The notes below the pieces were generated by a model. That model saw nothing but the letters and a program-made list of their open reading frames with translations, made no database searches and was not told the origin of the DNA. A DNA stretch of 64,000 nt from Ruminococcus sp. (lineage in GTDB: Bacteria; Bacillota; Clostridia; Oscillospirales; Acutalibacteraceae). Below are positions 1 through 64,000 of the stretch, in pieces. The DNA is taken from the NCBI GenBank assembly GCA_017411835.1, contig JAFQPG010000004.1, positions 93,453 through 157,452 of the forward strand, in the 5' to 3' direction. How positions within the stretch are numbered: position 1 is the stretch's first letter; each line of letters begins with the position of its first letter. A program made the position numbers and the translations under genes.

Positions 1-74
1 CATTATTGTAAAAATGGTTTAATATTTGGAATATTCCATAAAATAATTATAACGATTTTGTGAACTTATAGGAC

Positions 75-103
75 TTGTTTATTGAAAAACTGTGTGCTAT
101 AAT
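75..103 (+). promoter_or_regulatory. Promoter of the first dockerin protein gene
   Basis: TTGTTT (75-80) and a perfect TATAAT (98-103) are separated by 17 bases, a good housekeeping sigma promoter. A strong GGAGG ribosome site follows at 121-125, ten bases before the ATG at 136. Confidence 0.7.
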
Positions 104-135
104 GTATTTACCAAACTATAGGAGGAATTTTTGAA

Positions 136-1092
136 ATGAAAAGAACTTTAAGCATTTTACTTGCAGTAATTTTACTTGTTTCTTGCACAGTTATGGCAGT
201 TTCTGCTTACTCTGTAATTGATCCTGACGTTTTCACAACAGATCAGGCTATTGAAGAGCACGAATTACTGTACGGTGAAGAAGTTGCAACAAACACATAT
301 TATTTCCTTATGCCTAACGGCTCAAACGGTGAAATCGGCGATGACGAGACATCTAATTTCTATGGAAAATATGCTAACGACTGGTACAAAGATGCTACAT
401 ACACAGCTGGTATCTACTGGTGGGATAGCGGTGTTGCTGACCCAACAGCTTGGGCTGGTTATCTTCCATCTGGCGTAGACGAAAACGACCCTGACGTTTA
501 CTATGCAAATGTTCCACAGGCTTGTACAACAATCATCTGGAACAATGGTATCGACGGTGGTATGGATTCTACTCTTGACATCTACTTCAAAGCTTGCCAG
601 ACAGTTAACATCGGTGCTGAGTACTATGATGCTGGTGAAAACGAGCACTACCCAGACGGTACAGAGAACTTTGACGGTATGATTTACGTTATCGACCCTG
701 ACATCATCACTATCAGCGAATTCTCTCTTAAAGAGACTTGCGGTGGCGAGTGGTACTACTACTATGGCAACGGCTGCTACGGTTTCACAAAGGACGGCAC
801 AGAGGCTGACTGCGAACGTGACGACCACTTTGATGCAAACGGCAACCACGTTGGCAAACAGGATCCTGCTCCTGACTACGTTCTCGGCGACGTTGATGGC
901 GACGGCGAAGTTTCTGTAATGGACGCTACTGCTATCCAGTTACACGCTGCTAGCAAGAAGATTATCGAAGACGAAGTTCGTCTTTTAGCTGCTGACGCTG
1001 ACGGCGACGGCGAAGTTTCCGTAATGGACGCTACTGAAATCCAGCTCTTTGCTGCTCAGAAAATTCCATCAATTCCAAGACCAGTAGCATAA
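136..1092 (+). CDS. Secreted protein of unknown function with C-terminal dockerin-like repeats
   Basis: The 318-residue product starts with a signal peptide (residues 1 to about 24, cleavage near AVSA). A central region of about 220 residues, rich in Asp, Tyr, Trp and Gly, matches no family I recognise. The last 70 residues hold two type I dockerin-like repeats, each with a DxDGDGE calcium loop followed by SVMDATxIQ. Dockerins normally bind cohesins and attach proteins to cell-surface or scaffold complexes; that role is inferred. Codon choice is strongly biased (GGT, GCT, GAC, TAC, AAC), as in the ribosomal protein and guaB genes here, which with the strong promoter and GGAGG site suggests an abundant protein. 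It is transcribed alone and ends at a terminator at 1124. Confidence 0.8.
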   Translation: MKRTLSILLAVILLVSCTVMAVSAYSVIDPDVFTTDQAIEEHELLYGEEVATNTYYFLMPNGSNGEIGDDETSNFYGKYANDWYKDATYTAGIYWWDSGVADPTAWAGYLPSGVDENDPDVYYANVPQACTTIIWNNGIDGGMDSTLDIYFKACQTVNIGAEYYDAGENEHYPDGTENFDGMIYVIDPDIITISEFSLKETCGGEWYYYYGNGCYGFTKDGTEADCERDDHFDANGNHVGKQDPAPDYVLGDVDGDGEVSVMDATAIQLHAASKKIIEDEVRLLAADADGDGEVSVMDATEIQLFAAQKIPSIPRPVA

Positions 1093-1123
1093 GCTTGATT
1101 TTCGTTAATTAACTTTTATAACA

Positions 1124-1153
1124 AAAGACCGTCTTTATGGCGGTCTTTATGTT
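1124..1153 (+). terminator. Rho-independent terminator
   Basis: The 8-bp perfect stem AAAGACCG (1124-1131) / CGGTCTTT (1141-1148) is followed by a T-rich stretch, just downstream of the first dockerin gene. Confidence 0.75.
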
Positions 1154-1181
1154 TTTGCTTCGTTTTTGTATGAGGTGATTT

Positions 1182-1631
1182 ATGACAAAAGGTGAAAAAG
1201 CAAAATCGCTTTTTTTAAACGGCTATAACTGTGCACAGGCGGTTTTCGGTGCATTTGCAGAGGAGCTCGGACTAGACTTCGAAATGGCGATGAAACTTTC
1301 TTCGGGCTTTGGCGGAGGTATGGGCAGGCTAAGAGAGGTCTGCGGTGCAGTGAGCGGAATGTTTATGGTGTTTAATATGAAATACGGATACACTTCTCCG
1401 ACCGATAAGGACGGTAAAAAGGCGCTGTATGCTCATATTCAGACTCTTGCTAAAAAATTCGAAGAAGAAAACGGCTCTATAATCTGTCGTGAGCTTTTAG
1501 GCCTTAGCGAAAAAAAGAGCGAACCTACTCCGGAAAATCGCACCAAAGAATACTACAAAAAGCGCCCTTGCGCAGAGCTGGTTGAGCTTGCTGCGAATAT
1601 TGTCGACAGCTACATAAAAGAGCTTGAATAA
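1182..1631 (+). CDS. C_GCAxxG_C_C family putative redox protein
   Basis: The 149-residue cytoplasmic protein has the family signature: a Cys in NGYNCAQAV, a glycine-rich FGGGMG, then CGAVSGM and later cysteines (IICREL, RPCAEL). Families with this pattern (Pfam C_GCAxxG_C_C) are thought to bind a metal or act in redox reactions, but no reaction is established. The ATG at 1182 is preceded by GAGGTGA at a suitable distance. It lies alone between two terminators, so it is probably monocistronic. Confidence 0.8.
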   Translation: MTKGEKAKSLFLNGYNCAQAVFGAFAEELGLDFEMAMKLSSGFGGGMGRLREVCGAVSGMFMVFNMKYGYTSPTDKDGKKALYAHIQTLAKKFEEENGSIICRELLGLSEKKSEPTPENRTKEYYKKRPCAELVELAANIVDSYIKELE

Positions 1632-1646
1632 ATTTTTACATAAGAA

Positions 1647-1675
1647 AAGCCACCGAAAAATCGGTGGCTTTTTTA
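1647..1675. terminator. Bidirectional terminator
   Basis: The 10-bp stem AAGCCACCGA (1647-1656) / TCGGTGGCTT (1661-1670) with an AAAA loop is flanked by T runs on both strands. It serves the rightward gene ending at 1631 and the leftward fumarase operon ending at 1676. Confidence 0.85.
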
Positions 1676-2203
1676 TTATCTTTTATAAACGTCGTTGCCA
1701 TACGAGTCTATAGCGACAATGCACGGGAAATCTACTACCGTATATTTATGTACTGCTTCTGTACCTAAATCTTCAAAGCATACAGGCTCGTCCTTTACTA
1801 TGCTTTTTGAGATTAACGCTGCCGCGCCGCCGATTGCCGCAAAGTAAACTGCGCCGTTTTCTTTGATAGCTTCTATTACATCGTCATTTCGCTTGCCTTT
1901 TCCTATCATAGCGGATAACCCCATATTAAGCAGCATCGGTGTAAATTTATCCATACGATAAGATGAGGTAGGACCTGCAGGACCGACAGCGTAGCCTTTC
2001 TTTGCGGGAGCAGGACCGACGTAGTATATCGTCTGATTTTTCACATCAAACGGTAGCTTTTCGCCGTTTTGCACCATATCGTAAAAACGCTTGTGAGCCG
2101 CATCTCGTGCGGTATAGAGCTCGCCTGTTAGTGTGACGCTGTCACCTGCTTTGAGCGTTTTTATATCTTCTTTTGTAAGTGGAAGAGAAAGTTTTTTTAC
2201 CAT
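1676..2203 (-). CDS. fumB: Fumarate hydratase class I, beta subunit
   Basis: The 175-residue protein matches the C-terminal (beta) part of iron-sulfur class I fumarases and tartrate dehydratases. Recognisable stretches are LKAGDSVTLTGELYTARDAAHKR near the N-terminus, a GPAGPTSSYRMD substrate-binding segment and KRNDDVIEAIKENGAVYFAAIGGAAAL. With the alpha subunit encoded just upstream it interconverts fumarate and malate in the incomplete or reductive TCA branch used by anaerobes. The two genes are 9 bases apart and surely co-transcribed. Tartrate dehydratase is the alternative; subunit sequence alone separates the two poorly. fumB here means beta subunit, not the E. coli anaerobic fumarase B. 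Confidence 0.85.
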   Translation of the reverse strand: MVKKLSLPLTKEDIKTLKAGDSVTLTGELYTARDAAHKRFYDMVQNGEKLPFDVKNQTIYYVGPAPAKKGYAVGPAGPTSSYRMDKFTPMLLNMGLSAMIGKGKRNDDVIEAIKENGAVYFAAIGGAAALISKSIVKDEPVCFEDLGTEAVHKYTVVDFPCIVAIDSYGNDVYKR

Positions 2204-2212
2204 AATATTACC

Positions 2213-3055
2213 TTAAATTTCTATGCTTTGATGTCTGCACGCGTGACAGCAGATATTTACCGCTACAGGAATAGACGCTATATGTGTCGGTGCATATTCA
2301 ATATTTACTGAAAGTGCGGTTGTCTTTCCGCCGAGACCTGCCGGGCCAATACCCATTTCGTTGATTTTTAAAAGCAATTCTTCTTCAAGCTTTTTATATC
2401 TTTCGTCAGCATTTGAGTCGTCTATGCTTCTGAATGTTGCCTTTTTTGCAAGCTGTGCACTCTGCTCGAATGTGCCGCCTATACCAACACCGACCACAAT
2501 CGGCGGACAAGGGTTAGGCCCTGCTTGTCTTACAACTTCAAGCACGAAATCTTTTACACCCTCAACTCCCGCAGACGGAGAAAGCATCTTGATTTTTGAC
2601 ATATTCTCGCTTCCAAAGCCTTTGCAACCTGCGGTGATTCTAATCACATCGCCTGAAACTATCTTTGTATGCACAACAGCAGGAGTATTGTCGCTAGTAT
2701 TTTTTCTATCAAAAACAGGGTCGCAAACAACCGATTTCCTTAAAAAGCCTTCGTCGTACGCTTCTTTTACACCCTGATTAATAGCATCAGAAAAATCGCC
2801 ATCAACTACAACCTTGTCGCCGTATTCTACAAAAAGCACCGCCATACCGGTATCCTGACAAATAGCTATCTGCTCTTTTTTCGCAATGCGGTTATTTTCA
2901 AGCAACTGTTCTATTACCGATTTTGCGGTAGCGCTTTGCTCAATTTTCAGCGCATTATTAAGCGCGTTTGTTATATCATCACCAATGTTGCAGTTAAGAC
3001 TTATGAACATCTTTTTTACTGCATCTTTGATGTCCTGTGCTTTTATAACTCTCAT
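2213..3055 (-). CDS. fumA: Fumarate hydratase class I, alpha subunit
   Basis: The 280-residue alpha subunit carries the three cysteine motifs expected to bind the catalytic [4Fe-4S] cluster: QDTGMAV preceded by IC, the TAGCKGFGSENMS segment, and GPNPCPPIVVGVGIGG. It is first in the fumarase operon and has a promoter at 3074-3102. The cluster type is oxygen-sensitive, consistent with an anaerobe. The start is ATG at 3055, after AGAGGTGAC. Confidence 0.85.
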   Translation of the reverse strand: MRVIKAQDIKDAVKKMFISLNCNIGDDITNALNNALKIEQSATAKSVIEQLLENNRIAKKEQIAICQDTGMAVLFVEYGDKVVVDGDFSDAINQGVKEAYDEGFLRKSVVCDPVFDRKNTSDNTPAVVHTKIVSGDVIRITAGCKGFGSENMSKIKMLSPSAGVEGVKDFVLEVVRQAGPNPCPPIVVGVGIGGTFEQSAQLAKKATFRSIDDSNADERYKKLEEELLLKINEMGIGPAGLGGKTTALSVNIEYAPTHIASIPVAVNICCHACRHQSIEI

Positions 3056-3073
3056 AAAGTCACCTCTGTTAAC

Positions 3074-3102
3074 AGTATAAAATATTTTTCAGGATATTTC
3101 AA
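3074..3102 (-). promoter_or_regulatory. Promoter of the fumarase operon
   Basis: On the minus strand TTGAAA, a 17-base spacer and TATACT lie just upstream of the alpha-subunit gene. The same hexamer pair with the same spacing drives the mreB operon at 17439-17467. Confidence 0.65.
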
Positions 3103-3209
3103 TATGCGAGTATTTGTGATATTATATGTGTGTTCAAATTTTTATTTTATTTTCAACATAAAGCTGTCACATTCAGATTATACACTAAACGTGTAAAGGA
3201 GGCGTATAT

Positions 3210-3878
3210 ATGAGCAAGCTACTTATAGTTGATGATGAATTTCGAATTAGAGAACTTATAAAAAAGTACGCGATATATGAAGGCTATCAGGTAAGTGAAG
3301 CAGAAAACGGAATAGAGGCTGTAAACTTATGCAAAACAAACCAGTTTGACCTTATCGTTATGGATATTATGATGCCACAGCTCGATGGATTTTCTGCGGT
3401 TGAACAAATCAGAAAGAGTGAAAATACCCCGATTATTATGCTTTCAGCTTTAGGCGAGGAGTATGACCGTATAAAGGGTTTTGAGCTCGGTGTTGACGAC
3501 TATGTAGTAAAGCCGTTTTCACCTAAGGAGCTGATGCTTCGAATAAACGCAGTAATAAAACGCTGTAGCAAATCAGAAAATACCGACCGATTTATATACA
3601 AAGGTTTGTGTGTTGATTTTTCCGCACGCACTGTCGAAATAAACGGCGAGCGAATCAATATGACTCCAAAGGAATATGATTTGTTCTTCTTTATGGTGAA
3701 AAACAAAGGTCTTGCACTAACCCGAGAAACGCTCATAAGCAAGGTATGGGGATATGACTTTTTCGGCGATGACAGAACCCTTGACACACACATCAAGTTG
3801 CTTCGAAAAAGCCTTAAAGAGTACGCAGGGCTTGTAGTAACGCTACGAGGGGTGGGATATCGTTTTGAAACAGATTAA
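3210..3878 (+). CDS. OmpR-family response regulator
   Basis: The 222-residue protein has a receiver domain (residues 1 to about 118) with acidic DDE near the start, the phospho-accepting Asp52 in VMDIMMP and the Lys in VVKPF. A winged-helix DNA-binding domain follows (about 128-222), with the typical DRTLDTHIKLLRKSL and RGVGYRF. It overlaps the partner kinase gene by 14 bases, so the pair forms one two-component operon. AAAGGAGG precedes the ATG. Its target is unknown; the next gene downstream, after a terminator, is a dockerin protein with its own promoter. Confidence 0.9.
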   Translation: MSKLLIVDDEFRIRELIKKYAIYEGYQVSEAENGIEAVNLCKTNQFDLIVMDIMMPQLDGFSAVEQIRKSENTPIIMLSALGEEYDRIKGFELGVDDYVVKPFSPKELMLRINAVIKRCSKSENTDRFIYKGLCVDFSARTVEINGERINMTPKEYDLFFFMVKNKGLALTRETLISKVWGYDFFGDDRTLDTHIKLLRKSLKEYAGLVVTLRGVGYRFETD

Positions 3879-5358
3879 GAAAAAACTTCCGCTTCGTGTT
3901 TACCTGTCGGGTGCTTTTTTGATTTTTTCTGCCGTGTTGCTTATCTTTATGTGGATTTTTCAGACTGTGCTTTTAGACCCTTTTTATAAGATGGTAAAAA
4001 CCAGTCAGGTAGAGCGATGTGCAAACAGCGTTGTAAATCACATAGAAAGCGATGACCTTCTTTCTATGCTAAAGGATATTGAAGAAAAAAACACGATGAA
4101 TGTTTCAGTTTATGAAACTACAAACGGTGCATTTAACCCTATATATACACCCGACAAGTTTCTAAACTTTTCTTCGATGATAAGTATGAGCACAATTTAC
4201 GACTACTATCAGCAGGCTGTTGATAACAACGGTAAAGCAATGATAAAATCTGACAACTCAAACGGTGTACTCCCTTACGATATGATGTTCGGTTTTGATA
4301 TGTCGCTTGAGCGTCCTCGTATGGAAATGCTTGCGTGTGCTACTATAGTAGAGGAAAACGACAGCGAATATTTCGTAGTCGTTGAATCAGAAATCACTCC
4401 TGTCACAAGTACAGTAGAGACGCTGAAAATCCAGCTTTTGATAATAACCGCGATTATCATTATCATCAGTATTTTTATCGCTGTTATTACAGCTCGATAT
4501 ATTGCAAAGCCTATACAGGATACAAACAAAAAAGCTAAACAGCTTGCAAATCAAAACTATGATTTAACCTTTACAGGTGGCGTGTATAAAGAGCTGTGGG
4601 AACTAAACGACACCCTAACCTATACGGCACACGAACTGCAAAAGGTCGACTCACTTCGCAAAGAGCTTATCGCTAATGTATCACACGACCTACGCACCCC
4701 ACTTACAATGATTACGGGTTACAGCGAGGTTATGCGTGACCTACCAAACGAGAACACTCCTGAAAATGCACAGATAATAATTGATGAAGCAAATAGATTA
4801 AGTGAACTGGTAAACGACCTGCTTGATATTTCAAAGCTTGAGTCGGGTGCTATCGCTATGCAAAACTGTGTATTTAATCTGACTGATTGCATAAAGGCTA
4901 TTTTCACCCGTTACACTAAGCTTGTAAAGCAAAACGGCTATCGCATTGTTTTTGAGCACAATGACGATGTTTATATTTTTGCTGACCCTTTGCGTATCTC
5001 GCAGGTTATGTATAATCTTATTAATAATGCCATCAACTACTGTGGCGAAGATAAAACAGTTGTCGTCAGGCAAAGTGTGCGTGACGGATATGTTTGTATA
5101 GAGGTTATTGACCACGGTAACGGCATAGAAGAAAGTCAGCTTGAATATATCTGGGACCGCTACTATAAAATTGACAAGGAGCATAAACAGGCGGTTATCG
5201 GAACCGGGCTTGGGTTATCTATTGTAAAAAATATTTTACTTTTATACAATGCCCGCTTTGGTGTGAATACTAAACTCGGATTTGGTAGCGATTTTTGGTG
5301 GATGCTCCCTGTAGTTGAAAATGATGCTTCTACAAATAACATCATAGATAATGAATAA
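3865..5358 (+). CDS. Membrane sensor histidine kinase
   Basis: The 497-residue protein starts at TTG inside the end of the regulator gene. Order: membrane segment about 12-35, extracellular sensor of about 150 residues, second membrane segment about 189-211, HAMP linker, HisKA with phospho-accepting His274 in NVSHDLRTPL, and a HATPase domain with NLINNAINY (N box), DHGNGI (G1) and GTGLGLSIVKNI (G2). It is the cognate kinase of the preceding regulator. The extracellular sensor is not similar to anything I recognise, so the signal is unknown. A perfect 11-bp terminator follows. Confidence 0.9.
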   Translation: MKQIKKKLPLRVYLSGAFLIFSAVLLIFMWIFQTVLLDPFYKMVKTSQVERCANSVVNHIESDDLLSMLKDIEEKNTMNVSVYETTNGAFNPIYTPDKFLNFSSMISMSTIYDYYQQAVDNNGKAMIKSDNSNGVLPYDMMFGFDMSLERPRMEMLACATIVEENDSEYFVVVESEITPVTSTVETLKIQLLIITAIIIIISIFIAVITARYIAKPIQDTNKKAKQLANQNYDLTFTGGVYKELWELNDTLTYTAHELQKVDSLRKELIANVSHDLRTPLTMITGYSEVMRDLPNENTPENAQIIIDEANRLSELVNDLLDISKLESGAIAMQNCVFNLTDCIKAIFTRYTKLVKQNGYRIVFEHNDDVYIFADPLRISQVMYNLINNAINYCGEDKTVVVRQSVRDGYVCIEVIDHGNGIEESQLEYIWDRYYKIDKEHKQAVIGTGLGLSIVKNILLLYNARFGVNTKLGFGSDFWWMLPVVENDASTNNIIDNE

Positions 5359-5360
5359 GT

Positions 5361-5400
5361 AAAACGGTGACTTAATTGTCACCGTTTTGTGTTTTTTGTT
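5361..5400 (+). terminator. Terminator of the two-component operon
   Basis: The perfect 11-bp stem AAAACGGTGAC (5361-5371) / GTCACCGTTTT (5378-5388) is followed by a T-rich tract. Confidence 0.85.
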
Positions 5401-5403
5401 TTG

Positions 5404-5431
5404 TTGACAAAGCATTTTGTGGTGATATAAT
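5404..5431 (+). promoter_or_regulatory. Consensus promoter of the leucine-rich-repeat dockerin gene
   Basis: TTGACA (5404-5409) and TATAAT (5426-5431) are both perfect, with a 16-base spacer. Confidence 0.8.
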
Positions 5432-5466
5432 CAAGTAGTAATTTAAAAATATACTGAGGCGATTTT

Positions 5467-6462
5467 ATGAAAAAACCAGTTTGCTTGTTTTTAAGCCTTC
5501 TTTTGCTTTGCTCTGCATTTTGCTTTAGCGCTTTTGCAGAAGAGGAAATCGGTACTTCTCTTAACTACGAAATCCAAGAGGACAATACCGCAATCATCAC
5601 TTTTTTTGACAGCCTTAATAGTGAATTTGTTATACCAAGTGAAATTGACGGACATACCGTCACCGCAATAGGCAAAAAAGCTTTTAGGGAAAGCCACAAC
5701 CTTGCTAAGGTTACTATTCCCGATACCGTTACTACCATCTGTGACCAAGCGTTTGACAGGTGTGGTAAACTGACTACAGTAAATCTTGGAAGTGGCGTTA
5801 AATCTATAGGCTATAAAGCCTTTGCTGAATGTAAGGTTCTTTATAAAATTAATTTTCCAGAGGGACTGAATACAATCGGTAATAACGCATTTGTCCGTTG
5901 TCAGGGACTTGAAAGCATTGTGCTTCCTGCGTCTTTAACTTCTATCGGTAATAATGCTTTTTCCGACTGCGTAAGACTAAAAAGTGTTACCTTTGGCAAT
6001 GCTCAGTTGAGTATCGGAGAGCTTGCATTTGGCTGGTGTCTTAAGCTTCAAAGCGTAACCTTAGGAGATAAGGTGCAATCAATCGGCGACCGCGCTTTTT
6101 ACGCTTGCGATGCTTTAAGAAGTTTTACTATCGAAAACCCTGAATGCGTTATTTACAATAACTCAGAAACTATCCCAAGCGACTCAACAATTAACGGCTA
6201 CAGAAATTCTACCGCAAAAGCTTATGCCGATAAATACGAAAAAACCTTTGTCGCTTTAGACCCTCTTAAACTTGGTGATGTTGATATGGATTCAAATATC
6301 ACCGTACTTGATGCTACTGCTATCCAAAAGCACTTAGCATCCATCGTTACTCTTACGTCTGACCAACTTTCAGTTTCTGATGCTGACAAAGATGGAGAGC
6401 TCACTGTAATTGATGCGACAAAAATTCAGCAATTTGTTGCTGAACTCATAGAAGAGCTATAA
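5467..6462 (+). CDS. Secreted leucine-rich-repeat (BspA-type) protein with dockerin-like tail
   Basis: The 331-residue protein has a signal peptide (1-24, ending FSAFA). About seven BspA-type (LRR_5) repeats follow, recognisable by recurring IGxxAF, LxxVxxPxxVxxIGxxAFxxC patterns (about 50-235). Two dockerin-like repeats end the protein (about 265-331; DVDMDSNITVLDATAIQ and DADKDGELTVIDATKIQ). BspA-type repeats commonly mediate adhesion or protein-protein contacts, and the dockerin would anchor the protein through a cohesin; both roles are inferred. It has its own consensus promoter and a terminator shared with aspS, so it is monocistronic. Confidence 0.85.
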   Translation: MKKPVCLFLSLLLLCSAFCFSAFAEEEIGTSLNYEIQEDNTAIITFFDSLNSEFVIPSEIDGHTVTAIGKKAFRESHNLAKVTIPDTVTTICDQAFDRCGKLTTVNLGSGVKSIGYKAFAECKVLYKINFPEGLNTIGNNAFVRCQGLESIVLPASLTSIGNNAFSDCVRLKSVTFGNAQLSIGELAFGWCLKLQSVTLGDKVQSIGDRAFYACDALRSFTIENPECVIYNNSETIPSDSTINGYRNSTAKAYADKYEKTFVALDPLKLGDVDMDSNITVLDATAIQKHLASIVTLTSDQLSVSDADKDGELTVIDATKIQQFVAELIEEL

Positions 6463-6468
6463 AAATAA

Positions 6469-6495
6469 AAGCCTGCTAAAAAGCAGGCTTTTTCT
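6469..6495. terminator. Bidirectional terminator
   Basis: The 9-bp stem AAGCCTGCT (6469-6477) / AGCAGGCTT (6482-6490) sits between the convergent dockerin gene and aspS, with T runs on both sides. Confidence 0.8.
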
Positions 6496-6501
6496 TTTTG
6501 C

Positions 6502-8289
6502 TTATTCTTCGGTTTTTATATCCTTTAATGCAATACCGAGCACATCTAAGCTTTCCTCGTCTACTACTGAAGGACAATCGCTCATAAGCTCACTTGCATT
6601 TTGCACCTTAGGGAATGCGGTAACATCTCTTAATGACTCGCATTTGCAAAGTATCATTGCTATACGGTCAAGACCGATACCCATACCGCCGTGTGGTGGT
6701 GCACCGTATTTATACGCTTCTACTAAGAAGCCGAATTTAGCCTCAATCTCTTCGTCTGTGAGCTTGAGTGCTTTAAACATCTTCTGCTGAAGCTCGTAAT
6801 CAGTAATACGGATAGAACCGGAGCTGAGCTCTGTACCGTTTAATGTGAGGTCGTATGCTTTTGCAATAACTTTACCCTTGTCTGTATCAAGGTACTCTAA
6901 GCACTCTTCCTTAGGCATAGTGAATGGGTGGTGCATAGCAACCCACTCGCCACTTTCGTCATCATATTCAAAGAATGGGAAGTCGACAATCCATACAAAT
7001 TTGAATATATCAGGAATAATATCAAGCTTTTTAGCAACATTAAGTCTTAATGCGCCCAAGGTTGGAAGTGTGACTGAATCTTTATCTGCAACGATTAAAA
7101 CAACGTCGCCTTTTTCAGCGTTTAATGTAGCAAGGATGTTTTCAAGCTCGCCTTCTTTCATAAACTTTGAAAAAGAGCACGATGGTGCATCTTCAACCCA
7201 TCTGACAAACGCAAGACCTTTTGCGCCGATACCGCGTACAAACTCGGTCAATTTGTCAATTTCCTTACGGGTAAGAGTAGACGCAGCCCCTTTTGCCACA
7301 ATCGCTCTGACTGAACCGCCGTTTGCTACAGCATCTGTGAACACCTTGAAATCACAGTCTTTAACAAGCTCAGAAATATTTTGAATCTGCATATCAAAAC
7401 GAACATCAGGTTTGTCTGAACCGTAACGCTCCATAGCATCTTTATATGTCATACGCTCAAAAGGAGTCTCAAGCTCCTGTCCCAGTACTTCTTTGAACAG
7501 GCGTTTGAAAAGACCTTCGTTGATTTGAAGAATATCTTCAACATCAACAAACGAAAGCTCCATATCAATCTGAGTAAACTCAGGCTGACGGTCAGCACGC
7601 AAATCCTCATCTCTAAAGCATTTTGCAAGCTGGATATAGCGGTCAAAGCCCGAAAGCATCAAAAGCTGTTTGTAAATCTGAGGGGACTGTGGCAAAGCGT
7701 AGAATTTGCCGTTATGAATACGAGATGGCACTAAGTAGTCACGTGCACCCTCCGGAGTAGATTTAATGAGCATTGGAGTTTCAATCTCGATAAAGCCGTT
7801 CTCATAGAAATAATCTCTTGCAACCTTTGCGATTTTTGAACGCAGGTAAAGATTGTCAAAAAGCGGCTTTCTGCGCAAATCAAGATATCTGTATTTTAAG
7901 CGAATATCCTCGCTTGTTTTGCAGTCGTCAACAATCTCAAACGGTGGTGTCTGTGCCTTTGAAAGCACCCTTAAATCTGTGACCTCGATTTCGATATCAC
8001 CTGTAGCGATTTTATCTGTTTTTGCACTACGCTCGCGTACAATACCCTTTGCACAAAGTACGTACTCAGCACGTGCGCAAAACGCTTTTTCAAAAATCTC
8101 TTTATCTGTTGAGTCAGTAAACGCAAGCTGAACGATACCTGTGCGGTCTCTTAAATCGATAAAAATAAGCTGACCTAAGTCGCGCTGGCGCTGTACCCAA
8201 CCACAAACAGTAACTTCCTTTTCTACGTCGGTAATTCTTAAATCACCACAGTAATGTGACCTTTTAAGTCCTGTCATAAATTCTGCCAT
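6502..8289 (-). CDS. aspS: Aspartate--tRNA ligase
   Basis: The 595-residue class II synthetase has the bacterial-type architecture: N-terminal OB anticodon-binding domain (YCGDLR, GWVQRQRDLG), catalytic motif 2 (FRDEDLRADRQPEFTQIDME), the inserted GAD domain (about 290-420) and motif 3 (GIGLDRIAMIL). Length is normal for the bacterial form. The frame is open from a GTG at 8298, but AGGAG overlaps that codon and lies eight bases before ATG 8289, so I use 8289. It is the second gene of a hisS-aspS operon, 12 bases after hisS. Whether it also charges tRNA-Asn depends on a gatCAB that is not in the window. Confidence 0.95.
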   Translation of the reverse strand: MAEFMTGLKRSHYCGDLRITDVEKEVTVCGWVQRQRDLGQLIFIDLRDRTGIVQLAFTDSTDKEIFEKAFCARAEYVLCAKGIVRERSAKTDKIATGDIEIEVTDLRVLSKAQTPPFEIVDDCKTSEDIRLKYRYLDLRRKPLFDNLYLRSKIAKVARDYFYENGFIEIETPMLIKSTPEGARDYLVPSRIHNGKFYALPQSPQIYKQLLMLSGFDRYIQLAKCFRDEDLRADRQPEFTQIDMELSFVDVEDILQINEGLFKRLFKEVLGQELETPFERMTYKDAMERYGSDKPDVRFDMQIQNISELVKDCDFKVFTDAVANGGSVRAIVAKGAASTLTRKEIDKLTEFVRGIGAKGLAFVRWVEDAPSCSFSKFMKEGELENILATLNAEKGDVVLIVADKDSVTLPTLGALRLNVAKKLDIIPDIFKFVWIVDFPFFEYDDESGEWVAMHHPFTMPKEECLEYLDTDKGKVIAKAYDLTLNGTELSSGSIRITDYELQQKMFKALKLTDEEIEAKFGFLVEAYKYGAPPHGGMGIGLDRIAMILCKCESLRDVTAFPKVQNASELMSDCPSVVDEESLDVLGIALKDIKTEE

Positions 8290-8301
8290 ATTAGTCACTC
8301 C

Positions 8302-9597
8302 TTATATAATATCAGGGTTTTGCACATCAAATAGTGCATCGTAAAACTGTGTCAAAAAATCGTCTTCGAGTGAGATTTCTTTCTGTTCACCCGACTGCAT
8401 ATTTTTAAGCTTTGCTTTGCTTTCTTCAATTTCATTGTCACCGATAACCAAAGAGAACTTAGCGCCGATTTTGTCGGCATATTTCATCTGTGCACGCAGG
8501 CCTCTGCCGACAACATCGCATTCTGCATAAATAGATGCTGTACGTAGTTTTTGAGTAAGCTCAAACGCCTTAGCCTGAGCAGCATCTCCCATAGACGCGA
8601 TATAAATATCACAGGTGTTAGGTTTTTCAATCTCAATATTTTGCGCATCCATCAACATCAAAAGACGCTCAATACCAAGCGCAAAACCCAGAGAAGGCAT
8701 ATGCTGTCCGCCTAACTGCTCAATTAAGCCGTCGTATCTGCCACCGCCACAAACTGTTGCCTGTGCGCCGATATCGGTCGAAACAAACTCGAAAACTGTT
8801 TTTGTGTAGTAGTCAAGACCACGAACGATTGTAGGGTTAACGATATATTCAACTTCTGCTTTTGTAAGCAGAGCCTTAACAGCCTCAAAATGAGTTTCAC
8901 ATTCTTCGCATAAAAAGTCGAGAACCTTTGGAGCGTTGTCTGCAATTTTCGAGCAAACAGGAGATTTGCAATCTAATATACGCATCGGGTTACGCTCAAG
9001 TCTTGAAAGACAGGTTTCGCAAAGCTCGCCCTTGTATGATTCAAAATACTCTTTTAAAGCTTCGTGGTATTTTTTTCGACATTCAGGACAGCCGATAGAG
9101 TTGATTTCAAGCCTTAAATTTTTAACCTGCAACCTATCAAAAATCGACTTTGCCGCACATATAAGCTCGGCATCAGCCGCAGGGTTAGACGTACCGTAGC
9201 ACTCTAAACCAAACTGGTGAAACTCTCTTAATCTGCCTGCCTGCGGTTTTTCGTAGCGGTAGCAAGAAACAAAGTAGCTGGCTTTTACTGGTAAGCCGTC
9301 GTTGTAAAGTGCGTGCTCTAAAAGTGCACGAGCTGCGCCTGCTGTACCTTCAGGGCGAAGTGTAATCGACTCGCCACCCTTTGTATCAAAGGTGTACATT
9401 TCCTTTTGCACAACATCTGTTGTTTCACCTACACCGCGTGAAAACAGCTTTGTATGTTCAAAAACAGGGGTACGAATTTCTTTGTATCCAAAAGCCGCTG
9501 ACTCTTTGCGCATAATGTCCTCGACAAACTGCCAACGGTAGCTATCTTTTGGAAGAACGTCCTCTGTTCCTCTGACTTTTTTTGTGAGTATAGCCAT
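8302..9597 (-). CDS. hisS: Histidine--tRNA ligase
   Basis: The 431-residue class II synthetase shows motif 1 near RTPVFEHTKLF, motif 2 with the YRYEKPQAGRLREFHQFG segment, the histidine-specific GLDYYTKTVFEF and motif 3 near LGFALGIERLL, then a C-terminal anticodon-binding domain. A CPECRKKYHEAL...CETC cysteine-rich insertion is typical of clostridial HisRS. It begins the hisS-aspS operon, with a promoter at 9641-9669. I found no T-box leader upstream. Confidence 0.95.
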   Translation of the reverse strand: MAILTKKVRGTEDVLPKDSYRWQFVEDIMRKESAAFGYKEIRTPVFEHTKLFSRGVGETTDVVQKEMYTFDTKGGESITLRPEGTAGAARALLEHALYNDGLPVKASYFVSCYRYEKPQAGRLREFHQFGLECYGTSNPAADAELICAAKSIFDRLQVKNLRLEINSIGCPECRKKYHEALKEYFESYKGELCETCLSRLERNPMRILDCKSPVCSKIADNAPKVLDFLCEECETHFEAVKALLTKAEVEYIVNPTIVRGLDYYTKTVFEFVSTDIGAQATVCGGGRYDGLIEQLGGQHMPSLGFALGIERLLMLMDAQNIEIEKPNTCDIYIASMGDAAQAKAFELTQKLRTASIYAECDVVGRGLRAQMKYADKIGAKFSLVIGDNEIEESKAKLKNMQSGEQKEISLEDDFLTQFYDALFDVQNPDII

Positions 9598-9640
9598 AAA
9601 GCCACATCCTCTCTTAAAACTACAAACTTATCTAGTTTAT

Positions 9641-9669
9641 ACTATATCACATTTTAGTCTGATTTCCAA
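9641..9669 (-). promoter_or_regulatory. Promoter of hisS-aspS
   Basis: On the minus strand TTGGAA, a 17-base spacer and TATAGT precede hisS by about 40 bases. Confidence 0.55.
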
Positions 9670-9734
9670 TAGTTTATCTGCAAAATACTTCCTAATCTTT
9701 AAAGAAATGTTAACACTTTTGTAATCTTTTGTGG

Positions 9735-9740
9735 TATAAT
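9735..9740 (+). promoter_or_regulatory. -10 box of the peptidase/ricin/dockerin gene
   Basis: A perfect TATAAT lies 33 bases before the ATG at 9773. The best -35, TTAACA at 9710-9715, leaves a long 19-base spacer, so this promoter may need an activator. Confidence 0.45.
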
Positions 9741-9772
9741 CATTTTATATTCATCTATTTGGGGGAAGCACT

Positions 9773-11221
9773 ATGAAAAAAATAGTAAGTGCTTTGCTGG
9801 CTTTAATATTACTGGTCAGCATTTGTGTCATCCCTGCAAACGCTTTGATGGTGACACAATCAACAATTGAAAAAGCCATTAACTGGGCGATAGATACCGC
9901 AAACGACGACTCCCACGGCTACTCACAGCTCAACCGATGGGGCAACCCTGACTATGATTGCGCATCTTTTGTTATATGTGCATACAGATATGCAGGCTTT
10001 GAGCTTACAAATGCCGTCCATTGCGGAAATATGAAAGACGAATTCGTTAAAGAGGGCTTTGAGTGGATACCAAACACCAAAATTGACCTTAGCACATCAA
10101 AGTATTTAAAACCCGGTGATATACTTTTAAGACTTAGCGGTCACACCGAAATTTATATTGGCAACAATACACAGGTCGGTGCCCACGAAGGTACTATCGA
10201 CGACTACGATGTAAATGACCCGGGTGACAGCACAGGCTATGAAATCTGTCCTGTAAAATACTCCAACAACTCTAACTGGAGCGGTATTTTAAGATATCCT
10301 GTTGACCCACCTGTCGATATCGGCACAGGCTTTTACGGGTATATTATGAACAATGCTACACAAAAATATCTGACAAATGACAACCCAAACGTTTCTGTTC
10401 GCTCTCTTTTAGGCGATGGCATGTCAAATCAGGTATGGAAATTCGAGCGACAAACTGACGGCTCGTATGTTATTCGCTCCTGCGCAGACAACAAGGTGCT
10501 GAATGTTTCATATTCGGGCACAACTCCTGATACAAATGTCGGCGTATATAAAAATGCAAATTATCCGTCGCGAAGATGGTTTTTCTATGGCAAGGCAGAT
10601 AACTACCGCATTAAACCTAAGCTTGCCGACCTTGCATTGCATATAAAAAAGGGTACGGTAGACTCTCCCGACGGAACGAACGTGTGTTTGTGGGATATCA
10701 AAAACACCAACAAGCAGACTTTTAAAATCATTCCTGTCAGCACCCCTGACAGCACATACGTTCAGGTAGCTGAGGGTACATCAAGCAAGCCTACTTCACT
10801 TTACTGGAATATGACGCTTAATACCAAGACCTACGATGTACTTATTTACAAGGACGGTATTACAGACGGTGAGCTGTATCTTGAATTTAAAGACCTTTAT
10901 GATACATACTGTCTTGTTGACCTGCCTGCAGGCGAGTACGAAGTCTACGTGATTTCCAGAAACAGCTTCAGCCAGACCGATAGTATGAACAGCGTCGCGT
11001 TCACTATCGAAGAAGACGGTGAGGGACTTTTAGGTGATGTCGACTGCGACAAAGAGGTTTCCGTAATTGATGCCACAAAAATCCAGCTGTTCCTTGCACA
11101 GCGCACCAGCCTGTCTCAAAACCAACAGGCGTTAGGTGATGTGGATAAAGACGGCAGTTTATCCGTAATTGACTCAAGCATTATTCAAAAATATATTGCC
11201 GGCATAATCGAAACGCTTTAA
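9773..11221 (+). CDS. Secreted NlpC/P60-like cysteine peptidase with ricin-type lectin and dockerin-like domains
   Basis: The 482-residue protein has a signal peptide (1-24). The N-terminal domain (about 28-178) resembles NlpC/P60-type or phage-lysin amidase folds: likely nucleophile Cys63 in YDCASFV, His124 in GHTEIYIG, and a polar third residue near His138. A ricin-type beta-trefoil follows (about 182-325, with YLTNDN, NQVWKFE and TFKI), then a beta-rich module (about 330-410), and two dockerin-like repeats (about 415-482; GDVDCDKEVSVIDATKIQ and GDVDKDGSLSVIDSS). It probably cleaves peptides of cell walls or other glycoconjugates outside the cell, with sugar binding by the lectin. Substrate and cohesin partner are unknown. 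Confidence 0.8.
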   Translation: MKKIVSALLALILLVSICVIPANALMVTQSTIEKAINWAIDTANDDSHGYSQLNRWGNPDYDCASFVICAYRYAGFELTNAVHCGNMKDEFVKEGFEWIPNTKIDLSTSKYLKPGDILLRLSGHTEIYIGNNTQVGAHEGTIDDYDVNDPGDSTGYEICPVKYSNNSNWSGILRYPVDPPVDIGTGFYGYIMNNATQKYLTNDNPNVSVRSLLGDGMSNQVWKFERQTDGSYVIRSCADNKVLNVSYSGTTPDTNVGVYKNANYPSRRWFFYGKADNYRIKPKLADLALHIKKGTVDSPDGTNVCLWDIKNTNKQTFKIIPVSTPDSTYVQVAEGTSSKPTSLYWNMTLNTKTYDVLIYKDGITDGELYLEFKDLYDTYCLVDLPAGEYEVYVISRNSFSQTDSMNSVAFTIEEDGEGLLGDVDCDKEVSVIDATKIQLFLAQRTSLSQNQQALGDVDKDGSLSVIDSSIIQKYIAGIIETL

Positions 11222-11230
11222 TAAAAACTA

Positions 11231-11262
11231 AAGCCCGTATCGTAATGATACGGGCTTTTTAT
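11231..11262. terminator. Bidirectional terminator
   Basis: The perfect 11-bp stem AAGCCCGTATC (11231-11241) / GATACGGGCTT (11247-11257) lies between convergent genes. Confidence 0.85.
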
Positions 11263-11453
11263 TATGGATAATACGGGTTTGGTTTAAAAAGCAGTACAAT
11301 GCAGTCGATAAACCATCCTATGCCAAATAATCCGCAGGTGAATATATAAACAATACCGAGCAGAATTTTACCTTCGTAAAATTTGTGTATTCCGAGATAT
11401 CCTAAAAAGAAGCATAGTAAAAAAGCAACCCATTTGCTTTTTGCTTGTGGCAT
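11262..11453 (-). CDS. Small TM2-domain membrane protein
   Basis: The 63-residue protein has two membrane segments joined by the TM2-domain pattern: FFLGYLGIHKFYEGK, then GIVYIFTCGLFGIGWFIDCI. TM2 proteins are widespread, and their function in bacteria is not established. The frame opens further upstream, but GGGAGGTGA places the start at ATG 11453. It sits downstream of mgsA, 54 bases away, and may be co-transcribed. Confidence 0.8.
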   Translation of the reverse strand: MPQAKSKWVAFLLCFFLGYLGIHKFYEGKILLGIVYIFTCGLFGIGWFIDCIVLLFKPNPYYP

Positions 11454-11507
11454 ATATTCACCTCCCAAAAACAAAAAGGAGAGGACACACCTCTCCTGTT
11501 TTATAAA

Positions 11508-11903
11508 TTATCTTACGATGTTTCTCCAGTCAAGGTCGCCACGCTCAAGACCGTGGATAAGTACCTCTGCTGTTGCGATATTAGTCGCAACAGGAATGTT
11601 GTGCATGTCGCAAAGACGAAGCAGGTTCATATCATTTGGCTCGTGTGGCTTAGGTGTAAGCGGATCGCGGAAGAAAATAAGCATATCGATTTCATTGCAC
11701 GCAATTCTAGCCGCAATCTGCTGGTCGCCGCCCTGTGAACCGCCTAAAAACTTCTGTATTTCCAGACCGGTAGCTTCGCTGACCATTTTACCTGTAGTAC
11801 CTGTTGCACAAATATTGTGTCTGCTGAAAATACCGCAGTACGCAATACAGAACTGTACCATAAGTTCTTTTTTCTCGTCGTGAGCAATCAAAGCAATATT
11901 CAT
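11508..11903 (-). CDS. mgsA: Methylglyoxal synthase
   Basis: The 131-residue enzyme converts dihydroxyacetone phosphate to methylglyoxal and phosphate, a glycolytic bypass. Signature segments are [34 protein letters not shown] with the catalytic Asp, and [15 protein letters not shown]. The start at ATG 11903 is chosen because GGAGGGA precedes it; the upstream extension is untranslated. It sits next to minD at the end of the mre cluster, the place mgsA commonly takes in clostridial genomes. Confidence 0.92.
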
Positions 11904-11957
11904 ATATTTCCCTCCATAACTAAAAATAAATCCCAAAGTATATCGAACACATAGTGT

Positions 11958-12698
11958 TTATAACTTAATAAGAAGAGGTACATCGTTTCCTTTCAAACGC
12001 TCTGTTAACGCATCAAAAATAACAGTCGAACTACACCAGTTTGTCGCTAAAATACCGCGCTGGGAAAGCGCTGCTATGCGAACGTCTTCGGGAACAACGG
12101 CAATAAGCCTTATCCCGACAGTATCAATAACCTCATCAAGGTCTTCATACAAGCCTGTTGCTAAAAATCTTTCCTTATCAAAACGGTTAATTACAAGCCT
12201 TGCGTCAGTAATGCCCATTTCGCTTAGTCTGTTTAAGATATTAACTCCACCGCGTACGCTGATAGGCTCGGTATTTACGACAACTAACGCTCTGTCAGCA
12301 GCAATCGCTGCGGACTCAAAGCCGGTACCAACACCAGCGGGAGCATCAACAATAACATAGTCGTAGTTGTTCTTGTTTTCACCTATAAACTGCTTCATAA
12401 TCTGCGGGCTGATTTCATCCTCAGCAAGCACAGGAGCCGCAATAGTAAAAAGCCCCTTAGCACCGTCGCATTCATACAGCGCATCAGATAACGCGCACGT
12501 GCCGCTGATTACATCAGACAAATCATACACAAGCTTTTGTGTCACGCCGAGCATCATATCGCTACCGCGCATACCGCTGTCGCAGTCAATGACAAGTACT
12601 TTATAATTTTTTCTCGTTAGTGCAAGTGCAAGCGACGTGGAAACGGTAGTTTTTCCGGTACCACCCTTGCCTGATGCAACAACTATAACCTGACTCAT
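11958..12698 (-). CDS. minD: MinD-like septum-site ATPase, without MinC/MinE partners
   Basis: The 246-residue ParA-superfamily ATPase has the deviant Walker A SGKGGTGKTT, Walker B VIVDAPAG and the MinD-type GMRGSDMMLGV and VYDLSDVISG segments. MinD positions the division septum by recruiting MinC to the membrane. In many clostridia the order is mreB-mreC-mreD-PBP2-minC-minD-minE-rodA-mgsA; here minC, minE and rodA are absent and minD directly follows the PBP2 gene. The protein ends at VPLLIKL, without the basic amphipathic helix that normally tethers MinD to membranes. It may be a MinD with changed partners or a degenerate system. A hairpin at 12737-12764 partly isolates it from the PBP2 gene. 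Confidence 0.85.
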   Translation of the reverse strand: MSQVIVVASGKGGTGKTTVSTSLALALTRKNYKVLVIDCDSGMRGSDMMLGVTQKLVYDLSDVISGTCALSDALYECDGAKGLFTIAAPVLAEDEISPQIMKQFIGENKNNYDYVIVDAPAGVGTGFESAAIAADRALVVVNTEPISVRGGVNILNRLSEMGITDARLVINRFDKERFLATGLYEDLDEVIDTVGIRLIAVVPEDVRIAALSQRGILATNWCSSTVIFDALTERLKGNDVPLLIKL

Positions 12699-12736
12699 AA
12701 TAATACCTCGTATAATATTTTATCACAAAACAAAAT

Positions 12737-12764
12737 AAAGAGCAACGAAAAATCGTTGCTCTTT
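12737..12764 (-). terminator. Hairpin between PBP2 gene and minD
   Basis: The perfect 12-bp stem AAAGAGCAACGA (12737-12748) / TCGTTGCTCTTT (12753-12764) is followed on the minus strand by a T-rich stretch. It probably terminates or attenuates mreB-PBP2 operon transcription before minD. Confidence 0.7.
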
Positions 12765-12863
12765 GTGTAGAATAATCACGCCTAAAATTAGGCACTTTTT
12801 ATAAAACAAAGTTTAAAAATGTCTTTTTAAAGCCTTATAATCAATCATTTTCACAAACAGTGC

Positions 12864-14924
12864 TTAACCCCACGATTTGCTCTTTACCTGACTTAGGGTC
12901 TTGTCGTAAAAATATGCATCCATCATATCCATAGCAGTATACATCGCGTACTTACCCTTTGCGCCGTGCTCAAGCACAACAGCAACAGCAACCTCAGGTT
13001 TATTATATGGCGCATAGCAAACAAAAATTACGTGGTCACTGCCCGCATTTTCTGCAGTACCTGTTTTACCTGCAACCGCCTTTGGATATGCTGATACAGG
13101 GGTTGCTGTACCGGAAGTGACAACACTTCGCATAGCACTTTTTACCGTTGACAAATGCTTTTTTGAAAGTCCCGCATTAGCTAAAACAACAGGCTCTTTA
13201 GGGTTATTATACAGCACCGTTTCGTCACGCTCATAGTTGACAATTTTTCTAACCAGATGGGTCTGATATCTAACGCCGTTGTTTGCAATAGTTGATGTGT
13301 AAGTAGCAAGCTGCATCGGAGTAAAAGTGTTATCGCTTTGACCGATTGCCGCCTGAACAGTATTGCCCTCATACCAAGTGGTGGAATCCCTGCCCGCAAG
13401 CACACCGATAGACTCGTCTATTTCAAGTCCGGTTTTAACACCAAGTCCGAATTTTTCAGCGTACATATAAAGGGTTGTAGCACCAAGCCTTCTGCCAACC
13501 TCTGCAAAGTAATAGTTACACGATACCGTCATACCACTATGTAACGCAATAGGCCCGTGTGTACCCATACAGTTAACAATATATTTCGGGTAATAGTCGT
13601 AGTGCTTAGTACAGTTAATAGTAGAGCTTGGCTTTATCACTTTTTCCTGTAATGCCGCAAGCGCAACACAAGGCTTAAACGCAGAACCCGGCGAAAACGA
13701 ACCATCAAATGTGCGCGAGAACATCGGAGAATGCTCGTTTGTATTAAGCCACGCGTTATAGTCAGGGTCGTAGTATTTTGATACGTCATAGTTCGGTGCT
13801 GATGCAGCCGCGATAACTGAATTGTCTTTTACTGACAGCATAACCGCTCCGCCACAGTAGCAATCCTCGCCGAGCAACGACTGCTGTTTTGCATTAGTTG
13901 ATTTAGCATTTTTTACAGCCGCAACGCCTTCTGCTCGTGCTCTGTTAATATTTTTTTGCAATGAGTAGTTAGCAACCGCCTGAACATTTGAGTCAATCGT
14001 CAGATAAACTGTATCTCCAGGCTTTGCTTTAACCGTTTCGGTTTCGCTAACGATATCTCCGTTTTCGTCTTTGACGATAGTTTTTGTGCCTGACTGACCG
14101 CGCAAATGGTCTTCAAGAGCTTTTTCAATACCAAACTTACCTATAACATCGTCCATGCTGTAGCCGTTGTCTTTGTTTGCTTCATATTCTTCGGTGGATA
14201 ATGAACCAACCACGCCCAAAATATGAGGAATAAGTGTGCCGTTTTTAATTATTCGCTCGTTGGAAACCCTGATATCTACACCTGCGACCGACTGGGTTTG
14301 CTCGGACACTACTGCGACGGTATCTTCAGACACATTCTGTGCAAAAACATACGCTTTTGAATATGAGTAGCCTGTTTTTTCCATATTATAACGCACAGAA
14401 ACGACATCTCGTCTGCGCGATAAATCTTCGATTTTTTCAGCCTTGTACCTTATGCAAAGCTCAGAAAAAACCTGCTCTGCTGTTACAAGCTTACTATTAT
14501 TTAACATACTCTCGCCTGTAATATATTCAAGCTCTGCACCACTGTCTTCTTCAAATACAAGGCTATCGCCACTTACCTTTATCGGCAGAGTATCAACCCA
14601 TTTTGTTTTGCACACAGCACATAAATCAAGCAAAGTATTGATTATATCATTTGTTGAGTCTTCTTTTACATAAATCTTATTAATTACAATATTGTACGCA
14701 GTTTTATTTACTGCAAGCTCTTTTCCGTGCACGTCTAAAATTTCACCGCGAGTTGCGTCTGACACCTCAGTATAAGAGGTAGACTGTGCAGAAATTTCTT
14801 TGTACTGGTCACCGTTTACAACCTGCCAGTCAAAAAGCCTAATAGAAAAACACGCAAAAATAAGGACAACTATCACACCGCAAATGATAATTCTGAGATT
14901 TACTTTCTTATTATCTTTGCCCAT
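12864..14924 (-). CDS. mrdA: Penicillin-binding protein 2 (elongation transpeptidase)
   Basis: The 686-residue class B PBP has an N-terminal membrane anchor (about 9-29), a dimerization region (about 50-300) and a transpeptidase domain with SPGSAFK (active-site Ser414, Lys417), SCN and AGKTGTAE motifs. It cross-links lateral-wall peptidoglycan as part of the elongasome. The MreBCD genes directly upstream support PBP2 rather than a division or sporulation PBP. No rodA partner is in the window. It begins 22 bases after mreD. Confidence 0.9.
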   Translation of the reverse strand: MGKDNKKVNLRIIICGVIVVLIFACFSIRLFDWQVVNGDQYKEISAQSTSYTEVSDATRGEILDVHGKELAVNKTAYNIVINKIYVKEDSTNDIINTLLDLCAVCKTKWVDTLPIKVSGDSLVFEEDSGAELEYITGESMLNNSKLVTAEQVFSELCIRYKAEKIEDLSRRRDVVSVRYNMEKTGYSYSKAYVFAQNVSEDTVAVVSEQTQSVAGVDIRVSNERIIKNGTLIPHILGVVGSLSTEEYEANKDNGYSMDDVIGKFGIEKALEDHLRGQSGTKTIVKDENGDIVSETETVKAKPGDTVYLTIDSNVQAVANYSLQKNINRARAEGVAAVKNAKSTNAKQQSLLGEDCYCGGAVMLSVKDNSVIAAASAPNYDVSKYYDPDYNAWLNTNEHSPMFSRTFDGSFSPGSAFKPCVALAALQEKVIKPSSTINCTKHYDYYPKYIVNCMGTHGPIALHSGMTVSCNYYFAEVGRRLGATTLYMYAEKFGLGVKTGLEIDESIGVLAGRDSTTWYEGNTVQAAIGQSDNTFTPMQLATYTSTIANNGVRYQTHLVRKIVNYERDETVLYNNPKEPVVLANAGLSKKHLSTVKSAMRSVVTSGTATPVSAYPKAVAGKTGTAENAGSDHVIFVCYAPYNKPEVAVAVVLEHGAKGKYAMYTAMDMMDAYFYDKTLSQVKSKSWG

Positions 14925-14946
14925 AAAGTTGTCCTCCTTTTTTATT

Positions 14947-15456
14947 TTATTGGTCGTTTAAAGTCGTGTATATAAACTTATTCAAGTAATAAAAAACTAC
15001 TGTATAAAGTATAGTCTGCACAATGCGCGAAATATAGTGATTTACAAAATATACTGCACCGTCAGCATACCCTGCCATCACATACGAAAACAGAAAATGT
15101 ATCGATAATAATGCCGTTACAATTATTATTGTAGCAAGCATAACATTCCAAAAGCTTACGGTGATTATATTATTTGCACAATAGCCTAAGATAAAGCATA
15201 CTATTGTCAAGCCTATCGCAAAGGTGCCAATAGAATTAGAAAAACCTAAGTCGGTTAGAGCACCGCACACAAAGCCGAAAACCATAGAGGGCACTTCGGG
15301 TTCGAAAACCGAAATCGTAATCGCAAGCGATACAAGCAGACAAGGGGTTGCACCGTAAATCTCTTTGAAAAGAGAGGGTGTGCTACCGAGCACAAACAGT
15401 ATAAGTATCTCAATACTGTACGCAAGATACCTGAAAAATTTTATATTATTCATCAC
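14947..15456 (-). CDS. mreD: Rod shape-determining protein MreD
   Basis: The 169-residue, very hydrophobic protein has about five membrane segments. Family sequence is weakly conserved; identity rests on length, topology and the mreC-mreD-PBP2 order. Its ATG overlaps the mreC stop by four bases, indicating translational coupling. Confidence 0.85.
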   Translation of the reverse strand: MMNNIKFFRYLAYSIEILILFVLGSTPSLFKEIYGATPCLLVSLAITISVFEPEVPSMVFGFVCGALTDLGFSNSIGTFAIGLTIVCFILGYCANNIITVSFWNVMLATIIIVTALLSIHFLFSYVMAGYADGAVYFVNHYISRIVQTILYTVVFYYLNKFIYTTLNDQ

Positions 15457-16301
15457 TTGTTCTCCGATTTGCCGTTAATCAGCACTTCGCCCTGTCCGGT
15501 GTAGTCGGTGATGATAGCAAGCTCTGTAATCTTCTTTATGTTGTCGTATGGTTTTACTACGGCGTAGTAAGATGTATTGTAGGTATCGTAGCAGATGTCA
15601 GTTACCTCGCCGATTATAAGTCCCTTTGGATAAAGTCCGCTTATACCCGTACTTGTAATGATGTCACCCTTTTTGACCTTATGGTCGGCTGACAGCTTAG
15701 ACATTGTTGTCAGATTATCGTCGCAGTACTTTGCAGAACCGCTGATAATTCCGGTGTCTGAAGTTTTATTGTCTATTGCACCGACACTTGTCTGCGGGGA
15801 TAAAACCGTTACCACCTTACAGGTGTTCAAATCTACCTCGGATACCCATCCGACTAAACCGTTTTCGGATACAACAGGATCACCTTGCGACACTTCAGAC
15901 GTACTGCCTTTATCAAGTGTGCAGGAGTAAAATTCGTCGTTTGGGTCACGACGCAAAACAGTACCCGGTACTAAAGTAAACTGCGGATTTTCCTTTTTAA
16001 GACCGTAGAATTTCCACAGTCTTGTGTTTTCAGTCAAGGTATCGTAGTAATTTACAAGCTGACTTCGAAGCTTCTTGTTTTCTTTTTTCAGCTCCTCGTT
16101 TTCAGCCTTAATTTCTTCAATCGAGCGGTTGTCTTCATTAGTCGCCGCAGCAGTAACCTTAGACAACGGCGCAGTGATTGAGTTTACTGTAGAGGACACC
16201 ATATTACTTTGAATGCTGTTTGTAAAAACTGACAGCACAATAACAACAAACACCGCAGACAAAAATATCTTTACGCTGTTCGATTTCAAAAAGTCTTTCA
16301 T
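15453..16301 (-). CDS. mreC: Rod shape-determining protein MreC
   Basis: The 282-residue protein has one N-terminal membrane segment (about 9-28), a coiled coil (about 58-90, SIEEIKAENEELKKENKKLRSQ region) and a periplasm-side double beta-barrel domain (about 105-270; DKGSTSEVSQGDPVVSENGLVGWV and GISGLYPKGLIIGEV). It links cytoplasmic MreB with the extracellular wall-synthesis enzymes. It overlaps mreD by four bases and follows mreB by 65 bases. Confidence 0.92.
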   Translation of the reverse strand: MKDFLKSNSVKIFLSAVFVVIVLSVFTNSIQSNMVSSTVNSITAPLSKVTAAATNEDNRSIEEIKAENEELKKENKKLRSQLVNYYDTLTENTRLWKFYGLKKENPQFTLVPGTVLRRDPNDEFYSCTLDKGSTSEVSQGDPVVSENGLVGWVSEVDLNTCKVVTVLSPQTSVGAIDNKTSDTGIISGSAKYCDDNLTTMSKLSADHKVKKGDIITSTGISGLYPKGLIIGEVTDICYDTYNTSYYAVVKPYDNIKKITELAIITDYTGQGEVLINGKSENK

Positions 16302-16366
16302 ACTGTCCTCCTTTTATAAATAATATCGCACCGCACTACCATTGTAATGCGGTGCTAAGTTTATTT

Positions 16367-17467
<1,101 letters not shown>

Positions 17468-17568
17468 TATTTTTTAGGCACGAATTTTAGCATAATTTGT
17501 GAATTTTCTGCGAATTTAAAGGAAAATCATCCCAAATATAAACACAGACAAAACGCCTTAATATTTGC

Positions 17569-18012
17569 TTAATTTTTTCCTGTTGAACCAAAGCCGCCTT
17601 CACCGCGTATAGTTTTGTCGAGCTCGTCGACCTCAATAGCTGTGCAGGTGCAAACAGGTGCAATTACAAGCTGAGCTATGCGCTCTTGCTGTGTGATAGT
17701 ATATGGGGTGTTTGAAATATTTGTAAGACCGACGCAAACCTCACCTCGGTAGTCAGAGTCAATGACGCCGACACAGTTTGCAAGCGTAATGCCATGCTTT
17801 ATAGCAAGGCCTGAGCGGGCGTAAATATACGCAACATAGTTTTCGTTTTCAAGCGCTATGGCAAGACCGGTTGGAATAACCTTGATTTCGCCCGGATTGA
17901 TAATAATATCGTTTTCAATACACGCGTGCAAATCCATACCTGCTGAACCTGCAGTCGCTCTTTTTATCATCTGTGCATTTTCTCTTAATTTTTTGACTTT
18001 TAATACCTGCAT
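17569..18012 (-). CDS. dut: Deoxyuridine 5'-triphosphate nucleotidohydrolase (dUTPase)
   Basis: The 147-residue trimeric-type dUTPase has its five motifs in order: AGSAGMDLHA, ARSGLA, GVIDSDYRGE, RIAQLVI and RGEGGFGSTG. It hydrolyses dUTP to dUMP and pyrophosphate, keeping uracil out of DNA and feeding dTMP synthesis. An upstream ATG at 18051 is in frame, but AGAGGAG lies just before ATG 18012, which also gives the usual length. Confidence 0.95.
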   Translation of the reverse strand: MQVLKVKKLRENAQMIKRATAGSAGMDLHACIENDIIINPGEIKVIPTGLAIALENENYVAYIYARSGLAIKHGITLANCVGVIDSDYRGEVCVGLTNISNTPYTITQQERIAQLVIAPVCTCTAIEVDELDKTIRGEGGFGSTGKN

Positions 18013-18149
18013 ATTTGTACTCCTCTTGCAATTTTTTAAAATAACTTGCATTTTTAAAAAGATAATTCGAATTTAAAATTATAAAAAGGAAAGTTAAAAA
18101 CAATCTTAATTTCGATAGGGAATTTTAAGATTTTCTTTAAAATAATTCT

Positions 18150-20243
18150 TTAAAAGATTGTGAAATTTTTAACGCCTCTTATAAACAATCCATAGGTAAA
18201 ACGCTCGAAATTCCGTTTTTCACTCATTTTTTTAAGTATTTTTTCCTTGTTTTCCACAGAGTTTTCCACAGAAAAGTGAAAAACTGTGAAATCAAGATTT
18301 TTTGAATTATTAATCTCTTTTGGCAAAATAAGTGGTACGCAGTTTAAAATTTCGACGGCGTTTGAATCGCAAACAAGCGTAAATTCTTCGCCTTTTCTGT
18401 CTTGCAGTTTTCTTTCGTTTTTGCAAGTCACACAGCTTACCCCCGCGCTTTTAACAGGACAGTTGCGAGTCATCATAAGCGGTAAATATCCGTATGCGGC
18501 AACGCCGATTTTAATCTCGCTTTTTAACGCATTTATACGTGAATAGTCAAGCTCAAACGATACCTGCGCATCCTGTGCGCCGTAGTCCTTTGCCCATTTA
18601 AGCGAAAGCGAATTTGCAAGATTCATAAAACAGCTAAGGTGATATTTTATCCCCAGCTGTTTACATAAGTACACTGCCCCGATGTTGTGGCACATCGCAT
18701 CGCTTATACCCATCGATTTTGCTTTTTTCAGCGCCTCAATTACTTTTTCCTCGCGGTCAAACATAGCACGCGGGATATCAATCGCAATATTAATACCATT
18801 TTGTATAAGAGTTTTTATTTTATCTTTGCTTTTGATGCATTCGAAAAGCGGAACGAAAACATATTCAAACCTGCTAAATGACGCAGGAATCTCTAAATCT
18901 CTAACAATAGCATAGTTAGCTTTTATACCTTTTTGAGCGTTATTAACCTTATCTAAAACATCATCAGCAGACAGGTCAAAAATTTCATAGTTATGCCATT
19001 TCTCGCGTTTTTGCGCCAGCTTTTCAAGTGAAACTCTGCGCAACGCGTTAAGCTCTTTAATCGGCACAAAGCAGTCGCCGATTATTTCGCAATCAATTTT
19101 ATTTACGATAAACGGAGTATCACCTGTTTTAAAAAGCGACTGCTCAATTTTTTCTTTTACAGTCGGTGCATTTTGTGCTTTTTCGACGATATTTTCTGAA
19201 ACAACCTCGACTTTATTATCTTTGTCTGTAACAGATAATTTTATTTTTTCACCGACTTTGATTTTTACATCAAAATCTATTTTTATTCTGCCGACTTCGT
19301 CTTTATAGGTGGTGCGGATTTCACGCAAGAGCTTCTCTGTCGCTTTTACTACGTCCTCACGTTTTCTATATCCAAACATACCTTGTCCGCGATTGTCAGC
19401 ATAGTAGCCGTCTGTAAAGCCGGTGCGGGAAAAAACCGCCTGCAAATATTCATTTGTTTTGTCTTCTACAAAGCCGTTGTCACGCATCTGCACACAAGCA
19501 GATGTCGCAGACGCAACGTACTCAGGGCGTTTCATTCTGCCCTCTATTTTTGCACTCGTTACGCCGATTTGTTCAAGCTCTTTAATATATTCAACAATGC
19601 TGTTGTCCTTTAAGCTTAACGCGTGAGAGCTACTTTCTACTGCAAACGGCAGTCGGCAAGGCTGAGCGCACGCACCTCGGTTTGCGCTACGCGTTCCGAG
19701 CATAGAGGACATATAGCACTGACCCGATACACACATACAAAGTGCACCATGAACGAAAACCTCGAGTTCAATATCGCAATTATCAGCAATGTATTTAATC
19801 TCTTTTTTTGTCATTTCACGCGCAAGCACCACTCGTGAAAAGCCAAGCTCTTTTAAGGCTTTTGCTCCCGATAAAGTATGCACGCTCATCTGGGTTGATG
19901 CGTGCAGTTTTAAATCAGGCACTATCTTTTTTATAGCCTGACTTAGCCCGATATCCTGCACAATTACTGCATCAATATCGCAGCTCGCCGCATCTTTTAC
20001 AAGCTTTAGTGCATCGCTAAGCTCGTCATCAAAAATAATTGTGTTAAGTGCAAGATAGACCTTTACACCATATTGATGACAGTATTTAACTGCAGTTTTC
20101 AGCTCGTCTATATCAAAATTGTGGGCTGATGCACGCGCAGAAAACTCCTTTGCGCCGACATATATAGCGTCTGCACCGCTTCTTACAGCAGCCAAAACGC
20201 TGTCGTATCCGCCCGCAGGAGATAAAATCTCGATTTTACTCAT
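18150..20243 (-). CDS. U32-family protein, RlhA-like 23S rRNA hydroxylation enzyme
   Basis: The 697-residue protein begins with the U32 domain (ILSPAGGYDSVLAAVRSGADAIYVG). It carries the conserved HGALCMCVSGQCYMSS...RGACAQPCR cysteine cluster (about 169-199) and a long C-terminal half with further cysteines (NCPVKSAGVSCVTC). Long U32 proteins with this layout are related to E. coli RlhA, needed for hydroxylation of 23S rRNA C2501; shorter relatives (TrhP, UbiU/V) modify tRNA or ubiquinone precursors. The cysteines probably hold an iron-sulfur cluster. The old collagenase label is not supported. It starts two bases after zapA, so the pair is one operon. Confidence 0.8.
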   Translation of the reverse strand: MSKIEILSPAGGYDSVLAAVRSGADAIYVGAKEFSARASAHNFDIDELKTAVKYCHQYGVKVYLALNTIIFDDELSDALKLVKDAASCDIDAVIVQDIGLSQAIKKIVPDLKLHASTQMSVHTLSGAKALKELGFSRVVLAREMTKKEIKYIADNCDIELEVFVHGALCMCVSGQCYMSSMLGTRSANRGACAQPCRLPFAVESSSHALSLKDNSIVEYIKELEQIGVTSAKIEGRMKRPEYVASATSACVQMRDNGFVEDKTNEYLQAVFSRTGFTDGYYADNRGQGMFGYRKREDVVKATEKLLREIRTTYKDEVGRIKIDFDVKIKVGEKIKLSVTDKDNKVEVVSENIVEKAQNAPTVKEKIEQSLFKTGDTPFIVNKIDCEIIGDCFVPIKELNALRRVSLEKLAQKREKWHNYEIFDLSADDVLDKVNNAQKGIKANYAIVRDLEIPASFSRFEYVFVPLFECIKSKDKIKTLIQNGINIAIDIPRAMFDREEKVIEALKKAKSMGISDAMCHNIGAVYLCKQLGIKYHLSCFMNLANSLSLKWAKDYGAQDAQVSFELDYSRINALKSEIKIGVAAYGYLPLMMTRNCPVKSAGVSCVTCKNERKLQDRKGEEFTLVCDSNAVEILNCVPLILPKEINNSKNLDFTVFHFSVENSVENKEKILKKMSEKRNFERFTYGLFIRGVKNFTIF

Positions 20244-20245
20244 TA

Positions 20246-20899
20246 TTAGTCCTTTTTGTCTTCAAACAGGCTGTACTGACGCACTGGGGTATAGCCCTTT
20301 TTTTCATTTTTCTGCTCCATATGGCGCTGTCTAAACGGGTTTATATGTTCGTGGTTGTGGCGTTTTTTCTCGCTTTTTGGGGTGTTCATTTGTGGTGCAG
20401 GCTCCGCCTTTACAGGTGCAGAAATTTCTACCTGTTCTTTTTCTTCTATATCAAAAGAAAGGTCATCCTCAGCGCTGATTTCAACAGGCTGTGTTTTTTC
20501 AACTACTTCCTGTTTGAGCTCTTCTTTTTCTTTGATTTCGACACTGGTTGCAACCATTGTTTTTTTAGACGATAAAAGCTCGCTGTTTTGTGCTTCGAGC
20601 TTTTCGATTTTTGCTTTCAGCTCTTCGTTTTCTGCACGAAGCTTTGCGCTGTCCTCGATGTAATCTTTAACCTGCTCTTTTACCTGAGCCAGAGCTTGTT
20701 TAGCTTTAGCCTCATCGTCACAAAAATCGAGTGCCGCCATAATCGCGCAACGCTCTTTTGACATATTAGTGCTTGTGAAAAGCGAGTTGATAACGGTATC
20801 AACCTTGTTTGCTATGTCATTAACATATTTTTCTGACTCTGTCGTGATAAGTGTGAGCTTTTGAGAAGCAACAAATACAGTAATTTTATTTTTTTCCAT
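20246..20899 (-). CDS. zapA: Cell-division protein ZapA with extended coiled-coil tail
   Basis: The 217-residue protein has a ZapA domain (about 1-95; KITVFVASQKLTL, YVNDIANKVDTVINSL) that bundles FtsZ filaments, then a coiled coil (about 85-125) and a charged, Pro/Glu/Lys-rich tail of about 90 residues. Typical ZapA is near 90-100 residues, so the tail is an extension. Pairing with a U32 gene is common in clostridia. Confidence 0.85.
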   Translation of the reverse strand: MEKNKITVFVASQKLTLITTESEKYVNDIANKVDTVINSLFTSTNMSKERCAIMAALDFCDDEAKAKQALAQVKEQVKDYIEDSAKLRAENEELKAKIEKLEAQNSELLSSKKTMVATSVEIKEKEELKQEVVEKTQPVEISAEDDLSFDIEEKEQVEISAPVKAEPAPQMNTPKSEKKRHNHEHINPFRQRHMEQKNEKKGYTPVRQYSLFEDKKD

Positions 20900-20933
20900 A
20901 ATAGCACCTCAATAAAGATTTTTTACCGAATAA

Positions 20934-20963
20934 ATTATATAACAAAAGATGGAAGTTCTACAA
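20934..20963 (-). promoter_or_regulatory. Promoter of zapA-U32 operon
   Basis: Minus-strand TTGTAG, 18 bases, perfect TATAAT, about 35 bases before the zapA ATG. Confidence 0.6.
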
Positions 20964-21011
20964 GCATTACTAAAGCATTGTAATATTTGCAAAACAAATG
21001 TTACCCATAAT

Positions 21012-21043
21012 AAACCCCCGACGAAATTAATCGTCGGGGGTTT
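21012..21043 (-). terminator. Terminator of sigma operon 1
   Basis: The perfect 13-bp stem AAACCCCCGACGA (21012-21024) / TCGTCGGGGGTTT (21031-21043) lies downstream of the dockerin gene ending at 21072. Confidence 0.85.
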
Positions 21044-21071
21044 GCGTGTTTAGGCTTATATTAAACTCGAT

Positions 21072-22337
21072 TTATTTTTGTGCAATTTTATACTGAATAG
21101 CAGTAGCATCTAAAATATTAACCGATTTATCGCGGTTAAAGTCGCTACCTAAATCTAGACGTGTAACTCGTTTTTTTGCCTCAACGAGCTGAATTTCAGT
21201 TGCATCAAGCACAGACAGTTCGCCGTCTAAATCTGCATCGCCAAATGGTATCCCGATTTCATATTTTTCTATACATTCTTGAATAAATGGATAATCACCG
21301 TTAAGTGTATATTCAATAGGAATAAATTTATCGTTTTCTATATCATACAATGCGTAGCAATAATAGAAAGGATAGCAAATCTGAGGATTTTCGATATATC
21401 TTGTGCCCAAGTCGAGAAATGTCATAGCGTCTGAGCCAATAGCTATACGAGAATAAATCACGGCATAGTCCATCCCGTCATCTGCATCAACATCTATTTG
21501 TCCAAGCTCTGTGTAGGTCAATTCTCCCGCCTTTTCAACATCTTCTAACTCATACTGTTTTAGCAATCTGTCTTTATATATATCCTCTTCCTGATTAACT
21601 TCATAACCTGTATTGTCAAAATACGAAACGCTTCTTACAATACCGCAACTTGCGATTTTTTTGATATCACTTGCTTTTACTGACACGATAACAATGCCAC
21701 TACCGACAAATACTTCTTCATACTCTATGCCGTCAAATACGACGGGTACCATTTCTGTATTATACCAGTTACTGTAAAACAGCTTAAGTTCTACTCTTGC
21801 TGCTGATTTATTTGGCCAGCTTGGCATTGCAGTCGCATTTGGATGATAGCCCTCTGTTGATATATCAATACAAATCTTCTTATCAGGGGAGCTATTTTCG
21901 ACTAGTTCCTGTAGCTGTGCTGATAATTTGCTATCAAATTGAAGCTCATCGAATGTTGAAATAATAGCTAAATCGCTGTCGTCGATTATTCCGTTTTCAT
22001 AAGCATATTTTATTTCATAAAGCTGTCCGTTTGTAAAAATCTGTGGTAGTGGTCGACTTGGTGCGTATAGTCTGTAATGTCCGATAGTCTGTTTTACTAC
22101 ATCATCAGGATATGCACAGCCGCTAACTTCTAATCGCACAAGATATTTATCACCATTTATGTGTAAATTATAGTAAAGATGAATGTCACTTTTTTCTATA
22201 TTATCTAAGCCCGCATAATCTACTCTGACAGCTTCTAAAAGCTCGTCGCTTATAGCAAAGTCTTCTGCATATATTGCTGTAGTGCTGATGCTAATAAGCA
22301 TCACAAGTGCTAATATTAATGCTAATGTTTTTTTCAT
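21072..22337 (-). CDS. Secreted protein with dockerin-like tail, encoded in sigma operon 1
   Basis: The 421-residue product has a signal peptide (1-24, ending STTAIYA) and a body of about 340 residues with no family I recognise. The tail has two dockerin-like repeats (about 366-421; GDADLDGELSVLDATEIQ, and a weaker second copy with SDFNRDKSVNILDATAIQ in which the first loop position is altered). It follows the membrane anti-sigma gene by 13 bases and ends at a strong terminator, so it is the third gene of the operon. Its production may therefore be tied to the signal sensed by the sigma system; that is inference. Confidence 0.75.
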   Translation of the reverse strand: MKKTLALILALVMLISISTTAIYAEDFAISDELLEAVRVDYAGLDNIEKSDIHLYYNLHINGDKYLVRLEVSGCAYPDDVVKQTIGHYRLYAPSRPLPQIFTNGQLYEIKYAYENGIIDDSDLAIISTFDELQFDSKLSAQLQELVENSSPDKKICIDISTEGYHPNATAMPSWPNKSAARVELKLFYSNWYNTEMVPVVFDGIEYEEVFVGSGIVIVSVKASDIKKIASCGIVRSVSYFDNTGYEVNQEEDIYKDRLLKQYELEDVEKAGELTYTELGQIDVDADDGMDYAVIYSRIAIGSDAMTFLDLGTRYIENPQICYPFYYCYALYDIENDKFIPIEYTLNGDYPFIQECIEKYEIGIPFGDADLDGELSVLDATEIQLVEAKKRVTRLDLGSDFNRDKSVNILDATAIQYKIAQK

Positions 22338-22350
22338 AAAAACGCCTCCT

Positions 22351-23199
22351 TTATTTACTCACGCTAAATATGCTTGTATAAAGTTGAGTACCATTTTCAT
22401 TTACAAAATAGTACCTGTACTTTCCCGGTTTTAGCAGCAGGCCTGAATTCTCCATATTGTAGCTGAGATATACATCCCGATCGGACTGATCTTGCGGTGT
22501 GTAATATATTTCAATATCGGCTTCAAATTTTGGCACATACAAATTACCCGACCAAGTAGGTGAGCCTGTTCTATATTCATAAATTGAACAGTAAACGTTG
22601 CCACTACCGGTAAGGCATGAATCTTTTGTAAAACCTTCGAGTACTATACCCGACAAGTTACCATAGTCGCCTTCTGCTCCCGGTGCGTCTGTTTCACCCT
22701 CCGGTCCATCGGGTAATACAGAGCCGTTTGGATTTGAAGGCTGTCCAGACGGATCTTCAATTGGTTCTGACTGAGGTTTTTTTGTTGGTGTAACTTTTTC
22801 TGTTTGAGCTTGTGTTGGAGAATCTGTGCTTTTTTCTGTGCTCTCTGTAAGCAAATTTGTTTTGCTTTCCCGTGTTGGAGTTTGTGTTTCAATTTTTTCT
22901 GTAGCATCAGTATTGTTTTCAGCCTCTGTTTTTGTAGTCTCATCATACTGACTGCTGTTTGTTTGCTCGGTTGGGTTGTTCGAAGCTATCGGTAGTATGT
23001 CATTGCTGTTTTTAAAGAAAAGGGGAGATAAACAAACAACGCATACTACAAGCAAGATAGCAACGGCAGAAATAACTCTGCGAAAGTTTATAAAAACTAC
23101 GGGGGATTTTTCTTTTATTTTTGGAACATCAAGAGCAGAGTCTACCCAGCTTTGTGGAATGTCAAGATTTTTTAATTTATCAAAGTTAAATTCACTCAT
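22351..23199 (-). CDS. Candidate membrane anti-sigma factor 1 with Pro/Thr-rich stalk
   Basis: The 282-residue single-pass protein has a cytoplasmic N-terminus (1 to about 38) with IPQSWVDSALDVP, one membrane helix (about 41-62), a Thr/Glu/Gln/Pro-rich stalk (about 68-165) and an extracellular domain of about 115 residues ending YRYYFVNENG. Its ATG overlaps the sigma gene stop by four bases, the usual arrangement for a sigma factor and its inhibitor. The zinc-type HxxxCxxC motif is absent, so this is not a standard ZAS anti-sigma. The paralogue at 23826 shares the N-terminal PQxWxDSxL motif, membrane helix position and stalk. The anti-sigma role is inferred from context. Confidence 0.65.
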   Translation of the reverse strand: MSEFNFDKLKNLDIPQSWVDSALDVPKIKEKSPVVFINFRRVISAVAILLVVCVVCLSPLFFKNSNDILPIASNNPTEQTNSSQYDETTKTEAENNTDATEKIETQTPTRESKTNLLTESTEKSTDSPTQAQTEKVTPTKKPQSEPIEDPSGQPSNPNGSVLPDGPEGETDAPGAEGDYGNLSGIVLEGFTKDSCLTGSGNVYCSIYEYRTGSPTWSGNLYVPKFEADIEIYYTPQDQSDRDVYLSYNMENSGLLLKPGKYRYYFVNENGTQLYTSIFSVSK

Positions 23200-23681
23200 T
23201 CTCCATCACCTCCATAAAGCTTTTTAAGTTTTTCTTTTCCGCGACGCAGTAAAGTTTTAATCGTGTTTGGAGATTTGTCTAAAATCTGAGCAATCTCATT
23301 GATTTTGTAATCTTCAGCGTAGTGAAGATAGAGCACCTCGCGGTATTTTTTCTCAAGGTTTAGCAACGCCCACGACATATCGCATTTTCCCTGCGGAAAA
23401 TCTACTGCACCATCGCTTACTTTATCTAACTCTGCGTGGTGGCGGTTTTTTCGTATGTACTTATTGCACTCATTAATCGCAACGCGTATCAACCACGCTT
23501 TTAAATGGGCTTCATCGTTGAAATCGGGAGCATTTCGATACAATTTGAAGAAGGTATTTTGGAAGCAATCTTCTGCATCTGCCCAGTTTTTCAGTCGCAT
23601 AAGGCATACTGCACCAACAGTATTTTTGTACTTGTTGATAACTTGCTCGTAGCTAAGTCCAAGAAAAACCGCATCGCCCAT
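23196..23681 (-). CDS. ECF sigma factor 1
   Basis: The 161-residue protein has sigma region 2 (about 10-75; NWADAEDCFQNTFFKLYRN, HLKAWLIRVAINECNKYIRKN) and region 4 (about 100-155; KYREVLYLHYAEDYKINEIAQIL, SPNTIKTLLRRGKEKLKKLYG) with a short linker, as in extracytoplasmic-function sigma factors. A strong GAAGGGGG ribosome site precedes the ATG. The TGAAAC element at 23727 suggests autoregulation. Confidence 0.9.
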   Translation of the reverse strand: MGDAVFLGLSYEQVINKYKNTVGAVCLMRLKNWADAEDCFQNTFFKLYRNAPDFNDEAHLKAWLIRVAINECNKYIRKNRHHAELDKVSDGAVDFPQGKCDMSWALLNLEKKYREVLYLHYAEDYKINEIAQILDKSPNTIKTLLRRGKEKLKKLYGGDGE

Positions 23682-23726
23682 TTATTAACCCCCTTCACTA
23701 ATAAAATCCTTTTACCCATGTAAAAG

Positions 23727-23732
23727 GTTTCA
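23727..23732 (-). promoter_or_regulatory. ECF-type -35 element, sigma operon 1
   Basis: On the minus strand TGAAAC is followed by CTTT, matching the TGAAACnTTT -35 pattern of Bacillus SigW-like ECF promoters. It lies 45 bases before the sigma ATG; the second sigma operon has the same element 43 bases before its ATG. It also overlaps an inverted repeat CCTTTTAC-ATGG-GTAAAAGG (23709-23728). No clear -10 is visible. Confidence 0.45.
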
Positions 23733-23769
23733 GCTTATAAAAATATTTTACTATATTTTTGAAAATAAA

Positions 23770-23805
23770 AAAGCCTGACGACAAAATTTCGTCAGGCTTT
23801 TTAGG
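23770..23805 (-). terminator. Terminator of sigma operon 2
   Basis: The perfect 12-bp stem AAAGCCTGACGA (23770-23781) / TCGTCAGGCTTT (23789-23800) has T runs on both sides. Confidence 0.85.
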
Positions 23806-23825
23806 TTTTTCTTAATCTGAGCTGT

Positions 23826-24761
23826 TTAAGGCTCTAGATAATGGTTTAGACTTCTTGCTACTATCTCACCTTTGCTGTTATAAAAATAGAACGAATATGT
23901 GTCCGCCTTTTTTATCAGATTGTGCTGATAAGGATAGTATTTAGCATAAACACGCGTGTTACTTATAATTGAATAACTAGCAAGATGCTCTGAAGAATAC
24001 AAATTCGTATCCCCGACAAGTCTGCCGCTTGAATCGACCACCTTACAATAAACCTTTTTGTTTGATGTAAGCAAGCTCTCATTAAATCCAACGTGAACAT
24101 ATACGTTGTAATTATTAACCGTAGGTTTTACAGTTGGTGTTGCGGTCGGTTCTATCGGCTCCCACGGCTCTATTGGTTCCCACGGTTTTTCAGTTGGTTC
24201 TATTGGTTCAATCGGATCTGTCGGATTTGAAGGTGTCCAAGGATCTTCATCTGTTGGTTCAGACGCCTCGGTAGGATCCGGTTGAGTGCTTGGAGGCTTT
24301 GACGGTTTTTGTGTTTCATTAGGCTTGGTCGAATTTGACGGCTTTGAGTCTGCAGGCTTTTTGGTTGGTTTTTGAGACTCTAAAGCTGTTTCTTCGCTTT
24401 TGTCAGTCGGGAAGACCGTTTCAAAAGCTGAAGACTGTGTCGACTGCGTTTCGTCAGAATTCGAAGTTTCGCCTGCTTTTGTAGGCTCTTTTTCATTTGT
24501 AGCGTCTAGGGTACCATTAAGACTTGCTGTGCTTTCGGTGTTTGCCACCGGCGGTACTGCATCATCATTCATCATAAAGAACAAAAATACAGACAGCGAT
24601 ACTACGAGCACAAAGCTAGCTACAGCAGCAAGAATTTTGTTAAATTTAAATAAAACTACAGGAGGGTTGCTTTTTTCGGTGCTTGGAATGCTAAGTACGG
24701 AGTCGAGCCATTCCTGGGGCACTTCGAATTTTGAGATGCTGTTGAAATTCTTTTCACTCAT
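23826..24761 (-). CDS. Candidate membrane anti-sigma factor 2 with Pro-rich stalk
   Basis: The 311-residue single-pass protein is a paralogue of the product at 22351: cytoplasmic start with VPQEWLDSVLSIP, membrane helix (about 43-64), then a stalk (about 70-205) with Thr/Ser/Glu/Pro-rich and WEPIEP repeats, and an extracellular domain of about 100 residues ending YSFYFYNSKG. The stalk resembles wall-spanning linkers. Its ATG overlaps the sigma gene stop by four bases. No HxxxCxxC zinc motif is present. No extra gene follows before the terminator, unlike operon 1. Confidence 0.65.
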   Translation of the reverse strand: MSEKNFNSISKFEVPQEWLDSVLSIPSTEKSNPPVVLFKFNKILAAVASFVLVVSLSVFLFFMMNDDAVPPVANTESTASLNGTLDATNEKEPTKAGETSNSDETQSTQSSAFETVFPTDKSEETALESQKPTKKPADSKPSNSTKPNETQKPSKPPSTQPDPTEASEPTDEDPWTPSNPTDPIEPIEPTEKPWEPIEPWEPIEPTATPTVKPTVNNYNVYVHVGFNESLLTSNKKVYCKVVDSSGRLVGDTNLYSSEHLASYSIISNTRVYAKYYPYQHNLIKKADTYSFYFYNSKGEIVARSLNHYLEP

Positions 24762-25246
24762 ACGTCATCACCTCCGTAAATGCTCTTTAACTTTTCTATT
24801 CCTCTTTTGAGCAGAGTTCTGACAGTATTAGGATTTTTGCCTATAATCTTTGCAATTTCATTTGAATTATATTGTTCACAATATTTTAAGTAAACAACAT
24901 CTCTGTATTTTGGGTCGAGTTTTACAAGTGCCCACGAAATATCGCTTTCGTCATCGGTAGGGAAATTAATGGCGTTATTTTCTACCTGTGAAAGAGGGAC
25001 GGTACGATTATATGTACGACGACAGTTATTGCATTCGTTGATTGCAACCCTGATAAGCCACGCTTTTAGATGATTTTCGTCATTGAAGTCGGGGGACTTT
25101 TGATATAGCTTTAAAAACGTGTTTTGGAAGCAATCTTGCGCGTCTGCGTGGTTTTGAATGTGCATAACACAGACTGATGCAATAGTCTGAAAGTACTTTT
25201 GCACTACTTGTTCAAACTCAAGCCCTGCATAAAGAACATCCGCCAT
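24758..25246 (-). CDS. ECF sigma factor 2
   Basis: The 162-residue ECF sigma factor is clearly paralogous to that at 23196 (shared NHADAQDCFQNTFLKLYQ-like region 2 and DPKYRDVVYLKYCEQYNSNEIAKII region 4). Region 4 ends PNTVRTLLKRGIEKLKSIYGG. AAGGGGGG precedes the ATG, the same unusual all-G ribosome site as sigma 1. Two neighbouring paralogous modules point to a local tandem duplication followed by divergence, mainly in the extracellular parts. Confidence 0.9.
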   Translation of the reverse strand: MADVLYAGLEFEQVVQKYFQTIASVCVMHIQNHADAQDCFQNTFLKLYQKSPDFNDENHLKAWLIRVAINECNNCRRTYNRTVPLSQVENNAINFPTDDESDISWALVKLDPKYRDVVYLKYCEQYNSNEIAKIIGKNPNTVRTLLKRGIEKLKSIYGGDDV

Positions 25247-25289
25247 ATAATCCCCCCTTCATATATAAAACACATAAGTTGCACAAAGT

Positions 25290-25295
25290 GTTTCA
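25290..25295 (-). promoter_or_regulatory. ECF-type -35 element, sigma operon 2
   Basis: Minus-strand TGAAAC followed by ACTTT, 43 bases before the ATG of the second sigma gene, parallels the element at 23727. The -10 is not recognisable. Confidence 0.45.
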
Positions 25296-25316
25296 TTTTT
25301 TTTAAATTTTATCAAA

Positions 25317-25347
25317 AAAAGCCACAGCTATAAAAACTATGGCTTTT
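25317..25347 (-). terminator. Terminator of the ATP-grasp gene
   Basis: On the minus strand AAAAGCCATAG pairs with CTGTGGCTTTT (one T-G wobble) and is followed by a T run. Confidence 0.75.
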
Positions 25348-25356
25348 ATTATGTAA

Positions 25357-26388
25357 TTATTTAATTTTTCTGTATGGTGTAATTTTCTGTTTGAAAAGGT
25401 CTTCAAAATAAGGCAGAATACCGAGTCTGTCCGGAGTAAGCTCCGGAAGCTGCCAGAAATAGTAGTCAGGATAGTCGTTTGCTTCGATGATACCAGGTCC
25501 GTTTTCGCCGATGTAGCAGTCCCAACCGACAAATTTAACGTCCGGTGTATCAAGCGCTGCTTTAAAACAAAGCTCAACAGCCTCCTTAAACATAGGAATT
25601 TCGAAATCCTCGAAAACTACGCCTGTGCGTGGATGCTCGGTGTAGAGCTGTCTGTGCTCGGTACGACCGGTTTTAATCAGCTTACCTGTTTCTTTATCAA
25701 CAGGAATATTGATACCGTCAAAACCTAAGTTATCTACAAAGTGACCGCCGTTACCTGCTTTACACGCAGCGTAAACAAGGTGAGGCACTCCGTCTACTAC
25801 GATAGTCTGCATTCTTACACAGTTTACAGACTCAGGGTGTAGGGAAGCCATCTTAGGATGCTGCTTTGCAACCTCTTCGACAACACCGAAGTTCTTTTCC
25901 TTGCAGTAATTATAAATAGCTTCAATGCTTTCAAAGTCAGTTTTCTTAAGCTTTTCAATACCGCGACCTGAATCAAGACCGTCAGGCTTACAGAAAAGAT
26001 AGTCTTTATCTTCGCAGAATTTTTCAAATTCCGCAAAAGTACCTCTTTCCATATCAAACCAGTCTCTGCCTAAATATTTTGAGTATCTGCGGTTGAAACG
26101 ACTCTTGTAGTGGAGCTCATCAGAAACGCTCTGGTCGTTGCATTTCATAATGATTTTTTTATTTAAAACACGTGTGACGTAAGTCTTACGCATTTTAGCG
26201 TTGATATTATAAAACTGAAAAATATCGTAGTCATTGTAGCCTGCACCGTAGCGGATAGCACAGTTAAGTATGTCAAAGAAAGTTTTGATTTTACTTTGAC
26301 CTGACTGCTCTTTTACAGTGTTGAGTACCTTCGAAATCTTTGAAAATCTAACACCTGAAAGTACTCTTAAAATATAAATTTCGCCCAT
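25357..26388 (-). CDS. Sugar-transfer-associated ATP-grasp protein
   Basis: The 343-residue protein matches the ATP-grasp family often found in polysaccharide gene clusters: FCKPDGLDSGRGIEKL as the nucleotide-binding segment, HPESVNCVRMQT, and the metal- and ATP-binding WDCYIGENGPGIIEANDYPD. ATP-grasp enzymes join a carboxylate to an amine or thiol using ATP; the actual substrates of this subfamily are unknown. It is not in a polysaccharide cluster here. It has its own terminator and lies 41 bases after the preceding lipoprotein gene. Confidence 0.75.
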   Translation of the reverse strand: MGEIYILRVLSGVRFSKISKVLNTVKEQSGQSKIKTFFDILNCAIRYGAGYNDYDIFQFYNINAKMRKTYVTRVLNKKIIMKCNDQSVSDELHYKSRFNRRYSKYLGRDWFDMERGTFAEFEKFCEDKDYLFCKPDGLDSGRGIEKLKKTDFESIEAIYNYCKEKNFGVVEEVAKQHPKMASLHPESVNCVRMQTIVVDGVPHLVYAACKAGNGGHFVDNLGFDGINIPVDKETGKLIKTGRTEHRQLYTEHPRTGVVFEDFEIPMFKEAVELCFKAALDTPDVKFVGWDCYIGENGPGIIEANDYPDYYFWQLPELTPDRLGILPYFEDLFKQKITPYRKIK

Positions 26389-26429
26389 TTTTAAAAACCC
26401 CTTGCTATGTGAAAATTTATTTTTAAAGC

Positions 26430-27158
26430 TTAAGCGTTAACGCTTGATGCCTCAAATTTAGAATAATCTGTAAGTTCCCATTCCTCTAGAATTTCATCCT
26501 TACACGGAGAAATCATAAACAAAAGCGCCGCGTCTTTTTCGCCCTTTTCCTTGCTTAAATTCAACATATAGACGCTGTTGTTGTAGAAAAACGCGGTGTC
26601 TGTTTTTGCACTGTCAAAAAAGATGTAGTACAGAAACTCTAAGTCGTCATCTTCGTACCCGCCTGCGACCATCGCCAAAATAGCTGATGTGAGCATAACG
26701 GTGTACTGGTAATCAGCGTCTGAATTTACAAACTCGGTGTAAGCAGTTCCACAACCTAAATTAAGCACCTTTTCGCTTTCGTTTTCAACCGCTGCTGTGA
26801 TAGTAAGCGCATCGGTAGCGTAATAGTAGGAGGTGTACTCGATACCATTATCGTCGACTAAAGTCTCGCTCATTTTTTTCCAGTTATCCATCTCAAAAAA
26901 CTGTGTTGTTTCAGTTTCTCCTAAACCCTCACATCTTTCGTTTAACATATCGGTAAATTCTTCAAGCGTAAATATATATCTTGCGCCGAGATTATTCTCA
27001 CTTTTTTCCCAAGTAACTGATGTAGGTGATGGATAAATGCTTTCGTTTTCTGTGCTTTCTTGTGTGATGATAGGCTCTTCTTTTTCTGTTTTTTCAGTAC
27101 ACGCTGTAAGTGAAAAAACCATCAGCATAGAAAGAAAAATACAAATGATTTTTTTCAT
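26430..27158 (-). CDS. Lipoprotein of unknown function
   Basis: The 242-residue product has a lipoprotein signal ending SLTAC, so Cys would be lipidated about residue 20, then a Glu/Thr-rich stretch. The rest is a soluble extracellular domain I do not recognise. The start at ATG 27158 is preferred over an ATG two codons earlier because AAAGGAA is well spaced only for the former. Confidence 0.65.
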   Translation of the reverse strand: MKKIICIFLSMLMVFSLTACTEKTEKEEPIITQESTENESIYPSPTSVTWEKSENNLGARYIFTLEEFTDMLNERCEGLGETETTQFFEMDNWKKMSETLVDDNGIEYTSYYYATDALTITAAVENESEKVLNLGCGTAYTEFVNSDADYQYTVMLTSAILAMVAGGYEDDDLEFLYYIFFDSAKTDTAFFYNNSVYMLNLSKEKGEKDAALLFMISPCKDEILEEWELTDYSKFEASSVNA

Positions 27159-27175
27159 AAACATTTCCTTTATTA

Positions 27176-27195
27176 AGGGGCGAATAATCGCCCCT
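27176..27195 (-). terminator. Hairpin after gyrA
   Basis: AGGGGCG / CGCCCCT stem with a 6-base loop directly after the gyrA stop. The following T tract is weak, so some readthrough into the lipoprotein gene is possible. Confidence 0.5.
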
Positions 27196-27200
27196 AAAGT

Positions 27201-29732
27201 TTATTCTTCTGTATTAGCCTCTGCTTCTTGTGTTTCCTGCACATCTGCTTCATCATTTTCTTCGTCCTCGTGAGGAACAGATGCTACAGTCACAACCTCG
27301 TTATCATCTTTAATTTTCATAACTGTTACACCCTTTGATGGTCTTGCACACTGACGGATAGTATCAGCCTTGATGCGTATAATAACACCGTTTGCTGAAA
27401 TGATGATAACATCGTCGTCCTTGGAAACAACACTAAGTGCCGCAACCTCGCCGTATTTATCAATATGGTAGTTAGTAAGACCCTTACCGCCTCTTGACTG
27501 TGTACGATAATCAGTAGGTAATGATAGTCTGCCGTAGCCTGTAGTAGAAACTGTCAGCACATAGCCATCCTCGTCGATTACACTCATGCCGATTACATAG
27601 TCATTTTCTTTGAGCTTAAGCGCCTTAACACCGCGAGCCTGTCTACCCATCGGACGAACATCGTTTTCATTAAAGCGGATAGCCATACCAAGTCTTGTTG
27701 CAATGATAACGTCGTTGTCGCCGTTAGTCATCTTAACCCAAGCAAGCTCGTCGCCCTCGTTTAAGTCAAGAGCAATCAGACCACCCTTTCGAGCTGTATT
27801 ATACGCGTTTAATTCAATACGCTTGATAATACCCTGTCTTGTTACCATAATGAGGTACTTGTCTTCGTCAAACTCAGGCACTCTTATCATAGAAGTAACC
27901 TTTTCGTCAGTTGAGATAGGCAGTAAGTTTGCAATATTCATACCCTTTGACTGACGGGAAGACTCAGGAATTTCATAACATTTAAGGCGATAAACTCTGC
28001 CCTTATCTGTAAAGAACAAAATAAAGTCGTGAGAGTTAGAAATAAACATCTCGGTTGCTGTATCTTCTTCTTTTCTGCTCATACCCGATACACCTCTACC
28101 GCCACGGCGCTGGAGTTTATAGGTATCTTCAGCAAGGCGCTTGATGTAACCGAATTTTGTCATAGTAACTACGCAGTCTTCCTTTGGAATAAGGTCTTCG
28201 ATATCAACCTCACCGCTGATAGCACAGATTTCTGTTCTACGTGGGTCAGCGTATTTATTTCTTACTGCAATAGCTTCTTCTTTAACTAATTCAAGCTTTC
28301 TTGTTTCACTTGCTAAAATATCGTTATACTCAGCAATTTTAGCAGCTAAGGCTGCAATTTCGTCCTCTATTTTTGAACGCTCCATATTAGTGAGCTGGCC
28401 AAGACGCATCTGCACAATAGCCTGTGCCTGAATATCATCAAGGTTAAATCTTTCAATAAGTCCGAGTTTAGCTGTTGCTTGGTCTTTAGATTTACGAATA
28501 ATCGCGATAACCTCGTCAATATTGTCAATAGCAATTTTTAAGCCCTCTAAAATATGAGCACGCTCTTTTGCTTTTCTCAAATCGTAGATAGTACGGCGTG
28601 TAATAACATCAACCTGATGATCAATGTAATGCTGAAGCATCTCTTTAAGTGTAAGAATTTTTGGCTCGCCGTTTACAATAGCGAGCATAATGCAACCAAA
28701 GGTTGACTGAAGCTGTGTAAGCATAAACAGCTGATTGAGTACAACCTGAGGAGAAGCCTCACGCTTGATATCAATTTCGATATGCATACCATTTCTGTCG
28801 GAATGGTCTTCGATATTTGAAATACCGTCGATACGCTTGTCTTTTACAAGCTCTGCGATATTTTCAATAAGTCTTGCTTTATTAACAACGTAAGGAAGCT
28901 CGGTAACGATAATTTTAAATCTGCCGTTTTTAGCTTCGATGATTTCGGTTTTAGCTCTTACGATAATCTTGCCACGACCTGTTGCATAAGCGGCACGAAT
29001 ACCTGAACGGCCCATAATGATACCGCCTGTAGGAAAATCAGGACCAGGCATACATTCCATAATGTCTGCAACCTCTGCATCAGGGTTGTCGATAAGCATA
29101 CACATCGCGTCAACTGCTTCACCTAGGTTGTGTGGTGGGATATTAGTAGCCATACCAACAGCAATACCTGACGAGCCATTTACAAGCAGGTTAGGAAATC
29201 TACTTGGTAAAACGGTAGGCTCTTTTAGACGGTCATCAAAGTTAGGCATAAAATCGACAGTTTCCTTGTCGATATCAGTAACCATTTCGAGTGAAATTTT
29301 TGAGAGCTTTGACTCGGTGTAACGGTATGCAGCAGGTGGGTCACCATCGACAGAACCGAAGTTACCATGACCGTCAACAAGCATATATCTCATTGAGAAG
29401 TCCTGTGCAAGTCGTACCATAGCATCGTAAACGGAGGAGTCGCCGTGTGGGTGATATTTACCGAGCACGTTACCGACAGTATCCGCACACTTACGATAAG
29501 GCTTGTTCGGTTCAAGACCGTTTTCGAACATAGTGTAAAGAATACGACGATGAACAGGCTTTAAGCCGTCTCTTACATCAGGCAGAGCACGTGACACGAT
29601 AACGCTCATTGAGTAATCAAGGAATGATTTTCTCATTTCGCGATTAATGTCAACATCAATTACCTTACCGCCTGTTGTGTTTTCGTTTTCAATATTCTCG
29701 TTTATATTATTTAAATTCTTCTCGTTATCCAA
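27201..29732 (-). CDS. gyrA: DNA gyrase subunit A
   Basis: The product (843 residues from TTG 29732) has the winged-helix and tower domains, catalytic Tyr in the AAYRYTES segment, and six GyrA-box beta-pinwheel blades (box-like QRRGGRG at about 540). The C-terminus is acidic ([12 protein letters not shown]). The quinolone-determining segment reads [11 protein letters not shown], with Ser and Asp at the E. coli 83 and 87 positions, that is, no common resistance change. A GTG at 29741 is in frame but overlaps the GAAGGTG ribosome site; TTG 29732 is six bases beyond it, the same arrangement as for jag. It follows gyrB. Confidence 0.95.
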
Positions 29733-29794
29733 ATTTTGCACCTTCTATCAATCTTATCGTTTTTTATCCAATGGTAAAAAATTAATATCCGATA

Positions 29795-31783
<1,989 letters not shown>

Positions 31784-31811
31784 CTATTCAAAAACCAAAA
31801 ATTTACCCTGT

Positions 31812-32483
31812 TTATTCAAAAACCGACAAATCGTAAGGACGGGAAGAATCAGAGTATCCATCGCTACCATCGTCGTCACTATTTTCTTTATTTGTCGCAA
31901 TATCTTTTATATTTTCAACAGGCATCGTATCGCCTAAATCTTTATTGCTTGATATGTTTTCAAATTTTGAAAAGCTTTTTGTATCTCCGCTTTCATCATC
32001 ACTAGCGATTTTTCGGTCTTCCTTTATAGCGTTAAATACATCAGCATTAATAACCGGCTTATCATCATCGGTAAGCACAACGTCATCTACGAATGTAGGT
32101 ATAACCTTTGAACTTCCTGCCATTGTCGGATCAGGGTCAACAATCGGACTTTCAATTATACCTGTATCATAAAGCACATCCATATGTTTTTTTCGTGGTT
32201 TAAGCACGACAAAAAACGGGGTAAAAATATAAAAACCGACAAATGGTAAAGCTACTAAAAGCATAAACCATAAACTTGTCTTTTCAGTAAAAAATAAAAA
32301 GCCCGCTAAAATAAAAAGTGAAATAATAAGCGCAATAAAAAATGGAATTAAAAGAGTTTTTTTAATCAGTATATTTGACTCTTTCTTACATTTATTGCAG
32401 AAAAATTCACCTCTGCTTCTATTAACAAATGCTTGAAAATAGGTTATTTGCTTTGAGCAATATGGACATTTTGTAAGTTTCAT
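31812..32483 (-). CDS. Zinc-ribbon membrane protein with acidic tail, in the dnaN-gyr operon
   Basis: The 223-residue protein has an N-terminal zinc ribbon (CPYC at 6-9, CNKC at 29-32), two membrane helices (about 45-66 and 72-95) and an acidic, low-complexity C-terminal region of about 120 residues with many Asp, Ser and Lys. I do not recognise a family. It overlaps remB by four bases and lies 46 bases before gyrB, so it belongs to the replication operon. Its function cannot be predicted; a membrane-linked role near replication genes is speculation. Confidence 0.7.
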   Translation of the reverse strand: MKLTKCPYCSKQITYFQAFVNRSRGEFFCNKCKKESNILIKKTLLIPFFIALIISLFILAGFLFFTEKTSLWFMLLVALPFVGFYIFTPFFVVLKPRKKHMDVLYDTGIIESPIVDPDPTMAGSSKVIPTFVDDVVLTDDDKPVINADVFNAIKEDRKIASDDESGDTKSFSKFENISSNKDLGDTMPVENIKDIATNKENSDDDGSDGYSDSSRPYDLSVFE

Positions 32484-32746
32484 AGATTTGCATCCTTTCG
32501 TGATAACAATCTTTTTTGCAAGGTTTTTGACGAAAGTTGACAGATATAAATTTTCTGACCTGTTCCATCGTCACATAAAATAAATGATTTAGGAAGCTCG
32601 TAGGAAACAGTAAAAGCTTCTTTATTTTTTTCACAAAGCGATAAATAATCTCTTGTGTGTTTTGATATGGTAGAGGTATCAAGGTCAAATATACCGATGA
32701 TATCGTCAGTTTTAATTACTGTTTCATTTCCAAGATGTAAGTACAT
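32480..32746 (-). CDS. remB: Extracellular matrix regulatory protein RemB (DUF370)
   Basis: The 88-residue protein begins MYLHLGNETVIKTDDIIGIFDLD, the hallmark of the RemB/YaaB family, which sits between recF and gyrB in Bacillus as it does here. RemA/RemB influence matrix gene expression in Bacillus; the role in clostridia is unproven. ATG overlaps the recF stop by one base. Confidence 0.85.
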   Translation of the reverse strand: MYLHLGNETVIKTDDIIGIFDLDTSTISKHTRDYLSLCEKNKEAFTVSYELPKSFILCDDGTGQKIYICQLSSKTLQKRLLSRKDANL

Positions 32747-33843
32747 TACTTAACCTCACCGCTATTAATATAAAATATTTTTCCGTTTTTGAGTTGTTCT
32801 TTATTTGATTCTTCACAGCAGGTAACAAAAACCTGATAGCCTTCTACTTTATTAAGTAAAAAATCTTGTCGTTTAGAATCAAGCTCAGACAAAACATCGT
32901 CTAAAAGTATAACCGGCTTTTCTAAATTTTTTTCAAAAAGCATTTGTGCTTGTGCAAGCTTTAATGATAATACGGCTGAACGCTGTTGACCTTGTGAGCC
33001 AAAAGTTTTAGCTGATATGTCATTAATTTTAATTTCCATATCATCGCGATGAGGTCCGATATTTGTATATCCTGTGTGATAATCATCGTGACGTGAATTT
33101 TTATATGCTTCTCTTAATTTTTCGGTGATAATTTCAATCGAATCATCTTCATTTACATCACAATTTGAAACATATTCGATATTAAGTACTTCTTTAGAGC
33201 ACGATATATCATCGTGAAATTTCTGAGCGTATACTTTTAAATTTTTAATATAATCTAAACGCTCTCTTAAAATTATTGCACCGGTTACAGCTAAAGAATC
33301 ATCCCATATAGGTAAAGTTTCTTTAAGTTCCTTGTGCTTATATATATCTTTTAAAAGTGCATTACGTTGATTAATAATTTGATTATATTTAGCAAGAGCT
33401 GCAGCATAGCGTATGCGTTGCTGACATATAGCACCGTCTAAAAATTTTCTCCTTAGCGATGGTCCTCTTTTAACAAGAGTCATATTCTCAGGTGAAAAAA
33501 CAACACAGGAAAAAACTTCAGTTAGATATGATGATGAAGATTTTTCTACACCATTTAGTTTTATTTTCTTTTTATTTTGAGAAAAAGAAATCTCTGCGTT
33601 TTGCTCTCTATCTTGAGAATAAAAATCCATAGTGAGCTTAAAAAAATTATCGTTAAAATTAATTAACTCATTTTCTTTAGCTCCTCTGAAAGAATGACCT
33701 CCGCAAAAAAGCCATATAGCTTCAAGTAAATTAGTCTTTCCTTGAGCATTATCGCCATAGATTACATTAACTTTTTCGCATGGAATAATTTCATCGGTTG
33801 AAAGATTACGAAAATTTTCAAACCTAAGTTTTTTAATTATCAA
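32746..33843 (-). CDS. recF: DNA replication and repair protein RecF
   Basis: The 365-residue SMC-like ATPase has Walker A YGDNAQGKTNLLEAI, ABC signature FGSQGQQRSAVLSLKLAQ and Walker B PVILLDDVLSELD. It helps load RecA at gaps and promotes restart of blocked forks. It overlaps rlbA by four bases. Confidence 0.95.
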   Translation of the reverse strand: MIIKKLRFENFRNLSTDEIIPCEKVNVIYGDNAQGKTNLLEAIWLFCGGHSFRGAKENELINFNDNFFKLTMDFYSQDREQNAEISFSQNKKKIKLNGVEKSSSSYLTEVFSCVVFSPENMTLVKRGPSLRRKFLDGAICQQRIRYAAALAKYNQIINQRNALLKDIYKHKELKETLPIWDDSLAVTGAIILRERLDYIKNLKVYAQKFHDDISCSKEVLNIEYVSNCDVNEDDSIEIITEKLREAYKNSRHDDYHTGYTNIGPHRDDMEIKINDISAKTFGSQGQQRSAVLSLKLAQAQMLFEKNLEKPVILLDDVLSELDSKRQDFLLNKVEGYQVFVTCCEESNKEQLKNGKIFYINSGEVK

Positions 33844-34058
33844 TCTACAGCCACCTCAATGACTCTTTGTTTAAATTCTGCTACATCACCGTTACGCATT
33901 TTTTTACCGCGCATAGTGCATATTTCACCGTTTACTTTAATCTCTCCATTTTGAATGAGATATTTTGCCTGACCACCGGTCGGCGCAATACCTGCAAATT
34001 TTAAAAGATTATCTAAACGAATAAATTCTTCATTAATAGTAATAATTTCTTTACTCAT
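33840..34058 (-). CDS. rlbA: S4-domain RNA-binding protein RlbA/YaaA
   Basis: The 72-residue S4 protein (FIRLDNLLKFAGIAPTGGQAKYLIQNGEIKVNGE) occupies the conserved dnaN-recF position of Bacillus yaaA. It likely binds RNA or assists ribosome assembly; direct evidence is limited. Confidence 0.85.
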   Translation of the reverse strand: MSKEIITINEEFIRLDNLLKFAGIAPTGGQAKYLIQNGEIKVNGEICTMRGKKMRNGDVAEFKQRVIEVAVD

Positions 34059-34059
34059 A

Positions 34060-35166
34060 TCAGCCCTCGGCAGAAAGTCTCATAGGAACAACTAAGAAAG
34101 TAAAGCTGTCAGAATTTACAGGTTTTACAATCATAGGTGCTAAAGGACCATTCAAAATAAGCTTAATTTCGTCTGTATCGCTATTTTTAAGCGCATCAAG
34201 TAAATATCTATTATTAAAGCCGATTTCAACGTCAGAGCCTATTGTAGACACAGAAAGGACATCATTTGCTTTACCTACAGCAGTAGAACAAGAAAGTTTT
34301 ATCTGATCTGCAGTAATAGACATTCTTACAGGTGACTGAATTTTTTCATTTGTTAAAAGAGACATTCTGTCAACTGCGTTTGATAAAAGTCTTGTATTTA
34401 TAACAAGCTCTGTCTGAGCAGTTTTAGGAACTGTTGTTTTATAATCTAAGAAGTTACCTTCAATAAGACGAGAAATAATAGAATAGTTTTCAATTTTAAA
34501 TACGATATGTCTTTGACCAACTATAATTTCAACATCTTTTTTATCGTCTGTGATAAGTTTTAAAATTTCGCTTTGTGTTTTACCAGGAACAACAAATTTA
34601 TTTTTACTGTTTGAATCAATATTTTCTTCTCTTATAGCCATTCTGTATCCATCAACAGAAACGAGTCTTAAAATATTATTTTCAATTTCAAAAAGAGAGC
34701 CTGTATAGATAGGCTTTGCCATATTATCAGAAACAGCAAAAATAGTCTGTCTTATCATATTTTTGAGAATTTCAGCATTAACAGAAATATTATCAGTTTC
34801 CTCAAATTTAGGGAGCTCCGGATATTCGTGTGATGAAATACCAATAATCTGATAATCTGCCTGACCACTTGTAATATATGTGATGAGTCTTTCGTCAGTT
34901 TCAATGCAAACGATTTCTTCAGGAAGCTTTCTTACAATATCAGAGAAGAGCTTAGCAGAAACTACGATTTCACCTTCCTCATTTATTGTAGCATCCATAG
35001 TAGTTGTGATACCTATTTCAAGGTCATAGCCTGAAAATACAAGCTTTGAACCATAAGCCTTAATTAAAATACCTTCGAGTGCAGGAATAGAAGCTTTTGC
35101 AGATACTGCTCTTTGCACATTTGATACAGCAGCAGAAAGTTCTGAACGTAAACATGTAAATTTCAT
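34060..35166 (-). CDS. dnaN: DNA polymerase III subunit beta (sliding clamp)
   Basis: The 368-residue clamp has three similar domains and the C-terminal PMRL segment of beta clamps. It tethers the replicative polymerase to DNA. It follows the origin region downstream of dnaA and starts the dnaN-rlbA-recF-remB-gyrBA run. AAAGGAG precedes the ATG. Confidence 0.97.
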   Translation of the reverse strand: MKFTCLRSELSAAVSNVQRAVSAKASIPALEGILIKAYGSKLVFSGYDLEIGITTTMDATINEEGEIVVSAKLFSDIVRKLPEEIVCIETDERLITYITSGQADYQIIGISSHEYPELPKFEETDNISVNAEILKNMIRQTIFAVSDNMAKPIYTGSLFEIENNILRLVSVDGYRMAIREENIDSNSKNKFVVPGKTQSEILKLITDDKKDVEIIVGQRHIVFKIENYSIISRLIEGNFLDYKTTVPKTAQTELVINTRLLSNAVDRMSLLTNEKIQSPVRMSITADQIKLSCSTAVGKANDVLSVSTIGSDVEIGFNNRYLLDALKNSDTDEIKLILNGPLAPMIVKPVNSDSFTFLVVPMRLSAEG

Positions 35167-35410
35167 TATTCATTCTCCTTTAAATTCATTTAATCAAATC
35201 ATTTAATAATAATTAATAGTAATTGTAGTAGGGACTGTTAAAATGTTAAAACTAAAAATTTTCCAGTATTAATGAGATTTTTAAATTTTTAATTCTTGAT
35301 AAAAATTAATAAAAATTGTTGAAAATTATTTAAGTAGGACAAGTTATCAACATTGTGTTGAAATATGTTGAGTTAATGTGGAAGAAAATATAGAAAAACT
35401 TTTTAAAAAA
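35167..35410. other. oriC: Probable replication origin oriC (dnaA-dnaN spacer)
   Basis: This AT-rich 244-base spacer has a cluster of DnaA-box-like 9-mers between 35317 and 35385: TTATCAACA at 35344-35352 (+), and on the minus strand TTTTCAACA (35317-35325), ATTTCAACA (35356-35364), AACTCAACA (35366-35374) and TCTTCCACA (35377-35385). None is the canonical TTATCCACA. Flanking AT-only runs could be the unwinding element. Most genes diverge from this point (minus to the left, plus to the right), as expected for an origin. Confidence 0.7.
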
Positions 35411-36742
35411 TTATCTGTTTCTGATGTTTTTAATAATGTCTTCTATAGTCTCTTTGATTTTATAATCTTTCTTCATATCCTCTTCAACTTTCTGTACTGT
35501 GTACACAATGGTTGAATAATGTCTGTCGCCGAATTCTTTACCGATTGCTTCCATAGAAAGTGAAGTGAGTTCTCTTACAATAAAGATTGCTATTTGTCTA
35601 GGTTTTTTAATATTAGCCTTACGAGATTTTTGAGAGCGGATGTCTTCAGCCTCAACTCCAAAGGTACGTGCTACCTCTTCAATAATTTTTTCTACCGTGA
35701 GTTCAGGTGGAGCTTCGTTATTTAAAATATCCGATACTGCTTCGCTTACTGTAGCAATAGAAGGTGTTTCACCTGTTAAATAAAATCTTGCTTTTAATTT
35801 TTTAACTACACCTTCAAGCTGACGAATGTTAGTTTTTAATTTTTGAGCGATTGATTCACATATATCGTCTGATAAATCCATTCCTAAAATTTCAGATTTA
35901 CGTTTGATGATTGCAATTCTTGTTTCCAAATCAGGTGGCTGAATATCAGCAAGTAAGCCTGATTCAAAACGATTTCGTAATCTATCTTCAAGAATTTTAA
36001 TTTCTTTAGGTGGACGGTCAGATGTCAAAACAATTTGTTTTTTAGCTTCGTAAAGAGTATTAAATGTGTGGAAAAATTCTTCCTGAGTTCTTTCTTTACC
36101 GCCGATAAACTGAACGTCATCTACAAGTAACACGTCAGCTTGTCTGAATTTTTGTCTGAATTCTGACATAGTTGCAAGCTTGATTGATTCAATCAGCTCG
36201 TTTGTAAAATCATCACCTTTTATGTAGATAATTTTTTTATCGGGATAATTGTTTTTAATATCATTACCGATAGCATAAAGCAGATGAGTTTTACCAAGAC
36301 CGGAGTTACCGTATAAAAACAGCGGGTTATAAGCTCCTGCAGGATTTTGTGCTACAGCAAGACACGCAGCATGAGCAAATTTATTTGATTGACCAATGAT
36401 AAATGTGTCAAAAGTAAATTCATATCCCGCATCTGCTGATGATTCATCAGATAAAAATTTAGTATTTTCTTTTTTTTCTACTTCATCAGGAACGATAAAT
36501 ATAGTCTCAAATGATGTTCCGAAAACTGCGGTATATGCGTCATTTAACATCGGCATATAGCAACGCAGTAGAGTTTGTCTATGAAAATCATTAGGAACAA
36601 GCAAGGTGATTTCGCCTTTTTCAAAATCAATATTTACAGGCTGAATTCTGCTCATCCATGTTTTATAAGCTACATCAGTAATCTTTTTTTCGTTTTGAAA
36701 GTAATCGCAAATAACTTGCCAAGCTTCGTCAAAAGAACCCAT
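35411..36742 (-). CDS. dnaA: Chromosomal replication initiator DnaA
   Basis: The 443-residue protein has domain I (about 1-85), a short linker, AAA+ domain III with Walker A GNSGLGKT (145-152) and Walker B LLVDDVQF, and DNA-binding domain IV (about 350-443). The recognition motif reads GDRHYSTI (405-412), where nearly all DnaA proteins have GGRDHTTV or GGRDHSTV; residues at the E. coli D433, H434 and T435 positions are thus H, Y and S. This could change which DNA boxes it binds, and the nearby boxes are indeed unusual. The gene is transcribed leftward into oriC from a promoter at 36817-36845. Confidence 0.95.
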   Translation of the reverse strand: MGSFDEAWQVICDYFQNEKKITDVAYKTWMSRIQPVNIDFEKGEITLLVPNDFHRQTLLRCYMPMLNDAYTAVFGTSFETIFIVPDEVEKKENTKFLSDESSADAGYEFTFDTFIIGQSNKFAHAACLAVAQNPAGAYNPLFLYGNSGLGKTHLLYAIGNDIKNNYPDKKIIYIKGDDFTNELIESIKLATMSEFRQKFRQADVLLVDDVQFIGGKERTQEEFFHTFNTLYEAKKQIVLTSDRPPKEIKILEDRLRNRFESGLLADIQPPDLETRIAIIKRKSEILGMDLSDDICESIAQKLKTNIRQLEGVVKKLKARFYLTGETPSIATVSEAVSDILNNEAPPELTVEKIIEEVARTFGVEAEDIRSQKSRKANIKKPRQIAIFIVRELTSLSMEAIGKEFGDRHYSTIVYTVQKVEEDMKKDYKIKETIEDIIKNIRNR

Positions 36743-36816
36743 TTTTAACCTCCATCTTTTTAAAAAATCAGGTCAATAAAATATCAACCTAATACTTCTC
36801 CATTTTCACTTTTAAC

Positions 36817-36845
36817 ATTGTATCAAAATATTGTTGAAAAATCAA
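36817..36845 (-). promoter_or_regulatory. dnaA promoter with overlapping DnaA-box-like site
   Basis: Minus-strand TTGATT, 17 bases, TACAAT. The spacer carries TTTTCAACA (36832-36840), the same 9-mer as in oriC, so DnaA may control its own promoter. The rest of the 36743-37089 spacer is AT-rich and holds this promoter and that of rpmH; I see no gene in it. Confidence 0.6.
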
Positions 36846-37019
36846 TATATTTTTGCATTTATAAGTAAATATTTACAATATTAATATAGACGCTATTTTT
36901 ATAGATTTTTAATACCTACAAATTGTGGTTTAAAATATAAAAAAATACAAGATGTAGTAGGTCAAAAATCAAGCAAATTTTGTATGTTATATAATACTAT
37001 ATAAAAGCAAAAATTTTTG

Positions 37020-37049
37020 TTGACAAAATGAGTATATTTGGGCTATAAT
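37020..37049 (+). promoter_or_regulatory. rpmH promoter
   Basis: Perfect TTGACA (37020-37025) and TATAAT (37044-37049) with an 18-base spacer. Confidence 0.8.
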
Positions 37050-37089
37050 GCTAGATTGTAAGGTTATGTACCCGAAAGGAGGGTTTTAA

Positions 37090-37224
37090 ATGCTGAGAAC
37101 ATATCAGCCAAAAAAGCTTCACAGAAAGAAGGAGCATGGCTTCAGAAAGAGAATGGCTACAAAGAACGGTCGTAAGGTTCTTGCCAGAAGAAGAGCTAAG
37201 GGCAGAAAACAATTAACATATTAA
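37090..37224 (+). CDS. rpmH: 50S ribosomal protein L34
   Basis: The 44-residue basic protein starts [18 protein letters not shown] and ends [12 protein letters not shown], the full-length L34 pattern. AAAGGAGGG precedes the ATG. It lies opposite dnaA with rnpA downstream, the conserved bacterial rpmH-rnpA order. Confidence 0.97.
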
Positions 37225-37230
37225 GAAATA

Positions 37231-37260
37231 GGCCACTGTCGGCAGTGGTCTTTCTTTTTA
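37231..37260 (+). terminator. Terminator between rpmH and rnpA
   Basis: The stem GGCCACTG (37231-37238) / CAGTGGTC (37243-37250), with one G-T pair, is followed by a T-rich tract. Partial readthrough would lower rnpA relative to rpmH. Confidence 0.75.
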
Positions 37261-37341
37261 TTTGACAGTTTTTATACAGCAAAGCAGTAAAATTTCTACT
37301 TACTACTACTAAAACTGCGTGCCTATAAAAGGGTGGTTAAG

Positions 37342-37680
37342 ATGAGAGTACATCTCACGTTAAAAGAAAACAGACAATTTCAGCGTGCATACAGAAAAGG
37401 TAAATCATTTGTATCTGCTGGACTTGTCACCTATATTATTAAAAACAACACAAATAACCTTCAAATTGGAATTACCACCTCAAAAAAAATAGGCAAAGCT
37501 GTGCAGCGTAATCGGTGTAGACGAATTATCCGCGCCGCGTTTTATCAGTTAGAAAATGAAATTAAAAGCGGATATGATTTTGTTTTTGTTGCCAGAGCAA
37601 AAACTCCGTATTTAAAAAGCACCGATATATATAACGCTATGAGAAATCATTTGCAACAGGCAAATGTACTAAAAGACTAA
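37342..37680 (+). CDS. rnpA: Ribonuclease P protein component
   Basis: The 112-residue protein has the RNase P signature [17 protein letters not shown]. It pairs with RNase P RNA to mature tRNA 5' ends. An in-frame GTG lies at 37333 inside the ribosome site; ATG 37342 is better placed. It is followed one base later by yidD. Confidence 0.95.
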
Positions 37681-37681
37681 A

Positions 37682-37921
37682 ATGAAGAAAATTTTTATCT
37701 CAATAATCAGGTATTATCAGTGCTACATTTCTCCACATCTTGGAAAAGGAAAATGTAAATACTTTCCAACATGCTCACAATATATGCTTGAAGCTATACA
37801 AATTCATGGAGCATTTAAAGGCTTGTTTATGGGTTTGTGGAGAATTCTCAGGTGTAATCCTTTTTCAAAAGGCGGATATGATCCGGTACCCGAGAAAAAG
37901 CACAAAGGTAAGAAGGTTTAA
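37682..37921 (+). CDS. yidD: Membrane protein insertion efficiency factor YidD
   Basis: The 79-residue protein shows the family motif [15 protein letters not shown] and [14 protein letters not shown]. It sits in the conserved rnpA-yidD-yidC order and helps YidC-dependent insertion. Confidence 0.95.
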
Positions 37922-37923
37922 TT

Positions 37924-38847
37924 ATGGCAATTTTTAATTTTATAGGTAGCTTTTTCGGCTACATTTTATGGGCAGCATACACGCTGGTTAACAATTTTGG
38001 TATCGCTATTATTATCTTCACTTTGATATTCAAAATTGTATTGTTCCCATCTTCTGTAAAACAGCAGAAGTCTATGGCTGCCAACGCAAAAATGCAGGCT
38101 AAACAGAAAGCGCTGCAGGAAAAATATGCTAACGATAAGCAAAAATACAACGAAGAACTTCAAAAGCTCTACGAAAAAGAGAATATCAAACCATTTGGTG
38201 GTTGTCTTTCTTCACTTTTACCGATGTTTGTTATGCTTGGTATCTACTATGCTGTAGTAAGACCACTTTCAAACGTGTTACACATTGCATCTGATAAAGT
38301 GGAAGCTTTATCACAGTATGTAAACACACTTCCGGGCATATCTTTAAATTCCGGTTCACTTTACTCAGAAATTGAATTATTAAGAGTTTTTGATGGTGTT
38401 TCATCACACAGCGGTGTTGCTGAGATTTTGACAGGTGATGAAATTGAAAAAATTAAAATGCTTACAGGCGGCTTTAATTTCTTAGGTCTTGACTTACTCG
38501 GCACACCTAAATTTGCAGGTGGTTGGCTGTTACTTGTTCCGATTTTGTGTCTTGTTACTTCAGTAGGTTCACAGATTTTCACTATGTTTATGAAGGGCAG
38601 TCCGATGAGCCAGCAGCAGGGATGTATGAAATATATGTTCATTGCATTACCTTTGCTTACAGCGTACATCGCGTTTACTGTACCTGCGGCAGTTGGTTTC
38701 TACTGGATTTGGTCAACTTTATTCGGTTTTATTCAGACTCTTATTATGAACAAGTTCTACTCGCCGGATTTAGTAAATGCAAAAATGGAAGCACAGCATA
38801 TTGCACGACTTGAATTAGAAGAAAAGAATATAAGACCAAACAACTAA
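37924..38847 (+). CDS. yidC: Membrane protein insertase YidC
   Basis: The 307-residue YidC/Oxa1 protein has about five to six membrane segments, a cytoplasmic coiled hairpin (about 55-90, QQKSMAANAKMQAKQKALQEKYANDKQKYNEEL region) and the FGGCLSSLLPMFVMLGIYYAVVRPL segment. It lacks the Gram-negative periplasmic domain and an obvious lipoprotein Cys. It inserts proteins alone or with SecYEG. Confidence 0.95.
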   Translation: MAIFNFIGSFFGYILWAAYTLVNNFGIAIIIFTLIFKIVLFPSSVKQQKSMAANAKMQAKQKALQEKYANDKQKYNEELQKLYEKENIKPFGGCLSSLLPMFVMLGIYYAVVRPLSNVLHIASDKVEALSQYVNTLPGISLNSGSLYSEIELLRVFDGVSSHSGVAEILTGDEIEKIKMLTGGFNFLGLDLLGTPKFAGGWLLLVPILCLVTSVGSQIFTMFMKGSPMSQQQGCMKYMFIALPLLTAYIAFTVPAAVGFYWIWSTLFGFIQTLIMNKFYSPDLVNAKMEAQHIARLELEEKNIRPNN

Positions 38848-38892
38848 TTTCTAAATTTTGAAGATTAATCACTATTAAAAGAAGGTGCAAAC

Positions 38893-39678
38893 TTGAATAG
38901 AGAAGCTATTGCAACAGGCAATACTGTTGAAGAAGCAAAAGAGAAAGCTTGTTTAGAGCTTGGTGTCGATACTTTAGACGATAATATTGAATTTGATATT
39001 ATTGATTTCCAGAAGAAAAAAGTACTCGGCCTCTTTGGCGGTCACCCTGCAAAGGTTAGAGTTTATTTAAAAACTACTCCTGCACAGGCTGCTGCTGACT
39101 ATTTAGAGTCAATCATTAAGGCTATGGGCCTTACAGATATTCAGATGAATGTCGAAGAAAAAGAAAACAATGTTATCACTATTGATATTTCGGGCGAAGA
39201 TGTTGGTTCTGTTATCGGCAGACGTGGCGAAACTTTAGACGCTTTACAGTATCTTACTTGTTTAGTTGCTAACCACGTTGAGAATTCTTACTGCAGAGTT
39301 ACTATCAATACTGGTGACTACAGAGAAAAAAGAGAAAAGACTCTTGAAATTTTGGGCAGAAAGCTTGCTATCAAAGCGGCAAAAACAGGCAGAAAGTCTT
39401 CTTTAGAGCCTATGAACCCATACGAGAGGCGTATTATTCATACTGCTGTTCAGAAGATTAACGGCGCGATTTCATGGAGCGAAGGCGAAAATATGAACCG
39501 TCACGTTGTTATTGGTCCTGACCCTAAATCAAAGGGTAACTACAGAGGTAAATCAAATCACAGAAAACCGTACAGAGGCAAGAGTAGTTCACACTCTGCT
39601 CCAAAAGCCCCTAACCCTGACCGTAAGCCTTTAAACGAAGGCGAGGGTCTTGGTCTTTACGGCAGAATAGATCAATAA
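38893..39678 (+). CDS. jag: RNA-binding protein Jag/KhpB
   Basis: The 261-residue protein has an N-terminal Jag domain (1-52; TGNTVEEAKEKA, KKVLGLFGG), a KH domain (GSVIGRRGETLDALQYL) and an R3H domain (PYERRIIHTAVQ), then a basic disordered tail. With KhpA it binds RNA and affects cell shape. The start is TTG, preceded by GAAGGTG, like gyrA. Confidence 0.93.
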   Translation: MNREAIATGNTVEEAKEKACLELGVDTLDDNIEFDIIDFQKKKVLGLFGGHPAKVRVYLKTTPAQAAADYLESIIKAMGLTDIQMNVEEKENNVITIDISGEDVGSVIGRRGETLDALQYLTCLVANHVENSYCRVTINTGDYREKREKTLEILGRKLAIKAAKTGRKSSLEPMNPYERRIIHTAVQKINGAISWSEGENMNRHVVIGPDPKSKGNYRGKSNHRKPYRGKSSSHSAPKAPNPDRKPLNEGEGLGLYGRIDQ

Positions 39679-39684
39679 TTTATG

Positions 39685-39707
39685 GGGCGGATTATTCCGC
39701 CCTTTTT
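39685..39707 (+). terminator. Terminator between jag and mnmE
   Basis: The 7-bp stem GGGCGGA (39685-39691) / TCCGCCC (39696-39702) is followed by TTTTT. Confidence 0.75.
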
Positions 39708-39730
39708 ACTTATTTTTAAAAGGTGTATCT

Positions 39731-41098
39731 ATGAATAACTCTACTATTGCTGCAATCAGCACCGCTCAGGGTTTGGGTGGTATCGGTGTAATCAGAATAT
39801 CGGGCGACGAGGCTATCACTATTGCTGACAAGATTTTCGTAAAAATAAATGGTGAAAAACTAAGGGAAGCTAAAGGCTATACTGCGCATTTCGGTCACGT
39901 TTTTTATAACGGCGAAAAAATTGATGAGTGCATTGCGACTGTCTTTAAAGCACCTCACAGCTATACGGGTGAAAATGTTGTTGAGCTTTCGTGTCATGGC
40001 GGTACTTTCGTTACAAAAACAGTTTTAAGAGCGGTTTTGGATAATGGCGCAATATCTGCACAGGCGGGTGAATTTACAAAGCGTGCGTTTTTAAACGGCA
40101 AGCTTGACTTGACTGAAGCTGAAGCTGTTATGGATATTATCGGCGCAAAGTCTGCAGCAGCAGCACGATCTGCTCTTTCTGTTCACGAGGGTAAGCTAAG
40201 CGAAAAGATTAATGAAATCAAAAATGATTTGGTTAATCGCGCAGCTCATCTTTGCGCGTGGGCAGATTATCCTGAGGAGGATATTGAGGAAGTTGAGTTT
40301 GATACACTAAAAAATGCTTTACAAGGTGCACAAGATAAGCTTTTCGATTTACTTAAAAATTACGATAAAGGTAAAGCTATTAGAGAAGGTATCGACACCG
40401 TCATTGTTGGCAGACCTAATGTCGGTAAATCTACTTTAATGAATTTAATCACAGGTTGTGATAAAAGTATCGTTACTGATATCGCAGGTACTACTCGCGA
40501 TATAGTAGAAGAAACAGCAGTTGTAAAAGACATTACCTTGCATTTAAGTGACACTGCAGGTATCAGAGATGCAGACAACGCTATCGAAAAAATTGGTGTT
40601 GATAAAGCAAAAAAACGTTTAAATACTGCTGAACTGATTATTGCTGTTTTTGATGCATCAGCTAGTATTGATGATGACGATAAAGCTTTGCTTGATGATT
40701 TAAAAGGCACTACCTGTATTGCCGTAATCAACAAGGACGATTTAGAGCTAAAAATCGATATTGAAGCTATTAAAAATGTTACTGAATATATAGTTTATAT
40801 GTCTGCAAAAAACAGCACGGGCTTTGAAAAATTTGAAGATGCTGTTGAAAAAATTGTGGGTACATCTGACTTTGATTCTTCAAATGCTGTGCTGTCAAAC
40901 GAGCGTCAGCGCAGTCTTGCTAAAAATGCTCACAAAGCGCTTATTGATGCCATTTCTGCTTTAAAGCTTGGTATGACCTACGATGCTGTGACAGTAGCTT
41001 TAGAAGAAGCAATTTCTTATCTATGCGAGCTTACAGGTGAGCGTGTAACACAAACAGTAGTAGATAATGTTTTCCACCAATTCTGTGTTGGAAAATAA
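39731..41098 (+). CDS. mnmE: tRNA modification GTPase MnmE
   Basis: The 455-residue protein has an N-terminal folate-binding domain, a helical domain and an inserted G domain (GRPNVGKSTLMN, DTAGIRD, NKDD), ending in CVGK, the equivalent of the essential C-terminal CIGK. With MnmG it installs the 5-carboxymethylaminomethyl group on wobble uridine of certain tRNAs. Confidence 0.97.
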   Translation: MNNSTIAAISTAQGLGGIGVIRISGDEAITIADKIFVKINGEKLREAKGYTAHFGHVFYNGEKIDECIATVFKAPHSYTGENVVELSCHGGTFVTKTVLRAVLDNGAISAQAGEFTKRAFLNGKLDLTEAEAVMDIIGAKSAAAARSALSVHEGKLSEKINEIKNDLVNRAAHLCAWADYPEEDIEEVEFDTLKNALQGAQDKLFDLLKNYDKGKAIREGIDTVIVGRPNVGKSTLMNLITGCDKSIVTDIAGTTRDIVEETAVVKDITLHLSDTAGIRDADNAIEKIGVDKAKKRLNTAELIIAVFDASASIDDDDKALLDDLKGTTCIAVINKDDLELKIDIEAIKNVTEYIVYMSAKNSTGFEKFEDAVEKIVGTSDFDSSNAVLSNERQRSLAKNAHKALIDAISALKLGMTYDAVTVALEEAISYLCELTGERVTQTVVDNVFHQFCVGK

Positions 41099-41131
41099 AC
41101 TTAAAGATTTTCATTACCACGAGGTTTTATT

Positions 41132-43030
41132 ATGAGTACATATTTTGCAGGTGAATACGACGTAGCTGTTATTGGTGCTGGACATGCCGGAATAGAAGCG
41201 GCTTTAGCATCAGCACGACTTGGATGTAAAACTGCTATTTTTACTATAAATATGGACGCTGTCGGCAACTGCCCTTGTAACCCGTCTATCGGCGGTACTG
41301 CAAAGGGGCATTTGGTGCGCGAGATTGACGCGCTCGGTGGTGAAATGGGAAAAACTGCAGACGAGTGTTTTTTGCAGATGCGTATGCTTAATTTAGGCAA
41401 AGGCCCTGCGGTACATTCTTTGCGTGCACAGATTGACAGACGAAAATATCAGGATGTTATGAAGCACAAGCTTGAGCTGACAGAAAATCTTGATTTAAGA
41501 CAGGCTGAAATTACCGATATCGAGCAAACCAAAAGCGGTGAGTGGTTACTCACCACTCGTATGCTTGCCCAATTTATGGCAAAAACGGTTATAATTGCCA
41601 CAGGTACATATTTGGGCGGTAAGATTTTTATCGGTGAGGTATCTTTTGAATCGGGACCAGACGGAGTTTTTCCTGCGACATATCTTAGCGAAAGTCTTAG
41701 AAAACTTGGCATTCCTACCCGCAGATTTAAAACAGGTACGCCTGCACGCGTGCTTAGAAGCTCGATTGATTTAGATAAGCTTGAAGTCCAAGAAGGTGAC
41801 ACACCACCTGTACCATTCTCATACGAAACACAGTCTTTAGGTGAAAACAAAGTCGTGTGTCATATAAGCTGGACTAACGAAAATACAAAGAAAATTATAC
41901 TTGACAATATTCACCGTTCGCCGCTTTATGGCGGGAAAATTGAGGGTGTCGGCCCGCGTTACTGTCCGAGTCTTGAGGACAAAATCGTACGTTTTGAACA
42001 CAAAGAACGCCATCAGCTTTTTATTGAGCCTTGTGGACTTGATACAGAGGAAATGTATCTGCAGGGTATGTCTTCTTCTTTACCTGAAGAGGTTCAGCTA
42101 CAGTTTTATCACACGATACCGGGTCTTGAAAATGCTCTCATTATGCGTCCTGCTTACGCTATTGAATACGATTGCATCGACCCGACGTCTATGAATGCGA
42201 CGCTTGAATTTCGCGATTTTGAGGGACTTTACGGCGCAGGACAGTTTAACGGAAGCTCAGGTTACGAGGAAGCCGCTGCTCAGGGGCTTATCGCGGGTAT
42301 TAATGCTGCGCATAAGGTTCAAGGAAAAGACGAGTTTATCCTCGACCGCGCAAGCTCATATATAGGAACTCTTATCGACGATTTAGTTACAAAGGGCGCG
42401 AACGAGCCTTATCGAATGATGACTTCTCGTAGTGAATATAGACTTATTTTAAGACAGGATAATGCTGATACTCGTCTTACCCCTATCGGTCACGATATTG
42501 GTCTTATATCCGATGAGAGGTTTGAGCGCTTTAAAGAGAAGCAAAGACTTATTGAAAAAGAAATGCATCGAGTAAAGCAGACGACTATACCGGCGTCTGA
42601 AAAGCTCAACGAGATACTTGTTTCACGTGAAACATCACCGGTCGAAGGCGGAATCAGGCTGTTTGAGCTACTAAAACGCCCACAGCTTAACTATAAAGTG
42701 CTCAAAGATGTGGACACCGACCGTCCGAATTTAGCTGATGCGATTTTTGAGCAGGTTGAGATTGCTATAAAATACGAAGGCTATATCAAAAAGCAGCTTG
42801 CACAGGTCGAGCAGATGCGAAAGCTCGAAGAAAAGCGACTTCCAAAGGATGTTGACTACAAAGAGCTTACGGGTTTGCGACTTGAAGCGCAGGAAAAGCT
42901 TAATCGTGTACGCCCTGCAAACATCGGACAGGCTTCGCGTATCAGTGGCGTTTCCCCTGCCGATATAAGCGTATTACTTATCTGGCTTGCAAAATCAAGC
43001 CACAATAAAAACACAGAGGTAGATAATTGA
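41132..43030 (+). CDS. mnmG: tRNA uridine 5-carboxymethylaminomethyl modification enzyme MnmG (GidA)
   Basis: The 632-residue FAD enzyme starts with the dinucleotide motif [21 protein letters not shown] and has the family segments [25 protein letters not shown] and [28 protein letters not shown]. It partners MnmE. A perfect parS palindrome is embedded in the coding region at 42619-42634 (codons for VSRET). It overlaps rsmG. Confidence 0.97.
42619..42634. promoter_or_regulatory. parS: parS centromere site within mnmG
   Basis: TGTTTCACGTGAAACA, identical to the Bacillus consensus parS, is a perfect 16-base palindrome. ParB/Spo0J would load here. It is 2.3 kb from the second copy at 44924. Confidence 0.9.
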
Positions 43031-43740
43031 TGTTTAACGACATTTTGCGACAAGAAGCAACCCAGTCGGGAATAAACCTTACAGACAATCAAATAGAAAG
43101 CTTAAAGTGTTACTATGAATTGCTGATTGAATGGAACGAAAAAATGAACCTGACGGCTATTACTGAGCCGCACGATGTTGCATTAAAGCATTTTTGTGAC
43201 AGCATTTTGCTTTTAAGCTATGCAGATATACCGCAAAACAGCTCATTGATTGATGTCGGAACGGGTGCAGGTTTTCCGTCTATACCGATTAAGATTGTAC
43301 GCCCGGATATCAAGCTTTGCTTACTCGATAGCTTGAACAAACGCCTTGTGTTCTTAAAAGAAGTTGTTGATAAGCTGTCTTTATCTGAGGTGAAGATTGT
43401 GCATTCCAGGGCAGAAGACGGCGCAAGAAAAGCAGATTTACGCGAGAAATTCGATTTTGCAACTTCACGCGCTGTCGCTCAGCTTAACGTTTTGTCTGAG
43501 TACTGCCTGCCTTATGTAAAGGTAAACGGCGCGTTTATTGCAATGAAAGGTAAATACAGCGAGGAAGAAATCGCAAACTCTAAAAATGCGATAAAAACTC
43601 TCGGCGGAAAAATCGTAAAGGTAGATACCTACAGCTTAATTGACTCGTCAGAGCGCACTATTATAAATGTAAAGAAGCTTTCAAAAACGGATAAAGCGTA
43701 TCCACGTACATCTGCAAAAATTAAATCCAAACCATTGTAA
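43030..43740 (+). CDS. rsmG: 16S rRNA (guanine-N7) methyltransferase RsmG
   Basis: The 236-residue enzyme has the SAM motif DVGTGAGFPSIPI and ATSRAVAQL, and methylates G527 of 16S rRNA. The frame is open from TTG 43027; ATG 43030 overlaps the mnmG stop by one base and is better spaced from AGAGG, so it is preferred. It ends the mnmE-mnmG-rsmG operon at a terminator. Confidence 0.95.
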   Translation: MFNDILRQEATQSGINLTDNQIESLKCYYELLIEWNEKMNLTAITEPHDVALKHFCDSILLLSYADIPQNSSLIDVGTGAGFPSIPIKIVRPDIKLCLLDSLNKRLVFLKEVVDKLSLSEVKIVHSRAEDGARKADLREKFDFATSRAVAQLNVLSEYCLPYVKVNGAFIAMKGKYSEEEIANSKNAIKTLGGKIVKVDTYSLIDSSERTIINVKKLSKTDKAYPRTSAKIKSKPL

Positions 43741-43758
43741 ATATAATATTTAGTTATT

Positions 43759-43792
43759 AAACAGCACATTCGACACGATGTGCTGTTTTTTT
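43759..43792 (+). terminator. Terminator of the mnmE-mnmG-rsmG operon
   Basis: The perfect 11-bp stem AAACAGCACAT (43759-43769) / ATGTGCTGTTT (43778-43788) is followed by T residues. Confidence 0.85.
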
Positions 43793-43898
43793 ACGCAATT
43801 TAGCAAAACAAAATTTTATTTGCGGTCAAATATCTACAAATTAATCACATTGGTAATGGTATTATCATCTTGCGAGGACAAGTAGTGAGGAGTATAAA

Positions 43899-44723
43899 AT
43901 GAGTTTTTTTAGTAGAGATGAAAATAAAGTCCTTTTAATACCGACGATTTCAATCAGACCAAATAAAACCCAGCCGCGAAAAAACTTTGACGAGCAGGCT
44001 TTAAAGTCGCTTTCACAGTCAATCGTGCAAAACGGCATCCTCCAACCGCTCTCCGTACGCAAAATAAATGCTACCGAATACGAGCTTATCGCAGGCGAGC
44101 GACGACTTCGAGCCGCGATTATGGCAGGCATTACGAAAGTACCTTGTGTATTAATCAAATGCTCCGACAAAGAATCTGCTGTATATGCCCTTATTGAAAA
44201 CATCCAGCGCAGAGATTTAGGGATGTTTGAGCAAGCACGCGGAATAGCGCGACTTATACGCAAATACGGTCTTACACAGGAGCAAACGGCAATAATACTT
44301 GGAAAAAAGCAATCTACAGTTGCAAACAAGCTAAGGCTTTTAAGACTTACGTTTGAAGAGCAGGAGTGGATAACGAGCGCGTCGCTTTCTGAACGCCACG
44401 CACGAGCACTCCTGAGAATAGACGACGAAACTTTGCGCCGAGAGGCATTGAGTCGAGTTATTTCCGATGGCCTTAATGTAAATCAGACAGAAGCGTTTGT
44501 AACAGATGTTTTGATGCGAAAGTCAGTTTCCCCTGCAAAAGAGCAAAAAAAGAGCGAAAAGAAGATAGTAGTCAAAGATGTTCGCATCTTTGTTAACACA
44601 ATAAACAAAGCGGTTGATACTATGCGTTTATCGGGAATAAATGCAACAAGCTGTAAAAGCGAGACCGACGAATACATAGAATACACCGTAAAAATTCCAA
44701 AAGCCTCCCAGCAGGCTAGTTAA
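43899..44723 (+). CDS. noc: ParB-family protein, Noc-like (nucleoid occlusion)
   Basis: The 274-residue ParB paralogue has box I GERRLRAA, box II ENIQRRDL and a KorB-type helix-turn-helix (TQEQTAIILGKKQSTVANKLRLL). Position between rsmG and parA matches Bacillus noc. Noc binds specific DNA sites and blocks division over the nucleoid by membrane attachment through an N-terminal amphipathic helix; here the N-terminus (MSFFSRDENKV) is short and a convincing amphipathic helix is not evident, so membrane binding is uncertain. I found no ATTTCCCGGGAAAT Noc site in the window. It may be a second ParB. Confidence 0.8.
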   Translation: MSFFSRDENKVLLIPTISIRPNKTQPRKNFDEQALKSLSQSIVQNGILQPLSVRKINATEYELIAGERRLRAAIMAGITKVPCVLIKCSDKESAVYALIENIQRRDLGMFEQARGIARLIRKYGLTQEQTAIILGKKQSTVANKLRLLRLTFEEQEWITSASLSERHARALLRIDDETLRREALSRVISDGLNVNQTEAFVTDVLMRKSVSPAKEQKKSEKKIVVKDVRIFVNTINKAVDTMRLSGINATSCKSETDEYIEYTVKIPKASQQAS

Positions 44724-44788
44724 TTTACTTTCCCCATAGATGCATCAGCATCTATCCACTCATACCCATTTCCTTATCTGAACCCCTT

Positions 44789-44826
44789 GCCAAAGGTCAC
44801 GCGGATATTCCGTGTGGCCTTTTGGC
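44789..44826 (+). repeat. Long imperfect hairpin after noc
   Basis: GCCAAAGGTCACGCGG (44789-44804) pairs with CCGTGTGGCCTTTTGGC (44810-44826), with one bulge and two wobble pairs. It may end noc transcription, although the T tract after it is weak. A small AGATGC-ATCA-GCATCT hairpin lies just upstream (44739-44754). The rest of the 44724-45075 spacer holds one parS site and an AT-rich promoter region for parA. Confidence 0.5.
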
Positions 44827-44923
44827 GTATTTGTGTAATGAGCGACCGTATCCTAACGATGCGTACCAGTAAAGCGCTGAGAATGAAATATAATAGTTTC
44901 TAAGTTTATCCCTGCTCAACTTA

Positions 44924-44939
44924 TGTTTCACGTGAAACA
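44924..44939. promoter_or_regulatory. parS: parS centromere site upstream of parA
   Basis: A second perfect copy of TGTTTCACGTGAAACA, in the noc-parA spacer. Confidence 0.93.
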
Positions 44940-45075
44940 TTTTAAATATATGTATAAGAAAATATCAAAATTTTTATAAAACTGGTGCAAAAGTCTTTAA
45001 TTTCACTTTAATATGTGCTAAAATTACATTTATAATGTGTAAGTTTGTGCACAAATCTAAAAAACGGGTGATTTT

Positions 45076-45840
45076 TTGGCGAAGATAATAGCTGTTGCAA
45101 ACCAAAAGGGTGGCGTCGGCAAGACCACATCAGCGGTAAATATTGCGGCTGCACTTGGTTTTAACAAGAAAAAAACTCTGCTTATCGATGTTGACCCTCA
45201 GGGCAACGCGACAAGCGGTGTCGGAATAGACAAGCGTTCGGTTAAGTTTTCGACCTACGATTTACTGGTCAAAAATGCAAAGGCAGAGCAGGTTATCATT
45301 CAGACAGCGTTTGAAAACCTGTGGGTTATGCCGTCGGGTATCGATTTAGCTGCTGCCGAGCTTGAAATTATGGATATGGAGAATCGTTCCTACCGAATGA
45401 AGCAGGCAATCGTTTCCGTTAAACCGCAGTTTGACTACATTATAATTGACTGTCCCCCATCTCTTGGACTGATTACGACAAATGCGCTGACGGCTGCTGA
45501 TACGATTTTAGTACCGATTCAGTGCGAATACTATGCGCTTGAAGGTTTATCCCAGCTTATGAATACAGTCAGACGAGTAAAAAGACAGACAAATGAGCAT
45601 ATCGAGCTTGAGGGCGTGCTGCTTACGATGTACGACGGCAGGCTAAACCTGACACAACAAGTTGTGTCAGAGGTTAAGCGTTTCTTCCCTAAAAAGGTGT
45701 TCTCTACAGTTATCCCGCGTGGAGTAAGACTTTCCGAAGCGCCGAGTTTTGGTATGCCGGTTATTTACTACGACAAAGCCTGCAAGGGAGCGCACGCGTA
45801 CCTTGATTTAGTAGCAGAGATGCTTAGAAAGGAGCGATAA
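45076..45840 (+). CDS. parA: Chromosome-partitioning ATPase ParA (Soj)
   Basis: The 254-residue protein has the deviant Walker A ANQKGGVGKTTSAVN, Walker A' DVDPQGNATSG and Walker B IDCPPSLGLIT. It cooperates with ParB in origin segregation and, in Bacillus, regulates DnaA. The start is TTG 45076 after CGGGTG. A TATAAT lies at 45031-45036 but without a good -35. ATG of parB begins one base after the stop. Confidence 0.96.
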   Translation: MAKIIAVANQKGGVGKTTSAVNIAAALGFNKKKTLLIDVDPQGNATSGVGIDKRSVKFSTYDLLVKNAKAEQVIIQTAFENLWVMPSGIDLAAAELEIMDMENRSYRMKQAIVSVKPQFDYIIIDCPPSLGLITTNALTAADTILVPIQCEYYALEGLSQLMNTVRRVKRQTNEHIELEGVLLTMYDGRLNLTQQVVSEVKRFFPKKVFSTVIPRGVRLSEAPSFGMPVIYYDKACKGAHAYLDLVAEMLRKER

Positions 45841-45841
45841 T

Positions 45842-46705
45842 ATGGCAAAGAAGATGGGCGGTCTTGGAAAAGGCCTGAACGCTATATTTATGGAAAACGA
45901 TACTGAAAACAGTAACGAAACAGTCACTTTAAGAATATCTGAGGTTGAGCCTAACCGAGAACAGCCTCGAAAAGATTTTGACGAAAAGGCGCTTGCCGAT
46001 TTATCGCAGAGCATTATGCAGTTTGGCGTGCTACAGCCGATTTTAGTTCGTCCTATTATCGGTGGCGGATATCAGATTGTTGCAGGTGAGCGTCGTTACA
46101 GAGCGTCCCGCATGGCTGGACTTACCGAAATTCCTGCGGTTATCCGCGAGCTGTCAGACGAAGAGACAATGGAGCTTGCGCTCATAGAAAACCTGCAGCG
46201 TGAGGACCTCACCCCTATTGAAGAAGCAAAGGGCTATAAAACTTTGATTGAAACCTATGATATGAGTCAGGAACAGGTTGCGCAGACAGTCGGCAAATCT
46301 CGCTCTGCTATCGCAAACACAATGAGACTTTTACTGTTGCCTGATGACGTGATCATATTAGTAGAAAGTTCAGAATTGAGCGCAGGTCACGCGCGCGCAC
46401 TTTTAGCGCTTGAAAATAAAGACTTGATGAGTGCGGTTGCTGAAGAAACCGTCAAAAAAGGCTTGTCCGTAAGACAGGTTGAAAAGCTTGTTAAGGATAT
46501 GATGAAAAAGCCTACATCCCGTACAAGAAAAATAAACGCTAAGCCGTCATATTTTTCTGAGGTCGAGCTTGCGCTGTCCGAGTATTTGGGCAACAAGGTT
46601 GTCGTTACCCCGTCAAAAGACGGCAAAGGCGGTACGCTATCAATCGACTTTTATTCTTTAGAAGAATTAAAACAGCTTGCAAATAAGCTTGAAGAAAACA
46701 AATAA
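45842..46705 (+). CDS. parB: Chromosome-partitioning protein ParB (Spo0J)
   Basis: The 287-residue CTP-dependent clamp has the N-terminal KMGGLGKGLNAIF ParA-stimulating segment, box I GERRYRASRMAG, box II ENLQREDL and a helix-turn-helix (SQEQVAQTVGKSRSAIANTMRLL). It should bind the two parS sites. It is co-transcribed with parA. Confidence 0.96.
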   Translation: MAKKMGGLGKGLNAIFMENDTENSNETVTLRISEVEPNREQPRKDFDEKALADLSQSIMQFGVLQPILVRPIIGGGYQIVAGERRYRASRMAGLTEIPAVIRELSDEETMELALIENLQREDLTPIEEAKGYKTLIETYDMSQEQVAQTVGKSRSAIANTMRLLLLPDDVIILVESSELSAGHARALLALENKDLMSAVAEETVKKGLSVRQVEKLVKDMMKKPTSRTRKINAKPSYFSEVELALSEYLGNKVVVTPSKDGKGGTLSIDFYSLEELKQLANKLEENK

Positions 46706-46753
46706 CCAAAATTTATATAGTTTAGCAAAAAACACCAACAAGGAGACAGAACA

Positions 46754-48037
46754 ATGATTGATATTAAATTTTTAAGAGAAAACCCTGATGTTGTTAAGGA
46801 AAATATAAAAAAGAAGTTTCAGGATTCAAAGCTTCCTTTGGTAGACGAAGTAATCGCACTTGATTTAGAGTCAAGAAAAATCAAAGGTCAGGCAGACGAT
46901 TTAAGAGCACAGCGTAACAAGTACTCTAAAGAAATCGGTAAGCTTTTCTCGCAGGGCAAGCGCGAAGAAGCAGAGGAAATGAAAAAGCTCGTTACCGAAA
47001 AAGGCGAAGAGCTCGCAGCCTTAGAAGAAAAGGAAGCAGAGCTTTCTAAAAAAGTAACCGATATTATGATGGTTATTCCAAACATCATTGACGAAACAGT
47101 TCCTATCGGTAAAGACGACAGCGAAAATGTTGAAATTGAGCGTTACGGCGAGCCCGTAGTACCTGATTTTGAAATTCCATACCACACCGAGATTATGGAA
47201 AAGCTAAACGGCATCGACCTCGATTCCGCTCGAAAAGTTGCAGGCAACGGTTTTTACTATCTTATGGGCGATATCGCTCGACTTCATTCTGCAGTTATCT
47301 CTTACGCAAGAGATTTTATGATTGACAGAGGCTTTACCTACTGTGTGCCACCGTTTATGATTCGTTCTAACGTTGTAACGGGCGTTATGAGCTTTGCAGA
47401 AATGGAAGCAATGATGTATAAAATTGAGGGCGAGGACCTCTACCTTATCGGCACATCAGAGCACTCAATGATTGGTAAATTTATCGACACAATCAATAAG
47501 GAAAAAGACCTTCCATATACTCTAACAAGCTATTCACCTTGCTTTAGAAAAGAAAAAGGCGCTCATGGAATTGAAGAGCGCGGTGTTTATCGTATTCACC
47601 AGTTCGAAAAGCAGGAAATGGTTGTTGTTTGTAAGCCTGACGAGTCAAAAATGTGGTTTGAAAAGTTGTGGCAGAACACAGTTGATTTATTCAGAACACT
47701 TGACATTCCGGTTCGTACACTCGAATGCTGTTCAGGCGACTTGGCAGATTTAAAGGTTAAGTCAATCGACGTTGAGGCTTGGTCACCTCGTCAGCAGAAA
47801 TACTTCGAAGTTGGCTCTTGTTCAAACCTAAGTGATGCTCAGGCTCGTCGCCTTAAAATCAGAGTTCACGGCGAAGACGGTTCAAAGTATTTTGCACACA
47901 CACTCAACAACACAGTAGTTGCACCACCTAGAATGCTGATTGCGTTCTTAGAGAACAACTTAAACGAAGATGGCTCAATCAATATTCCGGAGGCTTTAAG
48001 ACCATATATGGGCGGTAAGGAAAAAATTACCCCATAA
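46754..48037 (+). CDS. serS: Serine--tRNA ligase
   Basis: The 427-residue class II synthetase has an N-terminal coiled-coil arm (about 30-100), motif 2 FRKEKGAHGIEERGVYRIHQFEKQEM and motif 3 EVGSCSNLSDAQARRLKIR. AAGGAGA precedes the ATG. No T-box leader was found in the 48-base spacer after parB. Its location next to parAB is common in clostridia. Confidence 0.96.
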   Translation: MIDIKFLRENPDVVKENIKKKFQDSKLPLVDEVIALDLESRKIKGQADDLRAQRNKYSKEIGKLFSQGKREEAEEMKKLVTEKGEELAALEEKEAELSKKVTDIMMVIPNIIDETVPIGKDDSENVEIERYGEPVVPDFEIPYHTEIMEKLNGIDLDSARKVAGNGFYYLMGDIARLHSAVISYARDFMIDRGFTYCVPPFMIRSNVVTGVMSFAEMEAMMYKIEGEDLYLIGTSEHSMIGKFIDTINKEKDLPYTLTSYSPCFRKEKGAHGIEERGVYRIHQFEKQEMVVVCKPDESKMWFEKLWQNTVDLFRTLDIPVRTLECCSGDLADLKVKSIDVEAWSPRQQKYFEVGSCSNLSDAQARRLKIRVHGEDGSKYFAHTLNNTVVAPPRMLIAFLENNLNEDGSINIPEALRPYMGGKEKITP

Positions 48038-48049
48038 AGGAGTATGGAT

Positions 48050-48454
48050 ATGAAAAAACAAATATTATTAAGTATCATGTTGGGAATACTTGCATCAATT
48101 GCCTCGTATTTGTTAGTAATAGTTGACGTCTTAACATTTAACGGAAATGTGTATTCGTGGCTCTTTGTACCAATTAATATCTTGATAACTATATTTGTTG
48201 TCTTTTTTAAAAAACCTTCAGTTATATGTATCGTTTTGAGGGGAATTTTATATATTGTTGGATACATTTTGTTTTACAAAAGCGGTATTCACGAATATAT
48301 TTTCAATATAGCCAACAATTATTCAGCCGCTTATCTTGGTGAGGGGATATTAGTTGGTGTAATTATCAACACTATTGTTATTTGCATCACTTTTCTTGTA
48401 GCTGGAATAGTACGAACAGCCAATTATGCTACGGAAAAGCAACAGAAGAATTAA
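48050..48454 (+). CDS. Small four-helix membrane protein of unknown function
   Basis: The 134-residue protein has about four membrane helices (near residues 5-27, 36-56, 62-80 and 97-122) and a charged C-terminus. No family was recognised. The first ATG (48044) is too close to AAAGGAG; ATG 48050 is used. It follows serS by 12 bases and ends at a terminator, so it is probably co-transcribed with serS. Confidence 0.6.
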   Translation: MKKQILLSIMLGILASIASYLLVIVDVLTFNGNVYSWLFVPINILITIFVVFFKKPSVICIVLRGILYIVGYILFYKSGIHEYIFNIANNYSAAYLGEGILVGVIINTIVICITFLVAGIVRTANYATEKQQKN

Positions 48455-48465
48455 AGTAATTAGAA

Positions 48466-48500
48466 AAACCGCCCGAGATTATCGGGCGGTTTGTTGTTTA
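48466..48500 (+). terminator. Terminator after serS operon
   Basis: The perfect 11-bp stem AAACCGCCCGA (48466-48476) / TCGGGCGGTTT (48482-48492) is followed by a T-rich tract. Confidence 0.85.
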
Positions 48501-48549
48501 TTAACGATTTGTGTGATATGATAATTATAGAAGATTTTGAGGTGATATT

Positions 48550-50586
48550 ATGCTGAAAAAAATAGTAGCTTTGATATTGTGTGCGCTGATGACACTTTCT
48601 TTTTGTGCGTGTGCAGGTAGCGCGGATATCAAAACCGAGCTTTCGCTCAACAGCGATGTAAAAGAAGCGAGCACTTACACAAAGAAGATTAATTCAGCCG
48701 TTTATAATGAGCTGGATTTTTCTGACAAAAGCGAATTTGAAAATGCAACGAAAGGACTTATCGAAGCGCCAGAAAGTCTAGAGATAAAGGACGAAAACGG
48801 CAATGTCGTATGGAGTCAGAACGCGTACGCTTTTTTAGATGAATACGACAAAGCACCCGATACAGCAAATCCAAGTTTGTGGGAAAATACGAAGAACAAT
48901 CACGCTTACGGTTTGTTTAAAGTAGTCGATGGTATATATCAGGTTCGTGGCTACGATATAACAAACTTAACGGTTGTTGAGGGTGAAACAGGCTATATCG
49001 TTTTTGACCCTATGATGAGCGTTGAATGTGCGCAGGCGGCAATCGAATTAGTGTATAAAAATCTGGGTAAAAAGCCGATTAAAGCGGTGATTGTTTCTCA
49101 CAGTCACGCTGACCACTTCGGTGGAATCAAAGCAGTAATGACTCAAGAGCAAAGAGCCGACAGCTCGCTTAGCATAGAAGAGCAGTTAAGCTCGGGACAA
49201 ATTCCGATTATCGTACCAGTCGACTTTGAAGAATACGCAGTAAGCGAGAATTTATATGCGGGAATGGCAATGAAGCGACGCGCAAATTATCAATACGGCG
49301 GTTTCTTGCAAGAGGGCGTTACAGGCTCGCTTGGTATGGGTATCGGAATGGGACAGTCGTCCGGTATGTCCTCGTACATCTCCCCTACTTATGAAATAAA
49401 GCAAAGTGGAGAGAAAATAGTCATCGACGGAGTGACCTTTGAATTTCAGTTGACTCCGGGAACGGAAGCACCGACTGAAATGAATACCTGGTTGCCCCAG
49501 TATAATGCTTTGTGGATAGCAGAAAACTGCACCTCAACTTTGCACAACCTATACACCTTACGAGGTGCACAAATACGAGACGGTGAAATATGGGCAAAAT
49601 ATATTACACAGGCAATATCGCTATATGGAGATAAAGTCGAAGTTGTTTTCCAATCTCATAACTGGCCACACTGGGGCAATGAAAACATAAACGAATATCT
49701 TATAAACACCGCCGCTGTGTATAAGTATATAAACGACCAGACGCTTTCTTACATAAACAGAGGCTACACATCTGACGAAATATCAAATATGATAAAGCTA
49801 CCTAAAGAGCTCAACAAGGTATGGTACACCCGTCAGTACTACGGTACTGTTGCTCATAACGCTAAAGCGGTATATCAGAAATATATGGGTTGGTACGATG
49901 CAAATCCTGTAAATCTTAACCCGTTAGAGCCGTCAGAGAGTGCCAAAAAATGGGTAGAGTATTTAGGTGATACAGACGAGGTGCTCAAAAAAGCAAAGCG
50001 GGACTTTGAAAATGGCGAGTACCAATGGGTAGCAGAAATCACTAATGTACTTGTTTTTGCTGACCCTGAAAATGAGGCGGCACGATTGCTTTGCGCTGAC
50101 GCTTTAGAACAGCTTGGATATCAATCTGAGTCGGGCACGTGGCGTAATGTTTACCTTAGTGCAGCATTAGAACTTAGAAACTCGAATCAGGCAAAAAATT
50201 CTAAAGACAGCGTTGCAACAGGCGATGCTCAAAAGAGTGTTTCGGCAAGCTCAATGCTTCAGTATATCGCAATTATGCTCAACAGAGATAATCTGCAGGG
50301 TGAAAATTTCACGGTGAATATGACAATAAGCGATACTAAAGAAAACTTTGGATTAAATATTGTCGACGGCGTTATGCTCATATACGAAGATACCTTATTT
50401 GAAAAAGCTGACGTAAGTGTTGTATGCCCTAAAATTGCGCTGTCTATAATAATGAGTCAGAACACTCAAAAGCTGTCAGATGCAGTAAAGCTTGAAGGAG
50501 ATGCTGAAAAGTTCTACCTTCTTGCTAAAAACGCAGATTCATTTGATACTAAAACGGCTTTGTATTTTAATATAGTCGAACCATAA
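48550..50586 (+). CDS. Alkylsulfatase-like lipoprotein (metallo-beta-lactamase superfamily)
   Basis: The 678-residue product starts with a lipoprotein signal ending SFCAC. The N-terminal part resembles linear alkylsulfatases (SdsA1/YjcS/BDS1): the VDGIYQVRGYDITNLTVVEGETGYIVFDP opening, the metal-binding HSHADHFGG (His184, His186, Asp188, His189) and SHNWPHWG. A helical dimerization domain and a C-terminal SCP2-like lipid-binding domain follow, and the length fits. Such enzymes release sulfate from long-chain alkyl sulfates. In a likely gut anaerobe the natural substrate is unclear and might be a host or dietary sulfo-lipid. It is monocistronic. Confidence 0.82.
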   Translation: MLKKIVALILCALMTLSFCACAGSADIKTELSLNSDVKEASTYTKKINSAVYNELDFSDKSEFENATKGLIEAPESLEIKDENGNVVWSQNAYAFLDEYDKAPDTANPSLWENTKNNHAYGLFKVVDGIYQVRGYDITNLTVVEGETGYIVFDPMMSVECAQAAIELVYKNLGKKPIKAVIVSHSHADHFGGIKAVMTQEQRADSSLSIEEQLSSGQIPIIVPVDFEEYAVSENLYAGMAMKRRANYQYGGFLQEGVTGSLGMGIGMGQSSGMSSYISPTYEIKQSGEKIVIDGVTFEFQLTPGTEAPTEMNTWLPQYNALWIAENCTSTLHNLYTLRGAQIRDGEIWAKYITQAISLYGDKVEVVFQSHNWPHWGNENINEYLINTAAVYKYINDQTLSYINRGYTSDEISNMIKLPKELNKVWYTRQYYGTVAHNAKAVYQKYMGWYDANPVNLNPLEPSESAKKWVEYLGDTDEVLKKAKRDFENGEYQWVAEITNVLVFADPENEAARLLCADALEQLGYQSESGTWRNVYLSAALELRNSNQAKNSKDSVATGDAQKSVSASSMLQYIAIMLNRDNLQGENFTVNMTISDTKENFGLNIVDGVMLIYEDTLFEKADVSVVCPKIALSIIMSQNTQKLSDAVKLEGDAEKFYLLAKNADSFDTKTALYFNIVEP

Positions 50587-50588
50587 AA

Positions 50589-50618
50589 AAAGCACCCATT
50601 TGGGTGCTTTTTTTTACT
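50589..50618. terminator. Bidirectional terminator
   Basis: The 9-bp stem AAAGCACCC (50589-50597) / GGGTGCTTT (50602-50610) with long T runs on both sides lies between convergent genes. Confidence 0.85.
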
Positions 50619-51291
50619 CTACTTTTTCATATTCGTAACCGTTTAACGCTAATATATTGTTCTTTAAGGAATACTCGAGTTCTCTTGAGCCGTCTTGTTC
50701 TTCAGTTACCATATAGTAAAGTGTAACTTTGTTATCAGAGCAGGAATACTTGCAGTCGACAGTTGCGTAGTTAAGAACATCGGTGATTACAGCGGTGCCG
50801 TCCTTATTAAAACGGTAGCATTCGGGACTATCTTCGCTTTGCCAGTCACCGATTAAGCTTTCATCTGTTTTGAGTTTAGTTGGTGCTTTAATGGTAACTT
50901 CAGGCATAGTTGCTTTTTTGAAGGTGTAGCTTGATTCGTCACTTTCGAGCGTCATTTCGTCGCCGTCGATATTTGCTTTGTATTCGTTGTATAGGAAATT
51001 TGGAATATCAATGTCATAAAGGTTTGTTTCATCTTCAAAATCAAAGTAGCCGTAAACTGTGCTTGTACCCCATTTTGCAAAAGCATCGCCGTTATCCTCA
51101 AATATGAAGTAGCATTTTTCATTTATATCGTCACATATCCAAGTACCGACGATTTCGTTTTGAGAACCTTGATTTAAAGAAGTGGTCTCACCGATATTTT
51201 CTATAGGATCTACTGTTTCTTGTGTGCTGTTACACGCGCAAAGCGTGAATGTCAAAATCAGACAGATTAAAGCTATTAAAAGTCGTTTCAT
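50614..51291 (-). CDS. Lipoprotein of unknown function
   Basis: The 225-residue product has a lipoprotein signal ending LCAC (Cys about 20). The body has two similar segments reading like GTWICDD...CYFIFEDNGDAFA and GDWQSED...CYRFNKDGTAVI, so it seems to be an internal duplication of a small beta-barrel-like domain found in many clostridial lipoproteins. Its function is not known. Confidence 0.65.
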   Translation of the reverse strand: MKRLLIALICLILTFTLCACNSTQETVDPIENIGETTSLNQGSQNEIVGTWICDDINEKCYFIFEDNGDAFAKWGTSTVYGYFDFEDETNLYDIDIPNFLYNEYKANIDGDEMTLESDESSYTFKKATMPEVTIKAPTKLKTDESLIGDWQSEDSPECYRFNKDGTAVITDVLNYATVDCKYSCSDNKVTLYYMVTEEQDGSRELEYSLKNNILALNGYEYEKVE

Positions 51292-51397
51292 TGTGCACCT
51301 CTATAATAAAAAATTGCTATAAATTATGCTTATACAAGTAATTTTAAGTACACAAATAACAAAAGTCAATAAATTTTTAAAAAAGCTTGATTTTGCC

Positions 51398-51426
51398 TTG
51401 CATAAGTACAAATCGTTTGGTATAAT
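51398..51426 (+). promoter_or_regulatory. guaB promoter
   Basis: TTGCAT (51398-51403), 17 bases, perfect TATAAT (51421-51426). Confidence 0.7.
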
Positions 51427-51428
51427 AA

Positions 51429-52934
<1,506 letters not shown>

Positions 52935-52947
52935 TAAACTTAAAAAG

Positions 52948-52978
52948 AAAGGCTCCCTTTTTGGGAGCCTTTTATCTT
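52948..52978 (+). terminator. guaB terminator
   Basis: The 10-bp stem AAAGGCTCCC (52948-52957) / GGGAGCCTTT (52963-52972) is followed by T-rich sequence. Confidence 0.85.
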
Positions 52979-53004
52979 TTATGAAGCTTGTTTACGTCGA
53001 TTTA

Positions 53005-53029
53005 TCGAGGGCTCCAAGCCTCGGCGCTT
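53005..53029. repeat. Dispersed repeat, copy 1
   Basis: A 25-base segment (TCGAGGGCTC...TCGGCGCTT) recurs at 55895-55919 with one difference (C to T). Its left part can fold as CGAGG(G)CT / AGCCTCG. Both copies lie just beyond the 3' end of a gene. Confidence 0.7.
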
Positions 53030-53037
53030 AAATTAAA

Positions 53038-53080
53038 ATAACCCTTGGCTGTGTTTCTTTACACATCAGCCAAGGGTTAT
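53038..53080 (-). terminator. Long perfect hairpin
   Basis: The perfect 14-bp stem ATAACCCTTGGCTG (53038-53051) / CAGCCAAGGGTTAT (53067-53080). On the minus strand it is followed by TTTTAATTT, so it would end the leftward unit described at 53038-53450. Confidence 0.7.
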
Positions 53081-53450
53081 CTTAGGTCGTTCTTAATATC
53101 TAGCTTCATATTATCCTCTCTTTCTGCGGTATAGTCGCTTTTGACTTCTTTCACTACTTGGTGTTTTTTAGCCATCGCATCATTCTCATTTTGAGAAACA
53201 CCGTCTGTAATTTCTGTCTCTGGCTTTTCTTTTGGTTTTACATCATTTTCAAAATTCAGATGTTGTAATATTATCAAAAAAGGAGTAACTGTTTTTTAAA
53301 TAAATTTTACGGAAAAAGTTTTTTGTTTTTTAAATTTATATATTCATCTGAACTTTGCCGTAAGTGGTGTAAAATCCTTGTGCTTATTTGTACATTGGAC
53401 TCTCCTCCTCTTTTCACTTACAATATAGCATACTATTTGATAGATTTCAA
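53038..53450 (-). pseudogene. Leftward promoter-RBS-hairpin unit without intact gene (possible decayed element)
   Basis: On the minus strand there is a promoter (TTGAAA, 17 bases, TATATT; 53422-53450), a strong GAGGAGGAG ribosome site, then ATG at 53395 that reads M-Y-K and stops. The same frame continues after the stop as a sensible-looking short sequence to TAA. A 66-codon Lys/Glu-rich frame (53077-53277, TTG start, no ribosome site) and a ten-codon frame after AGAGG (MKLDIKNDLR) follow, ending at the hairpin 53038-53080. The arrangement suggests a gene or mobile-element remnant inactivated by stops and frameshifts, or an attenuator RNA. The rest of 53281-53536 is AT-rich with no other gene. 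Confidence 0.4.
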
Positions 53451-53536
53451 TATGTAATTTTGTATAAAGTTCACATAAAATACTAGTGCAATAGGTAGAT
53501 TTTGTATATTATGTCAGCGATTTTTTCACAAAAGCG

Positions 53537-53566
53537 TTGACAATCAAAATATTTATCTGCTATAAT
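53537..53566 (+). promoter_or_regulatory. pnuC promoter
   Basis: Perfect TTGACA (53537-53542) and TATAAT (53561-53566) with an 18-base spacer; transcription would start near 53573, leaving a leader of about 120 bases. Confidence 0.8.
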
Positions 53567-53572
53567 AAAACT

Positions 53573-53695
53573 GTTGGGCGGTCTTTTTGACCGCTTATTT
53601 TACTGCCACCGGGTAGAGAAATGCAGATAAGGCATTCGTGACACATCGTTAGGTCTTAGAAGATGTGTGCGAGTGCTTATTTTTTTGGAGGATAT
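53573..53695 (+). ncRNA. Structured pnuC leader: candidate riboswitch / attenuator
   Basis: The leader begins with hairpin GCGGTC (53578-53583) / GACCGC (53589-53594). A long hairpin, 53627-53680 (ATAAG/CTTAT, CATTCG/CGAGTG, ACACATC/GATGTGT), is followed at once by seven T residues, making an intrinsic terminator that ends one base before the GGAGG ribosome site (53687-53691). An alternative small hairpin AATGC (53620-53624) / GCATT (53632-53636) would break the terminator base. GGTC in the terminator loop (53652-53655) could pair with GACC of the first hairpin. This is the layout of a ligand-controlled transcription attenuator. I cannot match it to a known class; NAD-related ligands are likely because pnuC follows. 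Confidence 0.55.
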
Positions 53696-54382
53696 ATGAA
53701 ATTTGAAAATCCGTTTGCAAAACTGACAGCTTTTGAGTGGATATTGTGGGGCACGTCCGTTTTGTCGATAATTTGCGCTTTTTTATTATCAGGAGCCGGC
53801 TCCATACTTGAAATGCTGGCATCGCTTTTTGGCGTAACAGCGCTGATATTTGTTGCAAAAGGACTTATCATCGGACAAATGATGACGGTTTTCTTTTCAC
53901 TTTTATATGGAATAGTGTCCTTTAAGTTTAATTACTACGGCGAGATGATAACATATCTTTTTATGGCTTTGCCGATAGCACTATTCGCGACAATAGAATG
54001 GATAAAGCATCCGTATAGAAATACGGATGTAGTCGAAGTCAGTAAAGTAACAAAAAAGCAGGTGATTATTATGTGCTTTTTAGCAGTGAGCACAACGATA
54101 ATTTTCTACTTTATACTGAAGTTTTTTAATACGCCTAATCTTTTCTTCTCAACCATTTCGGTGACTACGAGTTTTATTGCGGCGTATCTTACATATCTGC
54201 GTTCGCCGTATTATGGCATCGGCTACGGATTAAATGATATTGTGTTGATTATCCTTTGGACTTTAGCAAGTATAGAAGACATCAGATATTTGCCGATGGT
54301 TTTATGTTTTGTAATGTTTCTTGCCAACGACATCTATGGATTTTACAACTGGCGTAAGCTAAGAAAAACGCAGAATACCTAA
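53696..54382 (+). CDS. pnuC: Nicotinamide riboside/mononucleotide transporter PnuC
   Basis: The 228-residue integral membrane protein has about seven helices and the family features FEWILWGTSVL near the start, LLYGIVSFKFNYYGEMITYLFMALPI, and the C-terminal YGLNDIVLIILWTLASIEDIRYLPMVLCFVMFLANDIYGFYNW. PnuC proteins carry nicotinamide riboside (or related vitamins) by facilitated diffusion, driven by intracellular phosphorylation. The start is ATG 53696 after GGAGG; an upstream GTG frame lies within the leader hairpin and is rejected. Confidence 0.9.
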   Translation: MKFENPFAKLTAFEWILWGTSVLSIICAFLLSGAGSILEMLASLFGVTALIFVAKGLIIGQMMTVFFSLLYGIVSFKFNYYGEMITYLFMALPIALFATIEWIKHPYRNTDVVEVSKVTKKQVIIMCFLAVSTTIIFYFILKFFNTPNLFFSTISVTTSFIAAYLTYLRSPYYGIGYGLNDIVLIILWTLASIEDIRYLPMVLCFVMFLANDIYGFYNWRKLRKTQNT

Positions 54383-54389
54383 TAAAAAT

Positions 54390-54420
54390 GCCACACCAAA
54401 AACGGTGTGGCTTTCTTTAT
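54390..54420. terminator. Bidirectional terminator
   Basis: The 8-bp stem GCCACACC (54390-54397) / GGTGTGGC (54404-54411) lies between convergent pnuC and the PHP gene, with T-rich flanks. Confidence 0.8.
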
Positions 54421-55292
54421 ATATTCATCTTGAATTTTTTCAGCTCATAGTAATAGGATGCTGGGACGAGCAAATCGCCTTTGCCGATACCGAGTTGTAT
54501 GTCGGGTTTATTGTCCCCATGAAAATCGCTTCCGCCACTTTTTAAAAGTGAAAATTCTTTTGCAAGTGCAATAGCGTCCTGCATTTGTTTTTTGTCAAAT
54601 TTAGAGTAGTTAGTTTCCATCGCAACCAAGCCGTTAGCTTTTGCTAAAGCCAAAAACTCTTTGAGCTCATCACCCTTAAGATTTAAAAACGGATGTGCTA
54701 AAACAGGCACAATGGACAAAGAAGAAAGCAGTTTAATAATATCGATTGCATCATCACGCTTTATAGGAACGTAAAATTCCCCTTTTTCGTTTAAAATGGT
54801 GTCAAACGCTTCTTTAATACTTTTTACGTAAGAGCATCGCATTAGCTCGTTTGCAAACTGAACTCGGTTGACGGTGCCTCTGTTTTTTTGCTTCTGTATG
54901 TTTTTAAAGGAGATATTATATCCGCCATTTTTCAGATTTTTATACATCTGATAGTTTGCAGTTTCTTTTCTAAGCTGAATATTTTCCAAAAGCTCGTTTA
55001 GTTGCGGGTATGGTCTGTTTTCTATAAAAAGTCCGACGATGTGCAGTTCTTTTTTATTGTATTCGGTTGTAATTTCTACGCCGCCGACAGCATTAACATT
55101 TTTATTTTCAGCAGCCTTAAAAAAATCGGGCAGACCTGATACATTATTGTGGTCGCAAAGTGCAATCGCAGTAAGCCCGATTGCTTCAGCGTTCTCTATA
55201 AGTTGAGCAGGTGTAAAAGTGCCGTCAGAATAAGTAGAATGCGTATGCAAATCGCAATATTCAGTTTTTAAATTTAACATACTATCGCTCAT
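54417..55292 (-). CDS. PHP-domain metal-dependent phosphoesterase
   Basis: The 291-residue protein shows the four PHP motifs: DLHTHSTYSDGT (20s), a central ALCDHNNVSG, VLAHPF, and GSDFHG near the end. Relatives hydrolyse 3'-phosphoadenosine 5'-phosphate, 3',5'-nucleoside bisphosphates or short RNAs (RnaA/YciV-type). The exact substrate cannot be told from sequence. Several in-frame Mets are near the start (MSDSMLNLK); the first is kept. Confidence 0.85.
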   Translation of the reverse strand: MSDSMLNLKTEYCDLHTHSTYSDGTFTPAQLIENAEAIGLTAIALCDHNNVSGLPDFFKAAENKNVNAVGGVEITTEYNKKELHIVGLFIENRPYPQLNELLENIQLRKETANYQMYKNLKNGGYNISFKNIQKQKNRGTVNRVQFANELMRCSYVKSIKEAFDTILNEKGEFYVPIKRDDAIDIIKLLSSLSIVPVLAHPFLNLKGDELKEFLALAKANGLVAMETNYSKFDKKQMQDAIALAKEFSLLKSGGSDFHGDNKPDIQLGIGKGDLLVPASYYYELKKFKMNI

Positions 55293-55460
55293 AATAACCT
55301 CGAAAATGTAGTTTATCTAACTTTATTGTATAACACAAATATAAAAAATACTAGTAAAAATAAGGCAGATAATTAAAAGAGTATCTGCCCAAATAGTCCG
55401 CTCACCTTATAGCTTGTAAAAAAATAAACCGACAGATACCAGTAGGTATCTATCGGTTTA

Positions 55461-55548
55461 TGGTGCCGGTGACCGGACTTGAACCGGTACGATCGCAATG
55501 ATCGAGGGATTTTAAGTCCCTTGTGTCTGCCTATTCCACCACACCGGC
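55461..55548 (-). tRNA. tRNA-Leu (TAA anticodon)
   Basis: The minus strand folds as a class II tRNA of 85 bases plus encoded CCA: acceptor GCCGGTG / CACCGGC, anticodon stem GGGAC/ATCCC-like with TAA, a long variable arm (CGATCATTGCGATCG) and GGTTCAAGTCC T arm. It is the last tRNA of the Met-Glu-Leu cluster. Confidence 0.93.
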
Positions 55549-55562
55549 GGGCTTATAAGAAA

Positions 55563-55582
55563 ACCCCAGCTTTTGCTGGGGT
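55563..55582 (-). terminator. Terminator-like hairpin between tRNA-Glu and tRNA-Leu
   Basis: On the minus strand ACCCCAGC / GCTGGGGT with an AAAA loop is followed by TTTTC. It lies inside the tRNA cluster, so tRNA-Leu may be reached only by readthrough, or it may aid processing. Confidence 0.7.
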
Positions 55583-55588
55583 CCTTAG

Positions 55589-55663
55589 TGGTGACCCGGA
55601 CGAGAATCGAACTCGTGTTACCGCCGTGAAAGGGCGGTGTCTTAACCGCTTGACCACCGGGCC
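55589..55663 (-). tRNA. tRNA-Glu (TTC anticodon)
   Basis: Minus strand, 72 bases plus CCA: acceptor GGCCCGG / CCGGGTC, anticodon loop CTTTCAC giving TTC, T arm GAGTTCGATTCTC. Three bases separate it from tRNA-Met. Confidence 0.95.
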
Positions 55664-55666
55664 ATC

Positions 55667-55743
55667 TGGTAGCGGAAATAGGACTTGAACCTACGACACT
55701 TCGGGTATGAACCGAATGCTCTAGCCAACTGAGCTATTCCGCC
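55667..55743 (-). tRNA. tRNA-Met (CAT anticodon, elongator type)
   Basis: Minus strand, 74 bases plus CCA: acceptor GGCGGAA / TTCCGCT with a G-U first pair, D arm AGCTCAGTTGGCTAGAGC, anticodon loop TTCATAC. It resembles bacillar elongator tRNA-Met; a lysidine-modified tRNA-Ile with CAT cannot be fully excluded. It is first in the cluster. Confidence 0.9.
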
Positions 55744-55776
55744 GTACAAACTAACTAAATCAAATTAGCAAGAATG

Positions 55777-55805
55777 ATTATATTATAACTTTTTCACTTT
55801 GTCAA
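55777..55805 (-). promoter_or_regulatory. tRNA cluster promoter
   Basis: Minus-strand perfect TTGACA, 17 bases, perfect TATAAT, about 35 bases upstream of tRNA-Met. Confidence 0.85.
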
Positions 55806-55894
55806 GTTTTTTAAAAATACTTTTCGCAAAAAAGATTAAAATATACGGCAAAAGCAGGTATTTAGCATTTCCGCTGAAGATTTTTACTGATAAT

Positions 55895-55919
55895 TCGAGG
55901 GCTCTAAGCCTCGGCGCTT
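55895..55919. repeat. Dispersed repeat, copy 2
   Basis: It is nearly identical to 53005-53029. It lies in a longer stretch without convincing genes (55806-56050), which also contains GTTGAC-TTC-GTCAAC (55985-55999) and a second GCTCGGCGCTT motif just before the glucokinase stop (56042-56052). The stretch reads as an interspersed repeat element downstream of the glucokinase gene. Confidence 0.65.
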
Positions 55920-56054
55920 TGATGTCACGCCTCGCTCACCTACGCATCTCTTCAAAAATCTACAGTCTCGCATTGATTTCCTGCGTTGACTTCGTCAACT
56001 GCGAAAATACAGACTCGACCTTGATTTTGTGAAGGCTTCGGTGCTCGGCGCTTA

Positions 56055-57002
56055 TTATAGCATTGCGGCGCCGATGATGCCCGCGTCGTTTCCGAGAGTT
56101 GCTGCGCAGATGTGGGTCTGCTTTTCGTTGTGCTTAGTGATACGCTCAGCTTCAACAATAGCGCGTACAGGGTTTAAAAGGTTGTCGCCCTGACGGGAAA
56201 CACCGCCACCGATGCAAAGCACGTCCGGCTGGAAAATGTTGATAACATTAACAATACCGCAAGCAAGGTAGCTGATGTATTCATTAACTACAGCAGTACC
56301 TGTAGGGTCGCCTGCCATCATAGCATCAAACGGAGTTTTACCGTTTACGTTGTTGATATCACCCTCGCAGAGGTTGAGCATATATGAGAACTCAGGCTTT
56401 TCATTTCTGATAGCCTCTTTTGTCATATTGATAAGAGCTGTTGCTGAAGCATAAGCCTCCCAGCAACCTTTTCTACCACATCCGCATTCTTTGCCGTCTT
56501 TAACGATAACCATATGGCCAAGCTCAGCGCCTGCAAAGTTAGAGCCGGAGTAAATCTTGCCGTCGATAACGATACCGCCACCAACGCCTGTGCCAAGAGT
56601 AATGGCAACAGCGTTTCTACAGCCCTTTGCAGAGCCTGCCAAAAACTCGCCGAGTGCAGCAGCGTTAGCGTCGTTTTCAATCTTAATGTATTTACCAAGA
56701 CGATCGTTCATCATCTTTCTGATGTCCCAATTTTTGAAGAGCAGGTTCGGACAAGTTTCAACAATACCTGTGTCAGGATTAACCGCACCAGGTACGCCGA
56801 TACCGATATAATCGACATCGTCCATTTTAATTTTTGCCTTTTTAACTGCCTCTTTAACGATAGCAGCCATAGAGTCGCACACATCGGACTCAGGACGTGG
56901 AATAGCAGTTTTACATTCTGCGCGGGCAACAATTTCATACTGGTCGTTTACAACACCAGCTACGATATTTGTTCCGCCTAAATCAATACCTACTCTATAC
57001 AT
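56055..57002 (-). CDS. glcK: ROK-family glucokinase
   Basis: The 315-residue sugar kinase has the ATP motif GIDLGGTNIVAGV, GTGVGGGIVIDG, and the ROK zinc-binding CGCGRKGCWEAYAS with His in ELGHM. GENDANAAALGE-like ENDANAAALGEF contains the catalytic Asp. It most likely phosphorylates glucose; other hexoses or N-acetylated sugars are possible. It is monocistronic, with the repeat region downstream. Confidence 0.88.
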   Translation of the reverse strand: MYRVGIDLGGTNIVAGVVNDQYEIVARAECKTAIPRPESDVCDSMAAIVKEAVKKAKIKMDDVDYIGIGVPGAVNPDTGIVETCPNLLFKNWDIRKMMNDRLGKYIKIENDANAAALGEFLAGSAKGCRNAVAITLGTGVGGGIVIDGKIYSGSNFAGAELGHMVIVKDGKECGCGRKGCWEAYASATALINMTKEAIRNEKPEFSYMLNLCEGDINNVNGKTPFDAMMAGDPTGTAVVNEYISYLACGIVNVINIFQPDVLCIGGGVSRQGDNLLNPVRAIVEAERITKHNEKQTHICAATLGNDAGIIGAAML

Positions 57003-57102
57003 ATATATACACCTCTCAAAATTTGTGTAAATTTAGTATAACATAAACTTTAGGCTTGTAAAAGGCTTTTGAGAAAATTTTTAATTTATATTTTATAAGA
57101 AA

Positions 57103-57128
57103 ACGGACCAAGCTTACGCTTAGTCCGT
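57103..57128 (-). terminator. Terminator of the Usp-like gene
   Basis: On the minus strand ACGGACTAAGC pairs with GCTTGGTCCGT (one T-G wobble), followed by TTTTC. Confidence 0.75.
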
Positions 57129-57202
57129 TATGCAAACTATTAAAGGTTTTCAAAATTTATTTATGCGGCACAAAACCGCTTTCGGTATATTGACATTTCT
57201 TT

Positions 57203-57625
57203 TTATGCGGTGACCTTTATGTCTGACATCAAGCAGTGTGTCAGAAGGTCGCCTTCTTTTGTTACCATAGTTATGTTTGATTTCGGCAAAAGGTCGTGAA
57301 GTATATCGACAAAGCCGTCACGACTTGACGGAATGCCCGTCACAATATCCTTTGCTTTAATCTTTTTTGCGAAGTCGGCTGCTGTTGTCGGTGCATCTTT
57401 ATTGAATGCGATAGTCATATCCGCTCCCAGATTCTTAGATTTCTGATACAGATATTCTATTTCCTCCGACAAAAATGCTGTGTTGCTGATAGGAGTATGA
57501 ACGCACAGAACATGGAGCTCGATACCATCCTTTTGAGCAAGCTCATATCCTTTATGTATGAGTCTGTCGCATTCATATTGCCCTGTTACACAAACCAGCA
57601 CAGACGACTTCTTGTTTGATTTCAT
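57203..57625 (-). CDS. Universal-stress-protein-like domain protein
   Basis: The 140-residue protein is a single alpha/beta domain that resembles UspA folds and the Usp part of KdpD (SVLVCVTGQYECDRLIHKGYELA, ELHVLCVHTP, DIVTGIPSSRDG). The classic ATP-binding GxxGxxxxxxxxxG is not clear. Function is unknown. The start at ATG 57625 is set by GGGGGTGA; the frame opens further upstream without a ribosome site. Confidence 0.65.
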   Translation of the reverse strand: MKSNKKSSVLVCVTGQYECDRLIHKGYELAQKDGIELHVLCVHTPISNTAFLSEEIEYLYQKSKNLGADMTIAFNKDAPTTAADFAKKIKAKDIVTGIPSSRDGFVDILHDLLPKSNITMVTKEGDLLTHCLMSDIKVTA

Positions 57626-57848
57626 TTTATCACCCCCTAACTTTACTGTACTCATCGTAGCACACGATTATGAAGAAATTTGTAAAACTGGGTTAACAAT
57701 ATGTGAATGAACCGTAAATTGAGATAAAAACAGGGTTTTAAAATAAATATTTTTAAAAATAGCAAAAGAGGATAAATGAGCAAATAAGAGAAAAATCGAG
57801 CATTTTAAAGCAAGGTAGGTTCTAAATTAAAATTTTTGTAAAAAAGTA

Positions 57849-57877
57849 TTGACTTATATTTTTAATAATGTTATTAT
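57849..57877 (+). promoter_or_regulatory. rplM-rpsI promoter
   Basis: TTGACT (57849-57854), 17 bases, TATTAT (57872-57877). The spacer 57626-57848 upstream is AT-rich with no gene seen. Confidence 0.7.
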
Positions 57878-57918
57878 CTGTTAGCACAAAAGAAATTTGT
57901 ATTTATGGAGGAATCGCT

Positions 57919-58347
57919 ATGTCAACTTTTATGGCTAAAAAAGGCGAGGTTGAGCGCAAGTGGTACATCATTGATGCTGCCGGCAAGCCACTGGGTAAAG
58001 TAGCTGCTCAGGCTGCTGTACTTTTAAGAGGCAAGCACAAGGTAACATACACACCACACGTTGATTGCGGCGACCACGTTATCATCATCAACTGTAAGGA
58101 TGCAGTCCTCACAGGTAAGAAACTTGAACAGAAAAAATGGTACCGTCATACAGGTTATGTCGGCCACATGAAGGAAACAGTTTACTCAACACTTATGGCT
58201 ACACGTCCTGAAAAGGCTATGGAGCTTGCAGTTAAGGGTATGATTCCATCAAACACTATCGGCAGAGCAGCAATGCTCAGACTCAGACTGTTCGCAGGCT
58301 CTGAGCACATCCACGAGGCTCAGAAACCTGAGCTCTTCGAAATGTAA
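57919..58347 (+). CDS. rplM: 50S ribosomal protein L13
   Basis: The 142-residue protein has the L13 pattern (RKWYIIDAAGKPLGKVAAQAA, YTPHVDCGDHVIIINC, MIPSNTIGRAAM). The start is ATG 57919 after GGAGG; an upstream open frame is rejected. It is followed 17 bases later by rpsI. Confidence 0.97.
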   Translation: MSTFMAKKGEVERKWYIIDAAGKPLGKVAAQAAVLLRGKHKVTYTPHVDCGDHVIIINCKDAVLTGKKLEQKKWYRHTGYVGHMKETVYSTLMATRPEKAMELAVKGMIPSNTIGRAAMLRLRLFAGSEHIHEAQKPELFEM

Positions 58348-58364
58348 GAAAGGAGGCAGTTTAA

Positions 58365-58766
58365 ATGTACGATAAGGCACCATATTTTTACGGTACAGGC
58401 AGAAGAAAATCTTCTGTTGCTAGAGTAAGACTTTATCAGGGTACTGGTAAAATCACAATCAATGACAGAGACATCGACGATTACTTCGGTCTCGAAACAC
58501 TTAAGCTCATCGTTAGACAGCCTCTCAACTTAACAGAGACAGGCGAGAAGTTTGACGTTGTTTGTAGAGTAGCAGGCGGCGGTGTTACAGGTCAGGCTGG
58601 CGCTATCCGTCACGGTATTTCACGTGCACTTCTTCAGTATGATTCTGAGAACCTCAGAGCTACACTCAAGAAGGCTGGCTTCTTAACACGTGACCCACGT
58701 ATGAAAGAGCGTAAGAAATACGGTCTCAAAGCAGCTAGACGTGCTCCACAGTTTAGTAAGAGATAA
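58365..58766 (+). CDS. rpsI: 30S ribosomal protein S9
   Basis: The 133-residue protein has [39 protein letters not shown] and the C-terminal [17 protein letters not shown] that reaches the P site. It forms an operon with rplM. Confidence 0.97.
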
Positions 58767-58784
58767 TTTCATATTGTCTACATT

Positions 58785-58813
58785 TCCCCGAACGGTTTGT
58801 TCGGGGATTTTTA
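58785..58813 (+). terminator. rplM-rpsI terminator
   Basis: The perfect 9-bp stem TCCCCGAAC (58785-58793) / GTTCGGGGA (58799-58807) is followed by TTTTTA. Confidence 0.8.
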
Positions 58814-58995
58814 TTTGTGCAGAATATTTCTGTAAGATTTTTCATATATTGGCATCATATTCTGCGTGGCATTATTCTAAGTTTATGACAAAGGCTTTTC
58901 TACACATTTCCACAACTGGCAGAGAATATGTTATTTGAAGATTTTCTGTGTGTGTGCGGTTGTTGAAGATGTATAAAATAGCTTGAAAATTCGGT

Positions 58996-59024
58996 TTGAC
59001 CGAAAAAAGTGGGCTTAGTATAAT
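58996..59024 (+). promoter_or_regulatory. Promoter of the G5/3D protein gene
   Basis: TTGACC (58996-59001), 17 bases, perfect TATAAT (59019-59024). Confidence 0.75.
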
Positions 59025-59048
59025 GTGGCGTAAGAAAGGAGAGGTTAT

Positions 59049-60101
59049 ATGAAGAAACTTAAAAACACGGCAAAGCTTAGAAAAATTTTAGCGATAGTTT
59101 TGTCGCTGACAATTATCTTTGCTTGCACCGTACTTTCTGCAAATATTTATTATCGCGTCAGGCTTACTGACGGCGAACGCGAGCTCACCCTTAACACATA
59201 TACAACAAATACAAATAGGATACTAAAGTCTGCGGACATCACTTTAAGCAGTGCTGATAAAGTAAGCAAAACTGAGAAAGGCAACACAATATATATCAAT
59301 GTTGTGCGTGCGTATCCTGTGCACATAATGTACCACAATATGGAGTATGTCGAGTTTATGGCAGGTGGTACAGTAAGCGAGGCTCTGAAGAAAGCTGAGA
59401 TAAATCTTAGTGTAGATGATGTTATAAATCACTCGGGAGATACCTTGCTTTATGATGGTATAGAGATTGTTATAGACGAAGTGAAATACATCTCAAAATC
59501 TGAAATAAAGTCTGTTAAATACGACACAAAATATGTGGAAAGCGATGAGCATCCTCAGGGATATAGCAAGGTTGTAAAAAAGGGCGTAAACGGCCAGACT
59601 AAAATCACCAAAACGTATAAGTATGTAAATGGTGAGTTTGACTCAGTTTGTTCAAAATCAAAAGAGGTTATATCAAAGCCCAAAGATGCAGTTGTGAAAA
59701 AAGGAACAGCGCAGGTAGTGCAGGCGTCTAACATCACAAATGACCAAGAAAATGTAGTGCAGACTATGTCGACAAATACAAGCACAGCAGGAAGTATAAA
59801 CGGTATGTCTTACTCAAAGGTGCTTACAGGTTCTGCCACAGCCTATACAGCATCACAGGGCGCTTTAACTTCGACAGGTGTGCCTGCCTATGTAGGCGGT
59901 GTTGCGGTAAACCCAAATATTATTCCGTATGGCAGTAAGCTATATATAGTTGCCGACGGCTATACCTACGGTTACGCAACCGCTGTTGATACGGGTGGTG
60001 CGCTGATGAGCGGAACAGCACTTGTTGATTTATATATGTCTAGCTATGACGAGTGTATAAACTTTGGTCGCAGAAATGTAAAGGTGTATATTTTGAATTA
60101 A
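59049..60101 (+). CDS. YabE-like secreted protein with DUF348, G5 and 3D domains
   Basis: The 350-residue protein has an N-terminal membrane/signal segment (about 12-34), two DUF348 ubiquitin-like repeats (about 40-145), a G5 domain (about 150-205) and a C-terminal 3D domain (about 255-350; ATAYTASQGALTSTG, IIPYGSKLYI, AVDTGG, LVDLY) with the three conserved Asp residues of the MltA-like beta-barrel. It resembles Bacillus YabE, related to wall-lytic Rpf/Sps enzymes, so it likely cuts peptidoglycan. AAAGGAGAGG precedes the ATG. Confidence 0.85.
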   Translation: MKKLKNTAKLRKILAIVLSLTIIFACTVLSANIYYRVRLTDGERELTLNTYTTNTNRILKSADITLSSADKVSKTEKGNTIYINVVRAYPVHIMYHNMEYVEFMAGGTVSEALKKAEINLSVDDVINHSGDTLLYDGIEIVIDEVKYISKSEIKSVKYDTKYVESDEHPQGYSKVVKKGVNGQTKITKTYKYVNGEFDSVCSKSKEVISKPKDAVVKKGTAQVVQASNITNDQENVVQTMSTNTSTAGSINGMSYSKVLTGSATAYTASQGALTSTGVPAYVGGVAVNPNIIPYGSKLYIVADGYTYGYATAVDTGGALMSGTALVDLYMSSYDECINFGRRNVKVYILN

Positions 60102-60104
60102 AGA

Positions 60105-60133
60105 AAAGGCAACGGTTTTCCGTTGCCTTTTTG
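60105..60133. terminator. Bidirectional terminator
   Basis: The perfect 11-bp stem AAAGGCAACGG (60105-60115) / CCGTTGCCTTT (60120-60130) lies between convergent genes. Confidence 0.85.
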
Positions 60134-60140
60134 CTTACTC

Positions 60141-60851
60141 TCACCACGCGCTGATGTTTGATTTTTTCATTGCGTGGATAATTTTTGTTTTAAGCTGTGG
60201 GTAATCTTTTTCTAAATTTCTGATAAGATTCTTCGTTTCTTCTCTAACCGTTTCTTTGTCAACAGGACAGTTGCTTTTTGATATTGGCAGGTTATTTCTG
60301 ACACTGGCATTTTCAACCTCTTTTTCGGTGAGGGTTATCATCGGTCTTATCATATAGATGTCTTTATTTGACAGGTAAGTGACCGGCGAAAAGCAGCCGA
60401 GTGTTCCGCCTTGAAGCAGGTTCATAAGGAAGGTTTCAACCGCATCGTCGAGATGATGCCCGAGTGCGATTTTATTACAGCCGTACTCCTTTGCCATATC
60501 GTGGAGTATGCCTCTGCGCATTTTAGCACAAAGCGAGCAAGGGTTTTTCTCTTTTCTATTTTCAAAAACTACCTTGTAAAGCTCGGTTCGTTTAATGTGG
60601 TACTCTATCTCCCGCTCTTTGCAAAACTCTTCAATTTTTGAAAAGTCCGAGGCTTGGGCATTGAAACTTGGGTCTGCGGTGATGCCAACGATTGAAAACT
60701 TTTTTGGATAGTATTTGCTTAAAAGATGCAGTCCGTATAAAAGCACCAAGCTATCCTTGCCACCGGAAACGCCGACTGCTATTTTGTCGTTTTCTTCTAT
60801 CATATTGTAGGTGTCGATTGCGTTTCGCATCAATGAGCAGATGTATTTCAT
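60141..60851 (-). CDS. ttcA: TtcA-like tRNA thiolation enzyme
   Basis: The 236-residue PP-loop ATPase has SGGKDS in VGVSGGKDSLVLLYGL, CSLC (CxxC) and GHHLDDAVETFLMNLLQGG, plus NCPV near the end giving the third Cys. TtcA makes 2-thiocytidine-32 in tRNAs with an iron-sulfur cluster. A related TtuA/Ncs6-type thiolase is possible. The gene stands alone. Confidence 0.82.
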   Translation of the reverse strand: MKYICSLMRNAIDTYNMIEENDKIAVGVSGGKDSLVLLYGLHLLSKYYPKKFSIVGITADPSFNAQASDFSKIEEFCKEREIEYHIKRTELYKVVFENRKEKNPCSLCAKMRRGILHDMAKEYGCNKIALGHHLDDAVETFLMNLLQGGTLGCFSPVTYLSNKDIYMIRPMITLTEKEVENASVRNNLPISKSNCPVDKETVREETKNLIRNLEKDYPQLKTKIIHAMKKSNISAW

Positions 60852-60911
60852 AATTTCACCCTTAAGAAATAATTTATAAAAACTGATATTTTAAGTATTA
60901 TTATACTACTC

Positions 60912-60940
60912 TTGATTTAAAAAGTAAATTGGAGTATAAT
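60912..60940 (+). promoter_or_regulatory. Promoter of small lipoprotein gene
   Basis: TTGATT (60912-60917), 17 bases, perfect TATAAT (60935-60940). Confidence 0.7.
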
Positions 60941-60968
60941 ATCCGCATCAAGCTTATTGGAGGACAAT

Positions 60969-61442
60969 ATGAAAAAGATAATTGCAATTTTGCTTACATT
61001 AATAATGGTGATGTCACTCGCCGCTTGTTCTACAGGTACAATTATCACAAGCGAGACAACAACTGATGCAACAGAAGCACCAAAGGTGGATGTTTCAAAG
61101 TATGAGAAATCATTTAACGGTATGCAGAAGTACCTTATTGATATGAAGCTTATCGACAGTAAAAACAAGGTAGAATTACAGGCTGATGTAATCGGTGCTA
61201 AAAAAGGCGTCAGATATACTGTAGGTGCTTCATTTGTTGAGTTTTATGTTTTTGATACAAAAGCTACTCCTGACGAAGCAGTAAATGTATATGATGGTAT
61301 CGCTGATGGGGGTATATATAAGGTGCTCGGTATTGAGGACGTCAAGGGTGAAATTTCTTCAAGTGGTAAGTATGTAATGCTTTATCCGGCGACAAGCACT
61401 TTTGATTACAGCGAGATTGCCGAGGAGTTTAAAAAGTTTTGA
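60969..61442 (+). CDS. Small lipoprotein of unknown function
   Basis: The 157-residue product has a lipoprotein signal ending SLAAC (Cys about 21), a Thr-rich linker and a domain of about 110 residues with alternating strands that I cannot assign. The start is ATG 60969 after TTGGAGG; an in-frame ATG four codons earlier lies too close to that site. Confidence 0.7.
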   Translation: MKKIIAILLTLIMVMSLAACSTGTIITSETTTDATEAPKVDVSKYEKSFNGMQKYLIDMKLIDSKNKVELQADVIGAKKGVRYTVGASFVEFYVFDTKATPDEAVNVYDGIADGGIYKVLGIEDVKGEISSSGKYVMLYPATSTFDYSEIAEEFKKF

Positions 61443-61456
61443 TAAAAGGTAAAATT

Positions 61457-61488
61457 AAAGCCTGACCGAAATGGTCAGGCTTTTTTAT
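61457..61488. terminator. Bidirectional terminator
   Basis: The perfect 11-bp stem AAAGCCTGACC (61457-61467) / GGTCAGGCTTT (61473-61483) is flanked by T runs. Confidence 0.85.
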
Positions 61489-61497
61489 TTTGTGTAT

Positions 61498-62565
61498 TTA
61501 TTGTCTATTAATTGTTGCACCGCAAACACCACAGAATACATCTGTGTCTTTTGCTACTGCTCCACACTGCGGACATACTGCCTGCATAGCAGGGATAGCC
61601 GATAACTGTTCCGTGTATAGTGGGTTTGTGTAACCGCTTGTGATGTCATCGATATACTTTTTGTATCCTCTTGCAATAACCGCGTCTGTGATATACATTA
61701 CAATGGAAACAACCATAGCAAATGCAGATAGCATATACATCGGTGTCATAGCTTCAAAGGTTGAAGCTATATATGGGTCGTTTAATCCAGAAGCCTCAAG
61801 AATAGTCGGCATAAGGAAGGAGCCGATTAATGCAAGAATAACTGTAAGCGAAACGAGAACTACTAAAATGATAGAGCATGCGCTGTAAGCACCCGCGCCC
61901 TTGTTGTATAATACAGGACCACTGATACTCTTTTTGATAGAGTTGATATACGTAAAATGACTGATTGAATATGTAAGCAGTAAGGCAAGAAAAATAGCAA
62001 AGAAAACAACAAAGAAAATCATCACGCCTGCAAAGATAGAAGCGTCCTGTGCAGACATTTCGAGTGCAGACGGATTACTAATACCGACTATAGCAACAAT
62101 GCCTAATACAAGAAGGGCTAAAAGCATATTAAGCGAAGCGAAGATTGAAAGAATAAGACTAATGAGCGCAAGTATGTATAGTATTGTAATACCTGCTTTT
62201 GGAGATGACGACGGGTTTTCGTCCTTACTCTTGAAGTAAATAATAAAATAGCCTAATGCTATAAGACCTGTCATAACAATAGAAGGTATAGCAGATATTA
62301 TAGAAATGATAGAAGTAGCAGCAGGAGAAGAGAAAGGATTCTCACCCATTTGCTCGAGCCCTTGCGCTGATATCTCGATGTTCATATACATATTGGAGTA
62401 AAGCTCAGGAAAAACAAAATTCATAGTAAAAATGGTGACGATGGTAAATAAAATACTAATGCAGTAAAGCACAGCCATCGCAAGCACAGATTTACGCTTG
62501 AAATAAGATTTAATTATCGAAACGTTCTGTGCAAATGGGTTGTAGGTTTGATTGTTTTGGTACAT
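61498..62565 (-). CDS. Multi-pass membrane protein with C-terminal zinc ribbon
   Basis: The 355-residue protein has about six membrane helices and ends in a zinc ribbon (CPQCG...FCGVCGA, last 25 residues). No family is recognised; similar zinc-ribbon membrane proteins are common in clostridia and functionally unknown. It follows the second zinc-ribbon gene by 12 bases, so the two form an operon. Confidence 0.7.
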   Translation of the reverse strand: MYQNNQTYNPFAQNVSIIKSYFKRKSVLAMAVLYCISILFTIVTIFTMNFVFPELYSNMYMNIEISAQGLEQMGENPFSSPAATSIISIISAIPSIVMTGLIALGYFIIYFKSKDENPSSSPKAGITILYILALISLILSIFASLNMLLALLVLGIVAIVGISNPSALEMSAQDASIFAGVMIFFVVFFAIFLALLLTYSISHFTYINSIKKSISGPVLYNKGAGAYSACSIILVVLVSLTVILALIGSFLMPTILEASGLNDPYIASTFEAMTPMYMLSAFAMVVSIVMYITDAVIARGYKKYIDDITSGYTNPLYTEQLSAIPAMQAVCPQCGAVAKDTDVFCGVCGATINRQ

Positions 62566-62577
62566 AGTTACCTCCTC

Positions 62578-63492
62578 TTAGTCATAAATATTAAGAAACT
62601 CCTCGACTGTATACACCAATTCGCTATCGCCGTACGGCATTGAGAACATAGTGTAGTACTCGTCTTTCGCTTTTTTGTAGTCTGAGTAGCTGACATCTAT
62701 GTTGTTGACAAGATAGGTGCCGCTGCTCTCTTTGCCAATAATACCACTTGCAAACATAACCGTGAAATCAATGTCGCTTAGTGAGCCGTCATCGGATAGC
62801 TTGGTATACTCAGTTATATCTTCAAAAGTGCTTCCTGTAGGGGAGCTTTGCATAGTGTAGAAGTATATTTCACCGTAGCTTACAGCAATGCCGACTTCTC
62901 CGCTGTTACCGCCGACTTCTTCATACAGCATATTGCTGTGCTGACACACCGCACGATTCGGGAAGGTCCACATCTGATAATTCAGTCGAGGGACATAATC
63001 GTCTTTTGTATAGTAGGTGACATACAGTTCAAATATATCGTCAGCGTTTGTATCTGTAAAAACGATGTTCATATCATCGTATGGATGCTCGTAGTAGTCT
63101 TCCGCATCCATAATCTCTTTGATTACTTTTACCGCTTCGTCAGACGCATCAAAATCCGATTCGTCAAAGCCGTCAGCAACCTCGACCGAGTTGTAGTCGG
63201 TGATACTATCTTTTTTGTCTGAGCTGATTGTCGCTCTTGCTATCAGAAAAGATGCTACACCAACTATAATGAGAAGTATCACGATACAAATAATGGCGAT
63301 AATGATGATAGCGGTTTTGTTTGGCTTTTTATTTTCATTTTTAGTAGTTAAGTTTGTAGTTATATCATTTTGAGTTGTAGGTGATATATTTTCTTTAGGC
63401 GTGCCTTTGTTGTCATAACGCTTAGTGCCGCATTGTGGACAAAACTGCGCTTCGTCAGGCAGACTAGACCCACACTTGATGCAAAAAGCCAT
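62578..63492 (-). CDS. Membrane protein with N-terminal zinc ribbon
   Basis: The 304-residue protein begins with a zinc ribbon (MAFCIKCGSSLPDEAQFCPQCG), then a charged linker, one membrane helix (about 60-80) and an extracellular domain of about 215 residues that is acidic and not recognised. The start is ATG 63492 after AGGAGGCGA; the upstream open frame lacks a site. The topology suggests a cytoplasmic zinc finger joined to an outside sensor domain, which is only inference. It is transcribed away from the rRNA genes. Confidence 0.7.
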   Translation of the reverse strand: MAFCIKCGSSLPDEAQFCPQCGTKRYDNKGTPKENISPTTQNDITTNLTTKNENKKPNKTAIIIIAIICIVILLIIVGVASFLIARATISSDKKDSITDYNSVEVADGFDESDFDASDEAVKVIKEIMDAEDYYEHPYDDMNIVFTDTNADDIFELYVTYYTKDDYVPRLNYQMWTFPNRAVCQHSNMLYEEVGGNSGEVGIAVSYGEIYFYTMQSSPTGSTFEDITEYTKLSDDGSLSDIDFTVMFASGIIGKESSGTYLVNNIDVSYSDYKKAKDEYYTMFSMPYGDSELVYTVEEFLNIYD

Positions 63493-63653
63493 ACTGTCGC
63501 CTCCTATACTATATATATTGTATATATTATCGCACATCGTAAAAATACTGTCAATATTTGTTTCTATATATAGTGGATATATTTGTGTTGGTATTCAATA
63601 TTTGGTGGTTAGAGGATATATTCAAAAAAAGAAAAAATTTTTTAAAAAAAGTC

Positions 63654-63682
63654 TTGACTTTGATGTGCATTTGCAGTATAAT
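63654..63682 (+). promoter_or_regulatory. rRNA operon promoter
   Basis: TTGACT (63654-63659), 17 bases, perfect TATAAT (63677-63682), about 285 bases before the 16S start. An AT-rich tract upstream could act as an UP element. Confidence 0.8.
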
Positions 63683-63689
63683 TCAAATG

Positions 63690-63967
63690 TTCCGCGAAAA
63701 ACGGAAAGCACGAAAAATCTGTGATTTATCACAGTTTTCGACAAGGCTTTTTAGTCAAAGCGAACAAAGGACCTTGAAAATTAAACAACGAAATAGTAAG
63801 TGAGAACCCGTAATTACTTTGAGTAAGTAACTCAAGAAATTACAAGTGAGATGACACTAAAAAACATCAGTAAGCAATCAAAAGAGATTGCGGACAACAC
63901 GCAAGTGTTTAAATGAGCAGCAAAAGCTCTAAGAATAAGATTTTAAGACTAAGGTCTTGAGATACAA
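63690..63967 (+). other. rRNA leader
   Basis: This is the transcribed spacer before 16S rRNA. It contains small hairpins such as CTGTGAT/ATCACAG (63719-63735) and GCAATC/GATTGC (63875-63890), and an ACCTTGAAAATTAAAC segment common in clostridial rRNA leaders. It probably includes antitermination and processing signals. No coding gene. Confidence 0.6.
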
Positions 63968-64000
63968 TTTTTAGAGAGTTTGATCCTGGCTCAGGACGAA
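63968..64000 (+). rRNA. 16S ribosomal RNA, 5' end (partial)
   Basis: The last 33 bases hold AGAGTTTGATCCTGGCTCAG (63975-63994), the universal 16S start (E. coli position 8 on), so mature 16S begins near 63968. The gene continues beyond the window. Confidence 0.95.

Follow-up and report, generated by a model that had tools for sequence, protein, structure and literature searches.

SigI/RsgI pairs are autoregulated, and we know of no SigI with a region 4 of the Sigma70_r4_2 type. Another sigma factor of the same cellulosome field, sigma24C of Clostridium thermocellum, is ECF-like. In Acetivibrio (Clostridium) thermocellum several paralogous SigI/RsgI pairs with a biomass-sensing outer domain control cellulosome genes (PMC12203970, PMC11557425, PMC3990059), and the accessible part of one of these reports places RsgI receptors only with Acetivibrio-type cellulosomes (PMC11557425). 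The sigma24C/Rsi24C pair of this cellulosome bacterium (Cthe_1470/1471) joins the sigma factor to a membrane anti-sigma factor with a GH5-like module (PMC3990059). In Bacillus, the ECF sigma factor SigV (ECF30) is paired with RsiV, a membrane anti-sigma factor with DUF4179 that serves as a lysozyme receptor (PMC6066255). In the portions of the literature accessible to us, we came across no account of how ruminococcal dockerin complexes are regulated, nor of such sigma switches in these bacteria.

Here we describe two adjacent sigma/membrane-protein modules in a window of 64,000 nucleotides, the whole stretch of Ruminococcus sp. DNA that was analyzed. Their features are as follows.

25266..25295, minus strand: module 2 putative autoregulatory ECF promoter, TGAAACACTTTGTGCAACTTATGTGTTTTA (pattern match G000:C2:118718-118747)
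24758..25246, minus strand: module 2 ECF sigma factor, 162 aa (ORF and family profiles)
23826..24761, minus strand: module 2 single-pass membrane anti-sigma candidate, 311 aa (ORF, one hydrophobic segment)
23826..24128, minus strand: module 2 extracellular domain, the last 100 residues (top row of alignment A4)
23768..23802, no strand assigned: terminator-like inverted repeat between modules 2 and 1 (inverted-repeat scan)
23703..23732, minus strand: module 1 putative autoregulatory ECF promoter, TGAAACCTTTTACATGGGTAAAAGGATTTT (pattern match G000:C2:117155-117184)
23196..23681, minus strand: module 1 ECF sigma factor, 161 aa (ORF and family profiles)
22351..23199, minus strand: module 1 single-pass membrane anti-sigma candidate, 282 aa (ORF, one hydrophobic segment)
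22351..22653, minus strand: module 1 extracellular domain, the last 100 residues
21072..22337, minus strand: module 1 third gene, secreted dockerin protein, 421 aa (ORF, repeats, signal peptide by eye)

The five open reading frames of the initial annotation were confirmed where it had placed them, all on the minus strand, as was the four-base overlap of sigma and membrane-protein genes (ATGA) in both pairs; exactly this overlap occurs in 39 of 69 in the wider set. The inverted-repeat scan, which covered 20900-25400, returned 8 terminator-like sites compared to 3.4 in shuffles. The window modules are not a product of chance, since the genome holds four paralogous sigma/membrane modules and the genus many more. 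No modules were seen outside the genus in the genomes sampled. Within it, 51 of 99 other genomes lacked any module at E ≤1e-5, yet dockerin matches occurred in 100 of 100; dockerin candidates had a median of 83 in the 48 module genomes and 49 in the 51 without modules (Mann-Whitney p 1.8e-6; first-look candidates, uncorrected for genome quality). Loci L069-L137, partly on the same contigs as regions already included, were left out before counting, as were module places worse than about E 1e-10 (unless within an included region) and a fifth ECF pair of the own genome.

Both window sigma factors exceeded the cut-off of the NCBIfam sigma70-ECF model TIGR02937 (86.7 and 88.3 versus 42.9 bits), and Sigma70_r2 and Sigma70_r4_2 were both above their Pfam cut-offs. 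ECF models were the top NCBIfam matches among the best 25 of 112 and the best 25 of 91, respectively. Judged by these profiles, they are ECF sigma factors. Of the closest sigma relatives from outside the genus, three were scanned (L115, L116, and L121), and each was found to have an RsgI_M anti-sigma partner; other outside-genus relatives of like identity had no obvious anti-sigma gene next to them. These three Lachnospiraceae-type MAG pairs resemble the modules in their sigma factors (38-43 percent identity) and in the short N-terminus before one membrane segment; their membrane proteins differ in possessing the RsgI_M central domain (E 1e-23 to 1e-27).

The module 2 membrane protein consists of a short cytoplasmic N-terminus, a transmembrane segment, a P/T-rich stalk, and a C-terminal domain. 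Exactly one hydrophobic segment per protein was found by script in all 69 distinct proteins, with a median start at residue 37. This leaves little room for the N-terminal domain of four helices that is part of the ASDI definition (PMC7406223). The absence of HxxxCxxC from both window proteins, as first proposed, extends to the whole set: this zinc motif of class I anti-sigma factors (ASDI), common there and not obligatory, was detected in 0 of 69 proteins. On the other hand, the cytoplasmic PQxWxDSxL motif, present in both window proteins (IPQSWVDSAL and VPQEWLDSVL), proved too narrow as a family marker; in 42 of 69 proteins the looser PxxWxxxx[LMIV] is found among the first 30 residues.

We found no known family in the window membrane proteins. 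Neither RsgI_M (PF23750) nor DUF4179 was among the Pfam matches of the two window proteins (E up to 1) or of the two other own-genome proteins (E up to 0.1), and a profile search of the N-terminus against the PDB gave nothing credible. Kinship of the N-terminus with those of 15 other ECF anti-sigma factors was rejected: the score was 92.6 with the membrane segment but dropped to 6.6 once this was removed, less than the top value (18.2) among 60 shuffles. Each membrane protein is put forward as a candidate anti-sigma factor, which would inhibit the sigma factor encoded beside it.

The extracellular domain likewise had no credible match in the PDB. Compared to a Sas20d1-like set, it scored 92.5 in hhalign, with controls at or below 1.9. 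Sas20 of the Ruminococcus bromii amylosome is described, in the part of the report available, as a secreted starch-binding protein and not a receptor (PMC9112005). Sas20d1-like domains also occur together with dockerin repeats in operon partners of the modules (L166 and L167) and in promoter-bearing genes (L209, L239, L251, and L253). The outer domain may be a distant relative of the starch-binding Sas20d1 fold. It gave no direct match to CBM26, with an hhalign score of 0.7 against sequences gathered from one CBM26-like segment picked by eye.

Another possibility is that the domain is a Cache/PAS-like small-molecule sensor and not a carbohydrate-binding sandwich. Across 196 genomes outside the genus there were two matches to the extracellular domain, both at E <1e-4 per genome: a pilin-like protein and the histidine-kinase sensor L297 (E 9e-5). 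This kinase alone reached 90.3 in hhalign over 46 columns, almost equal to the Sas20d1-like value, and single rows of A4 had weak matches to sensor families, dCache_1 among them (best E 0.018). However, a roughly cut 13-row set of 12 dCache_1 matches and L297 scored 0.4, and the kinase had been chosen as best match among those 196 genomes, where the other such match is pilin-like. Because both proteins match, the profile E-values for this domain are too good. We consider a Cache/PAS-like sensor unlikely; the signal is probably a glycan, with alpha-glucan as the first candidate.

The initial annotation described the dockerin protein as an addition to operon 1. The gene is present, but it is not peculiar to this operon: modules usually have a dockerin gene in third place. 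Dockerin genes lie directly downstream in three of the four own-genome modules, and in the genus sample the gene that follows the membrane-protein gene encodes a dockerin in 46 of 71 cases. The latter count used a custom dockerin profile of seven seeds, four of them from dockerins of own modules, with the dockerin part of the window protein among the seeds. The window protein is called a dockerin mainly because of two D-x-D-x-D...DATxIQ repeats spotted by eye at its C-terminus; its Pfam Dockerin_1 score of 12.7 bits (E 0.15) is below the 22.9 cut-off, and one repeat reached E 0.008 in a one-genome search. As a group the downstream proteins are, by profile, type I dockerin proteins, with Dockerin_1 in 44 of 57 distinct sequences at E 0.01.

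These downstream proteins also bear on whether the modules respond to stress on the cell envelope or from host defence, in the way that RsiV responds to lysozyme, with the dockerins only as part of a protective surface response. A few are protease-inhibitor-like (a serpin in 1 of 57, E 1e-76; Fervidolysin prodomain-like in 4 of 57, Pfam), and Firmicutes are known to have ECF anti-sigma factors of the RsiV type (PMC6066255). The modules share with RsiV/SigV the pairing of an ECF sigma factor and a membrane anti-sigma candidate. In contrast to RsiV, the four own-genome membrane proteins lack a DUF4179 match, and dockerins dominate both the downstream proteins and, in four genomes, the non-module promoter matches described below. 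A stress response of this kind is therefore improbable.

A script located a conserved promoter, TG[AC]AAC...GT[AT]TTA, 5' of the sigma gene in 50 of 69 cases; several of the misses were due to wrong start-codon choice. In four other genomes, all module-rich, a dockerin was the next ORF for 24 of 36 non-module matches (dockerin density there: 68-86 places per genome of 1.5-2.0 Mb). With the reversed pattern, checked in both directions in ten genomes, this was the case in 0 of 17 places. In 14 other genomes 1 of 7 non-module matches preceded a dockerin ORF, and that match itself lay inside a gene; this count left out two further matches (G096:C3:131885 and G155:C9:22701) and five rplJ-like ones taken as alike by sequence (G075, G094, G103, G142, and G151). 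The pattern match at L210:6443-6472, which overlaps the rplJ start, was set aside.

In the own genome, a looser pattern gave 11 matches, among them the 4 module promoters and 2 just 5' of stand-alone dockerin genes, compared to 5 for its reversed control. A weight matrix at 10 bits or more did not set dockerin genes apart (4 of 37 versus 7 of 177 others, the latter including the four module sigma genes; Fisher p 0.10), and separation was weaker at lower thresholds. This test rules out a regulon of all dockerin genes in the own genome, and most of them therefore lie outside the regulon there. Four matches at this threshold were judged to be chance: those at rplJ, at L211, at the dockerin gene L236, and within a module gene of L010.

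Promoter signatures differ between modules. In three genomes (G115 left out), the 20 dockerin targets were each compared to the promoters of the modules in their own genome: 5 equaled one module at the compared positions and the remaining 15 had 1-5 differences from the nearest. Sigma distance tracked promoter distance (r 0.63, N 49, 0 of 2000 permutations as high; common descent not removed). Because the same promoter precedes the sigma genes and, elsewhere in four genomes, mostly dockerin genes, the modules appear to be switches that regulate themselves and certain subsets of the dockerin genes.

It could be argued that the sigma/membrane pairs control only themselves, and that dockerin adjacency and shared promoters are left from duplicated operons that lost their sigma genes. 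Promoter likeness could be inherited along with a duplicated dockerin gene, and a convincing stand-alone target was unseen in 14 of 18 genomes. However, four genomes keep promoters some 30-165 bases 5' of dockerin genes of varied make-up (the 24 targets include 3 PKD, 1 LRR, 1 beta-lactamase-like, and 1 CBM26), and loss without selection would not account for conserved promoters before such varied genes. We regard control of the pairs alone as very unlikely.

The most likely explanation, which we hold with fair confidence, is that the modules are ECF sigma switches under their own control, each with its membrane protein as the anti-sigma factor. This proposal is based on the gene order and its conservation, the promoter, and the promoter-dockerin association observed in four genomes. 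The short N-terminus of the anti-sigma factor would hold the sigma factor, while the C-terminal domain would be displayed outside the cell on the Pro/Thr-rich stalk. Once this domain has encountered its signal, the sigma factor would be freed, presumably by proteolysis, and would transcribe its own operon of sigma factor, anti-sigma factor, and usually a dockerin protein. In some species at least, it may also turn on other dockerin genes with a matching promoter. Paralogous modules with different promoter signatures could act in parallel, such that the cargo placed on the cohesin scaffold would vary with the signal.

The modules had been likened to SigI/RsgI, with another sigma class, as a separate regulator of extracellular complexes. 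The dockerin partners and, in four genomes, the promoter-sharing dockerins agree with this, but the modules are more RsgI-like than was claimed, since three near outside-genus sigma relatives pair with RsgI_M anti-sigma factors. On sequence grounds the modules would work like SigI/RsgI, also in having several paralogous pairs per genome, yet they are outside that family because their sigma factor is ECF-type and RsgI_M was not found. They differ from it further in the dockerin gene usually present in the operon and in their restriction to the genus in the genomes sampled. Unlike the modules, sigma24C/Rsi24C is a single pair with GH5 instead of a small domain, and no dockerin partner is mentioned in the accessible part of its description (PMC3990059).

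The L155 downstream protein carries a signal peptide and, beside its dockerin repeats, the extracellular domain of the anti-sigma type (E 3e-23). For this reason the co-operonic dockerin protein could itself be part of the sensor, docking on the surface scaffold and meeting or competing with the anti-sigma domain; we consider this distinctly unlikely. If true, the cell would sense the state of its own complex, and the parallel modules would amount to promoter codes for scaffold cargo that are insulated from one another.

The modules are of interest because how ruminococcal dockerin complexes are regulated seems not to have been described. With its multiple copies and its readable promoter signatures, an ECF system of this kind would open the regulon and the signal of each sensor to direct tests, and it would suggest that sigma/anti-sigma control of surface complexes has arisen with sigma factors of more than one class.

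The initial annotation described two adjacent operons, each with an ECF sigma factor gene overlapping a membrane protein gene by four bases. Both pairs proved to be arranged in this way, with five genes in all on the minus strand, and both sigma factors exceed the NCBIfam ECF cut-off. We call such a pair, usually followed by a dockerin gene, a module.

Features of the two modules in the window
24758-25246 (-): sigma factor gene, module 2; above the NCBIfam ECF cut-off
23826-24761 (-): membrane protein gene, module 2; paired with sigma 24758-25246
23768-23802: terminator-like repeat between the two units
23196-23681 (-): sigma factor gene, module 1; above the NCBIfam ECF cut-off
22351-23199 (-): membrane protein gene, module 1; paired with sigma 23196-23681
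21072-22337 (-): dockerin protein gene, module 1; third gene of the unit

The membrane proteins of modules 1 and 2 matched no Pfam or NCBIfam family above cut-off, and two further paralogues in the same genome matched no Pfam family above cut-off. A zapA-like gene (20246-20899, -) comes after the window dockerin gene. Because ZapA proteins are also found downstream of modules in two fetched loci (L152 and L159), the tandem site is conserved.

The organism's genome, 1.72 Mb long with a completeness of 99 percent, was searched and proved to contain four modules. Module 1 comes after module 2, and the dockerin gene that had been assigned to operon 1 alone is indeed present there and has counterparts directly 3' of modules 3 and 4. 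At E <=10 the same genome shows cohesin at two places and dockerin at 43, 37 of the latter reaching 0.001. A fifth, weak match to the profile of the membrane protein N-terminus is an ECF pair of another kind (L038:1001-2376, +), whose membrane protein has no Pfam match and which is followed by no dockerin gene within the fetched stretch.

At a threshold of E 0.01 the N-terminal profile matched 59 of 100 congeneric genomes, the organism's included, and at 1e-5 it matched 48 of the 99 others by hand count. One genome was searched for each of 60 genera in the family, and no match outside the organism's genus was better than E 0.009; weaker matches, up to E 0.1, occurred in 18 other family genomes and were taken as chance. 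Publicly named relatives are mostly Ruminococcus MAGs, several of them from goat and roe-deer gut.

We fetched 60 regions around the best-scoring module places and added the own loci. The gene after 71 membrane protein genes encoded a dockerin protein in 46 cases, another sigma factor in three and another product in 12, and none was found in 10, including L166, where a dockerin ORF that also carries a Sas20d1-like domain escaped the script. Four of the seven own-genome segments on which our dockerin profile was built are module dockerins, and Pfam is therefore the more independent test. It reported Dockerin_1 in 44 of 57 distinct downstream proteins, the window dockerin protein not being among the 44. 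The 57 also included a serpin, four proteins with Fervidolysin prodomain-like segments, LRR and PKD domains, and two ZapA proteins, both of these without dockerin. L011:2145-2951 (-) encodes a dockerin protein carrying two Fervidolysin prodomain-like segments; such proteins and the serpin resemble protease inhibitors as cargo.

Upstream of the sigma genes lies a promoter of the form TG[AC]AACC-AAA and GT[AT]TTA, with a spacing of 17-19 bases after the hexamer, followed by a purine-rich ribosome site. It was found by script at 50 of 69 sigma genes; several of the 19 misses do carry it, an earlier start codon having been picked. Distances between sigma factors and between their promoters were correlated over 49 modules, with shared descent left in (r 0.63; 0 of 2000 permutations as high).

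We scanned 18 module-bearing genomes with a stricter version of the pattern, and 13 of them gave matches. For the four richest genomes we fetched all 36 matches other than those upstream of module sigma genes, and at 24 of them the next ORF was a dockerin gene.

Non-module matches with a dockerin gene as the next ORF
G100: 9 of 12
G084: 6 of 8
G070: 5 of 9
G115: 4 of 7

These four genomes have 68-86 dockerin places each at E 0.05, or roughly a few percent of genes if one gene per kilobase is assumed. The reversed pattern gave 17 places in ten genomes, none adjoining a dockerin ORF in either direction. In the remaining 14 genomes, 7 of 14 non-module matches were fetched, of which one, intragenic, precedes a dockerin ORF; five of the seven unfetched matches resemble the rplJ start. 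Of the 24 target proteins, 18 have a Pfam Dockerin_1 match at E 0.01; three contain PKD, and LRR, beta-lactamase-like and CBM26 domains occur once each. When the promoters of the 20 dockerin targets in G100, G084 and G070 (G115 was not included) were compared with module promoters of the same genome, five were identical to one module promoter at the positions compared and 15 differed from the nearest at one to five positions, one with a tie. One further match of the 36 precedes another ECF sigma gene (L247:397, +), a possible sigma cascade. In two genomes the pattern lies 5' of related small non-dockerin proteins (L255 and L271), possibly further regulon members.

In the own genome a looser pattern gave 11 matches (reversed control, five): the four modules, two stand-alone dockerin genes, one rplJ start and four others.

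Stand-alone dockerin genes with the looser pattern upstream, own genome
L209:3895-4572
L210:3491-5044

The rplJ match (L210:6443-6472, -) spans the start of an rplJ-like gene, has similar matched sequences in five other genomes and is probably outside the regulon. When 214 own-genome ORFs were ranked by a weight matrix built from 46 promoters of other genomes, both stand-alone genes and one more dockerin gene (L209:1346-3574) came out among the best, but enrichment across all 37 own-genome dockerin ORFs was not significant. The window has three more dockerin places, at 883-1038, 6271-6435 and 11030-11197 (+), whose genes are absent among the weight-matrix matches listed.

The proposed extracellular sensor domain, the last 100 residues of the membrane protein (alignment of 53 rows), had no credible match in Pfam or the PDB. 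Among 10,123 ORFs it was found in anti-sigma proteins and their pieces, in a dockerin protein encoded just downstream of an anti-sigma gene (L155:5259-5843, +; E 3e-23), and in the copy of that dockerin protein in L090. Sas20d1-like proteins in the same set matched weakly (E 6.5e-4 to 0.16). A Sas20d1-like protein encoded in a cohesin cluster of the organism itself aligns with PDB 7RAW/7RFT at E 5e-21, the starch-binding domain of Sas20 according to excerpts of PMC9112005. That cluster (L012, G000:C1:82000-90000) contains a cohesin ORF (2816-3766, Pfam E 1.1e-5), two repeat-rich surface proteins and two Sas20d1-like-domain proteins, both included in the comparison set. By hhalign, the sensor scored 92.5 against 15 Sas20d1-like rows (half-samples 69.5-95.0) and 81.1 against the four cohesin-cluster rows only, compared with at most 1.9 for the controls (reversed, 39 shuffled sets, CBM26-like, PKD, cohesin, prodomain, dockerin and sigma). 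Counter to this, a single kinase sensor from an order-wide search scored 90.3 alone, though a roughly cut set of this sensor with 12 dCache matches scored 0.4. These sequence similarities are only suggestive of a link to starch. Elsewhere, the product of L013:2809-7253 (+) looks amylase-like by eye and combines dockerin repeats with CBM26-like modules; an ORF beside that gene matched cohesin in the genome search, the whole-ORF Pfam scan reporting none, and the two may form an amylosome-like pair.

Three of the sigma factors most closely related to these beyond the genus (L115, L116 and L121) were scanned, and all three precede RsgI_M anti-sigma factors; sigmas of like identity in L118, L120 and L122 are followed by other proteins. 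Excerpts of PMC3990059 place sigma24C/Rsi24C of C. thermocellum with a GH5 module, alongside SigI/RsgI pairs. Given these parallels, this kind of system is already known. No account of the family, its sensor or its dockerin operon was found in the portions available of a mostly open-access literature (including PMC5814915, PMC11557425, PMC12484212, PMC12997984 and PMC9112005), and as far as these searches tell all three are new. Beyond the anatomy, conservation and promoter association established for the module, its working can be predicted. Most likely, the N-terminus of the anti-sigma protein would hold the sigma factor until the outer domain encounters its signal. The sigma factor would then be freed, perhaps by proteolysis by analogy with RsgI and RsiV (excerpts of PMC12203970 and PMC6066255), and would most likely read its own promoter together with the promoters of its dockerin targets.
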